From NCBI GenBank assembly GCA_937924755.1, contig CALEVZ010000011.1, positions 1 through 64,000 of the forward strand: DNA of 64,000 bases. Direction: 5' to 3'. The translations under genes were made by a program, and so were the position numbers. Below are positions 1-64,000 of the stretch, piece after piece. Under the pieces are notes generated by a model, which did not search any database, was not told the DNA's origin, and saw only the letters and a program-made list of their open reading frames with translations. Numbering within the stretch: position 1 is the first letter of the stretch; every line of letters begins with the position of its first letter. The stretch is from an uncultured bacterium. GTDB lineage: Bacteria > Acidobacteriota > Thermoanaerobaculia > Thermoanaerobaculales > Thermoanaerobaculaceae.

Positions 1-463
1 CTCATGAGAAATCGATTCGACGGGGAATCGTTGCCTCATGTGAGAGCAAAAAGCCGGCCCCCAGCCCTCCGCCCCCACCTTCCCGCAGCCCCTGGGAAAA
101 CCCACCCCCTTCCCCCACCCCCGGGTCTCCCGCACCGCCCAGAGCCCCTGCCGCTGGCACACCCACTCATGCTTCCAGATCGATTTTCAATGAGGCAACG
201 ACTATTCTTTCGAGTCGATTCTTCCGTGCGGCAACAGGCTATCGAGGGGTTATCGGCGAGTCGCCTGCCTCGCCTCGATCGGCAGATCCCAAAAGCCCTT
301 GTGGGCCAGCCCTGACCGCTCCATACGAGGCCACCCGTCGAGTCCCCGCCCCTCCCCGATGAACATCGCGCGCCCCATCTCAGGCAAGCCCGCCGCTCTC
401 CCCCAGCCGCGGGAGCAATGCGCACACCTTCACAAGGGCGCCATCGCGAGTACACTACTGGGG
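1..463. other. Non-coding start of window
   Basis: I see no convincing gene here; the open frames are arginine/proline-rich shadows. The only structure is a pair of inverted copies of an 11-bp word (CGTTGCCTCAT near 30-40, its complement near 189-199), each in an ATCGATT-rich neighbourhood that is also loosely inverted. It could be a decayed mobile-element end or a regulatory hairpin; nothing decides between these. Confidence 0.4.
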
Positions 464-1579
464 ATGTCGGCCTCTCCCGAGATCATGGTTCTGCCCCCGG
501 CCGAGCTGGAACCCATACTGGAACGTTATCGGCACGACACTGGCCTTTTGGAACCCATCGACGCCGCGAGTTTTATCGGTGAGGTGTTGCAGCGCGCCAA
601 CGCCTTCGTGCCGTCGGAGGCAGGGTCGGTTTTTTTCGACAACCCCTTCGAGCGCGAGCGAGACCCCGAGAGGGCGGAACTGTATTTCGTCGCGACCTTC
701 GGCCCCCTGGCCCGGGTGCTGCTGGGCAAGAGCATCCCCGCCTCCACCGGCGTCGTCGGGCACGTGTACCGCAGCGGCAAATCGTACCTGGTCAGTGACT
801 CGGCCAACGACCCCTTCTTTTACTCCCACTTCGACCAGCGCCACACCTTTTGCACCCGTACGCTGCTGGCGGTGCCGATCCGCATCGAAAACCGCGTATG
901 CGGGGTGCTGGAGATGGTCAACCGGCTGGATGGCCGGCCCTACGATGAGCGCGATCGGGGGCTATTGGAGATCTTCGCGGCGTACACCTCCGCCTCCATC
1001 CAGAACCTGCTGGACGCCAAACGGGCGGAAGAAGCGGCGCGTAGCGACGATCTTACCAGTCTAGCCAACGACCGCTTCTTCCACCGCCGCCTCGCCCAGG
1101 ACCTGGACAAGGCCGACGAAAGTGGCGGGCGCGTCGCTCTGCTTTTCATGGATCTCGACAACTTCAAGCACGTCAACGACACCCACGGTCACCTGGCGGG
1201 CAGCCAGGTGCTCAAGGAGGTGGGCTACCTGCTGCGGCGAGTAGTGCGTTCACCCGGCGTCACCCTTGCCCGCTACGGCGGCGACGAATTCGTCATTATC
1301 TTGCCGGGGGTCGACGAGGGCACCGCGCGGGTCTGGGCCGAGGGGATCAGGATGGCGATCCGCAGCCAGCAGTTCCTGAAAGGCCAGTTCTCGTGGTCGG
1401 ACCGGCCGGTGGACTTCCGTGGCCCGCTCACCTGCTCGGTGGGCGTGGCCGTCTACCCCGATCACGTGCCCCGCCAGGGCAGCTCAGACCACCGCCGCAA
1501 TCAACTCCTGCGCGCCGCCGACCAGGCCATGTACGCCGCCAAGACCGCCGGCAAGGACCGCGTCGTGGTCGCGTCTTAA
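464..1579 (+). CDS. GAF-GGDEF diguanylate cyclase
   Basis: Predicted cytoplasmic diguanylate cyclase (2 GTP to c-di-GMP), 371 residues from the ATG at 464. An in-frame start at 299 exists, but the added 55 residues are low-complexity. Residues ~30-185 look like a GAF sensor domain (ligand unknown), and ~195-371 are the GGDEF domain. The catalytic motif is intact as GGDEF at residues 272-276, and DLDNFKHVNDTHGH upstream supplies the metal- and substrate-binding segment. The usual RxxD inhibitory site is absent: the four residues in that position are SPGV, so product feedback through this site is unlikely. No signal peptide or membrane segment is seen. The HD-GYP gene at 3358 may degrade the product in the same signalling system; this is inference from proximity. 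Confidence 0.9.
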   Translation: MSASPEIMVLPPAELEPILERYRHDTGLLEPIDAASFIGEVLQRANAFVPSEAGSVFFDNPFERERDPERAELYFVATFGPLARVLLGKSIPASTGVVGHVYRSGKSYLVSDSANDPFFYSHFDQRHTFCTRTLLAVPIRIENRVCGVLEMVNRLDGRPYDERDRGLLEIFAAYTSASIQNLLDAKRAEEAARSDDLTSLANDRFFHRRLAQDLDKADESGGRVALLFMDLDNFKHVNDTHGHLAGSQVLKEVGYLLRRVVRSPGVTLARYGGDEFVIILPGVDEGTARVWAEGIRMAIRSQQFLKGQFSWSDRPVDFRGPLTCSVGVAVYPDHVPRQGSSDHRRNQLLRAADQAMYAAKTAGKDRVVVAS

Positions 1580-1752
1580 GCCCATTGCGGACAGTGGTCG
1601 CACTCACCCCGAGGCCTCGCCACTCCCGTCCGCGTCAAAATGGCACGCGTATCATAGATCGGCAGCAGCGAGCCATCCCAGGGATGGCATGACGATTGCT
1701 CGCCTCATCAAACATGGCCAGCCATGCCTGGCCGAGCAAAGGAGTGTTCCCC

Positions 1753-3243
1753 ATGGATCGCTTGTCCGTTCGTCGCCTTTTCTCTCTCGGCGCCGTCGCC
1801 GCTGCCGGCGTGACCCTGGGCGTCGTCCTCACCGGAGGACTGGGGATTACCCCGCGGGGAGACGCCCAACGGGCGGAGGCGCCGGCCCCGGCCGCCACTG
1901 CCCGGATGGAGTTTCCAGACTTCGCGTCGTTGGCCGACCGCATCGTGCCATCGGTCATTTCCGTGTACACCACAGACATCGTGTCGGGCCAGCAGCTGCG
2001 TCGTTTCCATCGCAACATGGACCCCTTCGAGTTCTTCTTCGGCCCCAACATCGCCCCCCGCGACGACGCCCCCCGCCAGCGCTTGGGCGCCGGGAGCGGT
2101 TTTTTCATCTCCGCTGACGGTCTCGCCCTCACCAACAACCACGTAGTGGAAAACGCCGACAAGATCCACGCGCAACTCGCCAACGACGACCGCCGCCTGA
2201 AGGCCACCATCGTGGGCCGGGACCCCGCCACGGACATCGCCCTCATCCGGGTGGAGGGAGGACCGTTTGCACCCCTGCCCCTCGGCGATTCCGACGCCCT
2301 GCGGGTCGGCGAGTGGGTGATGGCCGTGGGCAACCCTCTCAACATGGATCACACCGTGACGGTGGGGGTGGTGTCGGCCAAGGGTCGGTCGCTGGGGCTG
2401 TCCGAAATCACCGCCTCCTTCGAGAACTTCATCCAGACCGACGCCGCCATCAACCTGGGCAATTCGGGCGGGCCGCTGGTCAACCTGCGGGGCGAGGTGG
2501 TGGGCATCAATAGCGCCATCAATGCCGCCGGCCAGAACCTGGGGTTCGCCGTCCCCATCAACGTGGCCAAGCAGATCCTGCCGCAGCTGCAGGCCAGCGG
2601 CCGGGTGGTCCGCGGCTACTTGGGGGTGATGGTCAAGAACGTCGACGAGAGGACGCAGAAGGCGTTCAACTTGCCCAGCCGCGACGGTGCCTTCGTAGAC
2701 GACCTGGAGAAGGACGGACCGGCGGAGAAGGCCGGTCTCAAGGCCGGGGACGTCATCGTCGCGGTGAACGGGGAAAAGGTCAATGAGACCCGACAGCTCA
2801 TCTCCAAGGTCTCGAGCCTGCCGCCCGGCACGAGGGTCAAGATCGATGCCCTGCGCGACGGCAAGTCGCGCAGCTTCACCGTCACCCTGGCAGAGCGCAA
2901 GGCGGGCAGCGTGCCAGCCGAGGCCACCGGCGACGTCGACGCCACCGGCGCCGGCAAGTTGGGGCTGGAAATCGCCGACCTGACGGCGCGCACCCGGCGG
3001 TCCTTCGAACTGGGCCCCGAGGTTTCCGGCGTTCTTGTCACCCGTGTGGAACCGTTGTCGGCGGCCGCCGAGGCAGGCCTGCGCCGCGGCGACCTCATCA
3101 CCGAAGTCAATGGGCGGGAGATCCGCTCGGTGGACGAGTTCACGAGCGCCATCAAAGGGCTCAAGAGCGGCTCGTACGCGCGCATGTATGTCTATCGACC
3201 CCAATTCGACCGCGGCAGCTACGTCATCGTCGAGGTGCCGTAG
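1753..3243 (+). CDS. HtrA/DegP-type periplasmic serine protease, two PDZ domains
   Basis: Envelope quality-control protease of the HtrA/Deg family, 496 residues. The ATG at 1753 is preceded by AAAGGAG and opens a signal peptide or anchor (hydrophobic residues ~12-30). The trypsin-like domain carries the complete triad: His130 in TNNHVV, Asp161 in DPATDIALI and Ser238 in GNSGGP. Two PDZ domains follow (~285-380 and ~400-490), the length and layout of DegP/DegQ. It would degrade or hold misfolded periplasmic proteins. It stands alone between two signalling genes, and no sigma-E-like promoter was recognised. Which Deg paralogue it represents cannot be told from sequence alone. Confidence 0.95.
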   Translation: MDRLSVRRLFSLGAVAAAGVTLGVVLTGGLGITPRGDAQRAEAPAPAATARMEFPDFASLADRIVPSVISVYTTDIVSGQQLRRFHRNMDPFEFFFGPNIAPRDDAPRQRLGAGSGFFISADGLALTNNHVVENADKIHAQLANDDRRLKATIVGRDPATDIALIRVEGGPFAPLPLGDSDALRVGEWVMAVGNPLNMDHTVTVGVVSAKGRSLGLSEITASFENFIQTDAAINLGNSGGPLVNLRGEVVGINSAINAAGQNLGFAVPINVAKQILPQLQASGRVVRGYLGVMVKNVDERTQKAFNLPSRDGAFVDDLEKDGPAEKAGLKAGDVIVAVNGEKVNETRQLISKVSSLPPGTRVKIDALRDGKSRSFTVTLAERKAGSVPAEATGDVDATGAGKLGLEIADLTARTRRSFELGPEVSGVLVTRVEPLSAAAEAGLRRGDLITEVNGREIRSVDEFTSAIKGLKSGSYARMYVYRPQFDRGSYVIVEVP

Positions 3244-3357
3244 ACCACCTCCTCGCCCATCGTCATCTTCTGGGGGACCGGGGAACCGGTCCCCGTCGTA
3301 ACTTTCGGCCGGGCCCCTTGCCTTCGCCCCTCCAGGAAGGCAAACTACTTCCGTATC

Positions 3358-4353
3358 ATGCCTGCGAAGGGGTCGGTTCTCGTCATCGATGACCAGCGGG
3401 ACAGCCGTGAAGCGGTCGCCTCCGCGCTGGAACCGCTGGGGTTCGCGGTGCTGAGTGCCAGCAGCGGCGCCGAGGGTCTGCAGGCTGCCACCTCGCACCA
3501 GCCCGACGTGATCCTCTTGGACGTGCTCATGCCCGGGATGGACGGCTACGAGGTTTGCCAGCGCCTCAAGGCCAGCCAGGAAACGAAGCTGATCCCGGTG
3601 GTGTTCCTCACCGGATTCGATTCCCGCGAGGCTCGCCTGCGCGGACTCGAACTGGGCGCCACGGACTTCCTCACCAAACCCTTCGACCTGGTGGAGTTGG
3701 AAGTCCGCGTGCGCAACCTGGTGAGCTTCCGACACCTCACCCAAGACCTTGACGACGCCGAGCAAATCCTTCTCACCATTGCCCGCGCTGTCGAGGCCCG
3801 CGACGTGGGCACGGGCGACCACTGCGACCGGCTCTCCAACCTGGCGGCAAAGCTGGGACAACGGCTGGGCCTGGATGAGGCGAGTATTAAAGCGCTGCGG
3901 CGCGCCGGCTATCTCCACGACATTGGCAAGATCGGCATTCCGGATCGGGTGCTCCTCAAGACTGGACCGCTGGACGAGGAGGAGTGGAGGATCATGCGCT
4001 CGCACGTCGAGATCGGCGTGAGGATGTGCTCGCCGCTGCGCACCCTCCGGTCGGTACTGCCGATCATCCGCCACCATCACGAGAAGTGGAACGGCAGCGG
4101 TTATCCGGATGGTCTGGTGGGAGAGGAAATCCCGCTCCTGGCGCGGGTGTTCCAAGTGGTCGATGTGTTCGACGCGCTCACCAGCGAGCGACCGTACCGG
4201 CAGCCGGAAACACCCCAGGGGGCGCTGGCGATCATCCGCGAGGAGACCGCGCGCGGCTGGTGGGACCCGCGCATTGTTGACGCTTTCGTCGATTACTTGC
4301 ACCACGAGCAGGGCGGTTCTCGTGACGGGGACTTGGCAGCTCCCCCGCCATGA
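3358..4353 (+). CDS. Response regulator with HD-GYP phosphodiesterase output
   Basis: A 331-residue two-domain regulator. Residues ~5-120 are a receiver domain with the phosphoacceptor Asp55 in ILLDVLMPG and the switch lysine in LTKPFD. Residues ~140-320 are an HD-GYP domain with the metal-binding pair His187-Asp188 in LHDIGKIG and an intact GYP at 248-250. HD-GYP proteins hydrolyse c-di-GMP, so this is a likely phosphorylation-controlled phosphodiesterase. No histidine kinase gene lies nearby, so the cognate sensor is unknown. The GAF-GGDEF gene 1.8 kb upstream would make the substrate. Confidence 0.92.
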   Translation: MPAKGSVLVIDDQRDSREAVASALEPLGFAVLSASSGAEGLQAATSHQPDVILLDVLMPGMDGYEVCQRLKASQETKLIPVVFLTGFDSREARLRGLELGATDFLTKPFDLVELEVRVRNLVSFRHLTQDLDDAEQILLTIARAVEARDVGTGDHCDRLSNLAAKLGQRLGLDEASIKALRRAGYLHDIGKIGIPDRVLLKTGPLDEEEWRIMRSHVEIGVRMCSPLRTLRSVLPIIRHHHEKWNGSGYPDGLVGEEIPLLARVFQVVDVFDALTSERPYRQPETPQGALAIIREETARGWWDPRIVDAFVDYLHHEQGGSRDGDLAAPPP

Positions 4354-4474
4354 GGTAAGCTTGAGGTCGTGCCGCAGGATTGCCTGCTGCGCACTCCTGT
4401 CTTGACGAGCGGCCGCAAAAGGTCCCTGGGCCTTGCCCCGTGAGGCCTGAGCGGCTGCCGAGGAGCCGCGAACG

Positions 4475-5707
4475 ATGAACGATGAACCCAAGGGCACTTT
4501 GCCCCACTCGGAGGGGGCTAGTGCCGCTACCAGCAGGGCGAGCCGGCGCCGCCGATCGCGTCGGCGCCGTGGGCGTCGCCAACCCAACTCGACCTTGCCA
4601 GCCACTGGCGCGCAGGGGTTCTTGTGGGTGCGCGAAGACAACAAGGCAACGCTGGTATCGCCGTCACTGCGCCAGACCAACAACGACCCCCTGGTCGACG
4701 CCGGACTGGTGAGCCACTGGCACCTGGAGTCCGGCCTTGCCCTGACCGGCCAGGTGACCAGCAACGGGCGAGGGCGGCCCGTCCTCACCAGCATTGATAC
4801 CATCGAAAATCTGCCGCCGGAGGAGTACCGGGCAGCGGCGACGCCCTTTGCCGAGTTGATCTCCATCGACCCCAACGAGCGCTTCAAGCTGGAGACCGAC
4901 CCAGATCTACTGGAGCCTCGCGTGGTCGACCTCATCACCCCCATTGGCAAAGGCCAGCGCTGCCTCATCGTCGCTCCCCCCAAGGCGGGGAAGACCACGC
5001 TCCTACAGCAACTTGCCCACGCCATCGCGATCAACCACCCGGAGGTGACCATCTTCGTGTTGCTGGTCGACGAGCGTCCCGAAGAGGTGACCGACTGGCG
5101 ACGAAGCGTGGTGCGCGGCGAGGTGGTGGCTTCCTCCTCGGATGAGTCGGTGCAAAGCCACATCGATGTCTCGGAGATCGTGCTGGAACGGGCCAGGCGA
5201 TTGGTGGAGCTGGGGCAGGATGTGGTCGTCTTCATGGACTCGCTCACCCGCATGTCCCGCGCCTACAACAACAACCAGCGCGGCTCGGGACGTATCCTGT
5301 CGGGCGGTATCGACGCCCGCACCATGGAAAGGCCCCGCCGCTTCTTCGGCTCGGCACGCAACATCGAAAACGGCGGCTCGCTGACCATCATCGCCACCTG
5401 CTTGGTGGACACCGGCTCGCGCATGGACGAGGTGATCTTTCAGGAGTTCAAGGGCACCGGCAACATGGAGATCGTCCTCTCCCACGATCTTTTCGAGCGG
5501 CGCATCTTTCCCTGCATCCACATTCCCCAGTCGGGAACCAGGAAGGAGGAAAAGCTCTATCCTCCCGCGACGGTGGAGAAGATCTACCTCCTGCGCCGCG
5601 CCCTCGCCACCTTGTCGCCCCACGAGGCGATGCAGCTGCTGCTGTCCAAGCTCAAGCAAACCAGGAGCAACGAGCAGTTTCTGGCGAGCATCCAGCTGCC
5701 GGCGTGA
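4475..5707 (+). CDS. rho: Transcription termination factor Rho
   Basis: RNA-dependent ATPase and helicase that ends transcription, 410 residues against about 419 in E. coli. The ATG at 4475 has GAGGAG nine bases upstream. Residues ~1-50 are a short basic, Arg/Ser-rich segment in place of the usual N-terminal helix bundle. An RNA-binding cold-shock-like fold covers ~45-125. The RecA-like ATPase holds Walker A APPKAGKTT (Lys173) and the Walker B region ending VVFMDSLTR, followed by the Q/R-loop part around YNNNQRGSGRILSGG. The gene is monocistronic and faces the pseudokinase gene tail to tail. Identification is secure; the arginine-rich tail may add nonspecific RNA affinity (inference). Confidence 0.97.
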   Translation: MNDEPKGTLPHSEGASAATSRASRRRRSRRRRGRRQPNSTLPATGAQGFLWVREDNKATLVSPSLRQTNNDPLVDAGLVSHWHLESGLALTGQVTSNGRGRPVLTSIDTIENLPPEEYRAAATPFAELISIDPNERFKLETDPDLLEPRVVDLITPIGKGQRCLIVAPPKAGKTTLLQQLAHAIAINHPEVTIFVLLVDERPEEVTDWRRSVVRGEVVASSSDESVQSHIDVSEIVLERARRLVELGQDVVVFMDSLTRMSRAYNNNQRGSGRILSGGIDARTMERPRRFFGSARNIENGGSLTIIATCLVDTGSRMDEVIFQEFKGTGNMEIVLSHDLFERRIFPCIHIPQSGTRKEEKLYPPATVEKIYLLRRALATLSPHEAMQLLLSKLKQTRSNEQFLASIQLPA

Positions 5708-5787
5708 CCCAACCGACACAGCCCAGGACGGGCCGCACGGGCGGGGGTGTGGGTCGTCCTGGCAGCTCCCGGGCGCAACGTCTCCCC

Positions 5788-5812
5788 CGCCGCGCCGGCG
5801 GGCCGGCGCGGC
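5788..5812. terminator. Strong hairpin between convergent genes
   Basis: A near-perfect palindrome, CGCGCCGGC at 5791-5799 against GCCGGCGCG at 5802-5810, extended by two more pairs outward. It lies between the converging ends of rho and the pseudokinase gene. There is no T-run, so it may act as an RNA-stabilising 3' hairpin or a bidirectional attenuator rather than a classical intrinsic terminator. Confidence 0.4.
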
Positions 5813-5854
5813 CGAGCTCTCGCTGGCGAGTGTGTCAGCGGCAGCCGGCGAGCT

Positions 5855-7804
5855 TCAGCGAGTGACCTTGGCCTTGGACAGGTCGATGTGCAAGGTAACG
5901 GTGGCGTGGGTCTTGATCCGCACGCCCTGCTTCATGCCGGGCTTGAAGCGGTACTTCTTGACCGCCTCGATGCACGCCTCGTCGACGCCCGAGCGCGGCA
6001 CCGGAAAGCCCCGGAGTACCTCCACCTTTTCCACCGTCCCCTGATGGTTCACCAGCGCCTGCAGGATGACCGTCCCGGCGGCCGCGCCCAGGCGTTGCAC
6101 GCTGCGCGGCAAGATGACCTCTTCCTTGACGAGAATCACCGGGGGGGAATCCACCTGAGTGTAGTCAACAAAGTCCCCCTCGCGCACCGCCGCGCCACCC
6201 AGGCCGATCCCCGGCACCGCTGCCACCGGTGCACTGGCCGGCTCCACCGGGGGAGCCCCGGTGGCAGCCGGCGCCACCGGAGCGGCGGTGGGTTCCACCA
6301 CCGCCGCCACCACGGTGGGCTGCGCCGGGACGGGGGTGGGCGCCCGCTCGATCACGGCGGTGGGTTGAGGGGTCGGCCGCGCCGCCGCGGCCTGCGCCTC
6401 GGCGCGCTGCTGTTGCAGCTTGGCGAGTTCCTCCTCCCGGCGCCGCTCCTCGGCCTCGCGAGCGGCCAGAAGTCGTTTGGCCTCCTCCAGCCTGGCCTGT
6501 TCCTCGGACGAGAGCCGCTGCGTTCCCTGGGAGGCGGCCCGCTGCAACTTTTCCAGCTGGGCTCGCACCTCGGCGGTCTTCTCCCTCTCCAGTTCCAGCT
6601 CTTGCCGCAGCTTGGCCTCGCGCTCGGCGAGTTGACGCGCCACTTCCACCCCGACGAGCTCCGAGAACATCTGTTTCTGCGCCTCCTCATCGATGGTTTG
6701 GGGGGCCGGCCGGCCGAAGAGGAGGAACAGCACCACCGCTCCCAACACGACTACGGCGCCGGCCGCCACGAACAGCGGGACCCGGCTGGGCTTGGCTATC
6801 TCGGCGACCGCCGCGGAGACTTCACTGACCCCCTTCGGAGGCTTGTAGTACGGGGTGACGTCGAGGCTCTTCTCACGTTGGAGCTCGCGATCCTCCTCCT
6901 CGATATCTTGACGGTACAAGCGATCCATGAACAGCGCCAGGTTGAAGGTGGTGGGCGAGTAAGCGCCGCCGTAGAGGAGCTTCTCCAGATCACGCTTGAA
7001 GTCGACCGCCGAGGAGAAACGCTCCTCCGGCCGCGTTGCCAGGGCCTTGCGCAGGATGGCCAGGACGTCCTCCGGCACCGGCCCTTCCTCGAGCGCCAGT
7101 TGCGGCGCCTTGAGGACCTCCGTCCGTTGGCGCGGATCGGCAGGCAGCGGGTGACCGCACAGCAAGTGGAAGAGAATCGCCCCCAGGGAGTAGACATCAG
7201 ACCGGCGGCTGGCGCTGGAAGTGTCCAGCACTTCCGGCGCCAGGTACGGTGCTGCCAGCGCCCGCACTTCCACCCGGTCCAGGTTCGCCAGCAGGCCCCG
7301 CATCAGCCCGAAGCCGGCCACCGCCGCCTCCCCGTCGTTGCCCACCATCACCATGCTAGGGATGAGAAAACCATGGATCAGTGGCTCGCCGCCCCGCTCC
7401 ACGGTCAACCCTGCCGCCAGGGCCGCCGAGATCTTCTCGGTGATCAACAGGGCGTTGTCGATGGCCACGGGGAACTGCTCGCTGGCCACCCGCGCCAGCA
7501 GCTGGTCCAGCGGCTGTCCGGGCACGAAGTCCCAGGCCATGTAGGGGACGCCATCCTCGACCCCGAAGGTTGCCGAGCGGGCGATGTTGGAGCCCTTAAG
7601 TTGCGCCGCCACCTGGTTGGCCGCGCCGAGGTCGGACTCCAGGGCTGAGCGGTCCAGGCCGCGATGATTGAAAAGGCGCAGCCAGGCGATGCGCTTGAAA
7701 CCGGCCCGCTCCATCTCGCCGGCGCGCCACAGCTCGCCCAGAGCGTCGGTAGCCCGTCGCTTGAGCAACAGGTAAGGACCAAATGTCGTCAGATTCTCCG
7801 CCAT
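5855..7804 (-). CDS. Pseudokinase - TM - coiled coil - TonB C-terminal fusion protein
   Basis: A 649-residue inner-membrane fusion. Residues ~8-275 have the eukaryotic-type protein kinase fold but lack catalytic residues: the VAIK lysine position appears to be Arg43, HRDLKP is replaced by HGFLIP (144-149) and DFG by AGFG (163-166). The APE (189-191) and DVYSLG (203-208) structural motifs remain. A transmembrane helix at ~342-363 is followed by a charged coiled coil (~375-475), a Pro/Ala-rich stretch (~476-530) and a TonB/TolA-like C-terminal domain (~555-645, with the YRFKPG motif). Expected topology is cytoplasmic pseudokinase and periplasmic TonB-like end. No ExbB or ExbD genes are near. 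It may sense something inside and contact an outer-membrane partner; this is inference. Confidence 0.85.
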   Translation of the reverse strand: MAENLTTFGPYLLLKRRATDALGELWRAGEMERAGFKRIAWLRLFNHRGLDRSALESDLGAANQVAAQLKGSNIARSATFGVEDGVPYMAWDFVPGQPLDQLLARVASEQFPVAIDNALLITEKISAALAAGLTVERGGEPLIHGFLIPSMVMVGNDGEAAVAGFGLMRGLLANLDRVEVRALAAPYLAPEVLDTSSASRRSDVYSLGAILFHLLCGHPLPADPRQRTEVLKAPQLALEEGPVPEDVLAILRKALATRPEERFSSAVDFKRDLEKLLYGGAYSPTTFNLALFMDRLYRQDIEEEDRELQREKSLDVTPYYKPPKGVSEVSAAVAEIAKPSRVPLFVAAGAVVVLGAVVLFLLFGRPAPQTIDEEAQKQMFSELVGVEVARQLAEREAKLRQELELEREKTAEVRAQLEKLQRAASQGTQRLSSEEQARLEEAKRLLAAREAEERRREEELAKLQQQRAEAQAAAARPTPQPTAVIERAPTPVPAQPTVVAAVVEPTAAPVAPAATGAPPVEPASAPVAAVPGIGLGGAAVREGDFVDYTQVDSPPVILVKEEVILPRSVQRLGAAAGTVILQALVNHQGTVEKVEVLRGFPVPRSGVDEACIEAVKKYRFKPGMKQGVRIKTHATVTLHIDLSKAKVTR

Positions 7805-7941
7805 GGCAACCCCCTCCCGGCAGCCTGCTCTCGCCTCAAGCTAGCATCGGCACGGGGCAAGGTCAACGGCTGCAGGCAGGGGCGTCGGGAGTCTCGCGCG
7901 AGGCGGCTATACCTGGCCTTACCCTCCACGAACAGGTTTGA

Positions 7942-8358
7942 TCAGGTAGCCGGAATACCCGCCCGCCGGCGGCGTTCGAGGAACGACTCCAGAATGAGCT
8001 GGGCAGCGAGCGAATCGACCCGCTCCCGCCACCTTTTCCGGGGCACGCCGGCGGCGCGAAGCAGCGCTTTGGCGGCGGCCGTGGTACCACGCTCGTCCTC
8101 GCGCTCCACGGGGAGACCCAGCTCCGCCAACCGAGCCACTGCCTCTCGTGCCCGCGTCTCGCCAAGACTGTCACCCCTGGCGGTGGAGGGAACGCCGACG
8201 ACAATCCCTTCGACCCCGTACTCGTTGATCATGGCGGCAACGGTTTCCAGCAATGCCCCCCAGGGAAAAGGCGGCAGCGCAGTGGCCAGAGACTCCCGAG
8301 AGTCACAGATCGCCACCCCCACCCGTTTCTTTCCCAGATCCAACGCCAGCCACCGCAT
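7942..8358 (-). CDS. ruvX: Putative pre-16S rRNA nuclease RuvX/YqgF
   Basis: A 138-residue RNase H-fold protein of the YqgF/RuvX family, the usual length. Conserved acidic positions are Asp7 in LALDLGKKRVGVA, the DER of EREDERGTT near residue 85, and the C-terminal Asp in DSLAAQLILESFL. Family members process the 5' end of 16S rRNA; the older name is Holliday junction resolvase-like. The usual DERLTS motif is DERGTT here. It lies upstream of, and on the same strand as, the pseudokinase gene with a 137-base gap, and is divergent from lptD. Confidence 0.9.
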   Translation of the reverse strand: MRWLALDLGKKRVGVAICDSRESLATALPPFPWGALLETVAAMINEYGVEGIVVGVPSTARGDSLGETRAREAVARLAELGLPVEREDERGTTAAAKALLRAAGVPRKRWRERVDSLAAQLILESFLERRRRAGIPAT

Positions 8359-8509
8359 CCCATCTCGCAGGATACCGCTCGAGGGGCTGAAAAGGGGTGA
8401 GCGATTGGGATGGCGAGTTACAATGCGGCAGCATGAAACCGCAGTTCTGCGCTACCTCGTTGCCCGATCGCCGCGCAGGCCGCCAAGCGGCGGGAACGGG
8501 CGGCCAGGG

Positions 8510-10645
8510 ATGAGCGCGCGCTGGCCGGCGAGTTGGGTCGCTGTCCTGGCGCTGCTCGCCACCCCCCCTGTCATCGCCCTGGATCCGCCCCGGGACGTCG
8601 TTTCTCTCCATGCGGCCAGCCAACAATGGATTCAGGACACCCTCTGGTGCGGCATCGGCAACGTGGAGATCTTTTATCAAGACATCTCGTTGCGCTGTGA
8701 TGAGGTGGAGGTTGACCAGGCCACGTTGACGGTGCGCGCCCGCGGCAACGTGGTGCTCGATCAGGGCCCGACTCGCCTCGCCTGCGAGCGCCTCGAGTTC
8801 GACCTCAAAACCAAGACCGGCACCTTATGGGAGGTGGCCGCGGTCTTTCCGCCCAGCTACTCCCTGCGGGCAAGGGTGGTCGAAAAACTCGACGAGACGC
8901 GCTACCGCTTCGAGGAAGGTGTCTTCACCTCCTGCGCCACCAACGAGGAGAGCGAACCGGCCTGGACCATCGAGGCGCGGGAGGGACGCCTGGAGCTGGA
9001 AGGGTACGGGCACTTCGTCGGCGCCGCCTTGAAAGCCCGGGGCATCCCGGTCATCTACATCCCCCGCATGATCTGGCCGGTCAAGCAGGAGCGGGCCTTC
9101 GGTTTACTGGTGCCCCGCTTCGGGTCCAATAGCCGGCAGGGTGCTTATCTGGGAAACTCCCTCTTCTGGCCGGTTTCCCGCTCCTTCGACACGACCTTTT
9201 CCCTCGACCTCTACTCCAAGGGGTTCGTGGAGGTTGGACAGGAGGCGCGCTGGGCTCCCGCCGAGAACGCCGCCGGCGAGCTCACTGCCATGGTCATTCG
9301 CAACCCCAGGTATGACCCCGCCACTGACCCGCACGGCCGGCGCTGGGAGTGGAAGGCCGAGGGCAAACACCACCAGCTCTTCCCTGCCGGCCACGTGTTG
9401 CGGGCCGAGCTCAACGAGCTCTCCAACCTGGATTTTTTCCAGAGCTTCGAGCGCTCCTTCGAGCGTAACGCCCAACGCACCCTTTACTCGCACCTCACCC
9501 TGTCGCGCAGTTGGGGCCCCCAAACCGCCAACTTGAAGATCGACCACCAGCGCACCTTTTTCGATACCGGCCAACGTCGACAGGTGGTCGTCCTCGACCG
9601 CCTTCCCGAGCTGGAATACCGTCTGCGCGCCAGCCGTCTCGGCACGACCCCGATTTACGCCAGCGCCGTGGGGACGGCCAATCATTTTCGCGTTGACCGC
9701 CAGGCGGGTCTGCGGGCGCGCTACCAGCGACTGGACCTCTACCCCACCCTGGCGCTGCTGCTGCCCGGCTTCACCTGGCTCAACCTCACGCCCACCGCCG
9801 GGGCGCGGCTCACCCACTACACCGCCACGTACGCCGGCGATCGCCGGACTCTCGTGGACGAACCCCTGACGCGCACCTATTTCACCGGCGGTCTCTCCTT
9901 CGTCGGGCCTTCGGTTTCACGGGTGTGGAGCCGGGCCAACGGCAACAAACTGAAGCATCTCATCGAGCCGCGCCTCGACTACGCCTACGTTTCCGACCCC
10001 GGCGACGCCAGTCGCATCCATGTTTTCGACCAGAAGGACCTGGTGCAGGTATCCAACCGTCTGACCTGGAACTTCTCCAACCGCCTCTTCTTCAAGTCCG
10101 GCGATACCGCCAGCCGGGAAATGGCCACCTTCGAGATCAGCCAGGACTACTCCTTCTCGCAGCCACTGACGCCGGGGCGGCCCGGAAGTCCGGCCAGCCA
10201 GAGTGGGCCATTGAGCTTTTGGCTGCGTGTCTCTCCCGCCTTGAGCACGAGCTTGGACGCGCGCGCCATGGTCGACCCTGTGACTCGCAACCTGCGGTCG
10301 ACGTCACTGTCGGGGACGACGTCCCGCGCCGGCGCCATGGCCGCCGTGACCTGGTACAGCAGCTACAGCCCCACCACGGGTGACATCACCTCCTCGCAGA
10401 CCCGTCTGGCCGGGGGTTATGGCCCCCCTCGCGGCCCCTGGCGCATCGAGTCGGGCATCGTCTACGACATCCACCGGGGGGAACTTTTGGAGCAGCGCTA
10501 CCTGCTGCGCTGGAAGGCCAGCTGCTGGGCGGCCCTGATGGAACTGCGCGACTACCGCATCGCGCCCTACCAGCGCCGGGACGTGCGCCTGCTCATCGAC
10601 CTCACCGGCCTCGGCACCATCCTCGACTCGCGCACCGCCTTTTAA
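8510..10645 (+). CDS. lptD: LPS-assembly outer-membrane protein LptD
   Basis: Outer-membrane translocon that inserts lipopolysaccharide into the outer leaflet together with LptE; 711 residues from the ATG at 8510. That start gives a clean signal peptide (MSARWPAS, a hydrophobic core and a cut near residue 24). A start at 8423 would put a 29-residue tail before it. Residues ~30-115 form an OstA/LptA-like beta-jellyroll with repeated strand patterns. The remainder is the C-terminal beta-barrel, including the family's IPVIYIPRMIWPVK and ERAFGLLVPRFG segments. No LptE or other lpt gene is in the window. The gene is strong evidence for an LPS-bearing outer membrane. Confidence 0.88.
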   Translation: MSARWPASWVAVLALLATPPVIALDPPRDVVSLHAASQQWIQDTLWCGIGNVEIFYQDISLRCDEVEVDQATLTVRARGNVVLDQGPTRLACERLEFDLKTKTGTLWEVAAVFPPSYSLRARVVEKLDETRYRFEEGVFTSCATNEESEPAWTIEAREGRLELEGYGHFVGAALKARGIPVIYIPRMIWPVKQERAFGLLVPRFGSNSRQGAYLGNSLFWPVSRSFDTTFSLDLYSKGFVEVGQEARWAPAENAAGELTAMVIRNPRYDPATDPHGRRWEWKAEGKHHQLFPAGHVLRAELNELSNLDFFQSFERSFERNAQRTLYSHLTLSRSWGPQTANLKIDHQRTFFDTGQRRQVVVLDRLPELEYRLRASRLGTTPIYASAVGTANHFRVDRQAGLRARYQRLDLYPTLALLLPGFTWLNLTPTAGARLTHYTATYAGDRRTLVDEPLTRTYFTGGLSFVGPSVSRVWSRANGNKLKHLIEPRLDYAYVSDPGDASRIHVFDQKDLVQVSNRLTWNFSNRLFFKSGDTASREMATFEISQDYSFSQPLTPGRPGSPASQSGPLSFWLRVSPALSTSLDARAMVDPVTRNLRSTSLSGTTSRAGAMAAVTWYSSYSPTTGDITSSQTRLAGGYGPPRGPWRIESGIVYDIHRGELLEQRYLLRWKASCWAALMELRDYRIAPYQRRDVRLLIDLTGLGTILDSRTAF

Positions 10646-10700
10646 AACCTCTCCCCTTGCGATGGCGGCCCATGGTGGTGTACTCTCCCCACCCCGCGGC

Positions 10701-10777
<77 letters not shown>

Positions 10778-11178
10778 TTTGCGCTCGGGGGGTCCTGCGA
10801 CCCCCCGGCCACGACGCGCGCGGAAGGCCGAGGTGGTTTCCCCCGAGCGAGTTCCGAATTTGCCACTGGACACCCAGGGGGCCTGCCACCGCGTGCCGTC
10901 AGTGGCCGACGTTCGGTCCGTCATCTCCCTGGGTCCTCGTCTCCTCAGCAGAGGTGCAGGTTTCTCGCCCCAGGTGCATGGCCTGCCGACCCCTCGTGCG
11001 CACTCTCACCTGGCACGCTTTTCGCTTCCAAACCGATGGGGGGCGAGGCAAACCGAAAAACTCGCCCTGCGAGCAACACCGCGGTCGAGGATCCGCCGGG
11101 AGCGTGCCACGATGGCCGGCCGAGCCGGCACGGTGTGCTCGACCGGCCATGCAGCCGGCGGTTGCACGGAGGGGATCG
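10778..11178. other. Intergenic region after tRNA-Pro with terminator-like hairpin
   Basis: Just after the tRNA is a perfect 9-bp hairpin, CGGGGGGTC at 10786-10794 and GACCCCCCG at 10799-10807, with a CTGC loop and no T-run. It probably ends or trims the tRNA transcript. The remaining ~370 bases hold no gene, repeat or promoter I can support. Confidence 0.5.
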
Positions 11179-12051
11179 ATGCGAGGTTCAACGTGGATGA
11201 CCTTGGGGGCGCTGCTACTGGCAACACTGTCTCGACCGGGCACGGCGTCCGCCGGCGAAGCCGGGGCGCCTTCGCCGGTTTCGGCGCTGCGGCGCACCCT
11301 TGAGGCCGCCGGAGGCATGGATGCCTTGCGCCGGCTCGCGCTGGTGAAGTTGACCGTCGAACGGGAAGAGATCACCCTCGACGGCAAACACACACAATCG
11401 CAGTCGATCTTTTACGTGCGGCTGCCGGGGCCGGTGCCAGGCCGACTCGAGATTCCAGCCGCAAGGGTGGTCGCCGGCGATGACGGCAGCGGTGGCTGGG
11501 CGTTCATCGCCGGTAAACCCGACACCCGCACCAACACCCCCCTCATGGTCAAGCGTCTGATAACCACGGACCTGTTCCCTCTTCTGTTGCCTTTCTCGCT
11601 CACCTGGGATGGTGTCAGCATCAACTCCGTGACTGCCGGCACTGTCAAAGGCAGGCCAGTGTGGCAGCTGCGCGTGGAAACCACCCGCACCTTCTTTCAC
11701 ACCCCGCAGATCGCCACCACTTGGACGGTTTCCGTCGATCGCGACACCTTTCAACTGGTGCAGGCGGAAAGCCCATTTACTGATCTGGGGCGAGGAATCG
11801 TCGCCGACGGCATGCGCATTTCCTGGCCGACCACCCAAATCGTCGAGGGCGTTCGATTCCCCGCCGTGCTCACCGTCATCGGCCTGGATGCCAACGGGCA
11901 GGAAAACGCCCACACTCGCTCGGACCGGGTGACCGTCACGCGCACCGCCACCGAGGCGGCCGCCGGGCTGTTTTCCAACCCCTCCCCACAGAGCCAGCCT
12001 CAACTCCCGGTGCTGCAGCCTCCGCCCGGGCTGGGCAAGGGCAGGGGTTAA
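11179..12051 (+). CDS. Secreted protein of unknown function
   Basis: A 290-residue protein with a signal peptide (hydrophobic residues ~7-22, cut near ASAGEAG). The ATG at 11179 has GGAGGGG just upstream, which favours it over in-frame starts further 5'. The mature part is rich in beta strands (LVKLTVEREEITL, GRPVWQLRVETTRTF, ATTWTVSVDRDTFQLVQAE) and resembles the periplasmic half-barrel proteins that carry lipids or lipoproteins, but no signature motif is present. The C-terminus is Pro/Gln-rich. The neighbouring secreted hydrolase follows 53 bases downstream, so they may be cotranscribed. I assign no function. Confidence 0.75.
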   Translation: MRGSTWMTLGALLLATLSRPGTASAGEAGAPSPVSALRRTLEAAGGMDALRRLALVKLTVEREEITLDGKHTQSQSIFYVRLPGPVPGRLEIPAARVVAGDDGSGGWAFIAGKPDTRTNTPLMVKRLITTDLFPLLLPFSLTWDGVSINSVTAGTVKGRPVWQLRVETTRTFFHTPQIATTWTVSVDRDTFQLVQAESPFTDLGRGIVADGMRISWPTTQIVEGVRFPAVLTVIGLDANGQENAHTRSDRVTVTRTATEAAAGLFSNPSPQSQPQLPVLQPPPGLGKGRG

Positions 12052-12104
12052 AAGCGCGCTACAATCAGTCGGAGCCGGTGTCCCGGCAACCGCGGGAGGC
12101 GCTC

Positions 12105-13166
12105 GTGGAATGGAGTCGTTTCCTCTCCGTCATGGCCGTCATCGGAGTGCTGTGCGCCCCCGTTGCCACCGCCCAGGAGGGCACCGCTGACCTGCGGCAA
12201 ACCCTCGCCGAGATGCAGCGTCGTCAGCAGGCGCTGGAGTACCAGCTGGACCAGCTGGCGAAAGCCATCGACGACGTCGCCTGGTTTCACCGGGTGGGCG
12301 ACATCGCGGTGGTCGACAAGTGGCGCATCATCGGCCCCCCCGACGCCAACCCGGCCAGGCCCAAGGCGCCCGGTGCCAGCAATCCCATCAAGTTTTACAC
12401 CTACACCTTCCTGCCGCGCCAGCGCGCAGCGGGGGAAAAGCTGCCGGTGGTGGTGCTCCCCCACGGCGGCGTGCACGCCGATTTCACCACGTACTACGCG
12501 CACATCGTTCGGGAACTGGTGAGTCAGGGGTATCTCGTGGTGGCTCCCGAGTACCGCGGTTCGACCGGGTACGGACGAGCGTTCCAGGAGCTCATCGACT
12601 ACGGCGGGCGAGAGGTTGATGACGTCCACGCTGCCATGCGATGGACCCTGGCGACCTTCCCCGAGGCCGACGCCAGACGAGTGGGCCTGGTGGGCTGGAG
12701 CCATGGGGGGCTCATCGCCCTGATGGCGAGCTTCGCTCACCCGGGCGAATATGCCTGTGTCTTCGCCGGGGTGCCGGTGTCCAACCTGGTGATGCGCATG
12801 GGGTATCACGACGCCCCATACCGGGAGCTGTTCTCCGCCGACTACCACGTTGGAGCCACTGTCCGCCAGGACATTGAAGAGTACAAGCGCCGCTCACCGG
12901 TGTGGCAGGTGGACAAACTGGCCATCCCCCTGCTCATCCACACCACCCCCGACGACGAGGATGTGAACTACATCGAGGTGGAGCACCTCATCCAGGCTCT
13001 CAAGGCGGCCGGCAAGAAGTTCGAGTACAAGGTGTGGCCCGCCGGCACCGGCGGCCACTCCCACGACCGCCTAGATACCCCCGAGGCGCGGGCCGCGCGG
13101 CGCGAAATCTACTCCTTCCTGGCCCGCTACCTCAAACCCCCACGGCCGGTGCGTTTCGACCCTTGA
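12105..13166 (+). CDS. Secreted alpha/beta hydrolase, S9 prolyl-oligopeptidase-like
   Basis: A 353-residue exported hydrolase. The GTG at 12105 has GGGAGG five bases upstream and begins a compact signal peptide ending near ATAQ. A GTG at 12078 is in frame but has poorer spacing. After a short coiled coil (~22-50), the alpha/beta hydrolase domain carries the nucleophile elbow GWSHGG, an acid in TTPDDEDV and His in GGHSHDRLDT. The oxyanion-loop region is VVLPHGG. The YRGSTGYGRAFQELIDYGG segment is typical of the peptidase family S9 catalytic domain, but the beta-propeller is missing. It is likely a periplasmic peptidase or esterase; the substrate is unknown. Confidence 0.85.
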   Translation: MEWSRFLSVMAVIGVLCAPVATAQEGTADLRQTLAEMQRRQQALEYQLDQLAKAIDDVAWFHRVGDIAVVDKWRIIGPPDANPARPKAPGASNPIKFYTYTFLPRQRAAGEKLPVVVLPHGGVHADFTTYYAHIVRELVSQGYLVVAPEYRGSTGYGRAFQELIDYGGREVDDVHAAMRWTLATFPEADARRVGLVGWSHGGLIALMASFAHPGEYACVFAGVPVSNLVMRMGYHDAPYRELFSADYHVGATVRQDIEEYKRRSPVWQVDKLAIPLLIHTTPDDEDVNYIEVEHLIQALKAAGKKFEYKVWPAGTGGHSHDRLDTPEARAARREIYSFLARYLKPPRPVRFDP

Positions 13167-13176
13167 AGCAAGTGGG

Positions 13177-14008
13177 TCAGCGCGGCAGCAACGCCGGGCA
13201 GCGGCGCAGCCTGCCCCCGTGGGCCAGATAGCGCACCAGCAACCCCAAAATGGCCAGCCCGTAGCGCAACCATACCAGCACGCCGATCTGCCATGCCTTT
13301 CGGAAATAACCAGTGGCGATGGGGATTTTGGCCATTCTCGGTCCCGCCAACACACCCTGAGCGATGATTTCCGAGTCGAACACGAAGGCATCGGAGTTGG
13401 CCTCGAACCTCACCCGTTGGAGAAAGTGCCGCGAGCAGGCGTGAAACCCGGAATGGAGGGCGATACGGGCGAGGTACTTCCACAGCAACGAGGCCCCCTC
13501 CCGCGCTCGGGCGCCCAGCATTCCACTTCCGAACACCGCATCGGCACACCCGTCGGGATGGGCGCCACCAGCTGGGGGATACATGGGAGGGTCGTGGCGA
13601 TGGTCCGGGTGGACCACGACCACGATGTCGGCACCTCGTGACAACGCCCGGCGGTAGCAGGCCTTCTGGTTGCCCCCATAGTCACGGTTGAACGGGCGGC
13701 GAATCACCTCCAGGCCCAACTCGTGCGGGATGGCCACAGTATCATTTTGTTTGGTATCGTCCACCAGGATAATCTCGTCCACCACCGAGAGCGGGATGTC
13801 GGCCGCGCAGGCGCTGCGCCGGGCGCCCCCTCGGCATCCGCCTCGACACCCACCACCGTGTACCCCCGGGCGGTCAATGCAACGCCCATGTACCCTCCCG
13901 CCGCACCCCAACCAGAGCCTTGCCCGGGGGAGGCGGCAGGAGAGCCAACAGCCGGCGATGGGAGGAGTGGGGAAAATCCTTGAACACGTAGCCGCCACCC
14001 GCAGGCAT
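13177..14008 (-). pseudogene. Decayed methyltransferase / family 2 glycosyltransferase fusion
   Basis: Recognisable protein pieces occur in three different frames. Reading on the minus strand from the ATG at 14008: a methyltransferase start ending in PPPPGKAL, then the SAM-binding LGCGG in a second frame, then YMGVALTARGYTVVGVEAD in a third. The rest of that domain is missing, and the text jumps to a GT2 core, DIPLSVVDEIILVDD and NRDYGGNQKACYRRAL. A short stretch (QLVAPIPTG) is in another frame, and the end, ENSDAFVFDSEIIAQ plus a C-terminal membrane segment, returns to the second. At least four frameshifts and an internal deletion make a sequencing artefact unlikely. The last 640 bases remain open and could yield a truncated product. 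Confidence 0.75.
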
Positions 14009-14049
14009 GCCGGGCACCTTACACGATCCCGGCGTGCCAATCATCCTCT

Positions 14050-14889
14050 TTGCATGCTAGACTCAAGGGCGTGCGCACTTTGGCGTGCGTCCTCCTGGCT
14101 GCGACCTGTGCCACTGCTTGTCATCGCGGACCTCGCCCCCTGGCTGAGGTGGGGAGCCGCGTCGTCACGGCAGCGGAGGTGGAGGAGTATCTGCGCCGGG
14201 AAACCGGCCGCGAGCCGAATACCCTGCGCCCGGAACTGGCGGAGAGACTGTTGGAGCTCTACCTCCAGGAAGAGGTGCTGCTGGCGGCGGGCCGGAACCC
14301 GGTCCCAGCCTCCCTGTCTCCGGAACAGCGCAGCGCCCTGGCGCGCCAGCGTCTGGAGGAGCTGTGTCCGGTGCCCCCGCCGGACCCTACGCTGACCGCA
14401 GCGGATCCCGCCGATGCCCAGGAGGCGGGGACCACCAGCGGAGAGCGAATTCTCCTGCGGCAGCTGGTGCTTCCTGACGCGGCGGCGGCCCGTTCGGCCC
14501 GGGAGCGCTTGTTCCGCAACGAAGACTTTGCGGAGGTGTCTCGCGCCGTCTCCCGCGCCCCCAACGCCGCCACCGGCGGCATGCTGGGTTGGGTGGAGCG
14601 GGGACAACTGCCACCGGAGTTCGAGGCAGCGGTGGCCGCACTGCCCCGCGGCGGCATCAGCGCACCGGTCGCTTCCGACGCCGGCTGGCACATCTTCCAG
14701 GTGATGGACCGGCGCACCGGTCTGGCCGACGAGGAGCAGCGCCAGCGCTCCCGCCGAGCCATGGCCGCCCGCGCGGCCGAAGCGGCGAAGCGGGCCTGCC
14801 TCGACCGCCTGGCTGCAACCCTCAAGATCCGGGTAGACTGCCGTGCCGCCACCTTCCCCTGTCGCAACCCCTTCGAGGAGAAGTCATGA
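14050..14889 (+). CDS. PpiC-type peptidyl-prolyl isomerase lipoprotein
   Basis: Predicted periplasmic folding factor. The start is either TTG 14050 (279 residues) or GTG 14071 (272 residues); both give a signal peptide ending in a lipobox-like ATAC before HRGP, so the mature protein is probably lipid-anchored. A SurA-N-like helical segment covers ~35-120. A parvulin domain lies at ~135-225 (ILLRQLVLPDAAAA, FAEVSRAVS, GGMLGWVERGQLPPEF, HIFQV). The stop codon overlaps the start of the next PpiC gene (ATGA), so the two are translationally coupled and likely work together on outer-membrane protein maturation. Confidence 0.85.
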   Translation: MHARLKGVRTLACVLLAATCATACHRGPRPLAEVGSRVVTAAEVEEYLRRETGREPNTLRPELAERLLELYLQEEVLLAAGRNPVPASLSPEQRSALARQRLEELCPVPPPDPTLTAADPADAQEAGTTSGERILLRQLVLPDAAAARSARERLFRNEDFAEVSRAVSRAPNAATGGMLGWVERGQLPPEFEAAVAALPRGGISAPVASDAGWHIFQVMDRRTGLADEEQRQRSRRAMAARAAEAAKRACLDRLAATLKIRVDCRAATFPCRNPFEEKS

Positions 14890-15839
14890 GGAGAATTCTC
14901 GCCGTTGTCGCCTTCGCCAGCCAGCTGGTATTACCGGCGTCCGCCGAAATCATCGAGGGGATCGTGGTGCGCGTCAACGAGCGCATCCTCACCATCCGCG
15001 ACATGCACCGGCGGGTGCTGGAAAAGAGCGCCGAAATGGGCACCCCCATCCCGCCCTCCGAGTACGCCGCGCTGGTTCAGGAGGCGGCGGACGAGTTGTG
15101 CCTGCTGGAGCGCGCCCAGGAGCTCAAGATCGACATCTCCTCCGACGAGGTGGATCAGGCCGTCACCCAGCTTCGCCAGAGCAACCGCATCGAGAGCGAG
15201 GCGGCATTCGACGCCATGTTGCGGGAAATGGGACTGTCCCTCACCGGCCTGCGCGCCCGCCTGCGCGATACCATCGCCATCAATCGGGCCTTGCAGAAGG
15301 AGGTCGGGGAAATCCCCATCACCGAGCAGGAGCTCAAGGCGCGCTGGGAGCGTGAACGGGACGCCTACATGCTACCCGAGAAGATTCACATCGTGCATCT
15401 AGTACTGGCCGCCGAAGACGACCAGCAGCGGGAGCGCGAGCTCGCCCGCGCCCGTCGCCTGGGCGCGGCGGCGCGCAGCGGCGGCAACTTCGCCGCGCTG
15501 GTGGCGGAGGAGGTGGCGCGGGGCAACGCCTCCGGTGGCGATCTGGGAGAACTGGCCCTCGATGATCTCCGCGCCGAGGTACGCCAGGCGGTTGGGGCCC
15601 TCGCACCGGGTGAGATCAGCGAGCCATTCGTGTCTTCAGCCGGCGTTCACATTCTTCAACTCCTCTCCCGTACACCCGCGAGTGTCAGGCCATTCACCGG
15701 CGAGCTACAGGAAGAACTGCATGAGAAGGAGCTCAGCGAACGCTACCATGCGCGTCTCCGGCTGGTGGTGGACAACTTGAAGAAGCGCTACGTGGTCGAA
15801 ACCCGACCCGAGCTTTTCGCGCCACGGCAGCCCTCCTAG
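14886..15839 (+). CDS. SurA-like periplasmic chaperone/PPIase
   Basis: A 317-residue exported protein whose ATG at 14886 overlaps the preceding stop. The signal peptide ends near ASAEII. Residues ~21-160 form a SurA N-terminal-type helical chaperone region (VVRVNERILTIRDMHRRV). Residues ~170-265 are one parvulin domain (IHIVHLVLAAEDD, ASGGDLGELALDDL, GEISEPFVSSAGVHILQL), followed by a C-terminal helix that packs on the N-domain in SurA. Only one parvulin domain is present, against two in E. coli SurA; many bacterial SurA-like proteins have a single one. It likely escorts beta-barrel proteins such as LptD and the TonB receptor. Confidence 0.85.
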   Translation: MRRILAVVAFASQLVLPASAEIIEGIVVRVNERILTIRDMHRRVLEKSAEMGTPIPPSEYAALVQEAADELCLLERAQELKIDISSDEVDQAVTQLRQSNRIESEAAFDAMLREMGLSLTGLRARLRDTIAINRALQKEVGEIPITEQELKARWERERDAYMLPEKIHIVHLVLAAEDDQQRERELARARRLGAAARSGGNFAALVAEEVARGNASGGDLGELALDDLRAEVRQAVGALAPGEISEPFVSSAGVHILQLLSRTPASVRPFTGELQEELHEKELSERYHARLRLVVDNLKKRYVVETRPELFAPRQPS

Positions 15840-15960
15840 CGGACACCCGCCAGCGCGAGGAGTCCCTCGCCAGGTATCTCGTCGGTCGTCGACCAGCCGG
15901 AAAAAGGCGAGCGCCCGTCCTCCCCCTTGACTTCGGTGCGGGGCCGCCCCATGATGGCAG

Positions 15961-16000
15961 TGGACAATAGTGGAGCGAAGTGGACCAATGTGGTCAGTCG
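15961..16000 (+). promoter_or_regulatory. MraZ operator: four 10-bp-phased TGG repeats
   Basis: TGGA begins at 15961, 15971 and 15981 and TGGT at 15991, an exact 10-bp period, ending about 40 bases before the mraZ start. MraZ proteins autoregulate dcw operons by binding several TGG-type repeats spaced 10 bp apart, so this is very probably the operator and marks the dcw promoter region. Confidence 0.8.
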
Positions 16001-16032
16001 ACCACGGTCGGGGCTCCGCAGGGTTAACCAGA

Positions 16033-16473
16033 ATGGAGCATTTTCGCGGGAGTTTCCAGGCTTCCATTGACGACAAGGGTCGCCTCAAACTCCCCGCACG
16101 CCTCAAGTCTCAACTGGAAAGCTGGTATGGCAATACCGTTTTCGTGACCTCGCTACTGCCCCACGAGCTGCGCGTGTACCCGATCTCCGTGTGGGAGGAG
16201 CTGGAGCGGCGCGCCCTCGCCCGGCCATCCCTCGATCCGCTGGTGGCGCGCCTTTTGGAACACGCCAACTACGGCCAGGAGCAAGAGGTGGACAGTCAGG
16301 GGCGGGTCCTCGTGCCGGCCCTGGTACGCGAGGTGGTGAACGTCACCTCAGAGGTGGTGGTCTCGGGGCGGGGCCGATTCCTCGCCGTGGTGGCGCGGGA
16401 GCGGGCCCAGGCGGAGCTGGCCACGCCGTTCACCCACGAGGAACTGGCGGCGCTGGCCGCCCTGGAGCTGTAA
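16033..16473 (+). CDS. mraZ: Transcriptional regulator MraZ
   Basis: DNA-binding repressor that opens the dcw cluster, 146 residues (usual ~150). Two SpoVT/AbrB-like repeats are visible, each with the family's DxxxR motif: DDKGRLKLPARLK at ~11-23 and DSQGRVLVPALVR in the second half. The ATG at 16033 gives the standard MEHFRGSF start; there is no strong ribosome site. MraZ forms a ring and binds tandem TGG repeats, and a matching array sits just upstream. rsmH follows after 10 bases. Confidence 0.95.
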   Translation: MEHFRGSFQASIDDKGRLKLPARLKSQLESWYGNTVFVTSLLPHELRVYPISVWEELERRALARPSLDPLVARLLEHANYGQEQEVDSQGRVLVPALVREVVNVTSEVVVSGRGRFLAVVARERAQAELATPFTHEELAALAALEL

Positions 16474-16483
16474 CGGTCGTGCC

Positions 16484-17419
16484 ATGCCCACTACCCCTCG
16501 GCACCGCCCGGTCCTCTGCCAGGAGGTTGTCACCGCGCTGGCAGCGCCATCGCCCCGCCTCATCGTTGACGCTACCCTCGGCCTGGGAGGCCATGCTCGC
16601 GCCTTACTGGAAGCGCTCCCCGAACTGTTCCTGCTGGGCATCGATGTGGACCCCGACGCCCTCGCCCAGGCCCGCATCACCCTGGCCCCCTTCTCCTCCC
16701 GCACCCACCTCGCCCTGGCCAGCTACTCCAACCTTGCCAGCGTGCTGCGGGAGGCCGGCGTATCGCAGCCGGACGGCGTGCTCTTCGATCTCGGTGTCTC
16801 ATCCCTCCAGCTGGACAGCCCCGAGCGGGGGTTTTCGTTCCGCTTCGATGCGCCACTGGACATGCGCTTTTCGGGACGAGGCATGACCGCGGCAGATCTC
16901 GTGGCCACCCTGAGCGAGGAGGAGCTGATCCGAATCCTTCGCGACTACGGCGAGGAGCCGCGGGCGCGTCGGGTAGCACGGGCCATCGCCAGCGCCCGCC
17001 AGCGTGAGCCGCTGCGCACCACCGGGCAGCTACGGCAGGTGGTGGCCCGCGCCCTGGGGCCGCGGCGCGGGCGCACCGACCCGGCGACCAGGACCTTTCA
17101 GGCCCTGCGCATCGCCACTAACCGCGAGCTGGAGGGCATCCCACCGGCGCTGGCCGAGGCGGCTCGACTCCTCGCTCCCGGGGGACGACTGGCGGCCATC
17201 ACCTTCCACTCCCTCGAAGACCGGCTCGTCAAACGCACCCTCAAGCGCCTCTCCGGCGGCTGCGTGTGCCCGCCCGGCACCCGAGGGTGCGCGTGTAACC
17301 CCCAAGCCCTACTAGACATCGTCACTCGCCGGCCGATCCGGCCCGCCGCCGCCGAGGTGGCTGCCAACCCCCGCGCCCGCTCCGCCGGTCTGCGCGTTGC
17401 TCAGCGGAGGGAAGCGTGA
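16484..17419 (+). CDS. rsmH: 16S rRNA (cytosine1402-N4)-methyltransferase RsmH
   Basis: SAM-dependent methyltransferase (formerly MraW) acting on C1402 of 16S rRNA, 311 residues, normal length. It begins with RHRPVLCQEVV and the SAM motif VDATLGLGGHARALL (~28-42), with IDVDPDAL as the acidic second motif and FDLGVSSLQLD as the family signature. The conserved tail FHSLEDRLVKR and RRPIRP are present. Second gene of the dcw operon; its TGA overlaps the GTG of ftsL. Confidence 0.97.
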   Translation: MPTTPRHRPVLCQEVVTALAAPSPRLIVDATLGLGGHARALLEALPELFLLGIDVDPDALAQARITLAPFSSRTHLALASYSNLASVLREAGVSQPDGVLFDLGVSSLQLDSPERGFSFRFDAPLDMRFSGRGMTAADLVATLSEEELIRILRDYGEEPRARRVARAIASARQREPLRTTGQLRQVVARALGPRRGRTDPATRTFQALRIATNRELEGIPPALAEAARLLAPGGRLAAITFHSLEDRLVKRTLKRLSGGCVCPPGTRGCACNPQALLDIVTRRPIRPAAAEVAANPRARSAGLRVAQRREA

Positions 17420-17808
17420 GAATCGCCGGGTACCGGCCTCGCAACACCTACCTTCAGCGCCAGCTCGACCATCGCTGGCACCGCTTCCTGCTCTGGTGCG
17501 CCCTCGGGGCCGCCGGGCTGGCGGTCGTCCTGGGAGGGATCGTCGGACCGCGCCAGACCACCGTGCGGTTGCGCTACGAGATCGCCCAGATCAAAAGCGA
17601 GGTCGACGCCCTCGAGCGCGAGCGTCGTTCCCTCCTCCTGCAGCTGGAGAGCGAGACCTCGCCCCACGTCCTCGCCCCCCGGGCCGCCGACCTCGGCCTG
17701 GCCGTCGTGCCCCCGGACCGGCTCCTCTTCCTCACCTCCTCCGGCGAGCTCGTGGGCCAGGGTTTGAAAACCCAGTCACCGGCCGCCTCCCCCACGGGAC
17801 GTGACTGA
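17416..17808 (+). CDS. ftsL: Cell division protein FtsL (putative)
   Basis: A 130-residue single-pass membrane protein: basic N-terminus, transmembrane helix at ~25-47 and a periplasmic heptad-rich coiled coil (TTVRLRYEIAQIKSEVDALERERRSL) followed by ..APRAADLGL, the usual FtsL layout. The GTG start overlaps the rsmH stop and the TGA overlaps the ftsI ATG. FtsL sequence is poorly conserved, so the call rests on topology, length and position between rsmH and ftsI. It would join FtsB and FtsQ in the divisome; no ftsB is seen here. Confidence 0.85.
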   Translation: MRIAGYRPRNTYLQRQLDHRWHRFLLWCALGAAGLAVVLGGIVGPRQTTVRLRYEIAQIKSEVDALERERRSLLLQLESETSPHVLAPRAADLGLAVVPPDRLLFLTSSGELVGQGLKTQSPAASPTGRD

Positions 17809-19496
17809 TGCTGCCCGCTTCTCGCCTCCGGCCGCTGGTAGTCCTGCTCGCGGGGTGGGCGGTCATCGTGTGGCTGCGCCTCGGCTTCGTTCAGCTGGTC
17901 CGCCATCGGGAGCTGGCGGAGACGGCTGCCCGGCAACGCGAGGCGACCATCGAGGTGGAGGAACCGCGGGGGGAGATCCTCTCCGCCGACGGGCGGGTTC
18001 TGGCGGGATCGTTGGATCGCGTCTCGGTGTACGCCAACCCCGCGCGCATACCCCGTGAGCGCTGGGAGGAGCTGGCCGAGAAGCTGTCGCCGATCGTCGG
18101 ACTCGAAGCGGGCGACATCCTGCAGCGCTTCGCGGCGCGTGATCGCTTCTTTTTTTTGGCAAAAAACCTCGATCCTGCGGTAACGGAAGCGGTCGGCCGG
18201 CTGCGCGAGCGGGGCCTCGGCGTCATGCGCACCCAACGACGCGTCCACCCCCACGGATCTCTGGCCGCCGCGGTGCTGGGGTTCGTGAACAGCGAAGGCG
18301 TGGGCCAGGCTGGCCTGGAGAAAGCGTACGACCGGACCCTCGCCGGCACCCCTTCGATTTACCGCTTGCTACGTGACGGCAAAAGCATTCCCACACCGCT
18401 GGATTTGCGCCTGGAGCAGGCCGGTCGTCCCGGTCTGTCCCTGCAACTCACCCTGGATACGAGAATCCAGGCCGCCGTGGAGGAGGAGCTGTCGACGACC
18501 CTGGCAAGCATTGGCGGCCGCGGCGCCTCGGCGGTGGTCATGGACCCCGTCGGCGGCGCCGTGCTGGCCCTCGCCTCCCTGCCGTCGTTCCACCCCGACG
18601 CACCGGGCGCCTCACCTCCCGAGAGGTGGCGCAACCGCGCCGTCGAGGACGCCAGCGAACCCGGATCGTCCTTCAAACCCATCATCGTCGCCGCCGCCCT
18701 GGCCGATGGCAGGTTTCGCTCCACTGACCTCATCGATTGTTCCGGCGGTGGTGTGCAGGTGGCCGGGGTGTTCATGCGCGACCACGCGCGCTACGGGATG
18801 CTGAGCGTGCGCGAAGTGATCGCCTTTTCTTCCAACGTCGGCTCCATCCGCATCGCCCAGCGTCTCTCTCCCGCTCTTCTGGACGGCACGATCCGCGCCC
18901 TGGGCTTCGGAGCGCCCACCGGCATCGAGCTGCCGGGAGAAACCCGCGGCCTGCTGCTGCCGCCCGAACGCTGGTCGGCACTCTCCCGCGCCGGCCTCGC
19001 CCTCGGCCAGGAACTCACCGTCTCGGCCTTGCAACTCGCCCGCGCCTACGCTGCCTTCGCCAACGGCGGATACCTGGTGCAGCCCCGTCTGGTGCGCGCC
19101 ACCGTGGACGAGTCCGGGGCGGTGGTGACCCCGGCTCGGGGAGAAGCACCCCGCCGGGTTCTCCCTCCGGAGGTGGCGCAGCAGATCACGGCGATGCTCG
19201 CGGCGGTGGTCGACGAGGGCACCGGCAAGCGAGCCCGCCTCGCCTCCTACCCCAGCGCCGGCAAGACCGGTACGGCGCAGAAAGCGGTGGACGGGGCACT
19301 CCGCTCGGGCCGCCACGTGGCCTGGTTTGCCGGCTTCTTTCCCTTGCCCAGGCCGCGCGCCGTCATCGTCGTGTGCATCGACGAACCGCGCTCCACCTAC
19401 TGGGCCTCGGAGGTGGCCGCACCGACCTTCGGTCGCATCGCCCAGCGCCTGGTCACCGTCATGGGCCTACCCCCCAGCGAGGCGGTGCCCCTGTGA
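17808..19496 (+). CDS. ftsI: Peptidoglycan transpeptidase FtsI (PBP3)
   Basis: Septal class B penicillin-binding protein, 562 residues. An N-terminal transmembrane anchor (~8-28) is followed by the pedestal domain (EPRGEILSADGRVLAGS) and the transpeptidase domain with all three active-site motifs: SSFK (Ser287-Lys290), SSN (341-343) and KTGT (486-489). No C-terminal PASTA domain is present. It works with the FtsW glycosyltransferase encoded 5 kb downstream in the same operon. Start and stop overlap the neighbours by a few bases, implying coupled translation. Confidence 0.96.
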   Translation: MLPASRLRPLVVLLAGWAVIVWLRLGFVQLVRHRELAETAARQREATIEVEEPRGEILSADGRVLAGSLDRVSVYANPARIPRERWEELAEKLSPIVGLEAGDILQRFAARDRFFFLAKNLDPAVTEAVGRLRERGLGVMRTQRRVHPHGSLAAAVLGFVNSEGVGQAGLEKAYDRTLAGTPSIYRLLRDGKSIPTPLDLRLEQAGRPGLSLQLTLDTRIQAAVEEELSTTLASIGGRGASAVVMDPVGGAVLALASLPSFHPDAPGASPPERWRNRAVEDASEPGSSFKPIIVAAALADGRFRSTDLIDCSGGGVQVAGVFMRDHARYGMLSVREVIAFSSNVGSIRIAQRLSPALLDGTIRALGFGAPTGIELPGETRGLLLPPERWSALSRAGLALGQELTVSALQLARAYAAFANGGYLVQPRLVRATVDESGAVVTPARGEAPRRVLPPEVAQQITAMLAAVVDEGTGKRARLASYPSAGKTGTAQKAVDGALRSGRHVAWFAGFFPLPRPRAVIVVCIDEPRSTYWASEVAAPTFGRIAQRLVTVMGLPPSEAVPL

Positions 19497-20950
19497 CCCT
19501 CTCCCAACTGGCGGCGGCCTGCGAGGCCAAACTTCATGGCAACGGCCCAGTGTCGGTCAGCGGCATCACTCACCGCGCTCAGGAGGCCGGCCCTGGCGTG
19601 GTGTTTGCCGCCCTGCCGGGACAGCACCACCACGGCCTCGAGTTCCTGAATGAGGCGCTAGCACGCGGGGCCGTCGCTGTACTGTCGGATCGCGACCCGG
19701 GCGCCCCCTGCCCCTGGCTCGAGTCTCCCAACCCCCGCCGGGCCACGGCGCTGGCGGCCTGGGCGCTGGCCGGCCACCCGCACCGGCGCCTGCGCCTGGC
19801 GGGCGTCACCGGCACCAACGGCAAGAGCACCGTCGTCGATCTGATCGCCCGCATCGCCACCGCCGCCGGGCTGGTCAGCGGTTCCTTCACCACCATTGCC
19901 TATTCAATGCCGCACCGCTCCGTGAGCGCCATCAACACCACCCCCGAGGCCACCGTGCTGGCCCCCCTCCTCGCCGAACTTTCCGATAGGGGGGGCAGCT
20001 TCGCGGCGGTGGAGATCTCCTCCCATGCACTGGCGCTGGACCGCGTGGCCGGCCTCGAGCTCGACGTCGCGGTGTGGACCAACGTGAGCCGTGATCATTT
20101 GGACTTCCACCGCACTATGGAGGAGTACGTCGCCGCCAAATATCAGTTGGAGCGATACCTGAGGAGCGAACCGTGGGGCCACCGGGTGGTCAACGGCAAC
20201 GATCCCCACCTCGCGCCGCTGCGCTCCCGCCCCCGGCGCGGTGATCTGACCTTCGGACTGGACGGGGGAAACGACGTCACCGCGAAGATCTCCAGCCAGT
20301 CGTTGGAGGGCTGCCTGTTCACCCTCGTGACCCCGGTCGGACAGGTGGACATCGCGCTTCCCCTCATCGGCACCCACAACGTCCTCAACGCCCTGGCGGC
20401 GGCGGCGGCGGCCGTGTCCCTCGGCTTTTCCCTGCCGGCGATCCACGCCGGGCTGAGCTCCGCCCGACCGCTGCCCGGGCGGCTGGAGCTGGTGACTAGC
20501 GCGCCGTGCCCGGTTCTGGTGGATTACGCCCACACCCCCGATGCCCTCTCCAAGGTGCTGGGCGCCCTGCGCGAGATCTCCGGGCGGCGCATCATCGCCG
20601 TATTCGGCGCCGGCGGAGACAAGGACCAAGGCAAGCGAGGTCCCATGGGAGAAACGGTGGGACGGCTGGCGGACGTCCCCATCGTCACCTCCGACAACCC
20701 GCGTTCCGAAGACCCCCAGGCGATCATTGCCGCAGTCATGGAGGGGGTGCGCCGCTCGGGCAACCCGCGGGCGCTGGCCATCCCCGACCGCCGCGAGGCC
20801 ATCGCCGCCGCCCTGGCCATGGCCGACGCCCGCTGCGTGGTGCTCATCGCCGGCAAGGGGCACGAGACCACCCAGATCTTCGCCGACCGCTCGATCCCCT
20901 TCGACGACCGACAGGTGGCTCGGGAGCTGGCGCGTCGGAGGCGAGGATGA
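19493..20950 (+). CDS. murE: UDP-MurNAc-L-Ala-D-Glu:meso-DAP ligase MurE
   Basis: Cytoplasmic Mur ligase adding the third stem-peptide residue, 485 residues from the GTG at 19493, which overlaps the ftsI stop. ATP-binding loop GVTGTNGKSTV (~102-112), metal/substrate motif EISSHAL, and the C-terminal DNPRSEDP. The DNPR sequence is the hallmark of enzymes choosing meso-diaminopimelate over lysine, so the wall is probably DAP-type. An upstream in-frame ORF extension overlaps ftsI and is not real. It overlaps murF by four bases. Confidence 0.96.
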   Translation: MTLSQLAAACEAKLHGNGPVSVSGITHRAQEAGPGVVFAALPGQHHHGLEFLNEALARGAVAVLSDRDPGAPCPWLESPNPRRATALAAWALAGHPHRRLRLAGVTGTNGKSTVVDLIARIATAAGLVSGSFTTIAYSMPHRSVSAINTTPEATVLAPLLAELSDRGGSFAAVEISSHALALDRVAGLELDVAVWTNVSRDHLDFHRTMEEYVAAKYQLERYLRSEPWGHRVVNGNDPHLAPLRSRPRRGDLTFGLDGGNDVTAKISSQSLEGCLFTLVTPVGQVDIALPLIGTHNVLNALAAAAAAVSLGFSLPAIHAGLSSARPLPGRLELVTSAPCPVLVDYAHTPDALSKVLGALREISGRRIIAVFGAGGDKDQGKRGPMGETVGRLADVPIVTSDNPRSEDPQAIIAAVMEGVRRSGNPRALAIPDRREAIAAALAMADARCVVLIAGKGHETTQIFADRSIPFDDRQVARELARRRRG

Positions 20951-22302
20951 TGCGCCGCAGCGTTGCCGCTCTGGCCCGTCTCACCGCTGCCCGGGTGGCG
21001 GGCGATGAGCGCGTGCAGGTGACGGGGGTTGCCATCGACTCCCGCGAGGTGCGCCCCGGCAATCTCTTCGTGGCTCTCCCCGGTGCCCGCGTGGACGGCC
21101 ATGACTTCGTCACCGACGCCGAGGCGCGGGGCGCCGCCGCCGTCCTGGCATCTCGGCCGGTCCAGACGGGCCTCCCCGTGCTGCTGGTCGAGGACACGCT
21201 CGCGGCCCTGCACTGTCTCGCGGCGGCGGAGCGCCTGCCCCCGCGGTTCAAGCTCGTCGGCATCACCGGCTCGGTGGGCAAGACCACCACCAAGGAGTTC
21301 CTGGCGGCGCTGCTGGCCACCACCTACCCCACCGGCAGCTCCCGGGGCAGCCGCAACTCCCAGGCGGGTTTGCCGGCAGAGATCTGCAACCAGCCGGATG
21401 ACACCGCCTGGATGGTGGCGGAAATGGGGATGAACCACGCCGGCGAGCTGGACCGCCTGGGCGCCCTGGCGCGACCCGACGCCATGCTCTACACCGTCAT
21501 CGCCCCGGTCCACATCGAGTTCTTCGGCACCCTGGCGAAGATCGCCGAGGCCAAGGCGGAGGTCCTGCCCCACCTGCACCCGGAGGGGGTGCTGGTGCTC
21601 AACGCCGCCGATCCCTTCACATCCCTCTTCGCCTCCCGCTTTTACGGTCGAGTGGTGCGCTACGGCGTGCCAGGAGAGAGCGACCTGTGGCTGGAGCACT
21701 ACCAGGGGGCCGGTCTGCGCGGTTCGAGCTTCACCTTGCGTTCGGCCACCCGCGTCCTGGAGATCTCGTGGCACCTGGCCGGCCGGCATCAGGCCGACAA
21801 CCTGCTGGCCGCGGCTGCCTGTGCCATCGCCCTGGGTGTCCCCTCGGAGCGGATCCCCGCCGCGGCGCAGCACCTTCAGCCCGCCCCCCGGCGTGGGCAG
21901 ATCCACGTGTTGCCCGGGGGAATCACCGTGGTGGACGACTCCTACAATGCCTCCCCAGTGGCGGTGGAGACGGCGCTCGCCCTGCTGGCCGAGACCTCCG
22001 GGCGGCGCATCGCGGTGCTGGGGGAAATGCGCGAGCTGGGGGAGGCCACCACCGAGTTGCACCGTCGTGTTGGTCAGGCGGCCGCCAGAGCCGCCAACGT
22101 CCTGATTACCGTCGGAGGCGAGCCATCCAGAGCCATGGCCGCCGCGGCGGCGGGCATCGAAGTCTACACCACCTCCGATGCGTTGGCCGCCACCGAACTC
22201 CTCCGCTCCCTGCTGCGCCCGGGGGACGTGGTGCTGGTCAAGGGCTCGCGGGGGGTGGCGCTGGATCAAGCGGTGGACGCTCTCGTGGGGAAGGTGACCT
22301 GA
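20947..22302 (+). CDS. murF: UDP-MurNAc-tripeptide:D-Ala-D-Ala ligase MurF
   Basis: Adds D-Ala-D-Ala to the UDP-MurNAc-tripeptide, completing the cytoplasmic precursor; 451 residues. The ATG at 20947 overlaps the murE stop; a second ATG follows at 20950. Motifs: SREVRPGNLFVAL at the N-terminal domain, ATP loop GITGSVGKTTTKEF (~106-119), AEMGMNHAGEL, and VVDDSYNASPVAVE in the C-terminal domain. mraY starts at the next base after the stop. Confidence 0.96.
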   Translation: MMRRSVAALARLTAARVAGDERVQVTGVAIDSREVRPGNLFVALPGARVDGHDFVTDAEARGAAAVLASRPVQTGLPVLLVEDTLAALHCLAAAERLPPRFKLVGITGSVGKTTTKEFLAALLATTYPTGSSRGSRNSQAGLPAEICNQPDDTAWMVAEMGMNHAGELDRLGALARPDAMLYTVIAPVHIEFFGTLAKIAEAKAEVLPHLHPEGVLVLNAADPFTSLFASRFYGRVVRYGVPGESDLWLEHYQGAGLRGSSFTLRSATRVLEISWHLAGRHQADNLLAAAACAIALGVPSERIPAAAQHLQPAPRRGQIHVLPGGITVVDDSYNASPVAVETALALLAETSGRRIAVLGEMRELGEATTELHRRVGQAAARAANVLITVGGEPSRAMAAAAAGIEVYTTSDALAATELLRSLLRPGDVVLVKGSRGVALDQAVDALVGKVT

Positions 22303-23388
22303 ATGCTGTACTGGCTCCTGTACGAGATGCACCAGTTCTGGAGCCCGCTGAACGTGTTCCGCTACATCACCTTCCGCGCCGCCCTGGCGATCGTGACGGG
22401 GCTCGCCATCGGCCTGGTCCTGGGGCCGCCGATGATTCGCGCCCTGCGCCGCCTGCACATCGGCCAGGCGATCCGCGAGGAGGGACCCTCCTCCCACCAG
22501 GCCAAGGCCGGCACCCCCACCATGGGGGGAGTGCTCATCCTGGCCGCCGTGGTGGTGCCGATCCTGCTTTGGGGGGACCTCACCGAGCCCTGGGTGTGGG
22601 TGATTACCGCCACAACCCTGGCCTTCGGCGGCATCGGCTTTCTCGATGACTATCTCAAGGTGCGGCGAAGAAAGAACCTCGGGTTGCGAGCCGGGGAGAA
22701 GATGGCCCTGCAGATCGTCGCCGCCCTGGCGGCAGCAACGGCCATCCGACTGGTGGCTGGCAACGCCCCCCACGCCGGGTCGCTGGCGGTGCCGTTCTTC
22801 AAGGACGTCTCCCTGGATTTCGGCTGGGCTTACATCCCCCTCGTCGCCCTGGTGCTGGTTGCCTCGTCCAACGCCGTCAACCTCACCGATGGCCTCGATG
22901 GCCTGGCCATCGGCTCCATGCTCATCGCCACGGCGACCTACTCCATCTTCGCCTACCTGGCCGGGCACTCGCGGTTGGCCCAGTACCTGCAAATTCCGGT
23001 GGTGACCGGCGCCGGGGAGGTGACCGTGTTCCTCGCTGCCCTGGGCGGGGCAGGGCTTGCCTTCCTGTGGTTCAACTGCCACCCGGCGCAGGTGTTCATG
23101 GGGGACGTGGGTTCCCTGGCCCTGGGGGCGGCGATCGGCTGCGCCGCCGCCATCTGTAAGCAGGAGTTGCTGCTGGTGGTGGTGGGTGGGCTGTTCGTCA
23201 TGGAGGCCGGCTCGGTCATCCTCCAGGTAGCGTCGTTCAAGCTGCGCGGCAAGCGCATCTTTCGTATGGCTCCCCTGCACCATCACTTTGAGCTGGCTGG
23301 GTGGGCCGAGACCCAGGTGGTGGTGCGCTTCTGGATCATCGCCGCAATGTTCTCGCTGATGGGACTGGCAACGTTGAAACTGCGATGA
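22303..23388 (+). CDS. mraY: Phospho-MurNAc-pentapeptide transferase MraY
   Basis: Integral membrane enzyme making lipid I from UDP-MurNAc-pentapeptide and undecaprenyl phosphate; 361 residues with about ten membrane segments. Family motifs: KAGTPTMGG (67-75 region), the acidic FLDDYLKV, NLTDGLDGLAIG, and the C-terminal MAPLHHHFEL. The ATG directly abuts the murF stop. Confidence 0.97.
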   Translation: MLYWLLYEMHQFWSPLNVFRYITFRAALAIVTGLAIGLVLGPPMIRALRRLHIGQAIREEGPSSHQAKAGTPTMGGVLILAAVVVPILLWGDLTEPWVWVITATTLAFGGIGFLDDYLKVRRRKNLGLRAGEKMALQIVAALAAATAIRLVAGNAPHAGSLAVPFFKDVSLDFGWAYIPLVALVLVASSNAVNLTDGLDGLAIGSMLIATATYSIFAYLAGHSRLAQYLQIPVVTGAGEVTVFLAALGGAGLAFLWFNCHPAQVFMGDVGSLALGAAIGCAAAICKQELLLVVVGGLFVMEAGSVILQVASFKLRGKRIFRMAPLHHHFELAGWAETQVVVRFWIIAAMFSLMGLATLKLR

Positions 23389-24716
23389 CCAGCTCGTCCC
23401 CCCTCCGCGCCCTGGTCGTGGGCCTGGCAGCCTCGGGGCACGGCGCTGCCCGCCTCCTCGCCGCCCACGGGTACCTGGTGCGCGCCAACGACCGCGCCAC
23501 CCCCGAGCAGCTGGCCCTGCCACCCACGGCCCTGCCATCGGGGAGCGAGCTGGTGCTGGGCTGCCACCCGTCGGAGGTGCTGGAAGGGGTCAGCCTGGTG
23601 GTGGTCTCCCCCGGGGTGCCCTGGCAGCTGCCCCTGCTCGTGGAGGCGCGGCGCCGCGGCCTGGAGGTCATCGCCGAGGTGGAGCTGGCGTGGCGCTCCC
23701 TGGCCACCGTTCCCCTGGTTGGTGTGACCGGCTCCAACGGCAAAAGCACCGTCACCGCCATGCTCGGGGCCATCCTCGAACGAGCTGGCCTGCGCACCGG
23801 GGTGGGCGGCAACATCGGTCGGGCCGCCAGCCAGCTGGCCCTGGAAGGCGGGTGGCAAGCCCTCGTCCTAGAGCTGTCCTCCTTCCAGCTGGAGGGGTGC
23901 ACCACCCTCCGCCCCAGGGTGGGGGTGTTCCTCAACCTCTCCCAGGACCACCTGGACCGCCACCCCGATATGGCGGCGTACCTGGCCGCCAAGGCGCGGC
24001 TCTTCGCCTGCCAGAAAAGCGACGACTGGGCGATCCTCAACGCCGACGATCCGAACATTCGCCGCCTGCCCACTCCCGGCAGACGGGCGAGCTTCTCGCT
24101 CCACGACCCCAACGCCGACGCCCACCTGGCCGAAGAGCGCCTGATTGTGGACGGCGCCCCGCTCATGCAGCGCCATGATCTCCCCCTGCTGGGCGACCAC
24201 AACGTCGCCAACGCCCTCGCCGCCGCCCTCGCCGCCACCCGCTTCGGCATCGCGACCACGATCATTGCCGACGCCCTAAGCAGTTTTCCCGGGCTGCCCC
24301 ACCGACACCGACTGGTGGCGCAGGCACGTGGCGTGCGCTGGGTGGACGACTCCAAGGGGACCAACGTGGGGGCCACCACGGCCGGCCTGGCCGGCTACCC
24401 CGCTGGGACGATCCACCTCATCCTGGGGGGACTGGGCAAGGGGCAGGACTTCACGCCTCTGAGAGAAGCGTTGCCCGGGCGGGTGGCGCGGGCGTACCTC
24501 ATCGGGGCGGCGGCGGCCGAGATCGCCGCGGCACTGGCTGGCATCGTACCCGTGGAGGACTGCGGGACTCTGGAGAATGCCGTCCTGCGCGCCGCCACCC
24601 TGGCGCGCCCTGGGGATACGGTGCTGCTCTCCCCCGCCTGCGCCTCCTTCGACCAGTTCCGCGATTACGCCCACCGCGGGGACGAGTTCGCCCGCTTGGC
24701 GCGGGAGGTGGAGTGA
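23385..24716 (+). CDS. murD: UDP-MurNAc-L-Ala:D-Glu ligase MurD
   Basis: Adds D-glutamate in peptidoglycan precursor synthesis; 443 residues. An N-terminal Rossmann-like domain (VVGLAASGHGAARLL) precedes the ATP loop GVTGSNGKSTVTAML (~116-130), the ELSSFQLE and NLSQDHLDRH motifs and the C-terminal WVDDSKGTNVGAT segment. The ATG overlaps the mraY stop (ATGA). An apparent longer frame upstream runs inside mraY and is rejected. Confidence 0.96.
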   Translation: MTSSSPLRALVVGLAASGHGAARLLAAHGYLVRANDRATPEQLALPPTALPSGSELVLGCHPSEVLEGVSLVVVSPGVPWQLPLLVEARRRGLEVIAEVELAWRSLATVPLVGVTGSNGKSTVTAMLGAILERAGLRTGVGGNIGRAASQLALEGGWQALVLELSSFQLEGCTTLRPRVGVFLNLSQDHLDRHPDMAAYLAAKARLFACQKSDDWAILNADDPNIRRLPTPGRRASFSLHDPNADAHLAEERLIVDGAPLMQRHDLPLLGDHNVANALAAALAATRFGIATTIIADALSSFPGLPHRHRLVAQARGVRWVDDSKGTNVGATTAGLAGYPAGTIHLILGGLGKGQDFTPLREALPGRVARAYLIGAAAAEIAAALAGIVPVEDCGTLENAVLRAATLARPGDTVLLSPACASFDQFRDYAHRGDEFARLAREVE

Positions 24717-25792
24717 TGCCCCGCCGCCGCGTCCTGGACTACCAGCTCATTGCTGCCACCATGGTCGCCGTCAGCCTGGGGGTGCTGCTGGTGGCCAGCG
24801 CCTCGGGTCCCCTGGCGCGCGACTACTACCGCCTGCCGGAGTGGGACTTCGCCTGGCGTCAGGGCATCGCGGTGGTGCTGGGGTTGGCCGCCATGCTGGG
24901 TGCCACCTTCACCCCGCTGGAGAGGCTCACCTCCCTGCGGGTCGCCGTGCCCCTCCTGCTGCTCACTTGGATCGCCCTGGCCGCTGCCTACTTCCAGCCC
25001 GAGGTGGCCAACACCCATCGCTGGCTCCGCCTGCCCATCGGGTCGGTGCAGCCATCGGCGTTCGCAAAGGTCGCCCTGCCGCTGGCGCTCGCTACCTGGC
25101 TGGCGTGGTGCCGCCGCGAACGCATCAGGCCCGGCGTTTCTTTCGGGGTGGCTATGGCGGCCGTCGCCCTGACCGTCGCCCTAGTGCTTTTTGAGCCGGA
25201 TCTGGGCTCGGCCATGCTGCTGGCCGCGGCTGCCGTGGCCATTTTGTGGCTCGCCGAAATGCCGGCCATGGCCCTGCTGGCTACCGGCCTTGTGGCCACC
25301 TCGGCGTTTGCTGCAGCAGTGGCGCTCGCACCCTACCGGCTGGAGCGGGTAAAGGCCTTCTTCGGGACCGGTTCCTTCCAAGTGCAGCAATCGCTCATCG
25401 CCCTGGGTAGCGGCGGCCTGCTGGGACGCGGGCCGGGCAAGAGCGTACAGAAGCTCTTCTTCCTGCCCCAGCCTCACTCCGATTTCATCTTCGCCATCGC
25501 CGGGGAAGAGCTGGGGTTTTTGGGCGCCAGCAGCATCATGCTGTTGCTGGGCGTCATCGTCGTCGCCGGGCTGCGCGCCGCCCGGCGGGCACCCACCCTG
25601 GCTGCCGCCCTGCTGGCCGCCGGCCTCACCACCACCCTCGCCGTGCAGGCCTTGCTCAACCTTTCCGTCTGCCTCAAACTGCTGCCCGCCAAGGGCCTGC
25701 CCCTGCCACTCATTTCCGCCGGCGGCTCCGATGTGCTGCTGACCATGGTGGCCATCGGCGTGCTGCTCAACATCGGTAAGGAGGGGGCGTGA
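24716..25792 (+). CDS. ftsW: Peptidoglycan glycosyltransferase FtsW
   Basis: SEDS-family septal glycan polymerase, 358 residues, with about ten predicted membrane helices. Signature stretches include NTHRWLRLP, FEPDLGSAML, the GSGGLLGRGPGKS region, PQPHSDFIFAIAGEELGFLG and the C-terminal LPLISAGGSD. The ATG at 24716 overlaps the murD stop by one base; a GTG three bases earlier is also possible. Partner of FtsI. Confidence 0.95.
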   Translation: MPRRRVLDYQLIAATMVAVSLGVLLVASASGPLARDYYRLPEWDFAWRQGIAVVLGLAAMLGATFTPLERLTSLRVAVPLLLLTWIALAAAYFQPEVANTHRWLRLPIGSVQPSAFAKVALPLALATWLAWCRRERIRPGVSFGVAMAAVALTVALVLFEPDLGSAMLLAAAAVAILWLAEMPAMALLATGLVATSAFAAAVALAPYRLERVKAFFGTGSFQVQQSLIALGSGGLLGRGPGKSVQKLFFLPQPHSDFIFAIAGEELGFLGASSIMLLLGVIVVAGLRAARRAPTLAAALLAAGLTTTLAVQALLNLSVCLKLLPAKGLPLPLISAGGSDVLLTMVAIGVLLNIGKEGA

Positions 25793-26859
25793 TGCGCTTG
25801 CTGGTTGCCGGCGGCGGCACGGGCGGGCACCTCTTCCCGGGGTTGGCGGTGGCGCGGGAGCTGAAGGCGGCAGGACACGAGGTCTTCTGGCTGGGGGCGC
25901 GGCGCGGCCTGGAGGCAGAGCGGATACCCAAAGAGGGGTTTCCCCTCACCCTGCTGGCGGTGACCGGGGCGGTGGGGCGCTCCCGCGCTGACCAGGTCGG
26001 AGCGCTGCTCCGCCTGCCGCTGGCGTTGCTGCGGGTTGTGGCGCTGCTGCTCGGAGCGCGGATCGAGGGGGCGCTGGCGGTAGGAGGCTACGCCTCCCTA
26101 CCCGGTGCCCTGGCTGCCGCCGCCCTCGGCGTGCCCCTGGTGGTGCAGGAACAAAACGCCATCCCCGGGGTGACGACCCGGATCCTCGCCCCTTGGGCCG
26201 ATGCCCTTGCCTGCGGCTTTGCCGCCGCCCTGCGCTTCTTCCCCTCGCTGCCCGCTCGTGTCACCGGCAACCCGGTGCGGGCCGAGTTCTTCCAGGTACC
26301 GCCGCCGCCCGCATCCGGCGGGGTGCTGGTGTTGGGGGGCAGTCAGGGCTCAGCGGCGCTCAACCGCACGGTGCCCGAGGCCCTCGCCCTGCTGGCTCGC
26401 GACGGCCTGCGCCCATCGGTGGTCCACCAGGCCGGAGCGCGCTGGGCCGAGTTCGTGGCGGCGGAGTACCGTCGTCTGGAGTTGCCAGCGCAGGTGGTGC
26501 CCTTCCTGGAGCGCCCCGCCGCGGCGCTGGCGGAGACCGCGCTGGTGGTGGCGAGGGCGGGAGCGCTGACGGTGAGCGAGCTGGCGGCAGCGCGGCGGGC
26601 TGCCGTACTCATCCCCTTCGCCGCCGCCGCCCATGGGCACCAGGCCGCCAACGCCGCCGCCCTGGCCGAGACGGGAGCCGCCGACGTCCTCCCCGAAGCG
26701 GAGGCGACTCCCGGCCGCCTGGCCAGTGTTCTGCGTCACCGTCTCGCCGATCCGGCCGCTCTCGCCGGGCGAGGCGCCGCTGGCGCCGGCCTGGCACGAC
26801 CCCAGGCCGCCCGCGAGGTGGCGGCGCTGGTGGTGAGCTGCGCCGGAGGTGCGGCATGA
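25792..26859 (+). CDS. murG: UDP-GlcNAc:lipid I GlcNAc transferase MurG
   Basis: Membrane-associated GT28 glycosyltransferase producing lipid II, 355 residues. GGGTGGHLFPGLAVA (~7-21) is the lipid-acceptor loop; GGYASLPGALAA and QEQNAIPGVTTR are family-specific; GGSQGSAALN and the HGHQAANA region near the C-terminus bind UDP-GlcNAc. The ATG overlaps the ftsW stop; the stop overlaps the murC start. Confidence 0.96.
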   Translation: MRLLVAGGGTGGHLFPGLAVARELKAAGHEVFWLGARRGLEAERIPKEGFPLTLLAVTGAVGRSRADQVGALLRLPLALLRVVALLLGARIEGALAVGGYASLPGALAAAALGVPLVVQEQNAIPGVTTRILAPWADALACGFAAALRFFPSLPARVTGNPVRAEFFQVPPPPASGGVLVLGGSQGSAALNRTVPEALALLARDGLRPSVVHQAGARWAEFVAAEYRRLELPAQVVPFLERPAAALAETALVVARAGALTVSELAAARRAAVLIPFAAAAHGHQAANAAALAETGAADVLPEAEATPGRLASVLRHRLADPAALAGRGAAGAGLARPQAAREVAALVVSCAGGAA

Positions 26860-28232
26860 GCTTAGGCCGGGTTCGTCACCTCCACTTCGTCGGCATCGGC
26901 GGCGCCGGCATGTGCGGCCTCGCCGAGCTGCTGCACGGCGAAGGGCTGGCAGTGTCGGGGTGCGACCTGGCCGCCAACGAGGCCACCCTGCGCCTGCAAG
27001 CTCTCGGCATCCCGGTGGCGCTGGGGCACGACCCCGGCCACCTGGCCCAGGCCCAGGTGGTGGTGGTCTCCTCAGCGGTGGGACAGGACAACGCCGAAGT
27101 TGCCGCCGCCCGGGAACGGGGCATCCCGGTCATCCGTCGCGCGGAAATGCTCGGGGAGATCTCCCGCCTGCGCCGCTGCCTGGCCATCGCCGGCACCCAC
27201 GGCAAGACCACCACCACCTCCCTCACCGGCCTGATCCTCACCGAGGCGGGCCTGGATCCAACCGTAGTGGTGGGTGGGCGGGTGCATTTCCTCGGCGCCC
27301 ATGCCCGCCTCGGCCGCGGCGCCCACTTGGTCTGCGAGGCGGACGAGTTCGACCGCTCCTTTCTGGATCTCCACCCCATCGTGGCGGTGATCACCTGCGT
27401 CGAGGCGGAGCACCTGGACACCTACGGCACCGTGGAGGCGTTGGAGGATGCCTTCGTCACCTTTGCCAACCGCGTTCCCTTCTACGGCGCGGTGATCGCC
27501 AACCTGGACGACCCCGGGGTGCGCCGCCTGTTGCCCCGGCTGCACCGCCGGGTGGTGACCTACGGCTTTTCACCCCAGGCCGACGTGCATGCCCGCGCCG
27601 TCAGCCTGACCCCCGACGGGGGAAGCTGTCAGGTGGTGGCGGGCGGTCGACAGGCCGGCACCCTCACCATCCGCTTGCCAGGCCGGCACATGATCGCCAA
27701 CGCCTTAGCCGCCCTCGCCGTCGCCCTGGAGGTGGAGGTGGATACCGCCGCCGCCCTGGCTGCGCTGGCTACCTTCACCGGCGTGGCCCGCCGCTTCGAG
27801 CGCAAGGGGGAGCGTCGCGGGGTCATCGTGGTGGATGACTACGCCCACCACGCCACCGAGGTGTCGGCCACCCTGCAGGCGGCCCGCCAGGCGTTCCCCA
27901 ACTCCCGGCTGGTGGCGGTCTTTCAGCCGCACCTCTTCAGCCGCACCGCGGCCTTCGCCGCCCAGCTCGGGGAAGCGCTGCTGGGCGCCGAGGCAGCCGT
28001 GGTGCTGCCCATTTACCCGGCGCGGGAGACGCCCATTCCCGGCATTACCGCCGCCCTGGTGGCGGAAGCGGCGCGGCGCTGCGGACATCGACACGTGCTC
28101 CTCGCCGACTCCTTCGACGACGCCATCGCCACCCTCGACGGCCTCCTCCGCGAGGGGGACGTCCTGCTCACCCTGGGGGCGGGCGACGTCGTGCACCTGG
28201 GGGAACGCTGGCTGGCGGAGGTGAAGCCGTGA
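26856..28232 (+). CDS. murC: UDP-MurNAc:L-alanine ligase MurC
   Basis: First amino-acid-adding Mur ligase, 458 residues. HFVGIGGAGMCGLAELL (~10-26) is the typical MurC N-terminus, IAGTHGKTTTTSL the ATP loop, EADEFDRSF the metal site, and VDDYAHHATEV and FQPHLFSRT the C-terminal motifs. In many genomes murB and ddl follow; here ftsQ comes next with overlapping GTGA. A longer frame reading back through murG is not real. Confidence 0.97.
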   Translation: MSLGRVRHLHFVGIGGAGMCGLAELLHGEGLAVSGCDLAANEATLRLQALGIPVALGHDPGHLAQAQVVVVSSAVGQDNAEVAAARERGIPVIRRAEMLGEISRLRRCLAIAGTHGKTTTTSLTGLILTEAGLDPTVVVGGRVHFLGAHARLGRGAHLVCEADEFDRSFLDLHPIVAVITCVEAEHLDTYGTVEALEDAFVTFANRVPFYGAVIANLDDPGVRRLLPRLHRRVVTYGFSPQADVHARAVSLTPDGGSCQVVAGGRQAGTLTIRLPGRHMIANALAALAVALEVEVDTAAALAALATFTGVARRFERKGERRGVIVVDDYAHHATEVSATLQAARQAFPNSRLVAVFQPHLFSRTAAFAAQLGEALLGAEAAVVLPIYPARETPIPGITAALVAEAARRCGHRHVLLADSFDDAIATLDGLLREGDVLLTLGAGDVVHLGERWLAEVKP

Positions 28233-28951
28233 GCGGCCTGATCCGGCGCCGCCCCCGCTGGCACTCGCTCATCCCCCGTCTGACGCTGGCGGTGGGCGCG
28301 GTGGCCCTCACCGGATCGATCGCCGCGGCGCTGCAGGTGCGGCGGGTGCACGTGGAGGGCGTCGGAGCCCCCATCCGTACCCAGGTGGAAGAGGTGCTGG
28401 CGGCCGCCGTTGGCTCGTCCACCCTGACGGTCCGGGCCGAAGAGCTACGCGCCGCCGTGCTCCACCAGGTGCCCTGGGTCGCCGACGCGGCGGTGTCGGT
28501 GTCTTTGGACGGGGTGGTGCACTGCGCCGTCACGCTGCGCCGGCCGATGGCCTTGCTGGTCGACGGCGCGCGATCCCTGTTGGTGGACGACTCCGGGCGT
28601 GTTCTCGGCGAACCGCAAGGCGAGGCTTTTCTCCCCCGTCTGGAGCTGATCGGCTTCGCTGCCCACCCGGAGGAGCGAGCCACACTCCTCGCTGCTTTGC
28701 CGGCGCTGGAAACCGCCTGGGGCGGCGAAGTCCGGCGCGTGGAGCGCCTCGGCCCGCGCGATGTGGCTCTCCAGTTCGTCGAAGGGCCACCGCTGGTCAT
28801 CGCCGATCCCTCCCACCCCGAACGCCTCAAAGAGGGACGTACCGTCTTGACGGCGTGGACGCGGCGCTTCCCGACCGCGGTGCAACGGCTGGACGTACGC
28901 ACACCGGGCCGAGTGGCGGTTGCGCCCGCGACCGACGGGGGGACCTCGTGA
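28229..28951 (+). CDS. ftsQ: Cell division protein FtsQ
   Basis: A 240-residue bitopic protein: short basic cytoplasmic tail, transmembrane helix at ~18-37, then a POTRA domain (VRRVHVEGVGAPIRTQVEEVL, ~38-110) and the FtsQ beta domain (WVADAAVSVSLDGVVHCAVTLRRPMALLV onward). The GTG start overlaps the murC stop. It recruits FtsB/FtsL to the septum. The call combines the POTRA fold with its place between murC and ftsA. Confidence 0.9.
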   Translation: MSGLIRRRPRWHSLIPRLTLAVGAVALTGSIAAALQVRRVHVEGVGAPIRTQVEEVLAAAVGSSTLTVRAEELRAAVLHQVPWVADAAVSVSLDGVVHCAVTLRRPMALLVDGARSLLVDDSGRVLGEPQGEAFLPRLELIGFAAHPEERATLLAALPALETAWGGEVRRVERLGPRDVALQFVEGPPLVIADPSHPERLKEGRTVLTAWTRRFPTAVQRLDVRTPGRVAVAPATDGGTS

Positions 28952-30195
28952 GCCCCGCATCGATTCTGGGCGCCCTGGACGTGGGCAACCGCCGCGTGCT
29001 CGCCTTGATCGCCGAGGTGGACGAGCGAGGTGAGCTGGTCATCCGCGGGGTCGGGGTCGCCGCCAGTGCCGGCATGCGCCACGGGCAGGTGGTACAGCTA
29101 AAGCCGGTGGTTACCGCGATCCGCGCCGCCGTGGAGGAGGCCGAGCTGATGGCCAGGGTGCCCTTGAGCCGCGTCCTGGCCTCGGTCGCCGGTACGTTCA
29201 TCATCGGCAAGTTCACCCGCGCCGCCGTGATGCTGGGGTCCCGAGAGCGGGAGGTGAACCTACGCGACCTCGAGGAGCTGGTGGAGGCGGCCCGCCGCCA
29301 GCCCTCCCCACCGGGACACAGCGTGCTCAACGTCTTGAGCCACGCCTATACCCTGGATGACCAGGAGGGCATCGTCGACCCCCAGGAGATGGTCGGTCGA
29401 CAGCTCTCCATGGATGCCTACGTCCTGATTTGCCAGGACGGACCCCTGCGTACCCTGGAAAAGGCCATCAACGCCGCCGGCCTGGAAGTGGACGAGTTCC
29501 TCTTTTCGCCGGTCCCTGCAGCACTCGCCACCTTGAGTGACGATGAGCGCCGCCTGGGGGGCGTGGTCATCGACGTCGGCCACGGCAACACCACCTTCGC
29601 CGCCGTGGTTGGCGACCGCGTGCTGGCAGCCGGCAGCTTCCCCTTCGGCTCGGCGAAGATCAACGACGACCTCATCCAGCTCTTCCAGACCACCTTCGAT
29701 GGGGCTGAAAAGGCCAAGTGCGAGGCGGCCACCTGTCTTCACACCGAAGTTGATCCGGACGAGACACTGTCGCTGCCTTCGATGCACGGACGCGGCGCCC
29801 AGGTGGTGTCCCGCCGGGAGTTGTGCAAGGTGGTGCGGGCGCGCGTTCAAGAAACGCTGGAGCTGGTGGCCAACGAGATCCTCCGTCAGGTCCCCGAGAG
29901 CACCGCCCTGCGCAACGTCGTGCTGTGCGGCGGCGGCGCCCACCTCGACGGCCTGGTTGCCCTCACCGAAGAGGTCTTCTCCTCGCGCGCCCGGCTCGCC
30001 GACCTGGAAAGGGTCGCCGACGCCACGCATCTCCTCGCGTCATCCGAGCTTCCCCCGGCCTCACCGGCGGTGGCGGTGGGCCTGCTGGCCCACGCCCGTC
30101 GCGCGGCGCTGCCCGATTCACCCCCGCTCGTCCGCCCGCGTCCGGCGCGGGTGGGCTGGCTGCAACGTCTTGCTGCGAAGTTTTCTTTTAGTTAA
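28948..30195 (+). CDS. ftsA: Cell division protein FtsA
   Basis: Actin-like ATPase that tethers FtsZ to the membrane; 415 residues from a GTG overlapping the ftsQ stop. Phosphate-1 motif ILGALDVGNRRVLALIAE at the N-terminus, SHS2/1C domain region around ASVAGTFIIGKFTR, phosphate-2 VVIDVGHGNTTFAAV and the adenosine motif VVLCGGGAHLDGL. The C-terminus ends in an amphipathic, basic-hydrophobic helix (VGWLQRLAAKFSFS), the expected membrane-targeting sequence. ftsZ starts 11 bases after the stop. Confidence 0.96.
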   Translation: MSPASILGALDVGNRRVLALIAEVDERGELVIRGVGVAASAGMRHGQVVQLKPVVTAIRAAVEEAELMARVPLSRVLASVAGTFIIGKFTRAAVMLGSREREVNLRDLEELVEAARRQPSPPGHSVLNVLSHAYTLDDQEGIVDPQEMVGRQLSMDAYVLICQDGPLRTLEKAINAAGLEVDEFLFSPVPAALATLSDDERRLGGVVIDVGHGNTTFAAVVGDRVLAAGSFPFGSAKINDDLIQLFQTTFDGAEKAKCEAATCLHTEVDPDETLSLPSMHGRGAQVVSRRELCKVVRARVQETLELVANEILRQVPESTALRNVVLCGGGAHLDGLVALTEEVFSSRARLADLERVADATHLLASSELPPASPAVAVGLLAHARRAALPDSPPLVRPRPARVGWLQRLAAKFSFS

Positions 30196-30206
30196 GGAGG
30201 TGGCTG

Positions 30207-31397
30207 ATGATCACGTTCGACGATCCGAAAGGCGACGCGCCTTCCCTCATCACCATGGCCGAGGACAGCTCCCCCGCCACCATCAAGGTGGTCGGCGTCG
30301 GCGGCGCTGGCTGCAACGCCATCAACCGCATGATCCAGGCGGGGGTGAAGGGCGTGGAGTTCATCGCCGTCAACACCGACGGGCAGTCGCTGCGGGAGTC
30401 TCGCGCCGGCACGCGGTTGCAACTCATCACACCTAACGGGCGCGGCAAGGCGCTGGGAGCGGGGTGCGACCCCGACGTCGGGCACAAGGCGGCGCTGGAC
30501 AAGACCGAGGAGATCTTCGAGTGCCTGCAAGGCGCCGACATGGTCTTCATCGCCGCTGGCATGGGCGGTGGCACCGGAACCGGCGCCGCTCCCGTCGTCG
30601 GCGCCCTGGCTCGCGAGGCCGGCGCCCTCACCGTCGCCGTGGTTACCAGGCCCTTCGCCTTCGAGGGAGCGCGCAAGGCGCGCATCGCCGACAAGGGGAT
30701 CGAAGAGCTGCGCAAGAGCGTGGATACCCTCATCACCGTCCCCAACTCCCGCCTGCTGCAGATGGTGGGCCCGCAGGTCACCATCGAGGAGGCGTTCTTC
30801 ATGGCCGATGAGGTGCTGCGCCACGGTGTGCAGGGGATTTCCGACATCATCAACGAGATCGGCGTCATCAACCCGGATTTCGCCGACGTCGAAACGGTCA
30901 TGCGCGGCGGCGGCATGGCGCTGATGGGCATAGGCGTCGCTTCGGGTGAGCACCGGGCGGTGGAAGCGGCGCAGCAGGCGTTTACCTCGCCGCTGCTCGA
31001 AGAAACTTCCCTGGAGGGAGCCCAACGCGTCCTGCTCAACTTCGTCGGCGGCCCCGACAGCACCCTGGCCGAGATCAACGATGCCGCCGAGCTAATCGCC
31101 CAGCGCTGTGCCCCCGACTGCCTGTTCATCTTCGGCTATGGCCAGCGGCCGGAAATGCAGGGGCGCATCCAGGTCACCGTGGTAGCCACCGGCTTCGGGG
31201 AAACCGCGGTGGAGCGCCCTGCGGTCCGTCCCGCGGAACGGGTGCAAGCGGTCATCCGGGAGGCGTCGACCACCCCGGCCCCCACCAGTCCGCCCAACCC
31301 TTACCTCCCCGGCGAGTTGCCCCCCGACTACGGGGTGAACGTGGGGAACCTGGCCGAGTTCGACATCCCCACGTATTTGCGCCGGCAGCTCGATTAG
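30207..31397 (+). CDS. ftsZ: Cell division GTPase FtsZ
   Basis: Tubulin-like GTPase forming the Z ring, 396 residues. The ATG has an excellent AAGGAGGTG upstream, suggesting higher translation than the rest of the operon. GVGGAGCNAINRM, the signature GGGTGTGAAPV and the T7-loop NPDFADVETVM are intact. The linker (~345-378) is Pro-rich and the C-terminal peptide reads FDIPTYLRRQLD, the docking site for FtsA and other partners. Last gene of the dcw cluster; an intrinsic terminator lies ~115 bases downstream. Confidence 0.98.
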   Translation: MITFDDPKGDAPSLITMAEDSSPATIKVVGVGGAGCNAINRMIQAGVKGVEFIAVNTDGQSLRESRAGTRLQLITPNGRGKALGAGCDPDVGHKAALDKTEEIFECLQGADMVFIAAGMGGGTGTGAAPVVGALAREAGALTVAVVTRPFAFEGARKARIADKGIEELRKSVDTLITVPNSRLLQMVGPQVTIEEAFFMADEVLRHGVQGISDIINEIGVINPDFADVETVMRGGGMALMGIGVASGEHRAVEAAQQAFTSPLLEETSLEGAQRVLLNFVGGPDSTLAEINDAAELIAQRCAPDCLFIFGYGQRPEMQGRIQVTVVATGFGETAVERPAVRPAERVQAVIREASTTPAPTSPPNPYLPGELPPDYGVNVGNLAEFDIPTYLRRQLD

Positions 31398-31510
31398 CAA
31401 GGACAGCACGAGCATGAGCTCAGGGCAAGGCATTTAGGACCTACCAGGGGCGGCGCGGCGCATAACCAAAGGCCACCTCCCGTCGCGCGCCGCCCCCTCC
31501 TCCTCGACCA

Positions 31511-31538
31511 GCCCGCCTGTACGGCGGGCCTTTTTTTT
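31511..31538 (+). terminator. Rho-independent terminator after ftsZ
   Basis: Perfect 7-bp stem GCCCGCC/GGCGGGC (31511-31517, 31523-31529), 5-base loop, then eight T residues at 31531-31538. It ends the dcw transcript. Confidence 0.9.
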
Positions 31539-31782
31539 CTCATTCTGCTCGGGGGCCTTCGCCGGCCCGCCACCCCCACCTCCGCCGTACCCCCCCGCGC
31601 CCCCTTCGGCGCGCCGGCAAAGCCGCACGCGCCTCGCCTCTCGCCCCCAGCACACCCCGCCTATACTTCCTCCTGGCCCCCGCTTCTTTCTGGGATCGCG
31701 GGTCTCTGGCACGCCCGGACGAACGGTACGACTGCCCGAGGCAGGACCGGTATACGTGGCCCTGACCGTGTCCTTGTCCCTA

Positions 31783-31858
31783 CCGCTGGGTGCGCGGGCC
31801 TCTGGATCGCCCTCACGGTCGGTATGCTTTGCCCCGGCCGGAACGGTGCCCGTTTCCG
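31783..31858 (+). repeat. Dispersed palindromic repeat, copy A
   Basis: About 76 bases nearly the same as the reverse complement of 60877-60952. Shared landmarks are CCGCTGGGTGCGCGGGCCTC, ACGGTCGG-ATGCTTTGCCCC (one base differs) and GTGCCCGTTTCCG. In copy B the middle forms a 7-bp hairpin GCGGGCC/GGCCCGC; here that hairpin is partly eroded. It is followed by a GTG-rich, roughly hexameric tract also seen beside copy B. Intergenic in both places, so it looks like a REP-type element. Confidence 0.75.
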
Positions 31859-32025
31859 TGTCGGTGTCCGTGGCCGTGCCCGCGGCTGCCGCCCGTGGCC
31901 GGAGCCGTGACCGTTTCGATGTCCGGTGTGGGTGCCTCCCGGGCGGCGCGGTTTGGGGGTGTTCGGCAAATTGGACAGGAATTCGCCTTGCCGGACAGTT
32001 GCTCCCGTGACAACGCCCATAAGGC

Positions 32026-32054
32026 TTTACAGAACGGCACGGAGCTTGCATAAT
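32026..32054 (+). promoter_or_regulatory. Sigma-70-type promoter for the TonB receptor gene
   Basis: TTTACA at 32026-32031 and CATAAT at 32049-32054, each five of six consensus, with an ideal 17-base spacer. The predicted transcript would have a ~120-base leader before the ATG at 32181. Confidence 0.65.
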
Positions 32055-32180
32055 CACGCGCTGCGGGAGGGTAAAATGCCCGACGCGAGGAGGTGGCAAG
32101 GAAGCTGGAAATAACCACAAGTCTTCGGTCATCAACCGTATCCGCGAGGATCCTGACGACTCTCAGAAGGAGGAAAAGGC

Positions 32181-35105
32181 ATGAAGAAATTCGGAATTCT
32201 GTTCGTGGCTATGGCGCTGGTGGCGCTGCCCGCCCTGGCCCAGATGCCCACCGCCACAGCGAGCGGTCGTGTGGTGGACACCCAGGGCCAGCCCCTGCCC
32301 GGCGTCACCGTCACCGCCCGCTCGCCGTTCCTGCAGGGCGATCGCACCACCGTGACCTCGGCCAACGGCGACTTCATCTTCCCGTTCCTGCCCCCTGGGG
32401 ACTACACCATCACCTTCGAGCTGGCTGGCTTCCAATCGGTGGAGGCTTCGGTGCGACTTTCCGCCGGGCAGACCCAGCGCGTCGACGTCCAGATGCCGCT
32501 CGCCACCCTGGCCGAGGAAATCGTCGTGACCGGCCGGTACGAGACCATCTCGGCGGCGACTCAAGTGGCCACCACCTTTGAAAAAGATCTGATTGAAAAG
32601 CTCCCGGTGGCGCGGACCATTGCGGCGGCGGCGCTGCTCTCCCCCGGCGTGACCAACACCGGGCCCAACGGCAACATCACCATGCAGGGCGCGCTTTCCT
32701 ACGAGAACCTGTGGCTGGTCAACGGGGTGGTCGTCAATGAGAACCTGCGCGGCCAGGCGCTGCCGCTGTTCATCGAAGACGCCATCCAGGAGACTACGGT
32801 GGCCACTGCCGGGGTCTCCGCCGAGTACGGCCGCTTCGCCGGTGGCGTCGTCACCGCCCTCACCAAGTCCGGCGGCAACGAGTTCTCCGGTTCCTTGCGT
32901 GCTTCCCTTACCAACCAGAAGTGGGAGGAGAAGACCCCCCTGACCGTGGCGCTGGCCGACGACATCAACACCATCTACGAGGCCACCCTGGGCGGCCGTA
33001 TCCTGCGCGACCGTCTGTGGTTCTTCCTCGCCGGCCGCGACCGGGTCACTGAGAACACCAGCCAGACCGCCATCACTCGCATCCCCTACCCGGTCAAGGA
33101 TGAGGAGACGCGCTACGAGGGCAAGCTGACCTTTGCCATTACCCCCGAGCACCGCGTGGTGGGGTCCTACATCGAGCGCACCACCGACCAGATCAACAAC
33201 TCTTTCGGGAGCATCATGGACACGGCCAGCCTGTACGACCGTTCCATGCCCGAGAAGCTGATCTCCGCCAACTACTCTGGCGCCTTCTCTCCCAACCTCT
33301 TCGGCGAACTGCAGTACTCCAAGCGTGAGTTCGCCTTCGTCGGCTCCGGCTCGCGCTTCCGGGATCCCATCTACGGCACCTTGCTCGTGGATGTTTCCAC
33401 CGGGCGGCGTTTCTGGAGCCCGACCTTCTGCGGTGTCTGCACCCCCGAGGAGCGCAACAACGAAAACATCCTGGGCAAGCTGACCTACTTCCTCTCCACT
33501 GCCAGCATGGGCTCCCACGACATCGTCGCCGGCTTCGACACCTTCAACGATATCCGTTCGGCCAACAACCACCAGTCCGGCTCCGACTTCCGCATCTATC
33601 TGACGAGCGTCGTGATCGGCGACAAGGTTTACGCTCGACTGGTGCCCAACAGCTCCTATTTGATGTGGAACCCCATCTTGAAGCCCACCAAGGGCTCCGA
33701 CTTCAAGACCAACTCCTTCTTCCTCAACGACCGCTGGCGGTTGAACAACAACTTCTCGTTCAATATCGGCGTGCGCTACGACAAGAACGACGGCTCCGAC
33801 CAAGAAGGCAAGAAGGTCGTCAAGGACGACAAGATCTCCCCGCGCCTGGGCGTTTCCTGGGACCCCAAGGCCAACGGCGATCTCATCGTCAACGCCTCCT
33901 ACGCCAAGTACGTCATGGCGATCGCCAACAACCAGGCGGACGCCTCGTCGGCGGCGGGCAACCCGGCCACCTACACCTGGTGGTACACGGGCAACCCGAT
34001 CAACGCCGGCTGCTCCCCCGCCACCCCCTCCGCCTGTCTGCCCACCGAGCAGGTGCTGCAGCTCTTCTGGCAGTGGTTCAACTCCATCGGTGGCACCAAC
34101 AACACCAACTACCGCTCCAACCCCTCCATCCCGGGCGGCAGCGTGCTGATTTCCGAGACGCTGAAGTCCCCTGACGTGGACGAGTTGGTCATCGGCGTCA
34201 CCAAGCGTATCGGAAACCGTGGCCTGGTGCGGGCCGACTACATCCGCCGTGAGTTCGGCGACTTCTACGCCGAGAAGCGCGACACCACCACCGGCAGCGT
34301 CCTGCTGCCCAACGGCATCAGCCGCGCCGATTTGGGCATCGTGGTCAACGAAAACTCCATCCTCGAGCGCAAATACAACGGCTTCCAGGTGCAGGGCCAG
34401 TACCGCCTGGACCGCTGGCTGTTCGGCGGCAACTACACCTGGTCCAAAGCTGAGGGCAACTGGGACGGCGAGACCGGCCCCAACGGTCCGATCCGCTCCG
34501 GCGTGCTCTCCTACCCCGAGTACTTCAACGTGGCGTGGGCACTCAATTACGGCCCGCTGGCCATCGACCAGCGCCACCGCGCCCGCCTGTGGGCCTCCTG
34601 GGACATCATCGACACTCGCCACCACGACTTCAACGTCACCCTGCTGCACCAGTTCTACTCCGGCACCTCCTACGGTTCGGTGGGGACCATCTCGCTGATC
34701 AACCGCAACGTGTCCCCCAACGTGCCGTACGTGCCCAACACCTACGGTTACATCAACCCACCCACCACCACCACCTACTGGTTCGAGGGGCGCGACACTT
34801 ACAAGACCGACGACATCCACCGCACCGACCTGGCCCTCAACTACTCCTTCAAGTTCGGCCGCTCCTACGAGCTCTTCGTCCAACCCGAGGTGCTCAACGT
34901 GTTCAACCGTCGGGGCGTCGAGGCGGTGGACACGACCATCGAGACCCGCGCTCAGACCACGGCCCTCAGATCCTTCGACCCGTTCACCGAGACGCCGGTG
35001 GAAGGCGTGCACTGGCGCAAGGGTGCCAACTTCGGCAAGCCCACCGTGCCCGGCTCGTACCAGACGCCTCGCCTCTTCCGGGTGTCCCTGGGCTTCCGCT
35101 TCTAA
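32181..35105 (+). CDS. TonB-dependent outer-membrane receptor with carboxypeptidase-regulatory domain
   Basis: A 974-residue outer-membrane receptor of the Oar/CarboxypepD_reg type common in Acidobacteriota. The ATG is preceded by AGAAGGAGG. Signal peptide 1-20 (cut at ALAQ), a beta-sandwich carboxypeptidase-regulatory domain at ~27-105 (GRVVDTQGQPLPGVTV, PPGDYTITFELAGFQ), a plug domain at ~115-230 (EEIVVTGRYETIS) and a large beta-barrel ending in an aromatic residue (FRVSLGFRF), the outer-membrane insertion signal. Ligand unknown; such receptors import carbohydrates, peptides or metal chelates. It stands alone between a promoter and a terminator, suggesting independent, possibly strong expression. 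The pseudokinase-TonB protein at 5855 is a conceivable energy partner (inference). Confidence 0.93.
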   Translation: MKKFGILFVAMALVALPALAQMPTATASGRVVDTQGQPLPGVTVTARSPFLQGDRTTVTSANGDFIFPFLPPGDYTITFELAGFQSVEASVRLSAGQTQRVDVQMPLATLAEEIVVTGRYETISAATQVATTFEKDLIEKLPVARTIAAAALLSPGVTNTGPNGNITMQGALSYENLWLVNGVVVNENLRGQALPLFIEDAIQETTVATAGVSAEYGRFAGGVVTALTKSGGNEFSGSLRASLTNQKWEEKTPLTVALADDINTIYEATLGGRILRDRLWFFLAGRDRVTENTSQTAITRIPYPVKDEETRYEGKLTFAITPEHRVVGSYIERTTDQINNSFGSIMDTASLYDRSMPEKLISANYSGAFSPNLFGELQYSKREFAFVGSGSRFRDPIYGTLLVDVSTGRRFWSPTFCGVCTPEERNNENILGKLTYFLSTASMGSHDIVAGFDTFNDIRSANNHQSGSDFRIYLTSVVIGDKVYARLVPNSSYLMWNPILKPTKGSDFKTNSFFLNDRWRLNNNFSFNIGVRYDKNDGSDQEGKKVVKDDKISPRLGVSWDPKANGDLIVNASYAKYVMAIANNQADASSAAGNPATYTWWYTGNPINAGCSPATPSACLPTEQVLQLFWQWFNSIGGTNNTNYRSNPSIPGGSVLISETLKSPDVDELVIGVTKRIGNRGLVRADYIRREFGDFYAEKRDTTTGSVLLPNGISRADLGIVVNENSILERKYNGFQVQGQYRLDRWLFGGNYTWSKAEGNWDGETGPNGPIRSGVLSYPEYFNVAWALNYGPLAIDQRHRARLWASWDIIDTRHHDFNVTLLHQFYSGTSYGSVGTISLINRNVSPNVPYVPNTYGYINPPTTTTYWFEGRDTYKTDDIHRTDLALNYSFKFGRSYELFVQPEVLNVFNRRGVEAVDTTIETRAQTTALRSFDPFTETPVEGVHWRKGANFGKPTVPGSYQTPRLFRVSLGFRF

Positions 35106-35122
35106 TCGAGCTGATTCTGGCA

Positions 35123-35158
35123 ACGACGCCCCGGCCTCGTGCCGGGGCGTCGTGCTTT
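35123..35158 (+). terminator. Hairpin terminator after the TonB receptor
   Basis: A perfect 13-bp stem, 35123-35135 (ACGACGCCCCGGC) against 35141-35153, with a 5-base loop CTCGT and a short CTTT tail. It sits between convergent genes and may serve both strands. Confidence 0.75.
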
Positions 35159-35193
35159 CCAGGGGGGTGGTGGCTCGCCGGCGTGGGAATGTT

Positions 35194-36378
35194 CTACCAA
35201 TCCACGTATCCGGCTGCGGTGCGGATCTGCACGCCGGGGCGGGTGGCGCGCACCTGGATGCGGCGAAAGCGGCCGTCGCCGTGCCGCGAGGGCGGGTAGT
35301 AGCCGAGCACGTACTGGTCGCGGAGCTCGCGCAGCAGCTCCGCAAAACCCTCGGTGATGGCCCCGGCCGTCCCCGCCGGGATCACCCGCCCCCCGGAGAG
35401 GGCCACTGCCTCAGCCAGTAACCGCCGCTCCTCCTGGTGCTCCGCCGCGGTGCGCCAGGGGGAGCGCACGGTGGCCCCATCCCGCGCCCGCAACGCCTCC
35501 AGGTTGAACCAGTACAGCTGGGCGCGGGAACGCTGGAGCGCCGGCAGCACCTGGCGCATGCGCAGCACCGAGTGGGAGTCCACGCCATCGGAGAGCAGCA
35601 CCACCACCCGCCGCCCCTGGCGCCGCTTGAGCGGCACCAATGCCAGCCGCAGAGCGTCGTTGAGGGCGGTGCCGCCTCCCGCCCCGACATCCGAAAGCGC
35701 CGCCCGCAGCACCTCGGGAAACGTGGAAAACGGCGTCACAGTTCGGATTTCCTCGGCGAATACCACCGCTCGCGCCTCGTCCAGAGGGCGCATGCCGGCG
35801 GCGAAGGCGTGTACCCCGGTGCGTGCCGCGGCGAGCTTTTCCCCACTCATGGAGAGGCTGGCGTCCATCAACACGACCGCGGTGAAGGGCACCTCGCCCT
35901 GGGCAAAGGTGACGATAATCTGGCGCCGCCCATCCTCGCTCAGTTCCACCTCCTCTCGTCGCAGGTCCAGGATACGTTTTCCCCCTTCCGTGGCGGTGAG
36001 GTAGACCTGCTGCAGGGTCACCGTCACCTCGTCGTGGACGGCGAACCGGCCGGTGCGCACCTGCGCGTGCCACCGCTCGCCATTGGCGGAGGAGGCCACC
36101 ACGGCTATGTCGTGTTCCAGGTTGTCCCCCCCGAGGTCGACGGCCAGCCGCCAGGGTGGCCTCACCACCTCCCCCACCCGGCGGTCGTTCACCAGGAACT
36201 CCACCCTGACGATTTCGGCTCCCGCGACCTCGGCGTGCACCTCCACCACCCCGTGCACCACCTCCCCGGGGCGAGGGGAGAGTATGCGCACCTCTGCCGC
36301 CATGGTCGGCAGCGCGCCCACCATCAGCGCTACACCGAAAGCCCGCGGGCATAGCCGAGCAAAACCGCGAATGAGCAT
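35194..36378 (-). CDS. Secreted VWFA-domain protein (acidobacterial type)
   Basis: A 394-residue exported protein from the ATG at 36378, which opens a good signal peptide (cut near TMAAEV). A GTG at 36420 with GGGGGAG upstream is a serious alternative, adding 14 residues. Residues ~25-110 resemble an immunoglobulin-like domain. A von Willebrand A domain covers ~150-330, with the MIDAS-like DASLSMSG and LLSDGVDSHS, and the tail ends in the family's YVLGYYPP motif and RIQVRATRPGVQIRTAAGYV. It is third in an operon with a TPR protein and a second VWFA protein. Probably a protein-protein interaction module in the periplasm or outside; no enzyme activity is suggested. Confidence 0.85.
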   Translation of the reverse strand: MLIRGFARLCPRAFGVALMVGALPTMAAEVRILSPRPGEVVHGVVEVHAEVAGAEIVRVEFLVNDRRVGEVVRPPWRLAVDLGGDNLEHDIAVVASSANGERWHAQVRTGRFAVHDEVTVTLQQVYLTATEGGKRILDLRREEVELSEDGRRQIIVTFAQGEVPFTAVVLMDASLSMSGEKLAAARTGVHAFAAGMRPLDEARAVVFAEEIRTVTPFSTFPEVLRAALSDVGAGGGTALNDALRLALVPLKRRQGRRVVVLLSDGVDSHSVLRMRQVLPALQRSRAQLYWFNLEALRARDGATVRSPWRTAAEHQEERRLLAEAVALSGGRVIPAGTAGAITEGFAELLRELRDQYVLGYYPPSRHGDGRFRRIQVRATRPGVQIRTAAGYVDW

Positions 36379-36422
36379 GACCGAACCGCGGTCACAGCAG
36401 CGGGCTGCGCGACTTTCCACGC

Positions 36423-38354
36423 TCACTCCCCCTGGCCGAGACCTTGGAGGGCCACAGCCAGCGCCGGCCGTGCCCTTTTCTCCGCCGCCCGCAGCTCCTG
36501 GCGGCAGGCGCTGATCGCCCGCACAGGCCGGCGGGTGTAGAGCAGCCGGGGGCTCTCGCCGCCCCCAGGCGGGGCGGCAGCCAGCTCGGCCCACAGAGCT
36601 CGCGCCGCGGCGGCCTCACCCCCCTCCTCGTGCGCCTGGGCGAGCAACAACCGCAGGGATGAATAAGCCGGAAACGCCGCCGCCGCCGGCCCCAACAGGC
36701 CCACGGCAGCGGCCGGCCGGCCAGCGGCCAGCTCGATCCGGGCCAGCTCCTCCAGGGCAGCGACGCGCGCCCACTCCGGCTTCTGCTGATCGACACAGCG
36801 ACGCAGCACGGCCACGCCGCGTCGAGTCTCGCCCAAGCGGCTCAGGTTCACTCCCAGGCGCAGCAGCAGCTCGCCGTCGACCGCTGGGGCGTTCTCGGCG
36901 GGGCGGAGGAGAGCCACCGCTTCACCGTACTCGCCCAGCCACTCGGCCACCGCGGCAGCACCGATGCGCGCCGCCTCCAGCTCGGGGGCCAGCTCCAGGG
37001 CTCGTTGGAAGTACCGCCGCGCCTGGTGCCAGGCGGCCTGACGGGCGTGGAACTCGCCCAGACCGGTCAGGGCCTGCCCGGCGGCCAAGCGCACCTCGCC
37101 GGCGCAGCGTCGCCGGTCACACAGGCCTGCGAGGGCGGCCAGCTGGCCCGCGGCCACGGTGCCGTGTAGGTGCTCGGCGCCCGCTGTGAACTCATGAAGA
37201 AGCTCGTAATGGAGCCAGAAGAGGGGAGCCAGAGCCGCGTCCTCCCCGGCCGCCAACTCCCGGGCGACACTCAGAATGGCCGAGGCGTACCGCTCCTGCC
37301 GCTCCCCGCCCCCCTCGCCCAGCGCCCGGCGCTGCAGGGATTCGGCCGCCTGGAGAGCCCCCTCCGGCTCCCCTTGCGCCAGCTGTCGGAGCACCGCCAG
37401 GTACGCCGCGCGCAGCTCACTGGCGGGCGGTAACGGCTTTGCCAATGGCACCAGAGACGACGCCCCCCCGTCGTTCTCCCCGGCCACCCACCCTGCCGCC
37501 TCCTCGCGCCCCGCCACCCACACCGGCATGCGCACCACGGCCTCCTCTCCGCCGCCCGCGGGAATCAGGACCTCGAGGGTAGTGGCCCCCGGGGGAGCGC
37601 CCTCAGGCACCGGCCACTCCAGCTGCACGACATCACCAGCCTCGGACGCCGGCACCCGGGTGAGGGGCGATGCCTTGCCGCCCCGCAGGCGGCCGCGGAT
37701 CTCTCCCTCGGGGCGCGCGCCCAAGGGTGGGAAGAGGGCAACGGAGAGAGTTCGGCCGGGCCAGGCGATCGGCCGCACCTCAGGTGTCAGGGAACCATTC
37801 GACTCCTGGCCGCCGACCTCCACCTCTTCCCCCTTCGCGGCCAGCACGAAGCCGATCCACCCTTCGCCCGCCACCTCGGCCTGCGCCTCGCCCAGGAAGA
37901 AGTCGCCGCTGCCCCGGTGCAGGAGGAGTACGCGCAGCGTGAGCCTGGTGCAAGGCAGCCCGGGCAAGCGCCGATGCACCCGCGGCCCGCCTCGAGACCG
38001 GGGATCCCCCAGGCGACCAGCATCCAGACGAAGGAGCACCCGGTCGAAGGCGACGACCCCGCTAGCCCCGGCCAGGGCGTAGGTCACCACCTCGACTTCG
38101 GCCGTACCGGCCTGCCGCCCAGAGACCAGCCTGGTGCCATCCACTTGGAGCCAGAAATCGGCCCGACATGTGCCGTCTTCGGTAGCCTCCACCGGGCCGG
38201 CCACCAGCGCGCCCTCGATAGCGCCCCCCCGCTGGCCGGAAAGGAGCAGGGCGGCGGCGCGCGCATCCACCCCGCGCAGGACTTCCGGAACGATCTCGGC
38301 GGCCGCACTGACGGCCGCCAGCGCCAGCCCCAGGCCAGAGATGAACCGCGTCAC
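36423..38354 (-). CDS. Secreted TPR-containing protein
   Basis: A 643-residue exported protein. The GTG at 38354 overlaps the stop of the upstream VWFA gene (GTGA) and opens a signal peptide (TRFISGLGLALAAVSAAAE). The N-terminal half (~20-280) is beta-rich, with no recognised domain. The C-terminal half (~290-640) is helical with tetratricopeptide-like repeats, for example YFQRALELAPELEAARIGAAAVAEWLGEY and RIELAAGRPAAAVGLLGPA. It lies between two VWFA genes on the same strand with overlapping ends, so the three products probably form one assembly. Function unknown. Confidence 0.75.
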   Translation of the reverse strand: MTRFISGLGLALAAVSAAAEIVPEVLRGVDARAAALLLSGQRGGAIEGALVAGPVEATEDGTCRADFWLQVDGTRLVSGRQAGTAEVEVVTYALAGASGVVAFDRVLLRLDAGRLGDPRSRGGPRVHRRLPGLPCTRLTLRVLLLHRGSGDFFLGEAQAEVAGEGWIGFVLAAKGEEVEVGGQESNGSLTPEVRPIAWPGRTLSVALFPPLGARPEGEIRGRLRGGKASPLTRVPASEAGDVVQLEWPVPEGAPPGATTLEVLIPAGGGEEAVVRMPVWVAGREEAAGWVAGENDGGASSLVPLAKPLPPASELRAAYLAVLRQLAQGEPEGALQAAESLQRRALGEGGGERQERYASAILSVARELAAGEDAALAPLFWLHYELLHEFTAGAEHLHGTVAAGQLAALAGLCDRRRCAGEVRLAAGQALTGLGEFHARQAAWHQARRYFQRALELAPELEAARIGAAAVAEWLGEYGEAVALLRPAENAPAVDGELLLRLGVNLSRLGETRRGVAVLRRCVDQQKPEWARVAALEELARIELAAGRPAAAVGLLGPAAAAFPAYSSLRLLLAQAHEEGGEAAAARALWAELAAAPPGGGESPRLLYTRRPVRAISACRQELRAAEKRARPALAVALQGLGQGE

Positions 38355-40117
38355 TGTCTCGACGCCGGCGCCCGGGCCGCCTCCCCCACCGTCACCGTGG
38401 CGGTCTCCACCGCCACCGCGCCGGCCAGTTCGTCGCGCACGGTGATGGCCGCCTGCCACTCCCCCGCCCCCAGGGCCAGGTCGAAGGTGAAGGCCACCTG
38501 TTGACCCAAGGCGGTCAACACCGCGTCGTTGGGGATGCGGATGGGGAAGGGCTGCTCGATGACCGGCGACGTGCGCCCCGACGCCCCCTGCACCGCCAGG
38601 TACAGCGACAGGCGCCCCTCGTGGACCTCCCCCCGCGGCAGCAGGGTGACGTTGACTACCGGCATGCGCATAGCCAGGCGGACCAAATAGCCGCCGCCCT
38701 CGCGGACCCACTCCGACTCCTTGATGAGCTCCACCCCCAGGCGGTTGTTGCGGCGCTGGTAGAGCAGGCCCGCCAGGGTCAACTCCTTCATGCGCTCGCC
38801 CAGGGACTGCACGGTGAAGGCGGGGCGGTAGCGCAGCCGGACCCCGGGGCGGCGCACGGCCACTTCCACCCGGCGCTCCCGGCCGTCGGCGAAGGGCGCC
38901 GCGTCAAATCCCAAGGAGTAGTACGCCTCCAGCTGTTCACCCAGGCGCTGTACGGCGCCGAAACGCTCCCCCACGCCCAGGACCTCCCCACCCGTCTTGG
39001 AGGAGATCTCCTGCATGCTGATCTGCTGATCTAGCCGCCCCACCACCAGGGGGGTGGGGCCGGAGGTGGAGGTGCCGCGCTCCGCCCCGATGGCCGTGAA
39101 GTTGGCCCGGTCCCCGGCGTCCAGGGTGAAGATGCTCACCAGCGACGCGTTGGCGCGCGACACCAGCTCGCGGATCTCCTCCTTGAGGCCATAGCGGTTG
39201 GCCTCCAGGCCGGTGGACATTCCCTCCTGGCGGGCGAGGGCGGGGTAGCGCTCCTCCCAGGCCCGAAAGAGCCCATCGGCGGGGTAGGCGTGAATCCCCT
39301 CGCCCACGTACACCAGCACCTTGGCCCCCTGGATGCCGGCCAGCGAGCTGACGAAGCTCGACATCGACGCCAGCCGCGCCCGCGTCTGCTCCCGCAACAT
39401 CTGGGCATAACCGCGGATACGCGGCAGCAGGGTACGGGCGTCTTCCAGGTCGAACTCGAACCGGATGCCCGTCTGATTCGGAGATGGAACCACTGTGCGC
39501 TCCATGGTGCGCAAAATGAAGTCCCGCTCCGCCTCCAGCTGTCGCACCGAGCCGCCCGGCTCCTCCAAGGTGGTGAGCAGGTGGGGCAGGGCGCGTGGAT
39601 CGTCCTGAAACCGGTGCCGCACCTGCACCCGCGCCCCATGGGTGACCAACATGAGGCGGTTGCCCCGCGACGCCTGATCGCGCACGAAGGCGGTGAGATC
39701 CTCCAGGAGGGGGCGCCGGGCGAAGGGGCGGATGCTCTCGTCATCGAGATAGATGACCACGTGGGAGGGAGGCACCAATGGGGGCTCGTCGGTCGCCTGA
39801 GGGTCGACCGCTGGGGCGTCCGACCCCGACCCCACCGCCGGGCCCCCCAGTTCGGCGGTGGCCCGGCGCCGTGCCGCCATGTCCAGAAAGTTCGACACCT
39901 CGACCGGTTTCCCGTCCACCCGCAACTCGAAATCCTCGCGTTTCAGGCCAGCGACGGGAATCCCCTGGCGGTCGGTCACCCACACTTCCAGGTTCACCAC
40001 CACCACGTCCACTAAATCCACGAGGCGGGGCTCCTCGCGCGTCGTCCGCTGGGCAGAGGCACTGGCCGAGAGCACCGCGGTGGCGAGCAACGCCGCCAGG
40101 ATCCGTCGTACGCTCAT
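38351..40117 (-). CDS. Secreted VWFA-related protein (acidobacterial type)
   Basis: A 588-residue exported protein, first gene of the three-gene operon. The ATG at 40117 follows GGAGGAGG. Signal peptide 1-22 (ASAQ). Residues ~30-90 carry the family opening VNLEVWVTDRQGIPVAGLKREDFELRVDGKPVEVSNF, typical of VWFA-related acidobacterial proteins. A VWFA-like domain covers ~110-400 (VVIYLDDESI, VLVYVGEGIHAYPADG, ending YYSLGFDAAPF). The C-terminal ~180 residues are beta-rich. The metal-binding motif is degraded (DDES in place of DxSxS), so metal-dependent adhesion is doubtful. Longer than its downstream relative at 35194, with which it shares architecture. Confidence 0.85.
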   Translation of the reverse strand: MSVRRILAALLATAVLSASASAQRTTREEPRLVDLVDVVVVNLEVWVTDRQGIPVAGLKREDFELRVDGKPVEVSNFLDMAARRRATAELGGPAVGSGSDAPAVDPQATDEPPLVPPSHVVIYLDDESIRPFARRPLLEDLTAFVRDQASRGNRLMLVTHGARVQVRHRFQDDPRALPHLLTTLEEPGGSVRQLEAERDFILRTMERTVVPSPNQTGIRFEFDLEDARTLLPRIRGYAQMLREQTRARLASMSSFVSSLAGIQGAKVLVYVGEGIHAYPADGLFRAWEERYPALARQEGMSTGLEANRYGLKEEIRELVSRANASLVSIFTLDAGDRANFTAIGAERGTSTSGPTPLVVGRLDQQISMQEISSKTGGEVLGVGERFGAVQRLGEQLEAYYSLGFDAAPFADGRERRVEVAVRRPGVRLRYRPAFTVQSLGERMKELTLAGLLYQRRNNRLGVELIKESEWVREGGGYLVRLAMRMPVVNVTLLPRGEVHEGRLSLYLAVQGASGRTSPVIEQPFPIRIPNDAVLTALGQQVAFTFDLALGAGEWQAAITVRDELAGAVAVETATVTVGEAARAPASRQ

Positions 40118-40177
40118 GGACTCATCACCTCCTCCGGTCCATCGCCTCCCACTCCTTCTAACTCGCAGGCGGCGCAG

Positions 40178-40615
40178 TTATTTCTTGAAGAGAGCGGCAA
40201 AGGCGGCGCGCGGATCCTGGCTGGCCGCCGCCGCCTCGGAGGCGAACTCCTGCACGGTGCGGGGAGCAAAGAGCGCGCACGAGTTGGCCCGCACCTTGTT
40301 GGCGATGCGCTCGGCCACCGGCTTGCGGCACTCGAAGCGGCTGGCGGTATCGAAATGCAGGCAGTTGGCGCAGCAATGCAGATCGGCGCCGCAGACCCGG
40401 CAGACGGCCGAAAGCTCTAGCTCTCCAACGAGTTGCACTTTGGCACCGCAGGCCCGACAGCGAAAGACCGTGGCGGTGGGCGCCCCTAGGCCACGCCCGC
40501 GGGGCCCCTGGGGCCGATCACCCCGCGAGCGGGCCGGCGGCTGCCGGGACTTCTCGCGCCGCTCGAACGACCCGCCGTCCTGATACCCCCGGTGCCGATA
40601 CTTGCGCTCGGACAT
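40178..40615 (-). CDS. Small zinc-ribbon protein
   Basis: A 145-residue cytoplasmic protein. The first ~45 residues are basic and disordered. Two Cys clusters follow: C53-x2-C56 with C72-x2-C75, and C82-x2-C85 with C96 and C113, enough for two zinc sites. The segment CANCLHFDTASRFECRKPV is distinctive and suggests a conserved small family of unknown function. No DNA-binding fold is recognisable. It follows the GYD-domain gene on the same strand after 119 bases. Confidence 0.7.
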   Translation of the reverse strand: MSERKYRHRGYQDGGSFERREKSRQPPARSRGDRPQGPRGRGLGAPTATVFRCRACGAKVQLVGELELSAVCRVCGADLHCCANCLHFDTASRFECRKPVAERIANKVRANSCALFAPRTVQEFASEAAAASQDPRAAFAALFKK

Positions 40616-40734
40616 AGAGACTCCTTATCATCCGACCTGGTTCCCCGCGGCGTACCCCTTGCGCGCACCGCTTTCCCCCATCGCCGAGATCGCTCCGCAG
40701 CGGATCTGGCGGCCCGCGTAGGAACGCGAAACCG

Positions 40735-41037
40735 CTAACCCTTGACCTCTTCCAGCAGCTTCAGGAACTGCTCGTAGGCCAGCGCCTGCCAGCTCTCCGC
40801 CGTCACCGCCCCTTGCGCCCGCGAGATCAGCGACACCTTGTGCGCCGTCTCCACGTCCGGCGCCTCGTAGATGTCCATGAAGTCGTAAGGGCCCAGGATG
40901 GCGTAGTGCGCGAGGAAACGCACCTGGGGACAGGCCTGTTTGACACGCTTGAGCCACTCCTTGCCCATGGCCGCGCGGCCCGCGGCGTCGTGGGCCGCCT
41001 CGGGCGCCAGCCGGGTCATCAGCACGAACGTCGGCAT
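40735..41037 (-). CDS. GYD-domain protein
   Basis: A 100-residue protein from an ATG with GGGGAGGTG eight bases upstream. The fold is a dimeric alpha/beta barrel of the GYD family: MPTFVLMTRL opening strand, the ILGPYDFMDIYEAPD segment (GYD appears as GPYD) and a closing helix. GYD proteins are small single-domain proteins without known enzymatic role. An in-frame extension upstream is low-complexity Ala/Gly sequence and is rejected. Confidence 0.85.
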   Translation of the reverse strand: MPTFVLMTRLAPEAAHDAAGRAAMGKEWLKRVKQACPQVRFLAHYAILGPYDFMDIYEAPDVETAHKVSLISRAQGAVTAESWQALAYEQFLKLLEEVKG

Positions 41038-41102
41038 CGAGCACCTCCCCGCACGTGGTGTCAGCAGTGTAGCGCACCGTGTCGGCCCCACGGCCGATAG
41101 CA

Positions 41103-41933
41103 TCAGCGGCCGGGCCAGCGCGGGCGCACCCACACAAACCCCGGCACCCGCTCCGCCACCTGCGACAGCGCCGTCAGCCGCGCCGCCGCCGTCCCCGGCG
41201 CCCCCAACCCCACCCACGCACCCCACAGCTCGCGCACCACCAGCCTGGCGGCCAGCCGCCGCACCTGCCGCTCGCCCACGCCGCCCAGCGCCGGAAACAC
41301 CACGGCGAGCGCCGGCAAAGCCCCGGCGAACAGGCCGGAACCAGGGGTCGGCCACCCCCCCCGCGGCAACCCCACCACCGGCGGCGGGCCATCGCGGACG
41401 GGACGCAGCCACACCAGGTCATCCGCCAGCACCGGCCAGCCGGCCGCCGCCGCCGCCGTGGCGATCGTCGTCTTGCCCACCCCGCCCGGCCCCGGAAAGA
41501 CGAGCGCCGAACCCTTAAGGCCCACCGCCGCGGCGTGCAGCAAGAGCCACCCCTGGGCCAGCGCCAGCTCGCCGAGCACGGCCGGCAAAACGCGCCAGAT
41601 CACCTGCCGGAGGAGCTCGCCGTCGTCGGCGGCAGCCACCACCACGGCCGCGTTGCCCGACGCGTCCACCTCCACGCTCACCTTCCCCGCCAAAGCCGCC
41701 ACCTCGCCGCGCGGCCGCCACAAAAAACCGGAGGATGACGGCGGGTGACCGCTCTCCCCCTTCGGCACGCGCCAGCAAACCACCGCGGTGGTCCCCTCCG
41801 GTGGCCGCGCCGTCGCTTCCGCCCCGAGAAAGTGCCGGGCGGCGGCGAGCGCCTGGGCGGGCCACCCCCGCAGGGTAAACCTCGGGGCGCCGGGGATGAC
41901 CGGTGACCAGGCCCAGTCGCGGCACTCCTGCAC
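41103..41933 (-). CDS. HprK-like P-loop kinase
   Basis: A 276-residue protein resembling the C-terminal kinase domain of HPr kinase/phosphorylase. The N-terminal ~110 residues are unrecognised. Then come LLLHAAAV (the LHA lead-in, His133), the P-loop GPGGVGKTT (148-156, Lys154) and the acidic pair in VLADDLVWL (171-172). It lacks the clear HprK N-terminal domain, and no PTS genes are near. Homologues of this stand-alone form are often found in lasso-peptide and other RiPP clusters, where some phosphorylate the peptide. Divergent from the subtilase gene at 42067, which is coupled to a small leader-like peptide gene, so a role in that locus is plausible but inferred. Confidence 0.7.
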   Translation of the reverse strand: MQECRDWAWSPVIPGAPRFTLRGWPAQALAAARHFLGAEATARPPEGTTAVVCWRVPKGESGHPPSSSGFLWRPRGEVAALAGKVSVEVDASGNAAVVVAAADDGELLRQVIWRVLPAVLGELALAQGWLLLHAAAVGLKGSALVFPGPGGVGKTTIATAAAAAGWPVLADDLVWLRPVRDGPPPVVGLPRGGWPTPGSGLFAGALPALAVVFPALGGVGERQVRRLAARLVVRELWGAWVGLGAPGTAAARLTALSQVAERVPGFVWVRPRWPGR

Positions 41934-41990
41934 GGCGGCATGATACCGGGAACGGAAAAACTGTTCAAATTCATTACATGCGATGACTGA

Positions 41991-42024
41991 ATCACTTGAC
42001 GCGGCGAAAAGTGATCACTATCGT
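41991..42024 (+). promoter_or_regulatory. Promoter with overlapping palindromic operator
   Basis: TTGACG (41996-42001), a 17-base spacer and TATCGT (42019-42024) form a plausible promoter for the subtilase gene. AGTGATCACT (42010-42019) is a perfect palindrome touching the -10 box, and ATCACTT (41991-41997) with AAGTGAT (42009-42015) is an inverted pair spanning the -35. Together they suggest repressor control of the divergent locus. Confidence 0.5.
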
Positions 42025-42066
42025 AACGAAGAGCTCGGCCGGCCGAGCGGAGAGGGGGGACATGCC

Positions 42067-44955
42067 ATGAAAGCGAGCACTTTGCTGTGGACAGCAATGG
42101 CCCTGGCGGTCGGCGCCGTCGGGCCGGTTTCGGCTGCCCTCCCGTGGGCCACCGTACCCATGCCTCTCGAGGCGCTGCAGGCGCCCATCGAGGAGCCGGA
42201 GCGGGGCGCGCCAGGCGCAGCCCTCGAGCAGCTCGCGCAGCTCGTCGCCAGCGGCCGGCCGTGGCAAACCTGGGCGGCCGCTCACGGCCTGCTGGTCGAG
42301 GACGAGGCGGTGCTCGTGGAGCTGCGCTTCGCCGCTGCCCCGGCGGGCCCCGAAGAAGTGGCGCTCGGCCGCCTGGGGGTGCGCCGCCATGTGCAGAACG
42401 TGCCCACGCTCCTGGAGGCGTGGGTGCCGGTACGCGCCCTTGCCTCCCTGCAGGCGCTGCCGGGCCTGCTCGCGCTGCGGCCGGCGCGCCTGGTACGCCC
42501 CTCCACCGCTGCACCCCTCGCCGGCAATGTGCAGTCGGAAGGGGTGACGCAGTCCGGTCTCGACCCCTACCACGCCCTGGGCGCCGACGGCAGCGGCACC
42601 CTCGTCGCCGTCATCGACGTCGGTTTTCAGAACTGGGCCGCCCTGCAGTCCAGCGGCGACTGGCCACCGCCGAGCCGCCTGCGGCGCTTTGAGGTCAGCG
42701 GCAGCACCGTGACCGACTGCGACGTGGGCAGCTGCACCACCTTCGGCGCCTCCCCGCACGGCGCGGCCAACGTGGAAATCGCCTACGACAGCGCCCCCGG
42801 CGCCACCTTCCTGGTCTACAAGACGACCACCATCGGGGAGTGGTACCAGGCGCTGCTGCACGCCTCCGACGCCACGGCCAACGGCCAGGGGGTGGCCGAC
42901 GTCATTTCGGTCTCGCTCGGTGCCCCCTTGGACGGCATCGGGGACGGCAGCGCCTGCCCCCCCATTTGGCCAGCCCCCTGCGGCACCATTGCCGAGGCGG
43001 CCACGATCGCCCGCAGCCGCGGTTCGCTGGTGGTCAACGCCGCCGGCAACGGGCGCATCCAGCACTGGGGCGGCCTGTACGCGCCGTCGAGCGGCAACGC
43101 CAACATCCACACGTGGAGCGGCTCCAACGCCCGGGTCAACTTCATCGGCAACGGGTCAGGCGGCGCGTACTGCATCCCCAACGGCACCCTCCTTACCGCC
43201 GAGCTGTTCTGGGACGATTGGACCAACGTCAACCACGACTACGATTTGTATCTCGTCGAGTACACCGGCAGCTCCTGGTCGGTACGGGCGCAATCGATCA
43301 ATGGTCAAAACGGCAGCAGCGGGCAAAGCCCCCAGGAGTACATCGCCTGGACAGCCTCGACCAACTATCCCGCGGTATGCGGTGCCACTTCCGGCGTGTA
43401 CGGCTTTTACGTTCGCCGGTGGAGCGCCGCCACCAACCGCAACCTGCAGTTTTTCGGCCCCTACGATATGAATTACCGCGTTCCCGCCCGCTCCCTGGGC
43501 TTCCCTGCCGACTCGCCGGCGGTGTTGGCGGTGGGAGCGCTCGACGTGGGCAACCCCTCCAGCCAGGAGTACTACAGCGGCGAGGGGCCGCAGCTGGCCC
43601 CCGGCGGAGGCTTGGGCAGCCCCACCAACCCCAAACTCGACCTCATGAGCTTTGCCCGCGTTTCCACCATCAGCTACGGTCCCGGCGGTTTCGCTGGCAC
43701 CTCCGCCGCCACCCCCCACGCCGCCGGGGTGGCCGCGGTGCTCACCCAGCTGCGCAACGAAAAACCCGTCGAGCGCGGCAGCCAGCCGGCCGGCCTGCAG
43801 CGTGCCCTCGAGCTGGCGGCCCTCGACGGTGACAACGATCTGGGGGCGGCGGGGCACGACACGGTGTACGGCTACGGGCGGCTGCGCCTGCGGGAGTGCA
43901 GCGTGGCGGCGGGCATCCAGGCCGGCTGGAACCTCGTCGCGCTGCCCTGCGACCGGCGCGGCCAGAACACCCCGGCCGGAGTGTTCGGGGCGTCCCTCGG
44001 CACCTTCAACACCGACTGGGCGATGTGGCGCTACAACGCCGGCGCTGCTGCCTACGAACGCATCTGGAGCGCCTCCGCCCCCCTACAGCTGGGCGAGGGG
44101 TACTGGCTGTACCGCTTCACCACCCCGTCCCCCAGCAACTACACCGGCCTCGTAGCCGACCGCTCCGAGGCCTACCCCCGTGCCGTCACCGGCGCCCCGG
44201 GGCTCGGCCGCCCGCACATGGTGGCGGCGCCGCGCACCTTCTCGATTCCTTGGAACCAGGTGCGCTTTTACTACGGCGGCAGCGAGAAGAGCTTCGCCCA
44301 GGCGTACGCCGACGGGGTGATCCGCAACCTCATGTGGACCTGGAACCGCACCACCCAGCAGTACGAGGTGTTCGACGGCCTGCTCGGCGAGGGCACGATT
44401 GCCCCTGGGCAGGGCTTTTGGATCCGCGCCCTGCAGGATGTGGAAGTGCGCCTGCCCGCCGAGGTGAGCGGCGGCGGCAGCGCTCCCGAGCGTCGGCTCA
44501 CCGTGGGGTGGATGGGACGCCTGCACCTGACCGGCTCGACCGCCACCGCCCACGTGCAGTTGGGCCACCGGCTGGGCGCCGCCGACGGCTTTGACCCGCA
44601 CGACGCCGAGCACCTTCCGGCTCCCTCCTCCCCCCCATTGCGGCTCGCCTTCCCCCACCCGGACTGGAAGGATTTCGCCGGCGACTACCTGCGCGACGTG
44701 CGCGCCCCCAAGAAGCGGGACGAGTGGGTGATGGTCATCCAGGCGGCGGCGCCCACCAAGGCCACGCTCACCTGGGAGGTGCCGGCCTGGGTGGCGGCGG
44801 ACAGTGTCCTGGTGGACGAGGCCGCCGGCAAGGAGATCCCGCTGCATCTGCTGCCCCACGGGTACGAGCTGGAGCTGGCGGCGGGCAGCCGCACCTTGCG
44901 CTGGCGCCTGGGCCGCGACAGTGTCGGGACGGCCCCCCCGCGGAGGTCCCCGTGA
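42067..44955 (+). CDS. Secreted subtilase (S8 peptidase)
   Basis: A 962-residue exported serine protease. The ATG at 42067 has GGAGAGGGGGG upstream and a signal peptide cut near VSAALP. Residues ~25-150 look like an inhibitory propeptide. The S8 domain covers ~165-600, with catalytic Asp184 (VAVIDVGF), His231 (SPHGAAN), oxyanion Asn328 (NAAGNG) and Ser546 (GTSAATPHAAG). A ~150-residue beta-rich insert lies between Asn and Ser. The ~350 C-terminal residues contain repeated GWNLVALPC / GEGYWLYRF / GQGFWIRAL beta modules. The stop overlaps the GTG of a 56-residue peptide gene, so it may process that peptide; this is inference. Asp is in DVG rather than DTG. Confidence 0.88.
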   Translation: MKASTLLWTAMALAVGAVGPVSAALPWATVPMPLEALQAPIEEPERGAPGAALEQLAQLVASGRPWQTWAAAHGLLVEDEAVLVELRFAAAPAGPEEVALGRLGVRRHVQNVPTLLEAWVPVRALASLQALPGLLALRPARLVRPSTAAPLAGNVQSEGVTQSGLDPYHALGADGSGTLVAVIDVGFQNWAALQSSGDWPPPSRLRRFEVSGSTVTDCDVGSCTTFGASPHGAANVEIAYDSAPGATFLVYKTTTIGEWYQALLHASDATANGQGVADVISVSLGAPLDGIGDGSACPPIWPAPCGTIAEAATIARSRGSLVVNAAGNGRIQHWGGLYAPSSGNANIHTWSGSNARVNFIGNGSGGAYCIPNGTLLTAELFWDDWTNVNHDYDLYLVEYTGSSWSVRAQSINGQNGSSGQSPQEYIAWTASTNYPAVCGATSGVYGFYVRRWSAATNRNLQFFGPYDMNYRVPARSLGFPADSPAVLAVGALDVGNPSSQEYYSGEGPQLAPGGGLGSPTNPKLDLMSFARVSTISYGPGGFAGTSAATPHAAGVAAVLTQLRNEKPVERGSQPAGLQRALELAALDGDNDLGAAGHDTVYGYGRLRLRECSVAAGIQAGWNLVALPCDRRGQNTPAGVFGASLGTFNTDWAMWRYNAGAAAYERIWSASAPLQLGEGYWLYRFTTPSPSNYTGLVADRSEAYPRAVTGAPGLGRPHMVAAPRTFSIPWNQVRFYYGGSEKSFAQAYADGVIRNLMWTWNRTTQQYEVFDGLLGEGTIAPGQGFWIRALQDVEVRLPAEVSGGGSAPERRLTVGWMGRLHLTGSTATAHVQLGHRLGAADGFDPHDAEHLPAPSSPPLRLAFPHPDWKDFAGDYLRDVRAPKKRDEWVMVIQAAAPTKATLTWEVPAWVAADSVLVDEAAGKEIPLHLLPHGYELELAAGSRTLRWRLGRDSVGTAPPRRSP

Positions 44956-45122
44956 CCTCCGCCGCCATCCCCGCGAACGCGACGCCCTCCGAGCAGCATG
45001 GGGGTTACCAGCCGCCGCGGCTGGAAATCCTCGGAAGGCTCGAGGAACTGACACTGCAGTTCCCCTCGCCCCCTCCACCTCCGGGTCACCCCGAAGGCTA
45101 CCCACCCTGGCCGCCCCGCTGA
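44952..45122 (+). CDS. 56-residue proline-rich peptide with RiPP-leader-like motif
   Basis: Small gene whose GTG at 44952 overlaps the subtilase stop (GTGA), so its translation is probably coupled. The N-terminal part contains YQPPRLEILGRLEELTL (residues 19-35), matching the YxxP...LxxLGxLxxLT pattern of lasso-type RiPP leaders that bind a PqqD-like recognition element. The following 20 residues (37-56) hold 11 prolines plus Tyr50 and Trp53. A normal lasso ring is not possible: after Thr34-Leu35 there is no Gly/Ala-type position 1 and no Asp/Glu at positions 7-9. No maturation enzymes (B or C protein) are adjacent. A precursor peptide of unknown type or a coupled chaperone/inhibitor of the protease are the options. 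Confidence 0.55.
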   Translation: MTSAAIPANATPSEQHGGYQPPRLEILGRLEELTLQFPSPPPPPGHPEGYPPWPPR

Positions 45123-45172
45123 CGCCCCGCCGCCGGCGCCGGTAGAATGGCGGTCACGGGAGGAGCGAGCCG

Positions 45173-46948
<1,776 letters not shown>

Positions 46949-46951
46949 GCC

Positions 46952-47431
46952 ATGGCCGGTCGACGCTGGTGGCACTCCCCGGCGGTGGCGCGGGCGTTTC
47001 GCGCCGGCTCGCGGTTGTCCGGCTCGCTCTCGGGGGTGTGGCGGCTGGCCTCGGCGGCGCGGGTGGCGCTGCGGAGCGTGCGCGCCGCACCCCACCGCTT
47101 CCGCGCCGACGCCGCCCTGGTGATCCGCATGCTCGAGGACGTCGCCCGCCGCCGCTACCGGCGGCTGCCGGTGCGCACCCTCATCGCCGCCGCCGCCGCC
47201 CTGGTGTACTTCCTCAACCCCCTCGACCTCATCCCCGATGTCCTGCCGGGGCTGGGGCTCATAGACGATGCGGCGGTGCTCGCCTGGATCGTGGGTCTGA
47301 TCCGCAAGGATCTGAACGCCTACCGCGCCTGGGCGTCCGAGTGGGGCGACGCCATCGACGTGGAGGGGTACGTGGTCGAGGGGCCTCCAGCAAGCTCCGA
47401 GGCCACCTCCCGCCCGCCTCTCCCAGGATAG
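46952..47431 (+). CDS. DUF1232 (YkvA-like) membrane protein
   Basis: A 159-residue protein three bases downstream of aspS. The hallmark DUF1232 segment is present: AAALVYFLNPLDLIPDVLPGLGLIDDAAVL, a membrane-associated helical hairpin with the conserved NPxDLIPD. The N-terminus is basic and Ala-rich; the C-terminal ~45 residues are acidic. Function of the family is unknown. Likely cotranscribed with aspS. Confidence 0.85.
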   Translation: MAGRRWWHSPAVARAFRAGSRLSGSLSGVWRLASAARVALRSVRAAPHRFRADAALVIRMLEDVARRRYRRLPVRTLIAAAAALVYFLNPLDLIPDVLPGLGLIDDAAVLAWIVGLIRKDLNAYRAWASEWGDAIDVEGYVVEGPPASSEATSRPPLPG

Positions 47432-47484
47432 ACACGCCGGCGCCGTCCCCTCGGACGGCCGATGGGTTCGTGTACCCTTCGCCC

Positions 47485-49887
47485 ATGACCGTCCCCTTCC
47501 TCTGCATCCACGGCCACTTCTACCAGCCGCCGCGGGAAAACCCGTGGCTCGACCGCATCGAGGTACAGGACTCCGCCGCCCCGTTTCACGACTGGAACGA
47601 GCGCGTCACCGCCGAATGCTACGCTCCGATGGCGGCGGCGCGCATCCTCGATTCGGCCGGCCGCATCGCCACCATCGTCAACCTGTACTCCCGCATCAGC
47701 TTCAACTTCGGACCCACGCTCCTGTCGTGGCTGGAACGCCACGCCCCCGAAACCTACGCCGCGATCCTCAAGGCCGACCGGGAGAGCCTCCACCGCTTCT
47801 CCGGCCACGGTGCGGCCCTCGCCCAGGCCTACAACCACACCATCCTGCCTCTCGCCTCGCGGCGCGACAAGGTGACGCAGGTGCGCTGGGGCATCGCCGA
47901 CTTCGTGCATCGCTTCGGTCGCGACCCGGAGGGGATGTGGCTGCCCGAAACCGGCGTGGATGTGGAAACCCTCGAGGTGCTGGCCGAGCATGGAATCCGC
48001 TTCACCATCCTGGCGCCGCACCAGGCCCGCCGCATACGGCGCCCGGGCGGGACCTGGCAGGAGGTGGGGGAGAGCGGCGTCGACAGCCGCCGCCCCTACC
48101 TCATTCATCTTCCCTCGGGCCGCTCGCTGGCGCTGTTTTTCTACCACGGACCGGTGGCCCGCGCGGTGGCGTTCGAACGCCTGCTCTCCTCCGGCGAGGC
48201 GTTCCTCGCCCGCCTGCTGGCCATCGCCGACGCCGGCAGCGGCAACGATCAACTGCTGCACATCGCCACCGACGGGGAGACCTACGGCCACCACCACCGC
48301 TTCGGCGAGATGGCCCTGGCCTGGGCGCTACACGCCGCCGAGCGGCAGGGGGTGGCGCGCTTGAGCAACTACGGCGAGTACCTGGAGCTCCACCCCCCCA
48401 CCTGGGAGGTGGAGCTGGCCGAGGGCACCTCGTGGAGCTGTGCCCACGGGGTGGAGCGCTGGCGCGCCGACTGCGGCTGCCGCCTCGCCGCGGGGACCTC
48501 GCAGGCCTGGCGGGGGCCGCTGCGGCAGGCGCTGGAGTGGTTGCGCGACACCGCCGACACCCTGTTCGCGCGGGAAGGCGGCCGCCTCTTCCGCGACCCC
48601 TGGGCCGCCAGAGACGCGGCGGTGACCCTTCATCTCGACGGCGCAGGCGATGCCACCTCCCGTTTTCTTGCGGCCCACTGCGGTCGCCCCCTCACCCCGG
48701 AAGAGACCACGAAGGCACTGCGGTTCATTGAGATGCAGCGCAACGCCCAGCTCATGTTCACCTCCTGCGGGTGGTTTTTCGACGACATCGCCGGGCTCGA
48801 GGCCGAGCAAATCCTGCGCTACGCCGCCCGTGCCGCGGAGCTGGCCGAAAGCCTCGGCGGCGGGCCTTTGCTGACCGAGTTGGAGCGGCGCCTGGCGGCC
48901 GCCCGGGGCAACGATGCGGCGCTGCCCGACGGCGCCGAGGTGTTTCGCCGGCGGGTGCTTTCGTCCATGTACACGCTGCCGCAGCTGGGGGCGCGGGCGG
49001 CGTTGTTGGCGCTCTTCCCCGACGAGGAGCGCCCGGTGCCGCGGATCCAGACCTCCCTGGCCGGTCGGATCGAGAGCTTCGGCCGGGCACGACTGGCCAG
49101 CGGTCATCTGCGTCTGACCGCCCCCGCCACCGGCGAAGGGGCGGAGCTCACCTTCGCCGCCGTGCACTTCGGCGACCACACGCTGCTCGCCGGAGTCCGC
49201 CCCTCCCCCGCGGAGGCCGGCGGGGAGCACACCCTCGACGACATCCGCAGCGCTTTCCGCCGTGCCGATCCGGCGGCCGTGCTGCGGCTCATCGACCGCG
49301 ACATGGAGCTGAGCATCACGCTGGCCGGCTTGCCCGTGGACGATCGCCGCTGGGTACTGGATCGCATCGTCGCCTCCGCCGTCGAAGACACCCGCGCCGT
49401 CTACCGCACCCTCTATTACGCCCACGCGCAGCTCTTGAGCTTCACCGCCGAGCTGGGCGTGCCGATCCCGCCGGAACTCGCCACCGCCGCCGCCCGCGCC
49501 ATCGACCACACCCTCGCCGCCGAGCTGTTGGCAGTAACTCCAGACCCTCAGCGTCTGCGGGAAATCGTCTCCGAGGCGCGCCGCCTGCACGTCGCCCCGG
49601 ATGGGGCGGCGCACGGTCTCACCCTGGGGCGGGCGCTGGAGCGCCTGGTGGCCGCCGTGGCCGAAAGCCCCGGCGAGGTGACGGCCCTCGAGACCCTCAC
49701 CGAGCTGCTGCGGCTGGTGCCGGAGCTGGGATTCCCGGTCAACCTGTGGCAGGTCGAAACCCGCTACTGGGCGTTGCGCCAGCAGCTGCGGGAGGGCTGC
49801 TGGGGGAGTGAGGACCCACCCTGGCAAGCCGCCTTCGCCCGCCTCGGCGAGATCCTCCGCTTCGCCCCCCAGCTCGACCCGAAATAG
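47485..49887 (+). CDS. Family 57 glycoside hydrolase with DUF3536
   Basis: An 800-residue cytoplasmic protein. The N-terminal ~290 residues are a GH57 catalytic barrel: FLCIHGHFYQPPRENPW opening, the likely nucleophile Glu155 in GMWLPETGVD, and the acid/base candidate Asp263 in HIATDGETYGHHH. The remainder matches DUF3536, found attached to such GH57 domains. Family members act on alpha-glucans (amylase or branching activity), which fits the alpha-glucan phosphorylase at 58201. Its last 53 bases contain one copy of the 30-bp direct repeat that reappears at 51157, so its C-terminus may have been altered by an insertion. Confidence 0.88.
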   Translation: MTVPFLCIHGHFYQPPRENPWLDRIEVQDSAAPFHDWNERVTAECYAPMAAARILDSAGRIATIVNLYSRISFNFGPTLLSWLERHAPETYAAILKADRESLHRFSGHGAALAQAYNHTILPLASRRDKVTQVRWGIADFVHRFGRDPEGMWLPETGVDVETLEVLAEHGIRFTILAPHQARRIRRPGGTWQEVGESGVDSRRPYLIHLPSGRSLALFFYHGPVARAVAFERLLSSGEAFLARLLAIADAGSGNDQLLHIATDGETYGHHHRFGEMALAWALHAAERQGVARLSNYGEYLELHPPTWEVELAEGTSWSCAHGVERWRADCGCRLAAGTSQAWRGPLRQALEWLRDTADTLFAREGGRLFRDPWAARDAAVTLHLDGAGDATSRFLAAHCGRPLTPEETTKALRFIEMQRNAQLMFTSCGWFFDDIAGLEAEQILRYAARAAELAESLGGGPLLTELERRLAAARGNDAALPDGAEVFRRRVLSSMYTLPQLGARAALLALFPDEERPVPRIQTSLAGRIESFGRARLASGHLRLTAPATGEGAELTFAAVHFGDHTLLAGVRPSPAEAGGEHTLDDIRSAFRRADPAAVLRLIDRDMELSITLAGLPVDDRRWVLDRIVASAVEDTRAVYRTLYYAHAQLLSFTAELGVPIPPELATAAARAIDHTLAAELLAVTPDPQRLREIVSEARRLHVAPDGAAHGLTLGRALERLVAAVAESPGEVTALETLTELLRLVPELGFPVNLWQVETRYWALRQQLREGCWGSEDPPWQAAFARLGEILRFAPQLDPK
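49835..49864 (+). repeat. 30-bp direct repeat, left copy
   Basis: Perfectly identical to 51157-51186. This copy lies in the last codons of the GH57 gene (ARLGEILRF). The two copies bracket ~1.3 kb holding the low-G+C methyltransferase gene. Confidence 0.9.
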
Positions 49888-49987
49888 CGCTCCTGCACCA
49901 CCCGCGCCGAGGGCCTCGCAGCGGCTGACGGCATGCGGCTCAGGCGCGCCGCCGAGGGCAGCGCAGCGGCGTCGGCTAAAGCGGCGG

Positions 49988-50864
49988 GTTGGGCGGCCAT
50001 GCCGAGGTGCTGGCTGCGATGTCTTCATCGTATGAAATGTGACCTACTGATGCCTGGAAATGACCACCGCTTCACGGCAGTTTCGCCAGAACACTGAGGA
50101 GTGCTCTACGTTGATTGGCAAGCCAGCCCCCTCGAGCATGCCATGGATACCGCCACCGGCGAGGAAAGCTTTAAAGTTGCGATTGTGGTCGCGTCCGAAC
50201 GTTGCTTCCACGATGCGAATGCCAATTCCACCTGCGTTCTTGGGAAGCGGGACTACCGAGTCAATGATGATACACTTGTTGGCAACGCGCAGTGCTTCCG
50301 TTAGGACACGAACCTGTTGTGAACGGGGCAGTTCGTGCATGATCATCAGCATCGTGGCGTAATCAAAAGAATGATCCCCAAAGGCTCTCAAGTCGGTAGC
50401 ATCTTCATGGACAAAAACCACATCTTCAAAGGGACTGCATTTGCGAGCGAATTCCAACATACGTAGTGAAAGGTCAAGACCCACGACGCGGCAATGTTTC
50501 TGCTCCTTAAGTGAGAAGCACAGCAACCCCGTACCGCAGCCTATGTCCAGCACCGACGATCCTTCAGCGATGAGGTCTACGGTTATTTGGCGCGCTTCGG
50601 CTAGCTGAGAATCGAAGAGCTTGTGGTAAATGGCTCCATAATAGAGCAAACTTTTATCTTTCGGCATAACAAAATTCCCTTTCTGCAAGCCGTCTAACGC
50701 AAGGTTCGGCTGACGCGAGCCCGCGCCGCCGGCGAGCGGTCGGCTGGAGAGCCTTGGATGTCCCTGAAGTATTGGTCTTTCATGGCGTTCTTTATTATAC
50801 CCAACGCCTTGCCGCAGGCTGCGGCCGCCGAACGTGACCGTCGGCTTCATCGGCTTGTTGGCGG
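49988..50864 (-). mobile_element. Candidate orphan integron cassettes (attC-like sites, no integrase)
   Basis: On the minus strand, the methyltransferase ATG lies 25 bases after GCGTTAGAC (50692-50698 holds GTTAGAC), the usual attC end. Its stop is followed after ~50 bases by GCCCAAC (49988-49994) and TTAGCCGACGCCGC, resembling the first half of an attC with an unpaired A. A second attC-like site spans 50799-50864, reading GCCAACAAGCCGATGAAGC to GGCGTTGGGT. Between the two upstream sites is a ~100-base cassette with a 29-codon frame (50694-50783) preceded by TATAAT. Orientation and spacing fit one-gene cassettes; arm pairing is imperfect and no intI is in the window. Confidence 0.4.
50044..50667 (-). 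CDS. Class I SAM-dependent methyltransferase, probably acquired
   Basis: A 207-residue methyltransferase from the ATG at 50667, with AAAGGGA upstream. Motif I is SSVLDIGCGTGLLCFSL (37-53), followed by VVGLDLSLRMLEFARK and VHEDATDLRAF. The substrate is unknown; the fold resembles small-molecule or quinone methyltransferases. Base composition differs sharply from the neighbours (185 G+C in the 360 bases 50281-50640, about 51%), the surrounding sequence is attC-like and a 30-bp direct repeat brackets the segment, so horizontal transfer is likely. A longer in-frame extension upstream crosses the attC-like sites and is rejected. Confidence 0.85.
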   Translation of the reverse strand: MPKDKSLLYYGAIYHKLFDSQLAEARQITVDLIAEGSSVLDIGCGTGLLCFSLKEQKHCRVVGLDLSLRMLEFARKCSPFEDVVFVHEDATDLRAFGDHSFDYATMLMIMHELPRSQQVRVLTEALRVANKCIIIDSVVPLPKNAGGIGIRIVEATFGRDHNRNFKAFLAGGGIHGMLEGAGLPINVEHSSVFWRNCREAVVISRHQ

Positions 50865-51203
50865 CGCTTTTGCACCCGGTCCGCCACTCCCACCACCATC
50901 CCGTCATGGAGGTCTTCGCCGCCTGCTCTGCGGGCGCTGGGCGTGGCCTTCCATGGCGCCACGGCCACGGCGGCCGGTTCGTCTCCGATCCCTTCCAACG
51001 CGAGCTCGCGTTCCGCGGCATGACCCCGCAGCCGGCCTTCGTCCGCCAGGCCGCGGGCGAGGGCCTCCGGTCCCGGGGGCGGCGGGCACGGGGAGAGCTT
51101 CCTCCTTCACGCCGTTTCCGCGGCCAGGCTGCCGCTTCGACCCCGGATCAGGGGGCTCGCCCGCCTCGGCGAGATCCTCCGCTTCGTCCCCGCAACCTGA
51201 CGG
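50668..51203. other. Intergenic segment upstream of the methyltransferase
   Basis: About 540 bases. The first ~200 contain the two attC-like sites described separately. The rest, to the right copy of the 30-bp repeat, holds open frames on both strands that match nothing I recognise; I see no gene. Confidence 0.4.
51157..51186 (+). repeat. 30-bp direct repeat, right copy
   Basis: Identical to 49835-49864. Read in the GH57 frame, this copy continues RLGEILRFVPAT and then a stop, so it may preserve the original end of the GH57 gene before ~1.3 kb was inserted. Confidence 0.85.
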
Positions 51204-51914
51204 CTAGGGGCGGCGCTCCACCTCGCCGGTCATGGGTACGAAGCGCACCGGAATGACGTCGCGCTCCTGAATGCCCCCCTCCGTGCGGGTGATGACCTTG
51301 AGCTGCTGGTAAAACGAGCCCACGGGAATGACCATGGAGCCGCCCACGGCCAGCTGCTCCAGCAGCGGCTCGGGGATGCGGTCGGGGGCGGCGGTGACGA
51401 TGATGCCGGCAAACGGTGCCGCCTCCGGCCACCCCTGGTAGCCGTCCCCGGCGCGCACGTGCACCGTTTCGAGCCCCAGATCAGCCAGGCGCTTGCGCGC
51501 CTCCGCCGCCAGCGAGGCGCGGATCTCAATGGTGTACACCTCGCACCCCATGGCAGCCAGTACCGCCGCCTGGTAGCCCGAGCCGGTGCCGATCTCCAAC
51601 ACCTTGTCCCCCGGCTTGACGCCGAGCAGCTCGCTCATCAGCCCGACGATGTAGGGCTGGGAGATGGTCTGACCCTCGCCGATGGGCAGGGGATGATCGG
51701 CGTACGCCTGGGAGCGCAGATCGGCCGGCACGAACAGGTGCCGCGGCACGGTGCGCATGGCGTCGAGGACGCGGGCGTCCTTGACGCCCCGCGCCTCGAT
51801 CTGGGTACGCACCATCTCGGCCCGCGCCTTCGCCCAGCTCTGCGAGTCGTCCGCGGCGGGAGCACCGCCGCATCCCCACGGCCACCCTCCCGCCAGTAGG
51901 AGCGTCACGAGCAT
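51204..51914 (-). CDS. pcm: Protein-L-isoaspartate O-methyltransferase
   Basis: Repairs isoaspartyl residues in damaged proteins using SAM; 236 residues. The start at 51914 has AGGAGG six bases upstream; a GTG at 51929 overlapping the upstream stop is an alternative. The N-terminus is a signal/lipoprotein-like segment ([16 protein letters not shown]), so this copy may be exported, which is seen in some bacteria. Motifs: [39 protein letters not shown] and the C-terminal LVPMTGEVE-like end. It follows the amidohydrolase gene and lies close to an isoaspartyl-peptidase-like gene. Confidence 0.92.
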
Positions 51915-51925
51915 GGACGTCCTCC

Positions 51926-53596
51926 TCACGAACCACCTCCGGCCGCAAAGGCATCGCGGCCCGCCACCACGGTACGCAAGACCCGTGCCTCCCGCAGGGA
52001 ATCGGGGACAGCGGCGAGCAGATCGCGGTCGAAGATGGTGAAATCGGCGGCGTATCCGGGCAGGATGCGGCCGCGCCACGACTCCTCGAAAGCGGCGTAG
52101 GCGGCCCACTGGGTGAAGCCGAGGATCGCCTCCTCGGCGGTGAGTGCCTCGGCCAGGTTCCAGCCCTCCGGGGGTGTCCCCTCCAGAGTGCGGCGCGTCA
52201 CCGCCGCCCACAACCCCAGGCGCGGATCGGCGTCTTCCACCGGAACATCGGAACCGAGGCAGAGCGCCGCCCCGGCTTCAAGCAGCGACCGCCAGCGGTA
52301 CGCCCAGAGGGTTCGCTCCTGGCCGAGACGCTGGGGCACCCATGGCATATCCGAGGTGCAGTGGGTGGGCTGCACCGAGGCAACGACCCCCAGCGCGGCA
52401 AAGCGGGGCACGTCCTCGGGGCGCACGATCTGCGCGTGCTCGACGCGCGGCCGCATCCCCACCAGGCCGGCGCCGGTGAGGGCGGCGTCGAAGGCATCCA
52501 GGACGGCGGTGACCGCGGCATCACCGATGGCGTGGACGCACGGCTGAAAGCCGGCGCCGGCGATGCGCTGGACGAGCTTCACGAGGTGCCCCGGCGGCGT
52601 CAGCTGCAGCCCCGAGGTCGTCGGTTCATCGCTGTAGGGCGCCGACAGCCACGCCCCGCGCGAACCCAGCGCCCCGTCGGCGTACAGCTTGACGGCGCGC
52701 ACGGCCAGGCGCCCGTCGCCGCTCACCCAGGCGCCGCGAGGCAGCTCGGCGGCCAACAAGGCCTCGTCCGAGCCTTCCAGCATGCAGTAGACGCGGATGG
52801 GCAAGCGCCCCTCCTGCTGCAGGCGGCGCAACACCGAAAGCGTCTCCCCACCGGTGCCGGCGTCGTGGATGGAGGTAAAGCCCAAGGCGGCGAGCGCTTC
52901 GGCGGCACGCAGCACGCGGCGCTCGAGGTCGGCTGCGGCGATGCCGCGGACATGCTCGCTGACCAAAGACATGGCTGCGTCGACCAGGACCCCGGTGGGC
53001 TCCCCGGAGCCGTCGCGCAGAATCCGCCCGCCGGGGGGGTCCACGGTCGCGGCAGAAACCCCCGCCCGCTGCAGCGCCGCCCGGTTGACCAGCACGGCGT
53101 GCCCGTCCACCCGCCGCAGGATCACCGGGTGGTCGGGCACCGCCTCGGAGAGTGCGGCATGATGCGGGAACCCGCCCCCGGGCCAGAGGTTCTGGTCCCA
53201 GCCCCGGCCCTGCACCCAGCTGCCGGGCGGCAGCTCGGCGGCGGCGCGCCGGACGCGCGCGATCACCTCCTCATAGGATGCCGCCCCGCGCAGGTCCACC
53301 TGCTCCAGCGCCGCGCCGAACCCCACCAGGTGGCCGTGGCTTTCGGTGAACCCGGGGTAGACGTGGGCGCCGGCCAGGTCCACCACCTCCCGCGCCGCCC
53401 GCCGCCAGGCCCGGTCCCGATCGGCGGCCACCACCGCCAAGATCCGCCCCTCCGCCACCGCCACGCTGGCGCGCTCGGCGCCGCGCGGCGTGTGCACGAC
53501 GCCTCCCACCAGCAGCCGGTCGGCGCCGGGCACCGGGGCACAGCCGACCGCCGCCGCGGTTGCGGCGACCAACACGATGCCGGCCAGCTTCTTCAT
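51926..53596 (-). CDS. Exported amidohydrolase (YtcJ-like, amidohydrolase 3 family)
   Basis: A 556-residue metal-dependent hydrolase. The start at 53596 gives a lipoprotein signal peptide with lipobox AVGC at ~16-19. Metal-site motifs: GFTESHGHL (HxH), [16 protein letters not shown] (the family's lysine/loop region), [16 protein letters not shown] and [16 protein letters not shown]. The end [17 protein letters not shown]...[10 protein letters not shown] is typical. Members cleave diverse amides; the substrate cannot be stated. Its TGA overlaps the possible GTG start of pcm, so the two are probably cotranscribed. Confidence 0.88.
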
Positions 53597-53757
53597 GGCT
53601 CTACTGTAGCCGTGCCGCCATCCCTGAGCAACGGCGACAGATGTCCCCCCCCTGCGCTCGTCATCAGCAACGCGGTGATTGCGCCGTCCGCGCGCCTCAC
53701 CTATGCTGCAGAGCGAAACGCCGCGCCACGCGCTCCGCGCCCGGCGGGAGGGATGCC

Positions 53758-54828
53758 ATGCCCCAGCTTCTGACACGTCGCCATCTCCTGCGCACCGGCG
53801 CCGCGGCGGCCGCCGCCACGGCCGTCGCGCCGCGCCGCCGTGCCGCGGCCGAAAACCCGCTCCGCCCGGTGGCGGTGGCCTCGGGCAACGGGCTCGCCGC
53901 GGTGAAGGAAGCGGTGGCGCGCATGCTGGCCGGTGTCTCTCCGGTCGCAGCCGCGGTGGCCGGCGTGGCGCTGGTGGAGGCAGACCCGGAGGACGTCACG
54001 GTCGGCTACGGCGGCCTGCCCAACGAGGACGGAGTGGTGCAGCTGGACGCCGCGGTGATGGACGGCAGCACCATGCGAGCCGGCGCGGTGGCGGCGCTGG
54101 AGCGCATCAAGCACCCGGCCCAGGTGGCCCTCAAGGTCATGCAGCACACCACCCGGGTGCTGCTGGTGGGCGAGGGGGCGCTGCGCTTTGCCCGCGCCCA
54201 CGGTTTCCCCGAGGAGAACCTGCTCACCGAGCGGGCGCGCAAGATCTGGCTGCACTGGAAAAACACCGCTTCCCCCGACGACGACTGGCTGGAGCTGCCG
54301 GAGGACAGCGACGACCCCGATATCCAGTGGTTCGAAAAGCGCTTCGGGCGGAGGCTCGCCCGGCCCACCGGCACCATTCACCTGTCGGCATGCGGGGGAG
54401 ACGGCAGCCTCGGGTGCTGCACCACTACCTCCGGCCTGGCCTTCAAATTGCCCGGCCGGGTGGGCGACTCGCCGCTGGTGGGCGCCGGGCTGTACTGCGA
54501 CGGCGAGGTGGGCTCCGCCGGCGCCACCGGGCACGGCGAGAGCTGCATGCTCACCGCCGGCGCCCACACCGTGGTGGAGTTCATGCGCCAGGGGGCCTCG
54601 CCGCAGGAAGCCTGCCTGGAAACCTGCCGGCGCATCGTCCGCAACACCCGCCTGGACTACCTGAAGGACGCCCAGGGACGCCCCCGCAACAACGTCACCT
54701 TGTACGCCGTCAACCGCGCCGGGGAGGTGGGCAGCGCCGCCCTCCTCTCCGGTGCTCATTTCGCCGTTTGCCGCGCCGGCGAAGAGCCTCGCCTGGAAAG
54801 CTCGGCCTATCTCTTCGCCCGCACCTGA
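53758..54828 (+). CDS. Ntn-hydrolase: isoaspartyl peptidase / N4-GlcNAc-asparaginase family
   Basis: A 356-residue self-processing hydrolase. MPQLLTRRHLLRTGAAAAAA is a twin-arginine-type export signal. The body has the T2 family features: GGLPNEDGVVQLDAAVMDG, VALKVMQHTTRVLLVGEGA, the cleavage site at TG|TIHLSA (Thr becomes the N-terminal nucleophile), and TTTSGLAFKLPGRVGDSPLVGAGLYCD. Gly before the nucleophile resembles isoaspartyl peptidases, whereas glycosylasparaginases usually have Asp. It may remove isoaspartyl or asparagine-linked groups in the periplasm, complementing pcm next door. Exact substrate unresolved. Confidence 0.88.
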   Translation: MPQLLTRRHLLRTGAAAAAATAVAPRRRAAAENPLRPVAVASGNGLAAVKEAVARMLAGVSPVAAAVAGVALVEADPEDVTVGYGGLPNEDGVVQLDAAVMDGSTMRAGAVAALERIKHPAQVALKVMQHTTRVLLVGEGALRFARAHGFPEENLLTERARKIWLHWKNTASPDDDWLELPEDSDDPDIQWFEKRFGRRLARPTGTIHLSACGGDGSLGCCTTTSGLAFKLPGRVGDSPLVGAGLYCDGEVGSAGATGHGESCMLTAGAHTVVEFMRQGASPQEACLETCRRIVRNTRLDYLKDAQGRPRNNVTLYAVNRAGEVGSAALLSGAHFAVCRAGEEPRLESSAYLFART

Positions 54829-54869
54829 GCCGCCGCGGGCGAGCCGGGCGTGCGGTATCCTTGCCGACC

Positions 54870-55715
54870 ATGGAAACGCTCACCCCCGGCCGCCTGGAAG
54901 AGATCGCCGCGGTCTTCGCCGCCCACCATGACACCGGGCGGGTGATTGCCGCCCTGGTGGCCGGGTCCGGCATCACCCTCGCCGTGCCCGGGTGGACCGA
55001 GGCCGCGGAGGTGTCCTACCAAGCCATCTTCCCCTTTCCCCACCACCCCCTGGCGGGCCACACCCCGTCGCTGACCTTGCTGCGCAAAGGCCCCCTCGGC
55101 CTACTTGTGTTCAACGGCCGCTTTCACCTCTACCAGGGGTACAGCGCCGCCGAGGTGGCCGCCATCCCCCGCCTGGCGGGCCTGCTGGGCGCTCCACTCT
55201 ACGTGCTCACCAACGCCGCCGGCGCTCTGGACCCTTCCTTGCGGCCCGGCGATCTGGTGGTCATCGAGGACCACCTCAACCTGCAGGGGGTCAACGCCCT
55301 GGTGGGAGAGTGGGCGCTGTGGCGGCAACCCCGCTTCCCGGACATGACGAAGGCGTACGATCCCACTCTGCGCCGCTGGGCGCTGGCGGGAGCCCGCGAG
55401 GCGGGGTTCACCGCTCAGCAGGGGGTCTACGCCGGGGTGCTCGGCCCCTCTTTCGAAACCCCCGCCGAGGTGCGCATGCTGCGCGCCCTCGGCGGCACGG
55501 TGGTGGGTATGTCCACGGTGCAGGAGGTGATCGCCGCCCGCCACATGGGCATGCGCGTGCTGGGGCTCTCCCTGGTGACCAACCTGGCCGCCGGCTTGAG
55601 CGACACCCAGCTCACCCATGAAGAGGTCATGGAAGTCGGGGCCATCGCCCGCCCGCGCCTGGCCGCCCTGCTCCGGCAGCTGGTGGCTCGCCTGGAGGAG
55701 GAGATAAACCATTGA
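54870..55715 (+). CDS. punA: Purine nucleoside phosphorylase
   Basis: Trimeric-type PNP cleaving inosine/guanosine with phosphate, 281 residues. Family motifs are clear: VAGSGI (phosphate), NGRFHLYQGY (phosphate/His), LTNAAGALDPSLRPGDLVVIEDHLN, GVYAGVLGPSFETPAEVRML and VGMSTVQEVIAARHMGMRVLGLSLVTNLAAG. The ATG at 54870 gives the expected length. The TGA overlaps the TTG start of the next gene. Likely purine salvage. Confidence 0.95.
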   Translation: METLTPGRLEEIAAVFAAHHDTGRVIAALVAGSGITLAVPGWTEAAEVSYQAIFPFPHHPLAGHTPSLTLLRKGPLGLLVFNGRFHLYQGYSAAEVAAIPRLAGLLGAPLYVLTNAAGALDPSLRPGDLVVIEDHLNLQGVNALVGEWALWRQPRFPDMTKAYDPTLRRWALAGAREAGFTAQQGVYAGVLGPSFETPAEVRMLRALGGTVVGMSTVQEVIAARHMGMRVLGLSLVTNLAAGLSDTQLTHEEVMEVGAIARPRLAALLRQLVARLEEEINH

Positions 55716-56350
55716 AAATGCTGCCATTCGAGGTGGGGCCCTTTGCCGCGCGCTGCGTGGTACTGACCGACGACGGCGGCCGCGACGCCTTCATCGTCGA
55801 CCCGGGGTTCGACGTCCAGGTGGTCGTGGAGGAGGTGCGGCGAGGGGGTCTTCACCCTTCCGCCATCCTCCTCACCCACGCTCACCTGGACCACGCCTAC
55901 GGGGTCGCCGAGGCCAAGGCGGCTTTCCCCGCCGCGCGGGTACTGCTCCACCCGGCCGATCTCCCCCTCTACGAGAACTTGCCAGCACAGGCCGCCGCCT
56001 TCGGCTTCCCGCCCCCGCCGGTGCTGCCGCCCGACGGCTTCCTCGCCGACGGGGAGGAATTCCTGCTCGGCGGCGAGCGCCTGCTAGTTCGCCACGCCCC
56101 CGGCCACTCCCCGGGGCACGTGGTGCTGGTGAGCCACACCACGCCCAGGGTGGCAGTGGTCGGCGACGTGCTGTTCGCCGGCTCGGTGGGACGTACGGAT
56201 CTGTGGGGTGGGTGCTTCGACACCCTGGCCCGCTCCATCCGCGAGGTCCTCTACGCCCTGCCGGGAGACACCCGCGTGGTACCCGGTCACGGCCCGGAGA
56301 CCACCATTGCCACCGAGGCGGCCAGCAACCCCTTCGTGCCCGCCCGCTGA
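55712..56350 (+). CDS. Metallo-beta-lactamase-fold hydrolase (glyoxalase II-like)
   Basis: A 212-residue MBL-fold enzyme. The TTG at 55712 overlaps the PNP stop and is eight bases after a GGAGGAGGAG site; an ATG at 55718 is the alternative. Zinc-site motifs: LLTHAHLDHAYG (HxHxDH), VRHAPGHSPGHVVLV, GDVLFAGSVGRTDLWG and VPGHGPETTI. The layout is that of small glyoxalase II-like thioesterases/hydrolases; the substrate is unknown. Coupled to PNP. Confidence 0.9.
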   Translation: MKMLPFEVGPFAARCVVLTDDGGRDAFIVDPGFDVQVVVEEVRRGGLHPSAILLTHAHLDHAYGVAEAKAAFPAARVLLHPADLPLYENLPAQAAAFGFPPPPVLPPDGFLADGEEFLLGGERLLVRHAPGHSPGHVVLVSHTTPRVAVVGDVLFAGSVGRTDLWGGCFDTLARSIREVLYALPGDTRVVPGHGPETTIATEAASNPFVPAR

Positions 56351-56396
56351 ACCCGAGGACGAAAAGGTACGTTCTATCCCGCGATGGGAGGACCCC

Positions 56397-57083
56397 ATGC
56401 GCATTGCGCTTGCCACCGTCACGCTCCTGCTCGCCGGCGTCGCCCAGGCGAACGATGCCCGCACCCTCACCCTAAAGCGCCCCGCCGCCGGCGTGACCAC
56501 CATCAACATTGACGCCGGCGTGGGCGACGTGCAGGTCCGCGGCGCCGAGGTCGACACCGTGTCGGTGCGCATCACCCTGCGCCCCAAGCGCGGGCTCCTC
56601 GATTCCCCCCGCCGCACCCGGGAACTGGTGAAGGCCGTCGAGCTGCGTGCGGAGGAGCGGGACTCCACGCTAGCACTGCGGCTGCGACCCGCGGCTCGCC
56701 AGGGCAACTTCGAGGCCTCCTGGTCGGCGGTCATCCCCGCCACTGCCGGCCTGCGCCTGGACGCCGGGGTCGGCGACGTGCGCATCGTCGGCGTCCAGGG
56801 CGGGGTCAGCGTCGACCTGGGGGTGGGGGACGTGGCCCTGGTCGACGTGGCGGGGGACCTCAACGTGGATGTGGGAGTGGGCGACGTCGAGGTGACCGGC
56901 GAATGGGCAGCCTTCGGCTCGCTGCGGGTCGACAGCGGGGTGGGCGAGGTGACCCTGCGTACCCCCGACGGCCGCCAGCTCAGCAAGGGATTCGTGGGCA
57001 GGGGGCTTTCGACCACCGGGCCAGGCACGGCGCGCCTGCGCCTCGGCGTCGGCGTCGGCGATGCGACCATCGTGCTGCGTTGA
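56397..57083 (+). CDS. Secreted GVGDV-repeat protein (DUF4097-like beta-helix)
   Basis: A 228-residue exported protein with a signal peptide cut near AQAND. The mature protein contains six GVGDV-type turns (AGVGDVQV, AGVGDVRI, LGVGDVAL, VGVGDVEV, SGVGEVTL, VGVGDATI), the later ones about 20 residues apart, which predicts a short right-handed beta-helix/solenoid. DUF4097-type adhesin-like domains have this kind of repeat. Function unknown; an envelope role is likely. The start is the ATG at 56397, preceded by GGGAGG. Confidence 0.8.
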   Translation: MRIALATVTLLLAGVAQANDARTLTLKRPAAGVTTINIDAGVGDVQVRGAEVDTVSVRITLRPKRGLLDSPRRTRELVKAVELRAEERDSTLALRLRPAARQGNFEASWSAVIPATAGLRLDAGVGDVRIVGVQGGVSVDLGVGDVALVDVAGDLNVDVGVGDVEVTGEWAAFGSLRVDSGVGEVTLRTPDGRQLSKGFVGRGLSTTGPGTARLRLGVGVGDATIVLR

Positions 57084-57084
57084 C

Positions 57085-58200
57085 TCACCGTCTCATCCCG
57101 CGGGGGGGCAGCTCGGCCGCCACCCCCCTCACCACCCCCCCCGGCGCGAGCCAATTGCTCCCGGTGGCGGTTCGCCACCCCCGGCAGGTCCCCCAACCCT
57201 GATTCAGCACCTCCAGCGCGGCCGCCACCCGGCCCCCGGCGGGCTCCCCCCTTGCCGCTGGCAAGTTCCAGCTCCAGCAGGCGGAGTCGCCCCTGGGCCA
57301 GGAAGATCCAGGTGTTGACGTCGTTGAACTAGATGGCCCCGGCCTGCTCCAAGTGATCCCCGGCCCTGGCCAGCGGGCCGAAGGATCACGGCCGGCGAGG
57401 ATCGCCGCCTCGCCAAGCCGGCACGGCACGTCCCCCAGGGTGCGGTGGGCCCAGTTCATGCGGGGGTTCTCCTCGAGTACCCCCCGCAGTGTGGATACCG
57501 CCCCTTTCCCCAACGCCTCCGCAGCCAGGACGAGGCGGCGCACCTCGAAGCGGAGTAACGGCGCGGCGGCCATACTGAGACCGACCTGGGAGGTCAAATC
57601 GCCGGGCTTGCTGGTCATGGATTCCCGGCAGGCGACCGCCGCCCGGGGGAGGGCTTCTCGGCGGTTGATGCCCACCCGGTTCTCGTGCACCCCTCGCTCC
57701 AAGAGAATGTGTCTCCCTCGGTGGCAAGCGCCTCCTGGTTGCGGGGGGTCAGCGCCAGGCGCCCGCTGGACCGCTTCGAGGCCAGCGGCGAAGGCCTGGC
57801 GAGGGTCCATCTTTTCACCTTCCTCTGCAACCCGTAGTGGCTGGCCAGCTAGTTGCCCACCCGGGCGCTGGAGGGGTCCAACCCCCGTAGCCCGCTGCAG
57901 CGCCGCGAGCACCGCCGCCCTCGCCTCATGCACCTCCTCGCGGCGAGTGAAGAGATACTCAGCGCGGTCATCCAGCAGGTCTGCCAGCTCGCACAGGAGG
58001 ACGAGGCGATCGGGATCGGCGAGGAGCCCCTCGCGACAGGCGCCGGCGGCGTCGTTGACGAGGTCCTCGGGTGCTGCCTTGAAGTTCCACACCGAGTGGC
58101 GATGCTCCCGAGCCAGGAGCGCGCACAGGCCCTCATACACCGGGGTCCGACTCGGCGATCCGACGCGCCTGGCTCCACGCCTGGCGCGCCGCCGTGGCCG
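57085..58200 (-). pseudogene. Decayed TPR protein gene
   Basis: Tetratricopeptide-like pieces occur in several minus-strand frames. Near 58180 one frame reads ARQAWSQARRIAESDP, then a one-base shift gives VYEGLCALLAREHRHSVWNF onward. Around 57790 DPRQAFAAGLEAVQRA continues in another frame as LALTPRNQEALATEGDTF, then returns (GVHENRVGINRREALPRAAVACRES). Near 57335 a frame reads DHLEQAGAI, an in-frame TAG, then FNDVNTWIFLAQGRLRLLELELASGK. Such helical-repeat tails are common on acidobacterial serine/threonine kinases, but no kinase domain remains here. Confidence 0.65.
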
Positions 58201-60762
58201 CTACCTGGCCCAGCGAATCAGACCGGTGCCGTGGGGGTGGGCCAGCAGCTCGTGGAAGGGCTCCACGCGCACCGTGAAACCCTGCCGGCCACTGGCCGAG
58301 CACGGCACCTGGGCGATGAAGAGCAGCGCCCCGTCGGCTCGCCGCTCGGCGAAGGCCATGGCGATTTTCTCCGCCGCCACCAGCTGGTGGTGCTCGTCCA
58401 AGGGCCCGAGGATCACCTGCACCGCCAGGTCTTCCGGCTGGAGGGCGCCGGAGTTAATCCAGCAGCGCACGGTGAAGGTGGCGCCGACGCGCAGATCGGC
58501 CGGCAGCTCCGTCTCCACGTTGAGAATCGTCACCCCCGGCCAGGCCGCTCGCACCGTCTTGCGCCACGCCGCCAGGGCGCGGGCGCCGCGGTAGTCGTCC
58601 CGCGCCAGCACGGCGCGGCGGATCTGCGCCGGCACGTAGGCCCTGGTGAGGTAGTCGTGCACCATGCGGTTGGTGTTGAACACCGGGCAGAGCTCCTGCA
58701 TCGCCGTCTTCATCATCGCCGTCCACCCCCGCGGCACGCCGTCCGAGCCGCGGGTGTAAAACAGCGGCACCACTTCCTGTTCCAGAATCTCATACAGTGC
58801 CCCCGCCTCCAGGCGGTCCTGGTAGTCGGCGTCGGCGTACTCCTCGCCGGTGCCAATGGCCCAGCCCACCCGCGGGTTGTACCCCTCGGCCCACCAGCCG
58901 TCCAGCACCGACAGGTTGAGCACGCCGTTGAACACCGCCTTCATGCCGCTGGTGCCGCAGGCCTCCCGCGGGCGCCGGGGGGTGTTGAGCCAAACGTCGC
59001 ACCCTTGCACCAGGTAGCGGGCGATGACCGCGTCGTAGTCCTCCAAAAAGACGATGCGGCGGCGCAACTCGGGCCGCTCGGCGCAGTGGATGATGTCGCG
59101 GATCAATGATTTGCCGGCGTCGTCCCGGGGGTGGGCCTTGCCGGCGAAGATGACCTGCACGGGGCGGCGGGGGTCGTTGAGGATGCGGCCCAGCCGATCG
59201 AGGTCCCGCAGCAGCAGGGTGGCCCGCTTGTAGGTGGCGAAGCGGCGGGCAAACCCGATGGTGAGCGCCTCCGGGTCCAGCACCTCCTCCGCCCGGGCGA
59301 GGGCCGCCGGTCCCGCCCCGCGGGAGCGTAGCTGGCTCAGCATTCGCTTGCGGGCGAAGGCCACCAGGCGCTCCCGGCGGCGCTCGTGGCTGCGCCACAG
59401 CTCTTCCCCTGGGATCTCCTGCACCTGCTGCCACACCCGCGTGTCCCCCGGCTCCTCCGCCCAGCGGGGTCCCAGATAGCGGTCGTAGAGGCGGTGCATC
59501 TCGTCCGAGATCCACGTCCCCGGGTGCACCCCGTTGGTGATGTGCACGATGGGCAGCTCGGCCTCGGGCACCCCAGGCCACACATCCCGCCACAGGGCGC
59601 GCGACACCCTCCCGTGCAGCTCGCTCACCGCGTTGACGAAACCGGCGAAGCGGATGGCCGTCACCGCCATGTTGAGAGGCTCGCCGCTACTACCCGGGTG
59701 GAGACGCCCCAGATCCAGCAGTGCCTGGCGGTCGCCGCCGATCTCATCCAGTAGCGGCCCCAGGTAATGCTCCACCATCTCCGGCGGGAAGACGTCGATC
59801 CCCGCGGGGACCGAGGTGTGGGTGGTGAACACCGTGGTAGCGTGCACGATCTCCCAGGCCTCCCGCCGGGACAGCCCCTCCTCGGCCATCAGGCGGCGGA
59901 TGCGCTCGACGCTGACGAAGGCGGAGTGCCCCTCGTTCATGTGGTACACCTGGGCCCGCAGTCCCAGGCGATCCAGCGCCCGCATCCCCCCCACCCCCAG
60001 GACCACCTCCTGGCGGATGCGGGTCTCCATGTCGCCGCCGTAGAGCTCGTCGGTGATGTCCCGCAGGTCGGGGGGGTTTTCGGGCAGGTTGGTGTCCAGC
60101 AGCAGCAGCGTCACCCGCCCTACCTCCACCCTCCACAGCTGCACCAGCACCGAGCGGGGCCCCATCGGCACGCTGATGCGTACCGGATGCCCCTCGCCGT
60201 CCAGGAAAGGGCGCAGCGGCATGGTGGAGAAGTCGTTGACCGGGTAGCGCTCCTGCTGCCAGCCCTCGGGGGAGAGGTATTGCCTGAAGTACCCCTTCTG
60301 GTACAGGAGGCCGACGCCCACCAGGGGGATCCCCAGCTCGGACGCCGACTTCAGGTGATCGCCGGCCAGCATCCCCAGTCCCCCCGAGTAGTTGGGCAGG
60401 CACTCGGTGAGCCCGAACTCCATGGAGAAGTACGCCACCAGCGGCCGCTCCGCCGGCCCGAACACCTTCCGGTACCAGGTCCCGTTGCCCGACATATAGC
60501 TGTCCAGGTCGCGTTTGACTCGCTCCAGATGGGCGAGCAGCGCCTCGTCCCCCGCCAGCGCCTCCAACCGCCGCTGATCCAGCCGGCCCAGCAGCAGCAC
60601 CGGGTTGTGCCCGCTGGCCTCCCACAATTCCGGGTCGAGCCGCCGGAACAACGCCAGGCTCTCGTGGTCCCAGGACCACCGCAGGTTGTAGGCCACCTCT
60701 TCGAGGGCGGCGAGGGAGGGCGGAAGAGCCGCCTTGACCTCAAACGTTGCCACCGGGCGCAT
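58201..60762 (-). CDS. glgP: Alpha-glucan (glycogen/maltodextrin) phosphorylase
   Basis: GT35 phosphorylase releasing glucose-1-phosphate from alpha-1,4-glucans; 853 residues. The ATG at 60762 has GGGGAGGTGG just upstream, favoured over starts at ~60797. Features: the short N-terminal form (NLRWSWDHESLALFRRLDPELW), MEFGLTECLPNYSGGLGMLAGDHLKSAS, HMNEGHSAF, and the pyridoxal-phosphate site GTSGMKAVFNG (Lys608). This short type, without the long N-terminal regulatory part of the classical enzymes, is common in thermophiles. With GH57 at 47485 it suggests glycogen or maltodextrin turnover. Confidence 0.94.
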   Translation of the reverse strand: MRPVATFEVKAALPPSLAALEEVAYNLRWSWDHESLALFRRLDPELWEASGHNPVLLLGRLDQRRLEALAGDEALLAHLERVKRDLDSYMSGNGTWYRKVFGPAERPLVAYFSMEFGLTECLPNYSGGLGMLAGDHLKSASELGIPLVGVGLLYQKGYFRQYLSPEGWQQERYPVNDFSTMPLRPFLDGEGHPVRISVPMGPRSVLVQLWRVEVGRVTLLLLDTNLPENPPDLRDITDELYGGDMETRIRQEVVLGVGGMRALDRLGLRAQVYHMNEGHSAFVSVERIRRLMAEEGLSRREAWEIVHATTVFTTHTSVPAGIDVFPPEMVEHYLGPLLDEIGGDRQALLDLGRLHPGSSGEPLNMAVTAIRFAGFVNAVSELHGRVSRALWRDVWPGVPEAELPIVHITNGVHPGTWISDEMHRLYDRYLGPRWAEEPGDTRVWQQVQEIPGEELWRSHERRRERLVAFARKRMLSQLRSRGAGPAALARAEEVLDPEALTIGFARRFATYKRATLLLRDLDRLGRILNDPRRPVQVIFAGKAHPRDDAGKSLIRDIIHCAERPELRRRIVFLEDYDAVIARYLVQGCDVWLNTPRRPREACGTSGMKAVFNGVLNLSVLDGWWAEGYNPRVGWAIGTGEEYADADYQDRLEAGALYEILEQEVVPLFYTRGSDGVPRGWTAMMKTAMQELCPVFNTNRMVHDYLTRAYVPAQIRRAVLARDDYRGARALAAWRKTVRAAWPGVTILNVETELPADLRVGATFTVRCWINSGALQPEDLAVQVILGPLDEHHQLVAAEKIAMAFAERRADGALLFIAQVPCSASGRQGFTVRVEPFHELLAHPHGTGLIRWAR

Positions 60763-60876
60763 CGGCCACCTCCCCGACACGTCACCTTCCATCATGACAA
60801 ACCCCCCCCTTCGGTTGTACCCCCGGCTGTCTAGCCCCACCCCTGCCGGCACCAACACGGGCACCAATACGAAAAA

Positions 60877-60952
60877 CGGAAACGGGCACCCCTCCGGTTG
60901 GGGCAAAGCATGCCGACCGTAAGGGCGGGCCGGAGGCCCGCGCACCCAGCGG
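60877..60952 (-). repeat. Dispersed palindromic repeat, copy B
   Basis: Inverted relative to copy A at 31783-31858. Here the central hairpin GCGGGCC-GGA-GGCCCGC is perfect. The flank toward 60841 is again a GTG/CAC-rich, roughly hexameric tract (ACCAACACGGGCACC...). Two intergenic copies 29 kb apart suggest a family across the genome. Confidence 0.75.
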
Positions 60953-61418
60953 CACGGTTCGCCGTTCGGGTGGGGAGCAGATCGGCACGCTTTGCGCGCC
61001 GCCAGCATGGGGACGGAGACTGGTGCGATGGAAGAAGGGACTCTGCGCAGCGGAGGCGCAGCCGCTTCTTCTGGGGAATTCGACCCCGCCGGGCTGGCCC
61101 TCGCTGACCGGGGAGGCCACCGCGGGGGCCTTTCTCGGCTGCCTTGACGCGCCGACGCCTCTCTCGATGGTCATGCACTGTCATCTCCCCGTTACCCGAG
61201 TGTCGGGGCCGAGAGAGTCTGCAGGGGGACCTGGATCTTCTCGCCAAACCCCGATGGGGAGCTCCCTTCCGGGATCAAGGCGGGGAAGCCCTCGCGACTT
61301 ATGGTGGATCGCCGGAAGCTTCCCCTCCCGCAGAGCTGTCCTTTCCCCCCGTCGAGCAAATGCTTACGTGAGGCAAGGACCCCCGCTCGGGCAGATTTTG
61401 TTGAGGCAACGCGCGGAC

Positions 61419-61447
61419 TTGACAGCCACCCTCACCCGCGGTAGCCT
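61419..61447 (+). promoter_or_regulatory. Upstream promoter (P1) of the 61666 gene
   Basis: TTGACA at 61419-61424, a 17-base spacer and TAGCCT at 61442-61447. A perfect -35 with a weak -10. Confidence 0.45.
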
Positions 61448-61480
61448 CTCCGCCACGCGTCAAATCCCCTGTGAGGGGGC

Positions 61481-61509
61481 TTGACAAGCGGTGACGCCGG
61501 GGCTAGGTT
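61481..61509 (+). promoter_or_regulatory. Downstream promoter (P2) of the 61666 gene
   Basis: TTGACA at 61481-61486, a 17-base spacer and TAGGTT at 61504-61509. It lies 62 bases after P1. Tandem consensus -35 boxes suggest strong expression, with a leader of ~150 bases. Confidence 0.55.
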
Positions 61510-61665
61510 ATATGGTGTGACAGCATACGAGCCCGTCAAGGGCGGCTGGGAAGTGAAAAATCCGGAAGGGGAGGTGGTGCGATCGTCAGAGGCTTTGAGA
61601 GTCGGTTCAAGGTTCTCAAACGCAGCATCCCACATGGAGTTTCTAGGAGGAAGGAGAAATAGAAG

Positions 61666-63099
61666 ATGAAGAAGTTCATCGTATTCGCTCTGGCAGTCAC
61701 CCTTGTGGGGGGCATGGCCTATGCGAACTACTGCGCCCGGGACATCGTGCCTGCTTCGACGATCCTCGTCCCCTACGCGGTGGTGAGCATGACCGGCTCC
61801 ACCCCCAACCCGCAGGGCTACACCACCCTGCTGACCATCACCAACGTCTCCAAGGATGCGCAGATCATCCACATCACGGTGTGGAACGCCGTGTCGACGG
61901 CCGTCCTCGACTGGGACGAGGTGCTGTCGGGTTATGACATGTGGACGATCAACTTCCGCGACATGCTCACCGGCCAGTGGGGGCTGTTCGACACCAGCCG
62001 TGCGGCGACTGCCTACCCCAACACGGGCCAGCGCGATCCCTTCGAGTGGGGCCCCGACGGCCGCTCGGCCTACCAGACCCCGCCCGTCCCGGGCAAGCTC
62101 CCGCTGCCTGATAAGACCTCTAACCTGCCGGGCGCCGGCTGCAACATGCCCTATGGCGACATGTCCGGCTACCTGAGCTTGTTCGTGCCGCAGCTGTTGG
62201 CGCCGATGAAGGCCCGCACCCATCTGGGCTGCGGCACCCAGACGGTCCGTGGTGACAAGAACGCCACCTGGCTGACCACCCTGGGCGCCAACGAGCTGTT
62301 CTTCTACGTGACCATCGACGTGGTCAACAACTGCAACCTGGACTTCCCGACCACCGCCGGCTACTTCCAGAACACCTACCGCAACGAGAACGTCCTCATC
62401 GGCGACATCATCTACATGAACGCCAACATGAACTACTCCGAGGCGCTGCCGGCCGTGCACATCGAGACGTCTCCCACCCGCTACAGCCTCGCCTCGAGCT
62501 GGATGAACTTCTACGAGGAGAAGGCGGCTGCGGCGGATCTCCCGTTCCTGTACCTCGAGCCGCTCGCCACCGCGCTGGCGTTCCGCTACCAGAACGACCC
62601 CGCCGGCACCCGCTGGGGCATCCCGATGACCTCCAACATCATGCTGTGGAAGAACTTCTGGGAGTTCTCCGCGCCTCTTAACAACTCGGCGGGTAATGTC
62701 AACGACTGCGGCGCCTACATGTACTACTCCTGGGACGAGGACGAGCACGTCGTGACGCGTGGCGTGCAGTGCCCGATCTCCCCGTGCGGCACCGCGGAAA
62801 TCGACCCCAACGTGTTCCCGTTCGAGACCCAGATGGTGCCTGTGACGTCGGCCAACTTCGACCTGCCCGACAAGTTCGGCTGGATGCTGGTGATCTTCCC
62901 GCCGTCCTACCCGGCCGGGTTCGTGGATCCGACGCCGAACGAAACGCTGCTTACCCGCAAGTACATGGCGTGGGGCGCCTACAAGTTCAACTACGGCACC
63001 TACTCGGCCGCGGTCGAGGCTGCGACGATGGCGAACGCGCACTGCTTCCCGACGCAGACCCTCCCCTACCTCGGCATCAACTACGAGTACCTCCGGTAG
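61666..63099 (+). CDS. Secreted protein of unknown function, probably abundant
   Basis: A 477-residue exported protein: signal peptide 1-20 (cut at AYAN), ribosome site AGGAGGAAGGAG upstream. The mature part is rich in aromatic residues, Asn and Thr, with scattered Cys that could form disulfides. Notable stretches: DIVPASTILVPYAV at the mature start, YTTLLTITNVSKDAQIIHITVWN (a beta-sandwich-like strand pair), and DCGAYMYYSWDEDEHVVTRG. I recognise no family. Tandem promoters, strong ribosome binding and a strong terminator imply high expression of a surface or periplasmic protein. Confidence 0.8.
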   Translation: MKKFIVFALAVTLVGGMAYANYCARDIVPASTILVPYAVVSMTGSTPNPQGYTTLLTITNVSKDAQIIHITVWNAVSTAVLDWDEVLSGYDMWTINFRDMLTGQWGLFDTSRAATAYPNTGQRDPFEWGPDGRSAYQTPPVPGKLPLPDKTSNLPGAGCNMPYGDMSGYLSLFVPQLLAPMKARTHLGCGTQTVRGDKNATWLTTLGANELFFYVTIDVVNNCNLDFPTTAGYFQNTYRNENVLIGDIIYMNANMNYSEALPAVHIETSPTRYSLASSWMNFYEEKAAAADLPFLYLEPLATALAFRYQNDPAGTRWGIPMTSNIMLWKNFWEFSAPLNNSAGNVNDCGAYMYYSWDEDEHVVTRGVQCPISPCGTAEIDPNVFPFETQMVPVTSANFDLPDKFGWMLVIFPPSYPAGFVDPTPNETLLTRKYMAWGAYKFNYGTYSAAVEAATMANAHCFPTQTLPYLGINYEYLR

Positions 63100-63123
63100 T
63101 TTGGGGTTGACCGCTTCACATTC

Positions 63124-63155
63124 CCGGGCGGGCCGCAAGGCCCGCCCGGTTCTTT
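63124..63155 (+). terminator. Intrinsic terminator after the 61666 gene
   Basis: A perfect 11-bp stem CCGGGCGGGCC/GGCCCGCCCGG (63124-63134, 63139-63149) with a GCAA tetraloop, followed by TTCTTT. Confidence 0.85.
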
Positions 63156-63360
63156 GCGCCCCGCCGAGGCGTGGCCGTCGGGCGCCACCCGAAGGTGAGA
63201 CGCCGGGCGCGAGCCCAGAGGGGCCGCTCGTCGCCCCGCGGGTTGCGCGAAATTCCGCGAGATCCCTCGCGCCGGGCGGGCGTCGCGCGGGTGCCGGGGA
63301 GAGAGGCGATGCCGGCGTCCCCTCGCCGGTCGCCTCCCTGGGCGGTCTGCCGGGTCGGGA

Positions 63361-63416
63361 GTGAGGTGGGTCACGGTTTCGCGGGGCCTCCGCAGGCGAA
63401 CCGTGAGGTTGGTCAC
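63361..63416 (+). promoter_or_regulatory. Two CRP/FNR-like sites
   Basis: GTGAGGTGGGTCAC (63361-63374) and GTGAGGTTGGTCAC (63403-63416) each have the GTGA-N6-TCAC layout of CRP-family operators and differ at one base. Their centres are 42 bp apart, four helical turns. They lie about 64 and 106 bases before the predicted transcription start of the 63486 gene, typical of an activator. Confidence 0.5.
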
Positions 63417-63437
63417 TAATCCTGCGCCGCCAAAAAC

Positions 63438-63467
63438 TTGACCGGGACACCCGGGCCAAGGTACATT
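63438..63467 (+). promoter_or_regulatory. Promoter of the 63486 gene
   Basis: TTGACC at 63438-63443, an 18-base spacer and TACATT at 63462-63467. The transcript would begin near 63474, giving a very short leader that still includes the GGAGG at 63475-63479. Confidence 0.5.
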
Positions 63468-63485
63468 GTGAAGTGGAGGTAGTTC

Positions 63486-64000
63486 ATGCAGCGATCGAAC
63501 GCCGTGGTGTGTGGGTGCCTGGCCGGATTGGGGGCGCTGCTGCTGGCCTCGGTGGCCTCGCCGCAGTGCGTCACCCCTCGGGGGGTGTATTTCGACGAGT
63601 TCGTGCCGGGCGGGGACAACCGCGACGGCACCGGGTTTCCGCGCATGTTCCCGCAGGTCAGTGCGTCCTTCAACGGGCGGGCCCATGTTTTCGCAGGAGT
63701 GGGGAAACGGGTGCGCGTCTACGACCCCGCCGACCCAGTCAAGCCCACACTGCTGGTGGATGCCGGGCTGTGGTCCGGGGGTACCGTCTACCTGCACAAC
63801 GAGTACCCGCTGCAGCACGTGGCGGTGCGCTCGGACTATCCTTACGGCATTGCCTCCTACACGTCGGAAGGGTGGGTGCTGTTCCGCATCACCTGGGATG
63901 CCACGGGCAAGGTGACGGGGCTCACCAACGTCGCCCAGCTCACCTTCGAATCAGCTTCCGGCTCGCCGGACACCTGGATGTGGCGGGCGCAGCTCTTCCA
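63486..64000 (+). CDS. Secreted protein, 3' end beyond window
   Basis: Partial gene: 171 codons are open to the window edge. The ATG at 63486 has GGAGG six bases upstream. A signal peptide (CLAGLGALLLASVASPQ) is followed by VYFDEFVPGGDNRDGTGFPRMFPQVSASFNGRAHVFAGVGKRVRVYDPADPVKPTLL, with repeating strand-turn patterns that suggest a beta-propeller or similar surface domain. No family is recognised. It follows another secreted unknown and is preceded by its own promoter and CRP-like sites. Confidence 0.75.
   Translation, partial: MQRSNAVVCGCLAGLGALLLASVASPQCVTPRGVYFDEFVPGGDNRDGTGFPRMFPQVSASFNGRAHVFAGVGKRVRVYDPADPVKPTLLVDAGLWSGGTVYLHNEYPLQHVAVRSDYPYGIASYTSEGWVLFRITWDATGKVTGLTNVAQLTFESASGSPDTWMWRAQLF

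Follow-up and report, generated by a model that had tools for sequence, protein, structure and literature searches.

A small lasso-leader peptide gene coupled to a secreted subtilase gene in an uncultured Acidobacteriota bacterium: a candidate linear, phosphorylated RiPP matured in trans

Introduction

What purpose is served by a gene of 56 codons that begins within the stop codon of a gene for a large secreted protease? This question is raised by a stretch of 64,000 nucleotides (referred to as the window; contig CALEVZ010000011.1 of assembly GCA_937924755.1) from an uncultured bacterium of the family Thermoanaerobaculaceae (Acidobacteriota), in which a subtilase gene is followed by the small gene and preceded by a divergent gene for an HprK-like kinase. 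The original prediction regarded the three genes as a candidate RiPP-type locus that no described class fits.

A processing subtilase encoded beside a RiPP precursor is known from class I lanthipeptides, e.g. NisP, and HPr-rel-A cassettes consist of an HprK-related stand-alone kinase, PqqD, and a nucleotidyltransferase. Phosphorylated lasso peptides of the paeninodin type and those with Ile or Val at position -2 are exemplified by PadeA/K and BsfA/K (PMC9266682, PMC10368454). BsfK is a lasso-precursor kinase that phosphorylates Ser3 of the core, and its catalytic residues have been reported (PMC10368454). Linear polyphosphorylated peptides (LPPs) were described from the lppAKBSDN system of Paenibacillus alginolyticus (Nat Commun 2026, PMC13381572). 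LPPs have been reported mostly from Bacillota and have the leader motif YxxPxVLxHQxIxFETxxS and a signal-peptidase-like leader peptidase, LppS; their clusters encode a discrete RRE, an HprK-like kinase, a nucleotidyltransferase, and a transporter, and the product is linear and Ser-phosphorylated (PMC13381572). They co-occur with paeninodin-like clusters and doubled RREs, and the biological roles of both LPPs and paeninodins were stated as unknown by the same authors (PMC13381572).

Results

The features of the locus are collected in Table 1. The gene of 56 residues was indeed found to begin within the subtilase stop codon, as had been predicted: the GTG start at 44952 overlaps the stop (GTGA, 44952-44955), and a GGAGG sequence lies five bases 5' of it. 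The encoded peptide is MTSAAIPANATPSEQHGGYQPPRLEILGRLEELTLQFPSPPPPPGHPEGYPPWPPR. The lasso-type leader pattern proposed for residues 19-35 was recognised by the NCBIfam model NF033521 (lasso_leader_L3) at 20.4 bits against a cut-off of 19, and the peptide carries the YxxPxL...T(-2) arrangement by which lasso leaders are defined. It was the sole match over the cut-off in the 3.35-Mb genome (E = 0.0025 for the whole genome). Furthermore, when a profile was made from four gammaproteobacterial peptides without the window peptide, the latter ranked first among 1166 ORFs of its genome with E = 1e-5, the match carrying some 9 bits of composition-bias correction; the runner-up was a leader-like peptide on contig C15 (E = 0.15). 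No signal peptide was found on the window peptide, so that its export would need a transporter. The 171-bp gene was confirmed as a real gene coding for a small peptide with a lasso-type leader.

Table 1 Features of the subtilase-peptide locus; positions are those of the window.
Feature	Position	Strand	Remarks
Stand-alone HprK-like kinase, 276 aa	41103..41933	-	HprK_rel_A E = 2e-9; ScmC-like 3e-3; divergent from subtilase
Secreted subtilase	42067..44955	+	Peptidase_S8 (PF00082) E = 6e-16; 59 bits vs 21.8 cut-off
C-terminal domain of subtilase, about 355 aa	43888..44952	+	No Pfam or NCBIfam match
GGAGG ribosome-binding site of peptide gene	44942..44946	+	From sequence; within subtilase gene
Peptide gene	44952..45122	+	171 bp, 56 codons/56 aa; GTG start, stop 45120-45122; five orthologous subtilases have a homologous small ORF next to them
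Leader motif YQPPRLEILGRLEELTL, Y19-L35	45006..45056	+	NF033521; Y(-17), P(-14), L(-12), T(-2)
Predicted core QFPSPPPPPGHPEGYPPWPPR	45057..45119	+	From sequence; Ser at 4; no Asp/Glu at 7-9; cleavage site inferred from T(-2) register
FPSPPPPP	45060..45083	+	Same residues in two Wenzhouxiangella peptides; synonymous differences in 6-7 of 8 codons

Full-length orthologs of the subtilase were present in another Thermoanaerobaculales MAG (G025) and in two Wenzhouxiangella MAGs (44-47% identity), and two relatives of the latter gave near full-length profile matches. The gammaproteobacterial loci are L147 (G498), L148 (G499), L172 (G511), and L189 (G532), and the window genome is G000. The small gene was found beside all six orthologs with the C-terminal domain, and in a motif scan beside none of eight S8 homologs without it (one-sided p of about 3e-4, hand-calculated); the window and G025 (L131), where the ORF extends into the subtilase and which the scan therefore skipped, were counted by reading. 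In the case of an Anaerolineae homolog (L150), from which the domain is likewise absent, no small leader gene was noticed. The peptides read ...YRPPAVRSFGRRLPSFRPPSWPEQPVPGRPPSS in G025, ...YEPPLMSGVVNLRDLVADFPSPPPPPRSEEEEDFYEPPEDDYW in G498, ...YEPPRIHRVIRFRDLIRQGFPSPPPPPGGESEEPDFDEWDRYV in G499, ...YHPPEVKTVQLRNIVLQGPPSPPGDGNPQRWDEGW in G532, and ...YQAPEFKVAKLKLITLGGTAGEFDPGHESPGRPPQPDTEWGELEETGSDWY in G511. In G025 the gene also starts within the subtilase stop codon, with an overlap different from that in the window, and in G499 it lies upstream of the subtilase. A frameshifted subtilase tail was put lower as an explanation, since the overlap type and the gene order vary between genomes.

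Both YxPP and FPSPPPPP recur in more than one phylum; FPSPPPPP has the same eight residues in three genomes belonging to two phyla (Acidobacteriota and Gammaproteobacteria). The G025 peptide has neither LT nor FPSPPPPP, and PPPPP is missing from those of G511 and G532. The peptides are short, with 24-37% identity, and synonymous changes were read off the FPSPPPPP codons directly. The original prediction had named two contrary outcomes, absence of the small gene beside homologous subtilases and a frame without purifying selection; given the 6/6 pairing, the profile rank, and the synonymous FPSPPPPP codons, neither was observed. Across 396 Acidobacteriota genomes, the peptide profile found the FPSPPPPP form in the window genome only. 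Of 11 other matches, seven were inspected, and all seven proved to be chance hits to another frame or gene. Among 149 genomes of the class, the full-length subtilase was seen only in G000 and G025.

PPPPP is a ribosome stalling sequence, and the small gene might be a regulatory or ribosome-arrest ORF, or a chance neighbour, apart from any RiPP chemistry. The upstream position in G499 fits this reading, as does the G498 peptide gene (L147:3238-3528), which is located some 100 bp upstream of yajC-secD-secF; a poly-proline ORF placed ahead of Sec genes is reminiscent of arrest peptides. However, the genes downstream vary between genomes while the subtilase is constant, the leader motif scores over a curated cut-off, and the same gene stands next to PqqD in G511 and G532, both without PPPPP. 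A chance ORF and an arrest peptide were put lower, and this reading is the least probable of those weighed here.

After the leader come 21 residues, 11 of them prolines. The expectation that this core is not lasso-compatible was upheld. A macrolactam ring of 7-9 residues joins the N-terminal amine to an Asp or Glu at positions 7-9; the window core has no acid there, and the first acid of QFPSPPPPPGHPEG... is at position 13. Therefore, no known lasso ring size is possible, and a plain lasso peptide was ruled lower. G498 and G499 have no lasso-compatible core either, and among the orthologous positions only the relatives G511 (GGTAGEFD) and G532 (GPPSPPGD) have lasso-compatible cores. This distribution, together with the absence of a cyclase in cis, is consistent with a decaying lasso precursor that lost its ring acceptor and persists as a relic by virtue of the subtilase overlap. 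Decay is very unlikely, however, since the non-lasso core FPSPPPPP is itself kept between phyla with synonymous changes, and neither the overlap of G025 nor the gene order of G499 is that of the window. The Ser in PSPP is kept in four of the six peptides and is the putative phospho-acceptor.

The divergent gene had been taken for a stand-alone HprK-like kinase of lasso type, and its HprK_rel_A match and intact catalytic residues agree with this. Alignment against 11 further HprK-like kinases from RiPP-type loci showed that the window kinase keeps H133, G148, G151, G153, K154, T155, D171, and D172, i.e. the His, P-loop GxxGxGK[ST], and Asp-Asp by which HprK-like RiPP kinases are recognised; these residues correspond to the catalytic H148/G163/G166/G168/K169/S170/D186/D187 of BsfK at a constant offset of 15. 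With 36.9 bits against TIGR04352 (HprK-related kinase A; cut-off 200) it falls outside the equivalog, and recognition by Pfam Hpr_kinase_C is weak (E = 0.31), the assignment resting on NCBIfam, the alignment, and the motifs. The AlphaFold model of the kinase (pLDDT 41) was too poor for fold comparison. No kinase gene adjoins the pair in G025, G498, or G499, or on the 4.5-kb contig of G511. Clear lasso-type kinases were found in five of the six subtilase-pair genomes, the draft genome G499 being the one without. A GYD-domain protein (PF08734, 72 bits; window 40735-41046) adjoins the window kinase.

The B and C maturation enzymes had been reported as missing. In cis this is correct: no B1, B2, or C enzyme, RRE, or cyclase adjoins the window locus, which by itself does not make up a lasso cluster. 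Elsewhere in the genome such genes are present. Contig C37 carries PqqD (B1) and B2, and contig C15 carries Asn synthetase, two PqqDs, a kinase, a nucleotidyltransferase, and a small leader-like peptide, YAAPTLVVRRLEEVVRGEEGSEPD; the PqqD-like and asparagine-synthetase-like proteins that were to be looked for outside the locus were thus both found. Maturation in trans, as had been suggested, is plausible, given that the genome encodes PqqD, B2, Asn synthetase, and further kinases at other places.

The C15 genes form a paeninodin-like cluster of the window genome (L127, G000:C15, 1792-7757), which contains the kinase, a secreted protein, the leader-like peptide, Asn synthetase, the two PqqDs, and the nucleotidyltransferase, with an ABC-type gene nearby; the core of its leader-like peptide is GEEGSEPD, possibly G1-D8.

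In two of the relatives, genes of this kind adjoin the pair. The G532 pair is followed by PqqD, an ABC transporter, an HprK-like kinase, a second leader peptide, and Asn synthetase, and in G511 a B2-like gene precedes the pair and PqqD follows it. The PqqDs of G000 C15 (both copies), G498, G499, G511, and G532 form one clade (99/99), to which those of G025 (92 bits) and G019 (89 bits) belong by profile score; the G019 member shows that the clade extends beyond the subtilase-pair genomes.

The window subtilase is a multi-domain secreted enzyme of about 960 aa, for which the ATG at 42067, giving a signal-peptide-like N-terminus, is more likely to be the start than 41983, the start of the longest ORF. 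Its catalytic motifs are intact (Asp, D212, 42616-42618; His, H259, 42757-42759; Ser, S574, 43702-43704) and are also kept in the G025 ortholog. The AlphaFold model of its C-terminal domain (pLDDT 53) was too poor for use. Secreted proteins other than the subtilase, among them a reprolysin and a cytochrome-like protein, carry this domain where they stand beside PqqD/HprK genes, and in G028, G656, G706, and G565 it occurs beside PqqD/HprK/Asn-synthetase genes on proteins without a recognised protease domain. Hence, the partner of the peptide may be that domain, or secreted proteins generally, rather than proteolysis.

The peptide could be a ligand or assembly factor for the C-terminal domain or for secretion, and not an inhibitor of the enzyme. 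The small gene accompanies the domain and is missing from S8 homologs without it, and non-S8 proteins with the domain also stand beside PqqD/HprK genes and short YxAP ORFs. Nevertheless, the short ORFs of the non-S8 loci are partly Tat-signal-peptide-like and the C25-linked proteins described below have no match to the domain, and we regard this reading as improbable.

Two observations concern the neighbourhoods of this domain. In L132 (G028:C188, 3419-4690), PqqD and HprK kinase matches lie within one frame, directly after a cytochrome-like protein bearing the domain. Small ORFs resembling RRxLLxxAGKxx[YW]xAPxLTxLS, partly Tat-signal-like, stand beside proteins with the domain and HprK/PqqD genes (L195:9103-9282, L196:7648-7899, L197:2616-2864, and L198:2664-2864).

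The surroundings of related kinases were also considered. A search of 60 relatives with the window kinase gave 35 matches, and 86 Peptidase_C25 genes were present in those genomes. Fifteen of the 35 kinase loci lie within 10 kb of a Peptidase_C25 gene, against at most 0.33 expected for random positions; the Poisson p of about 4e-20 makes the linkage look stronger than it is in that the loci share ancestry, and weaker in that contigs are short. A trypsin-like protease stands beside the kinase locus of G050, and in G596, from the gammaproteobacterial set, a reprolysin (M12B) shares the C-terminal domain of the window subtilase and has a small YSAP peptide, PqqD, and HprK encoded after it. No C25 gene was found in G000, so that S8 takes that place here. 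The maturation genes vary: G002, G023, and G015 have Asn synthetase and PqqD, with B2 as well in G002 and G023, and many other kinase loci have a radical SAM gene.

A radical-SAM/PqqD/HprK locus with a YDPP peptide (L219, G045:C47, 734-8726) stands beside a 1717-aa S8 subtilase of other domain make-up, and this S8 linkage looks like a second one, independent of that in the window. A second peptide family, Yx[KRTP]P...[LR]...EEAVLGxCK...C...C...S, occurs with radical SAM, PqqD, HprK, and usually a C25 protease (L262:5983-6207, L263:7529-7744, L265:8781-9011, L266:13071-13241, L267:14370-14540, L272:6664-6834, L274:8009-8206, and L225:12189-12389); the four members scanned (L265, L267, L274, and L225) had no NCBIfam match.

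The original prediction had the subtilase cut the peptide, or the peptide inhibit or chaperone the subtilase. The subtilase could be a maturation protease, acting on the exported peptide by taking off its leader or trimming its core; the translational coupling of peptide and protease, the lack of a B2 gene adjoining the window locus, and the use of a non-B2 leader peptidase by LPPs (PMC13381572) are in keeping with this. However, such loci or their genomes contain B2-type genes (G002, G023, G511, and C37 of G000) and the family of the neighbouring protease changes (S8, C25, M12B, and trypsin), which weakens this main rival; moreover, the C-terminal domain is also carried by non-proteases, and the peptide has no export signal. 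Cleavage by the subtilase is thus one option among others, and we consider it unlikely.

Discussion

Judged from sequence, the nearest known kind is that of the LPPs and the paeninodin-type lasso peptides. The claim that no described class fits was not sustained: LPPs combine a YxxPx leader, an RRE, and an HprK-like kinase without a cyclase (PMC13381572), and the subtilase-linked peptides of G511 and G532 are lasso-compatible. The window locus resembles LPP systems in its YxxPx leader, HprK-like kinase, and predicted ringless core, and the two PqqDs on C15 recall their doubled RREs. It differs in that the full LPP leader motif is absent, the window reading YQPPRLEILGRLEELTL, a leader of plain lasso type, and in its proline-rich core, its unlinked RRE, and its pairing with a secreted subtilase. 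The RRE, transporter, and nucleotidyltransferase genes of LPP clusters were not seen within the window locus; the PqqDs and a nucleotidyltransferase are on C15. With PadeA and BsfA it shares the leader Y(-17)xxP(-14)xL(-12) with T/I/V(-2), the His-Lys-Asp-Asp motif of the kinase, and the presence of B1, B2, and C enzymes in the genome, whereas the core has no acid at 7-9 and those enzymes are not in cis. The Ser is at core position 3 in BsfA and LppA but at 4 in the window, unless cleavage occurs one residue later. A stand-alone HprK-related kinase is common to the window and the HPr-rel-A cassettes (TIGR04352), although the window kinase is not an equivalog member. As in NisP-type loci, a subtilase gene stands beside a RiPP precursor; unlike in those, C25, M12B, or trypsin-like proteases replace it in related loci, and a processing role of the window subtilase is putative. 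In the titles, abstracts, and text passages covered from the open-access literature, we found neither a protease partner described for such peptides nor any account of the protease linkage.

Taken together, we put at about one in two the probability that the gene encodes the precursor of a linear, probably Ser-phosphorylated RiPP that is matured in trans and is a partner of the co-encoded secreted subtilase. RRE binding, phosphorylation, leader removal, linearity, and action on the protease are steps that we infer. The leader, i.e. the first 35 residues of lasso/paeninodin type, would be recognised by a discrete PqqD-like RRE from C15, where two copies are present. The proline-rich core of 21 residues would stay linear, without macrolactamisation, and the divergent HprK-like kinase would probably phosphorylate the conserved Ser of F-P-S-P; RRE recruitment, Ser phosphorylation, and a linear core would follow, by analogy, the described LPP and BsfA pathways. 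The leader may be removed by the B2-type peptidase of C37 or by another protease. The linkage of the genes suggests that the peptide acts on or with the subtilase, as a dedicated small partner that would most likely be an inhibitor or regulator restraining the translationally coupled secreted enzyme.

The repeated siting of kinase-modified peptides beside large secreted proteases hints at the purpose of these peptides. It is conceivable, though the chances are against it, that HprK-kinase RiPPs of Acidobacteriota and Gammaproteobacteria are dedicated to a large secreted protease encoded with them, be it C25, S8, M12B, or trypsin-like, and that this is so irrespective of lasso, radical-SAM, or linear chemistry. 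They might, for instance, act as phosphorylated inhibitors or regulators by which the enzyme is kept silent until release, and the FPSPPPPP peptide would be a linear, stripped-down case. The conserved pairing of HprK, RRE, and leader peptide with a large secreted protease recurs with several families of protease, under lasso-type as well as radical-SAM-type maturation, and supplies a concrete partner that can be tested. It also shows that an orphan precursor may come to light next to its functional partner even though the biosynthetic genes lie elsewhere in the genome. If the peptide inhibits or regulates the protease, kinase-modified RiPPs would be a bacterial means of controlling proteases and could yield new protease inhibitors, possibly also against gingipain-type (C25) enzymes, and if the protease-partner reading is true, the whole group of HprK-kinase RiPPs would gain a new biological role.
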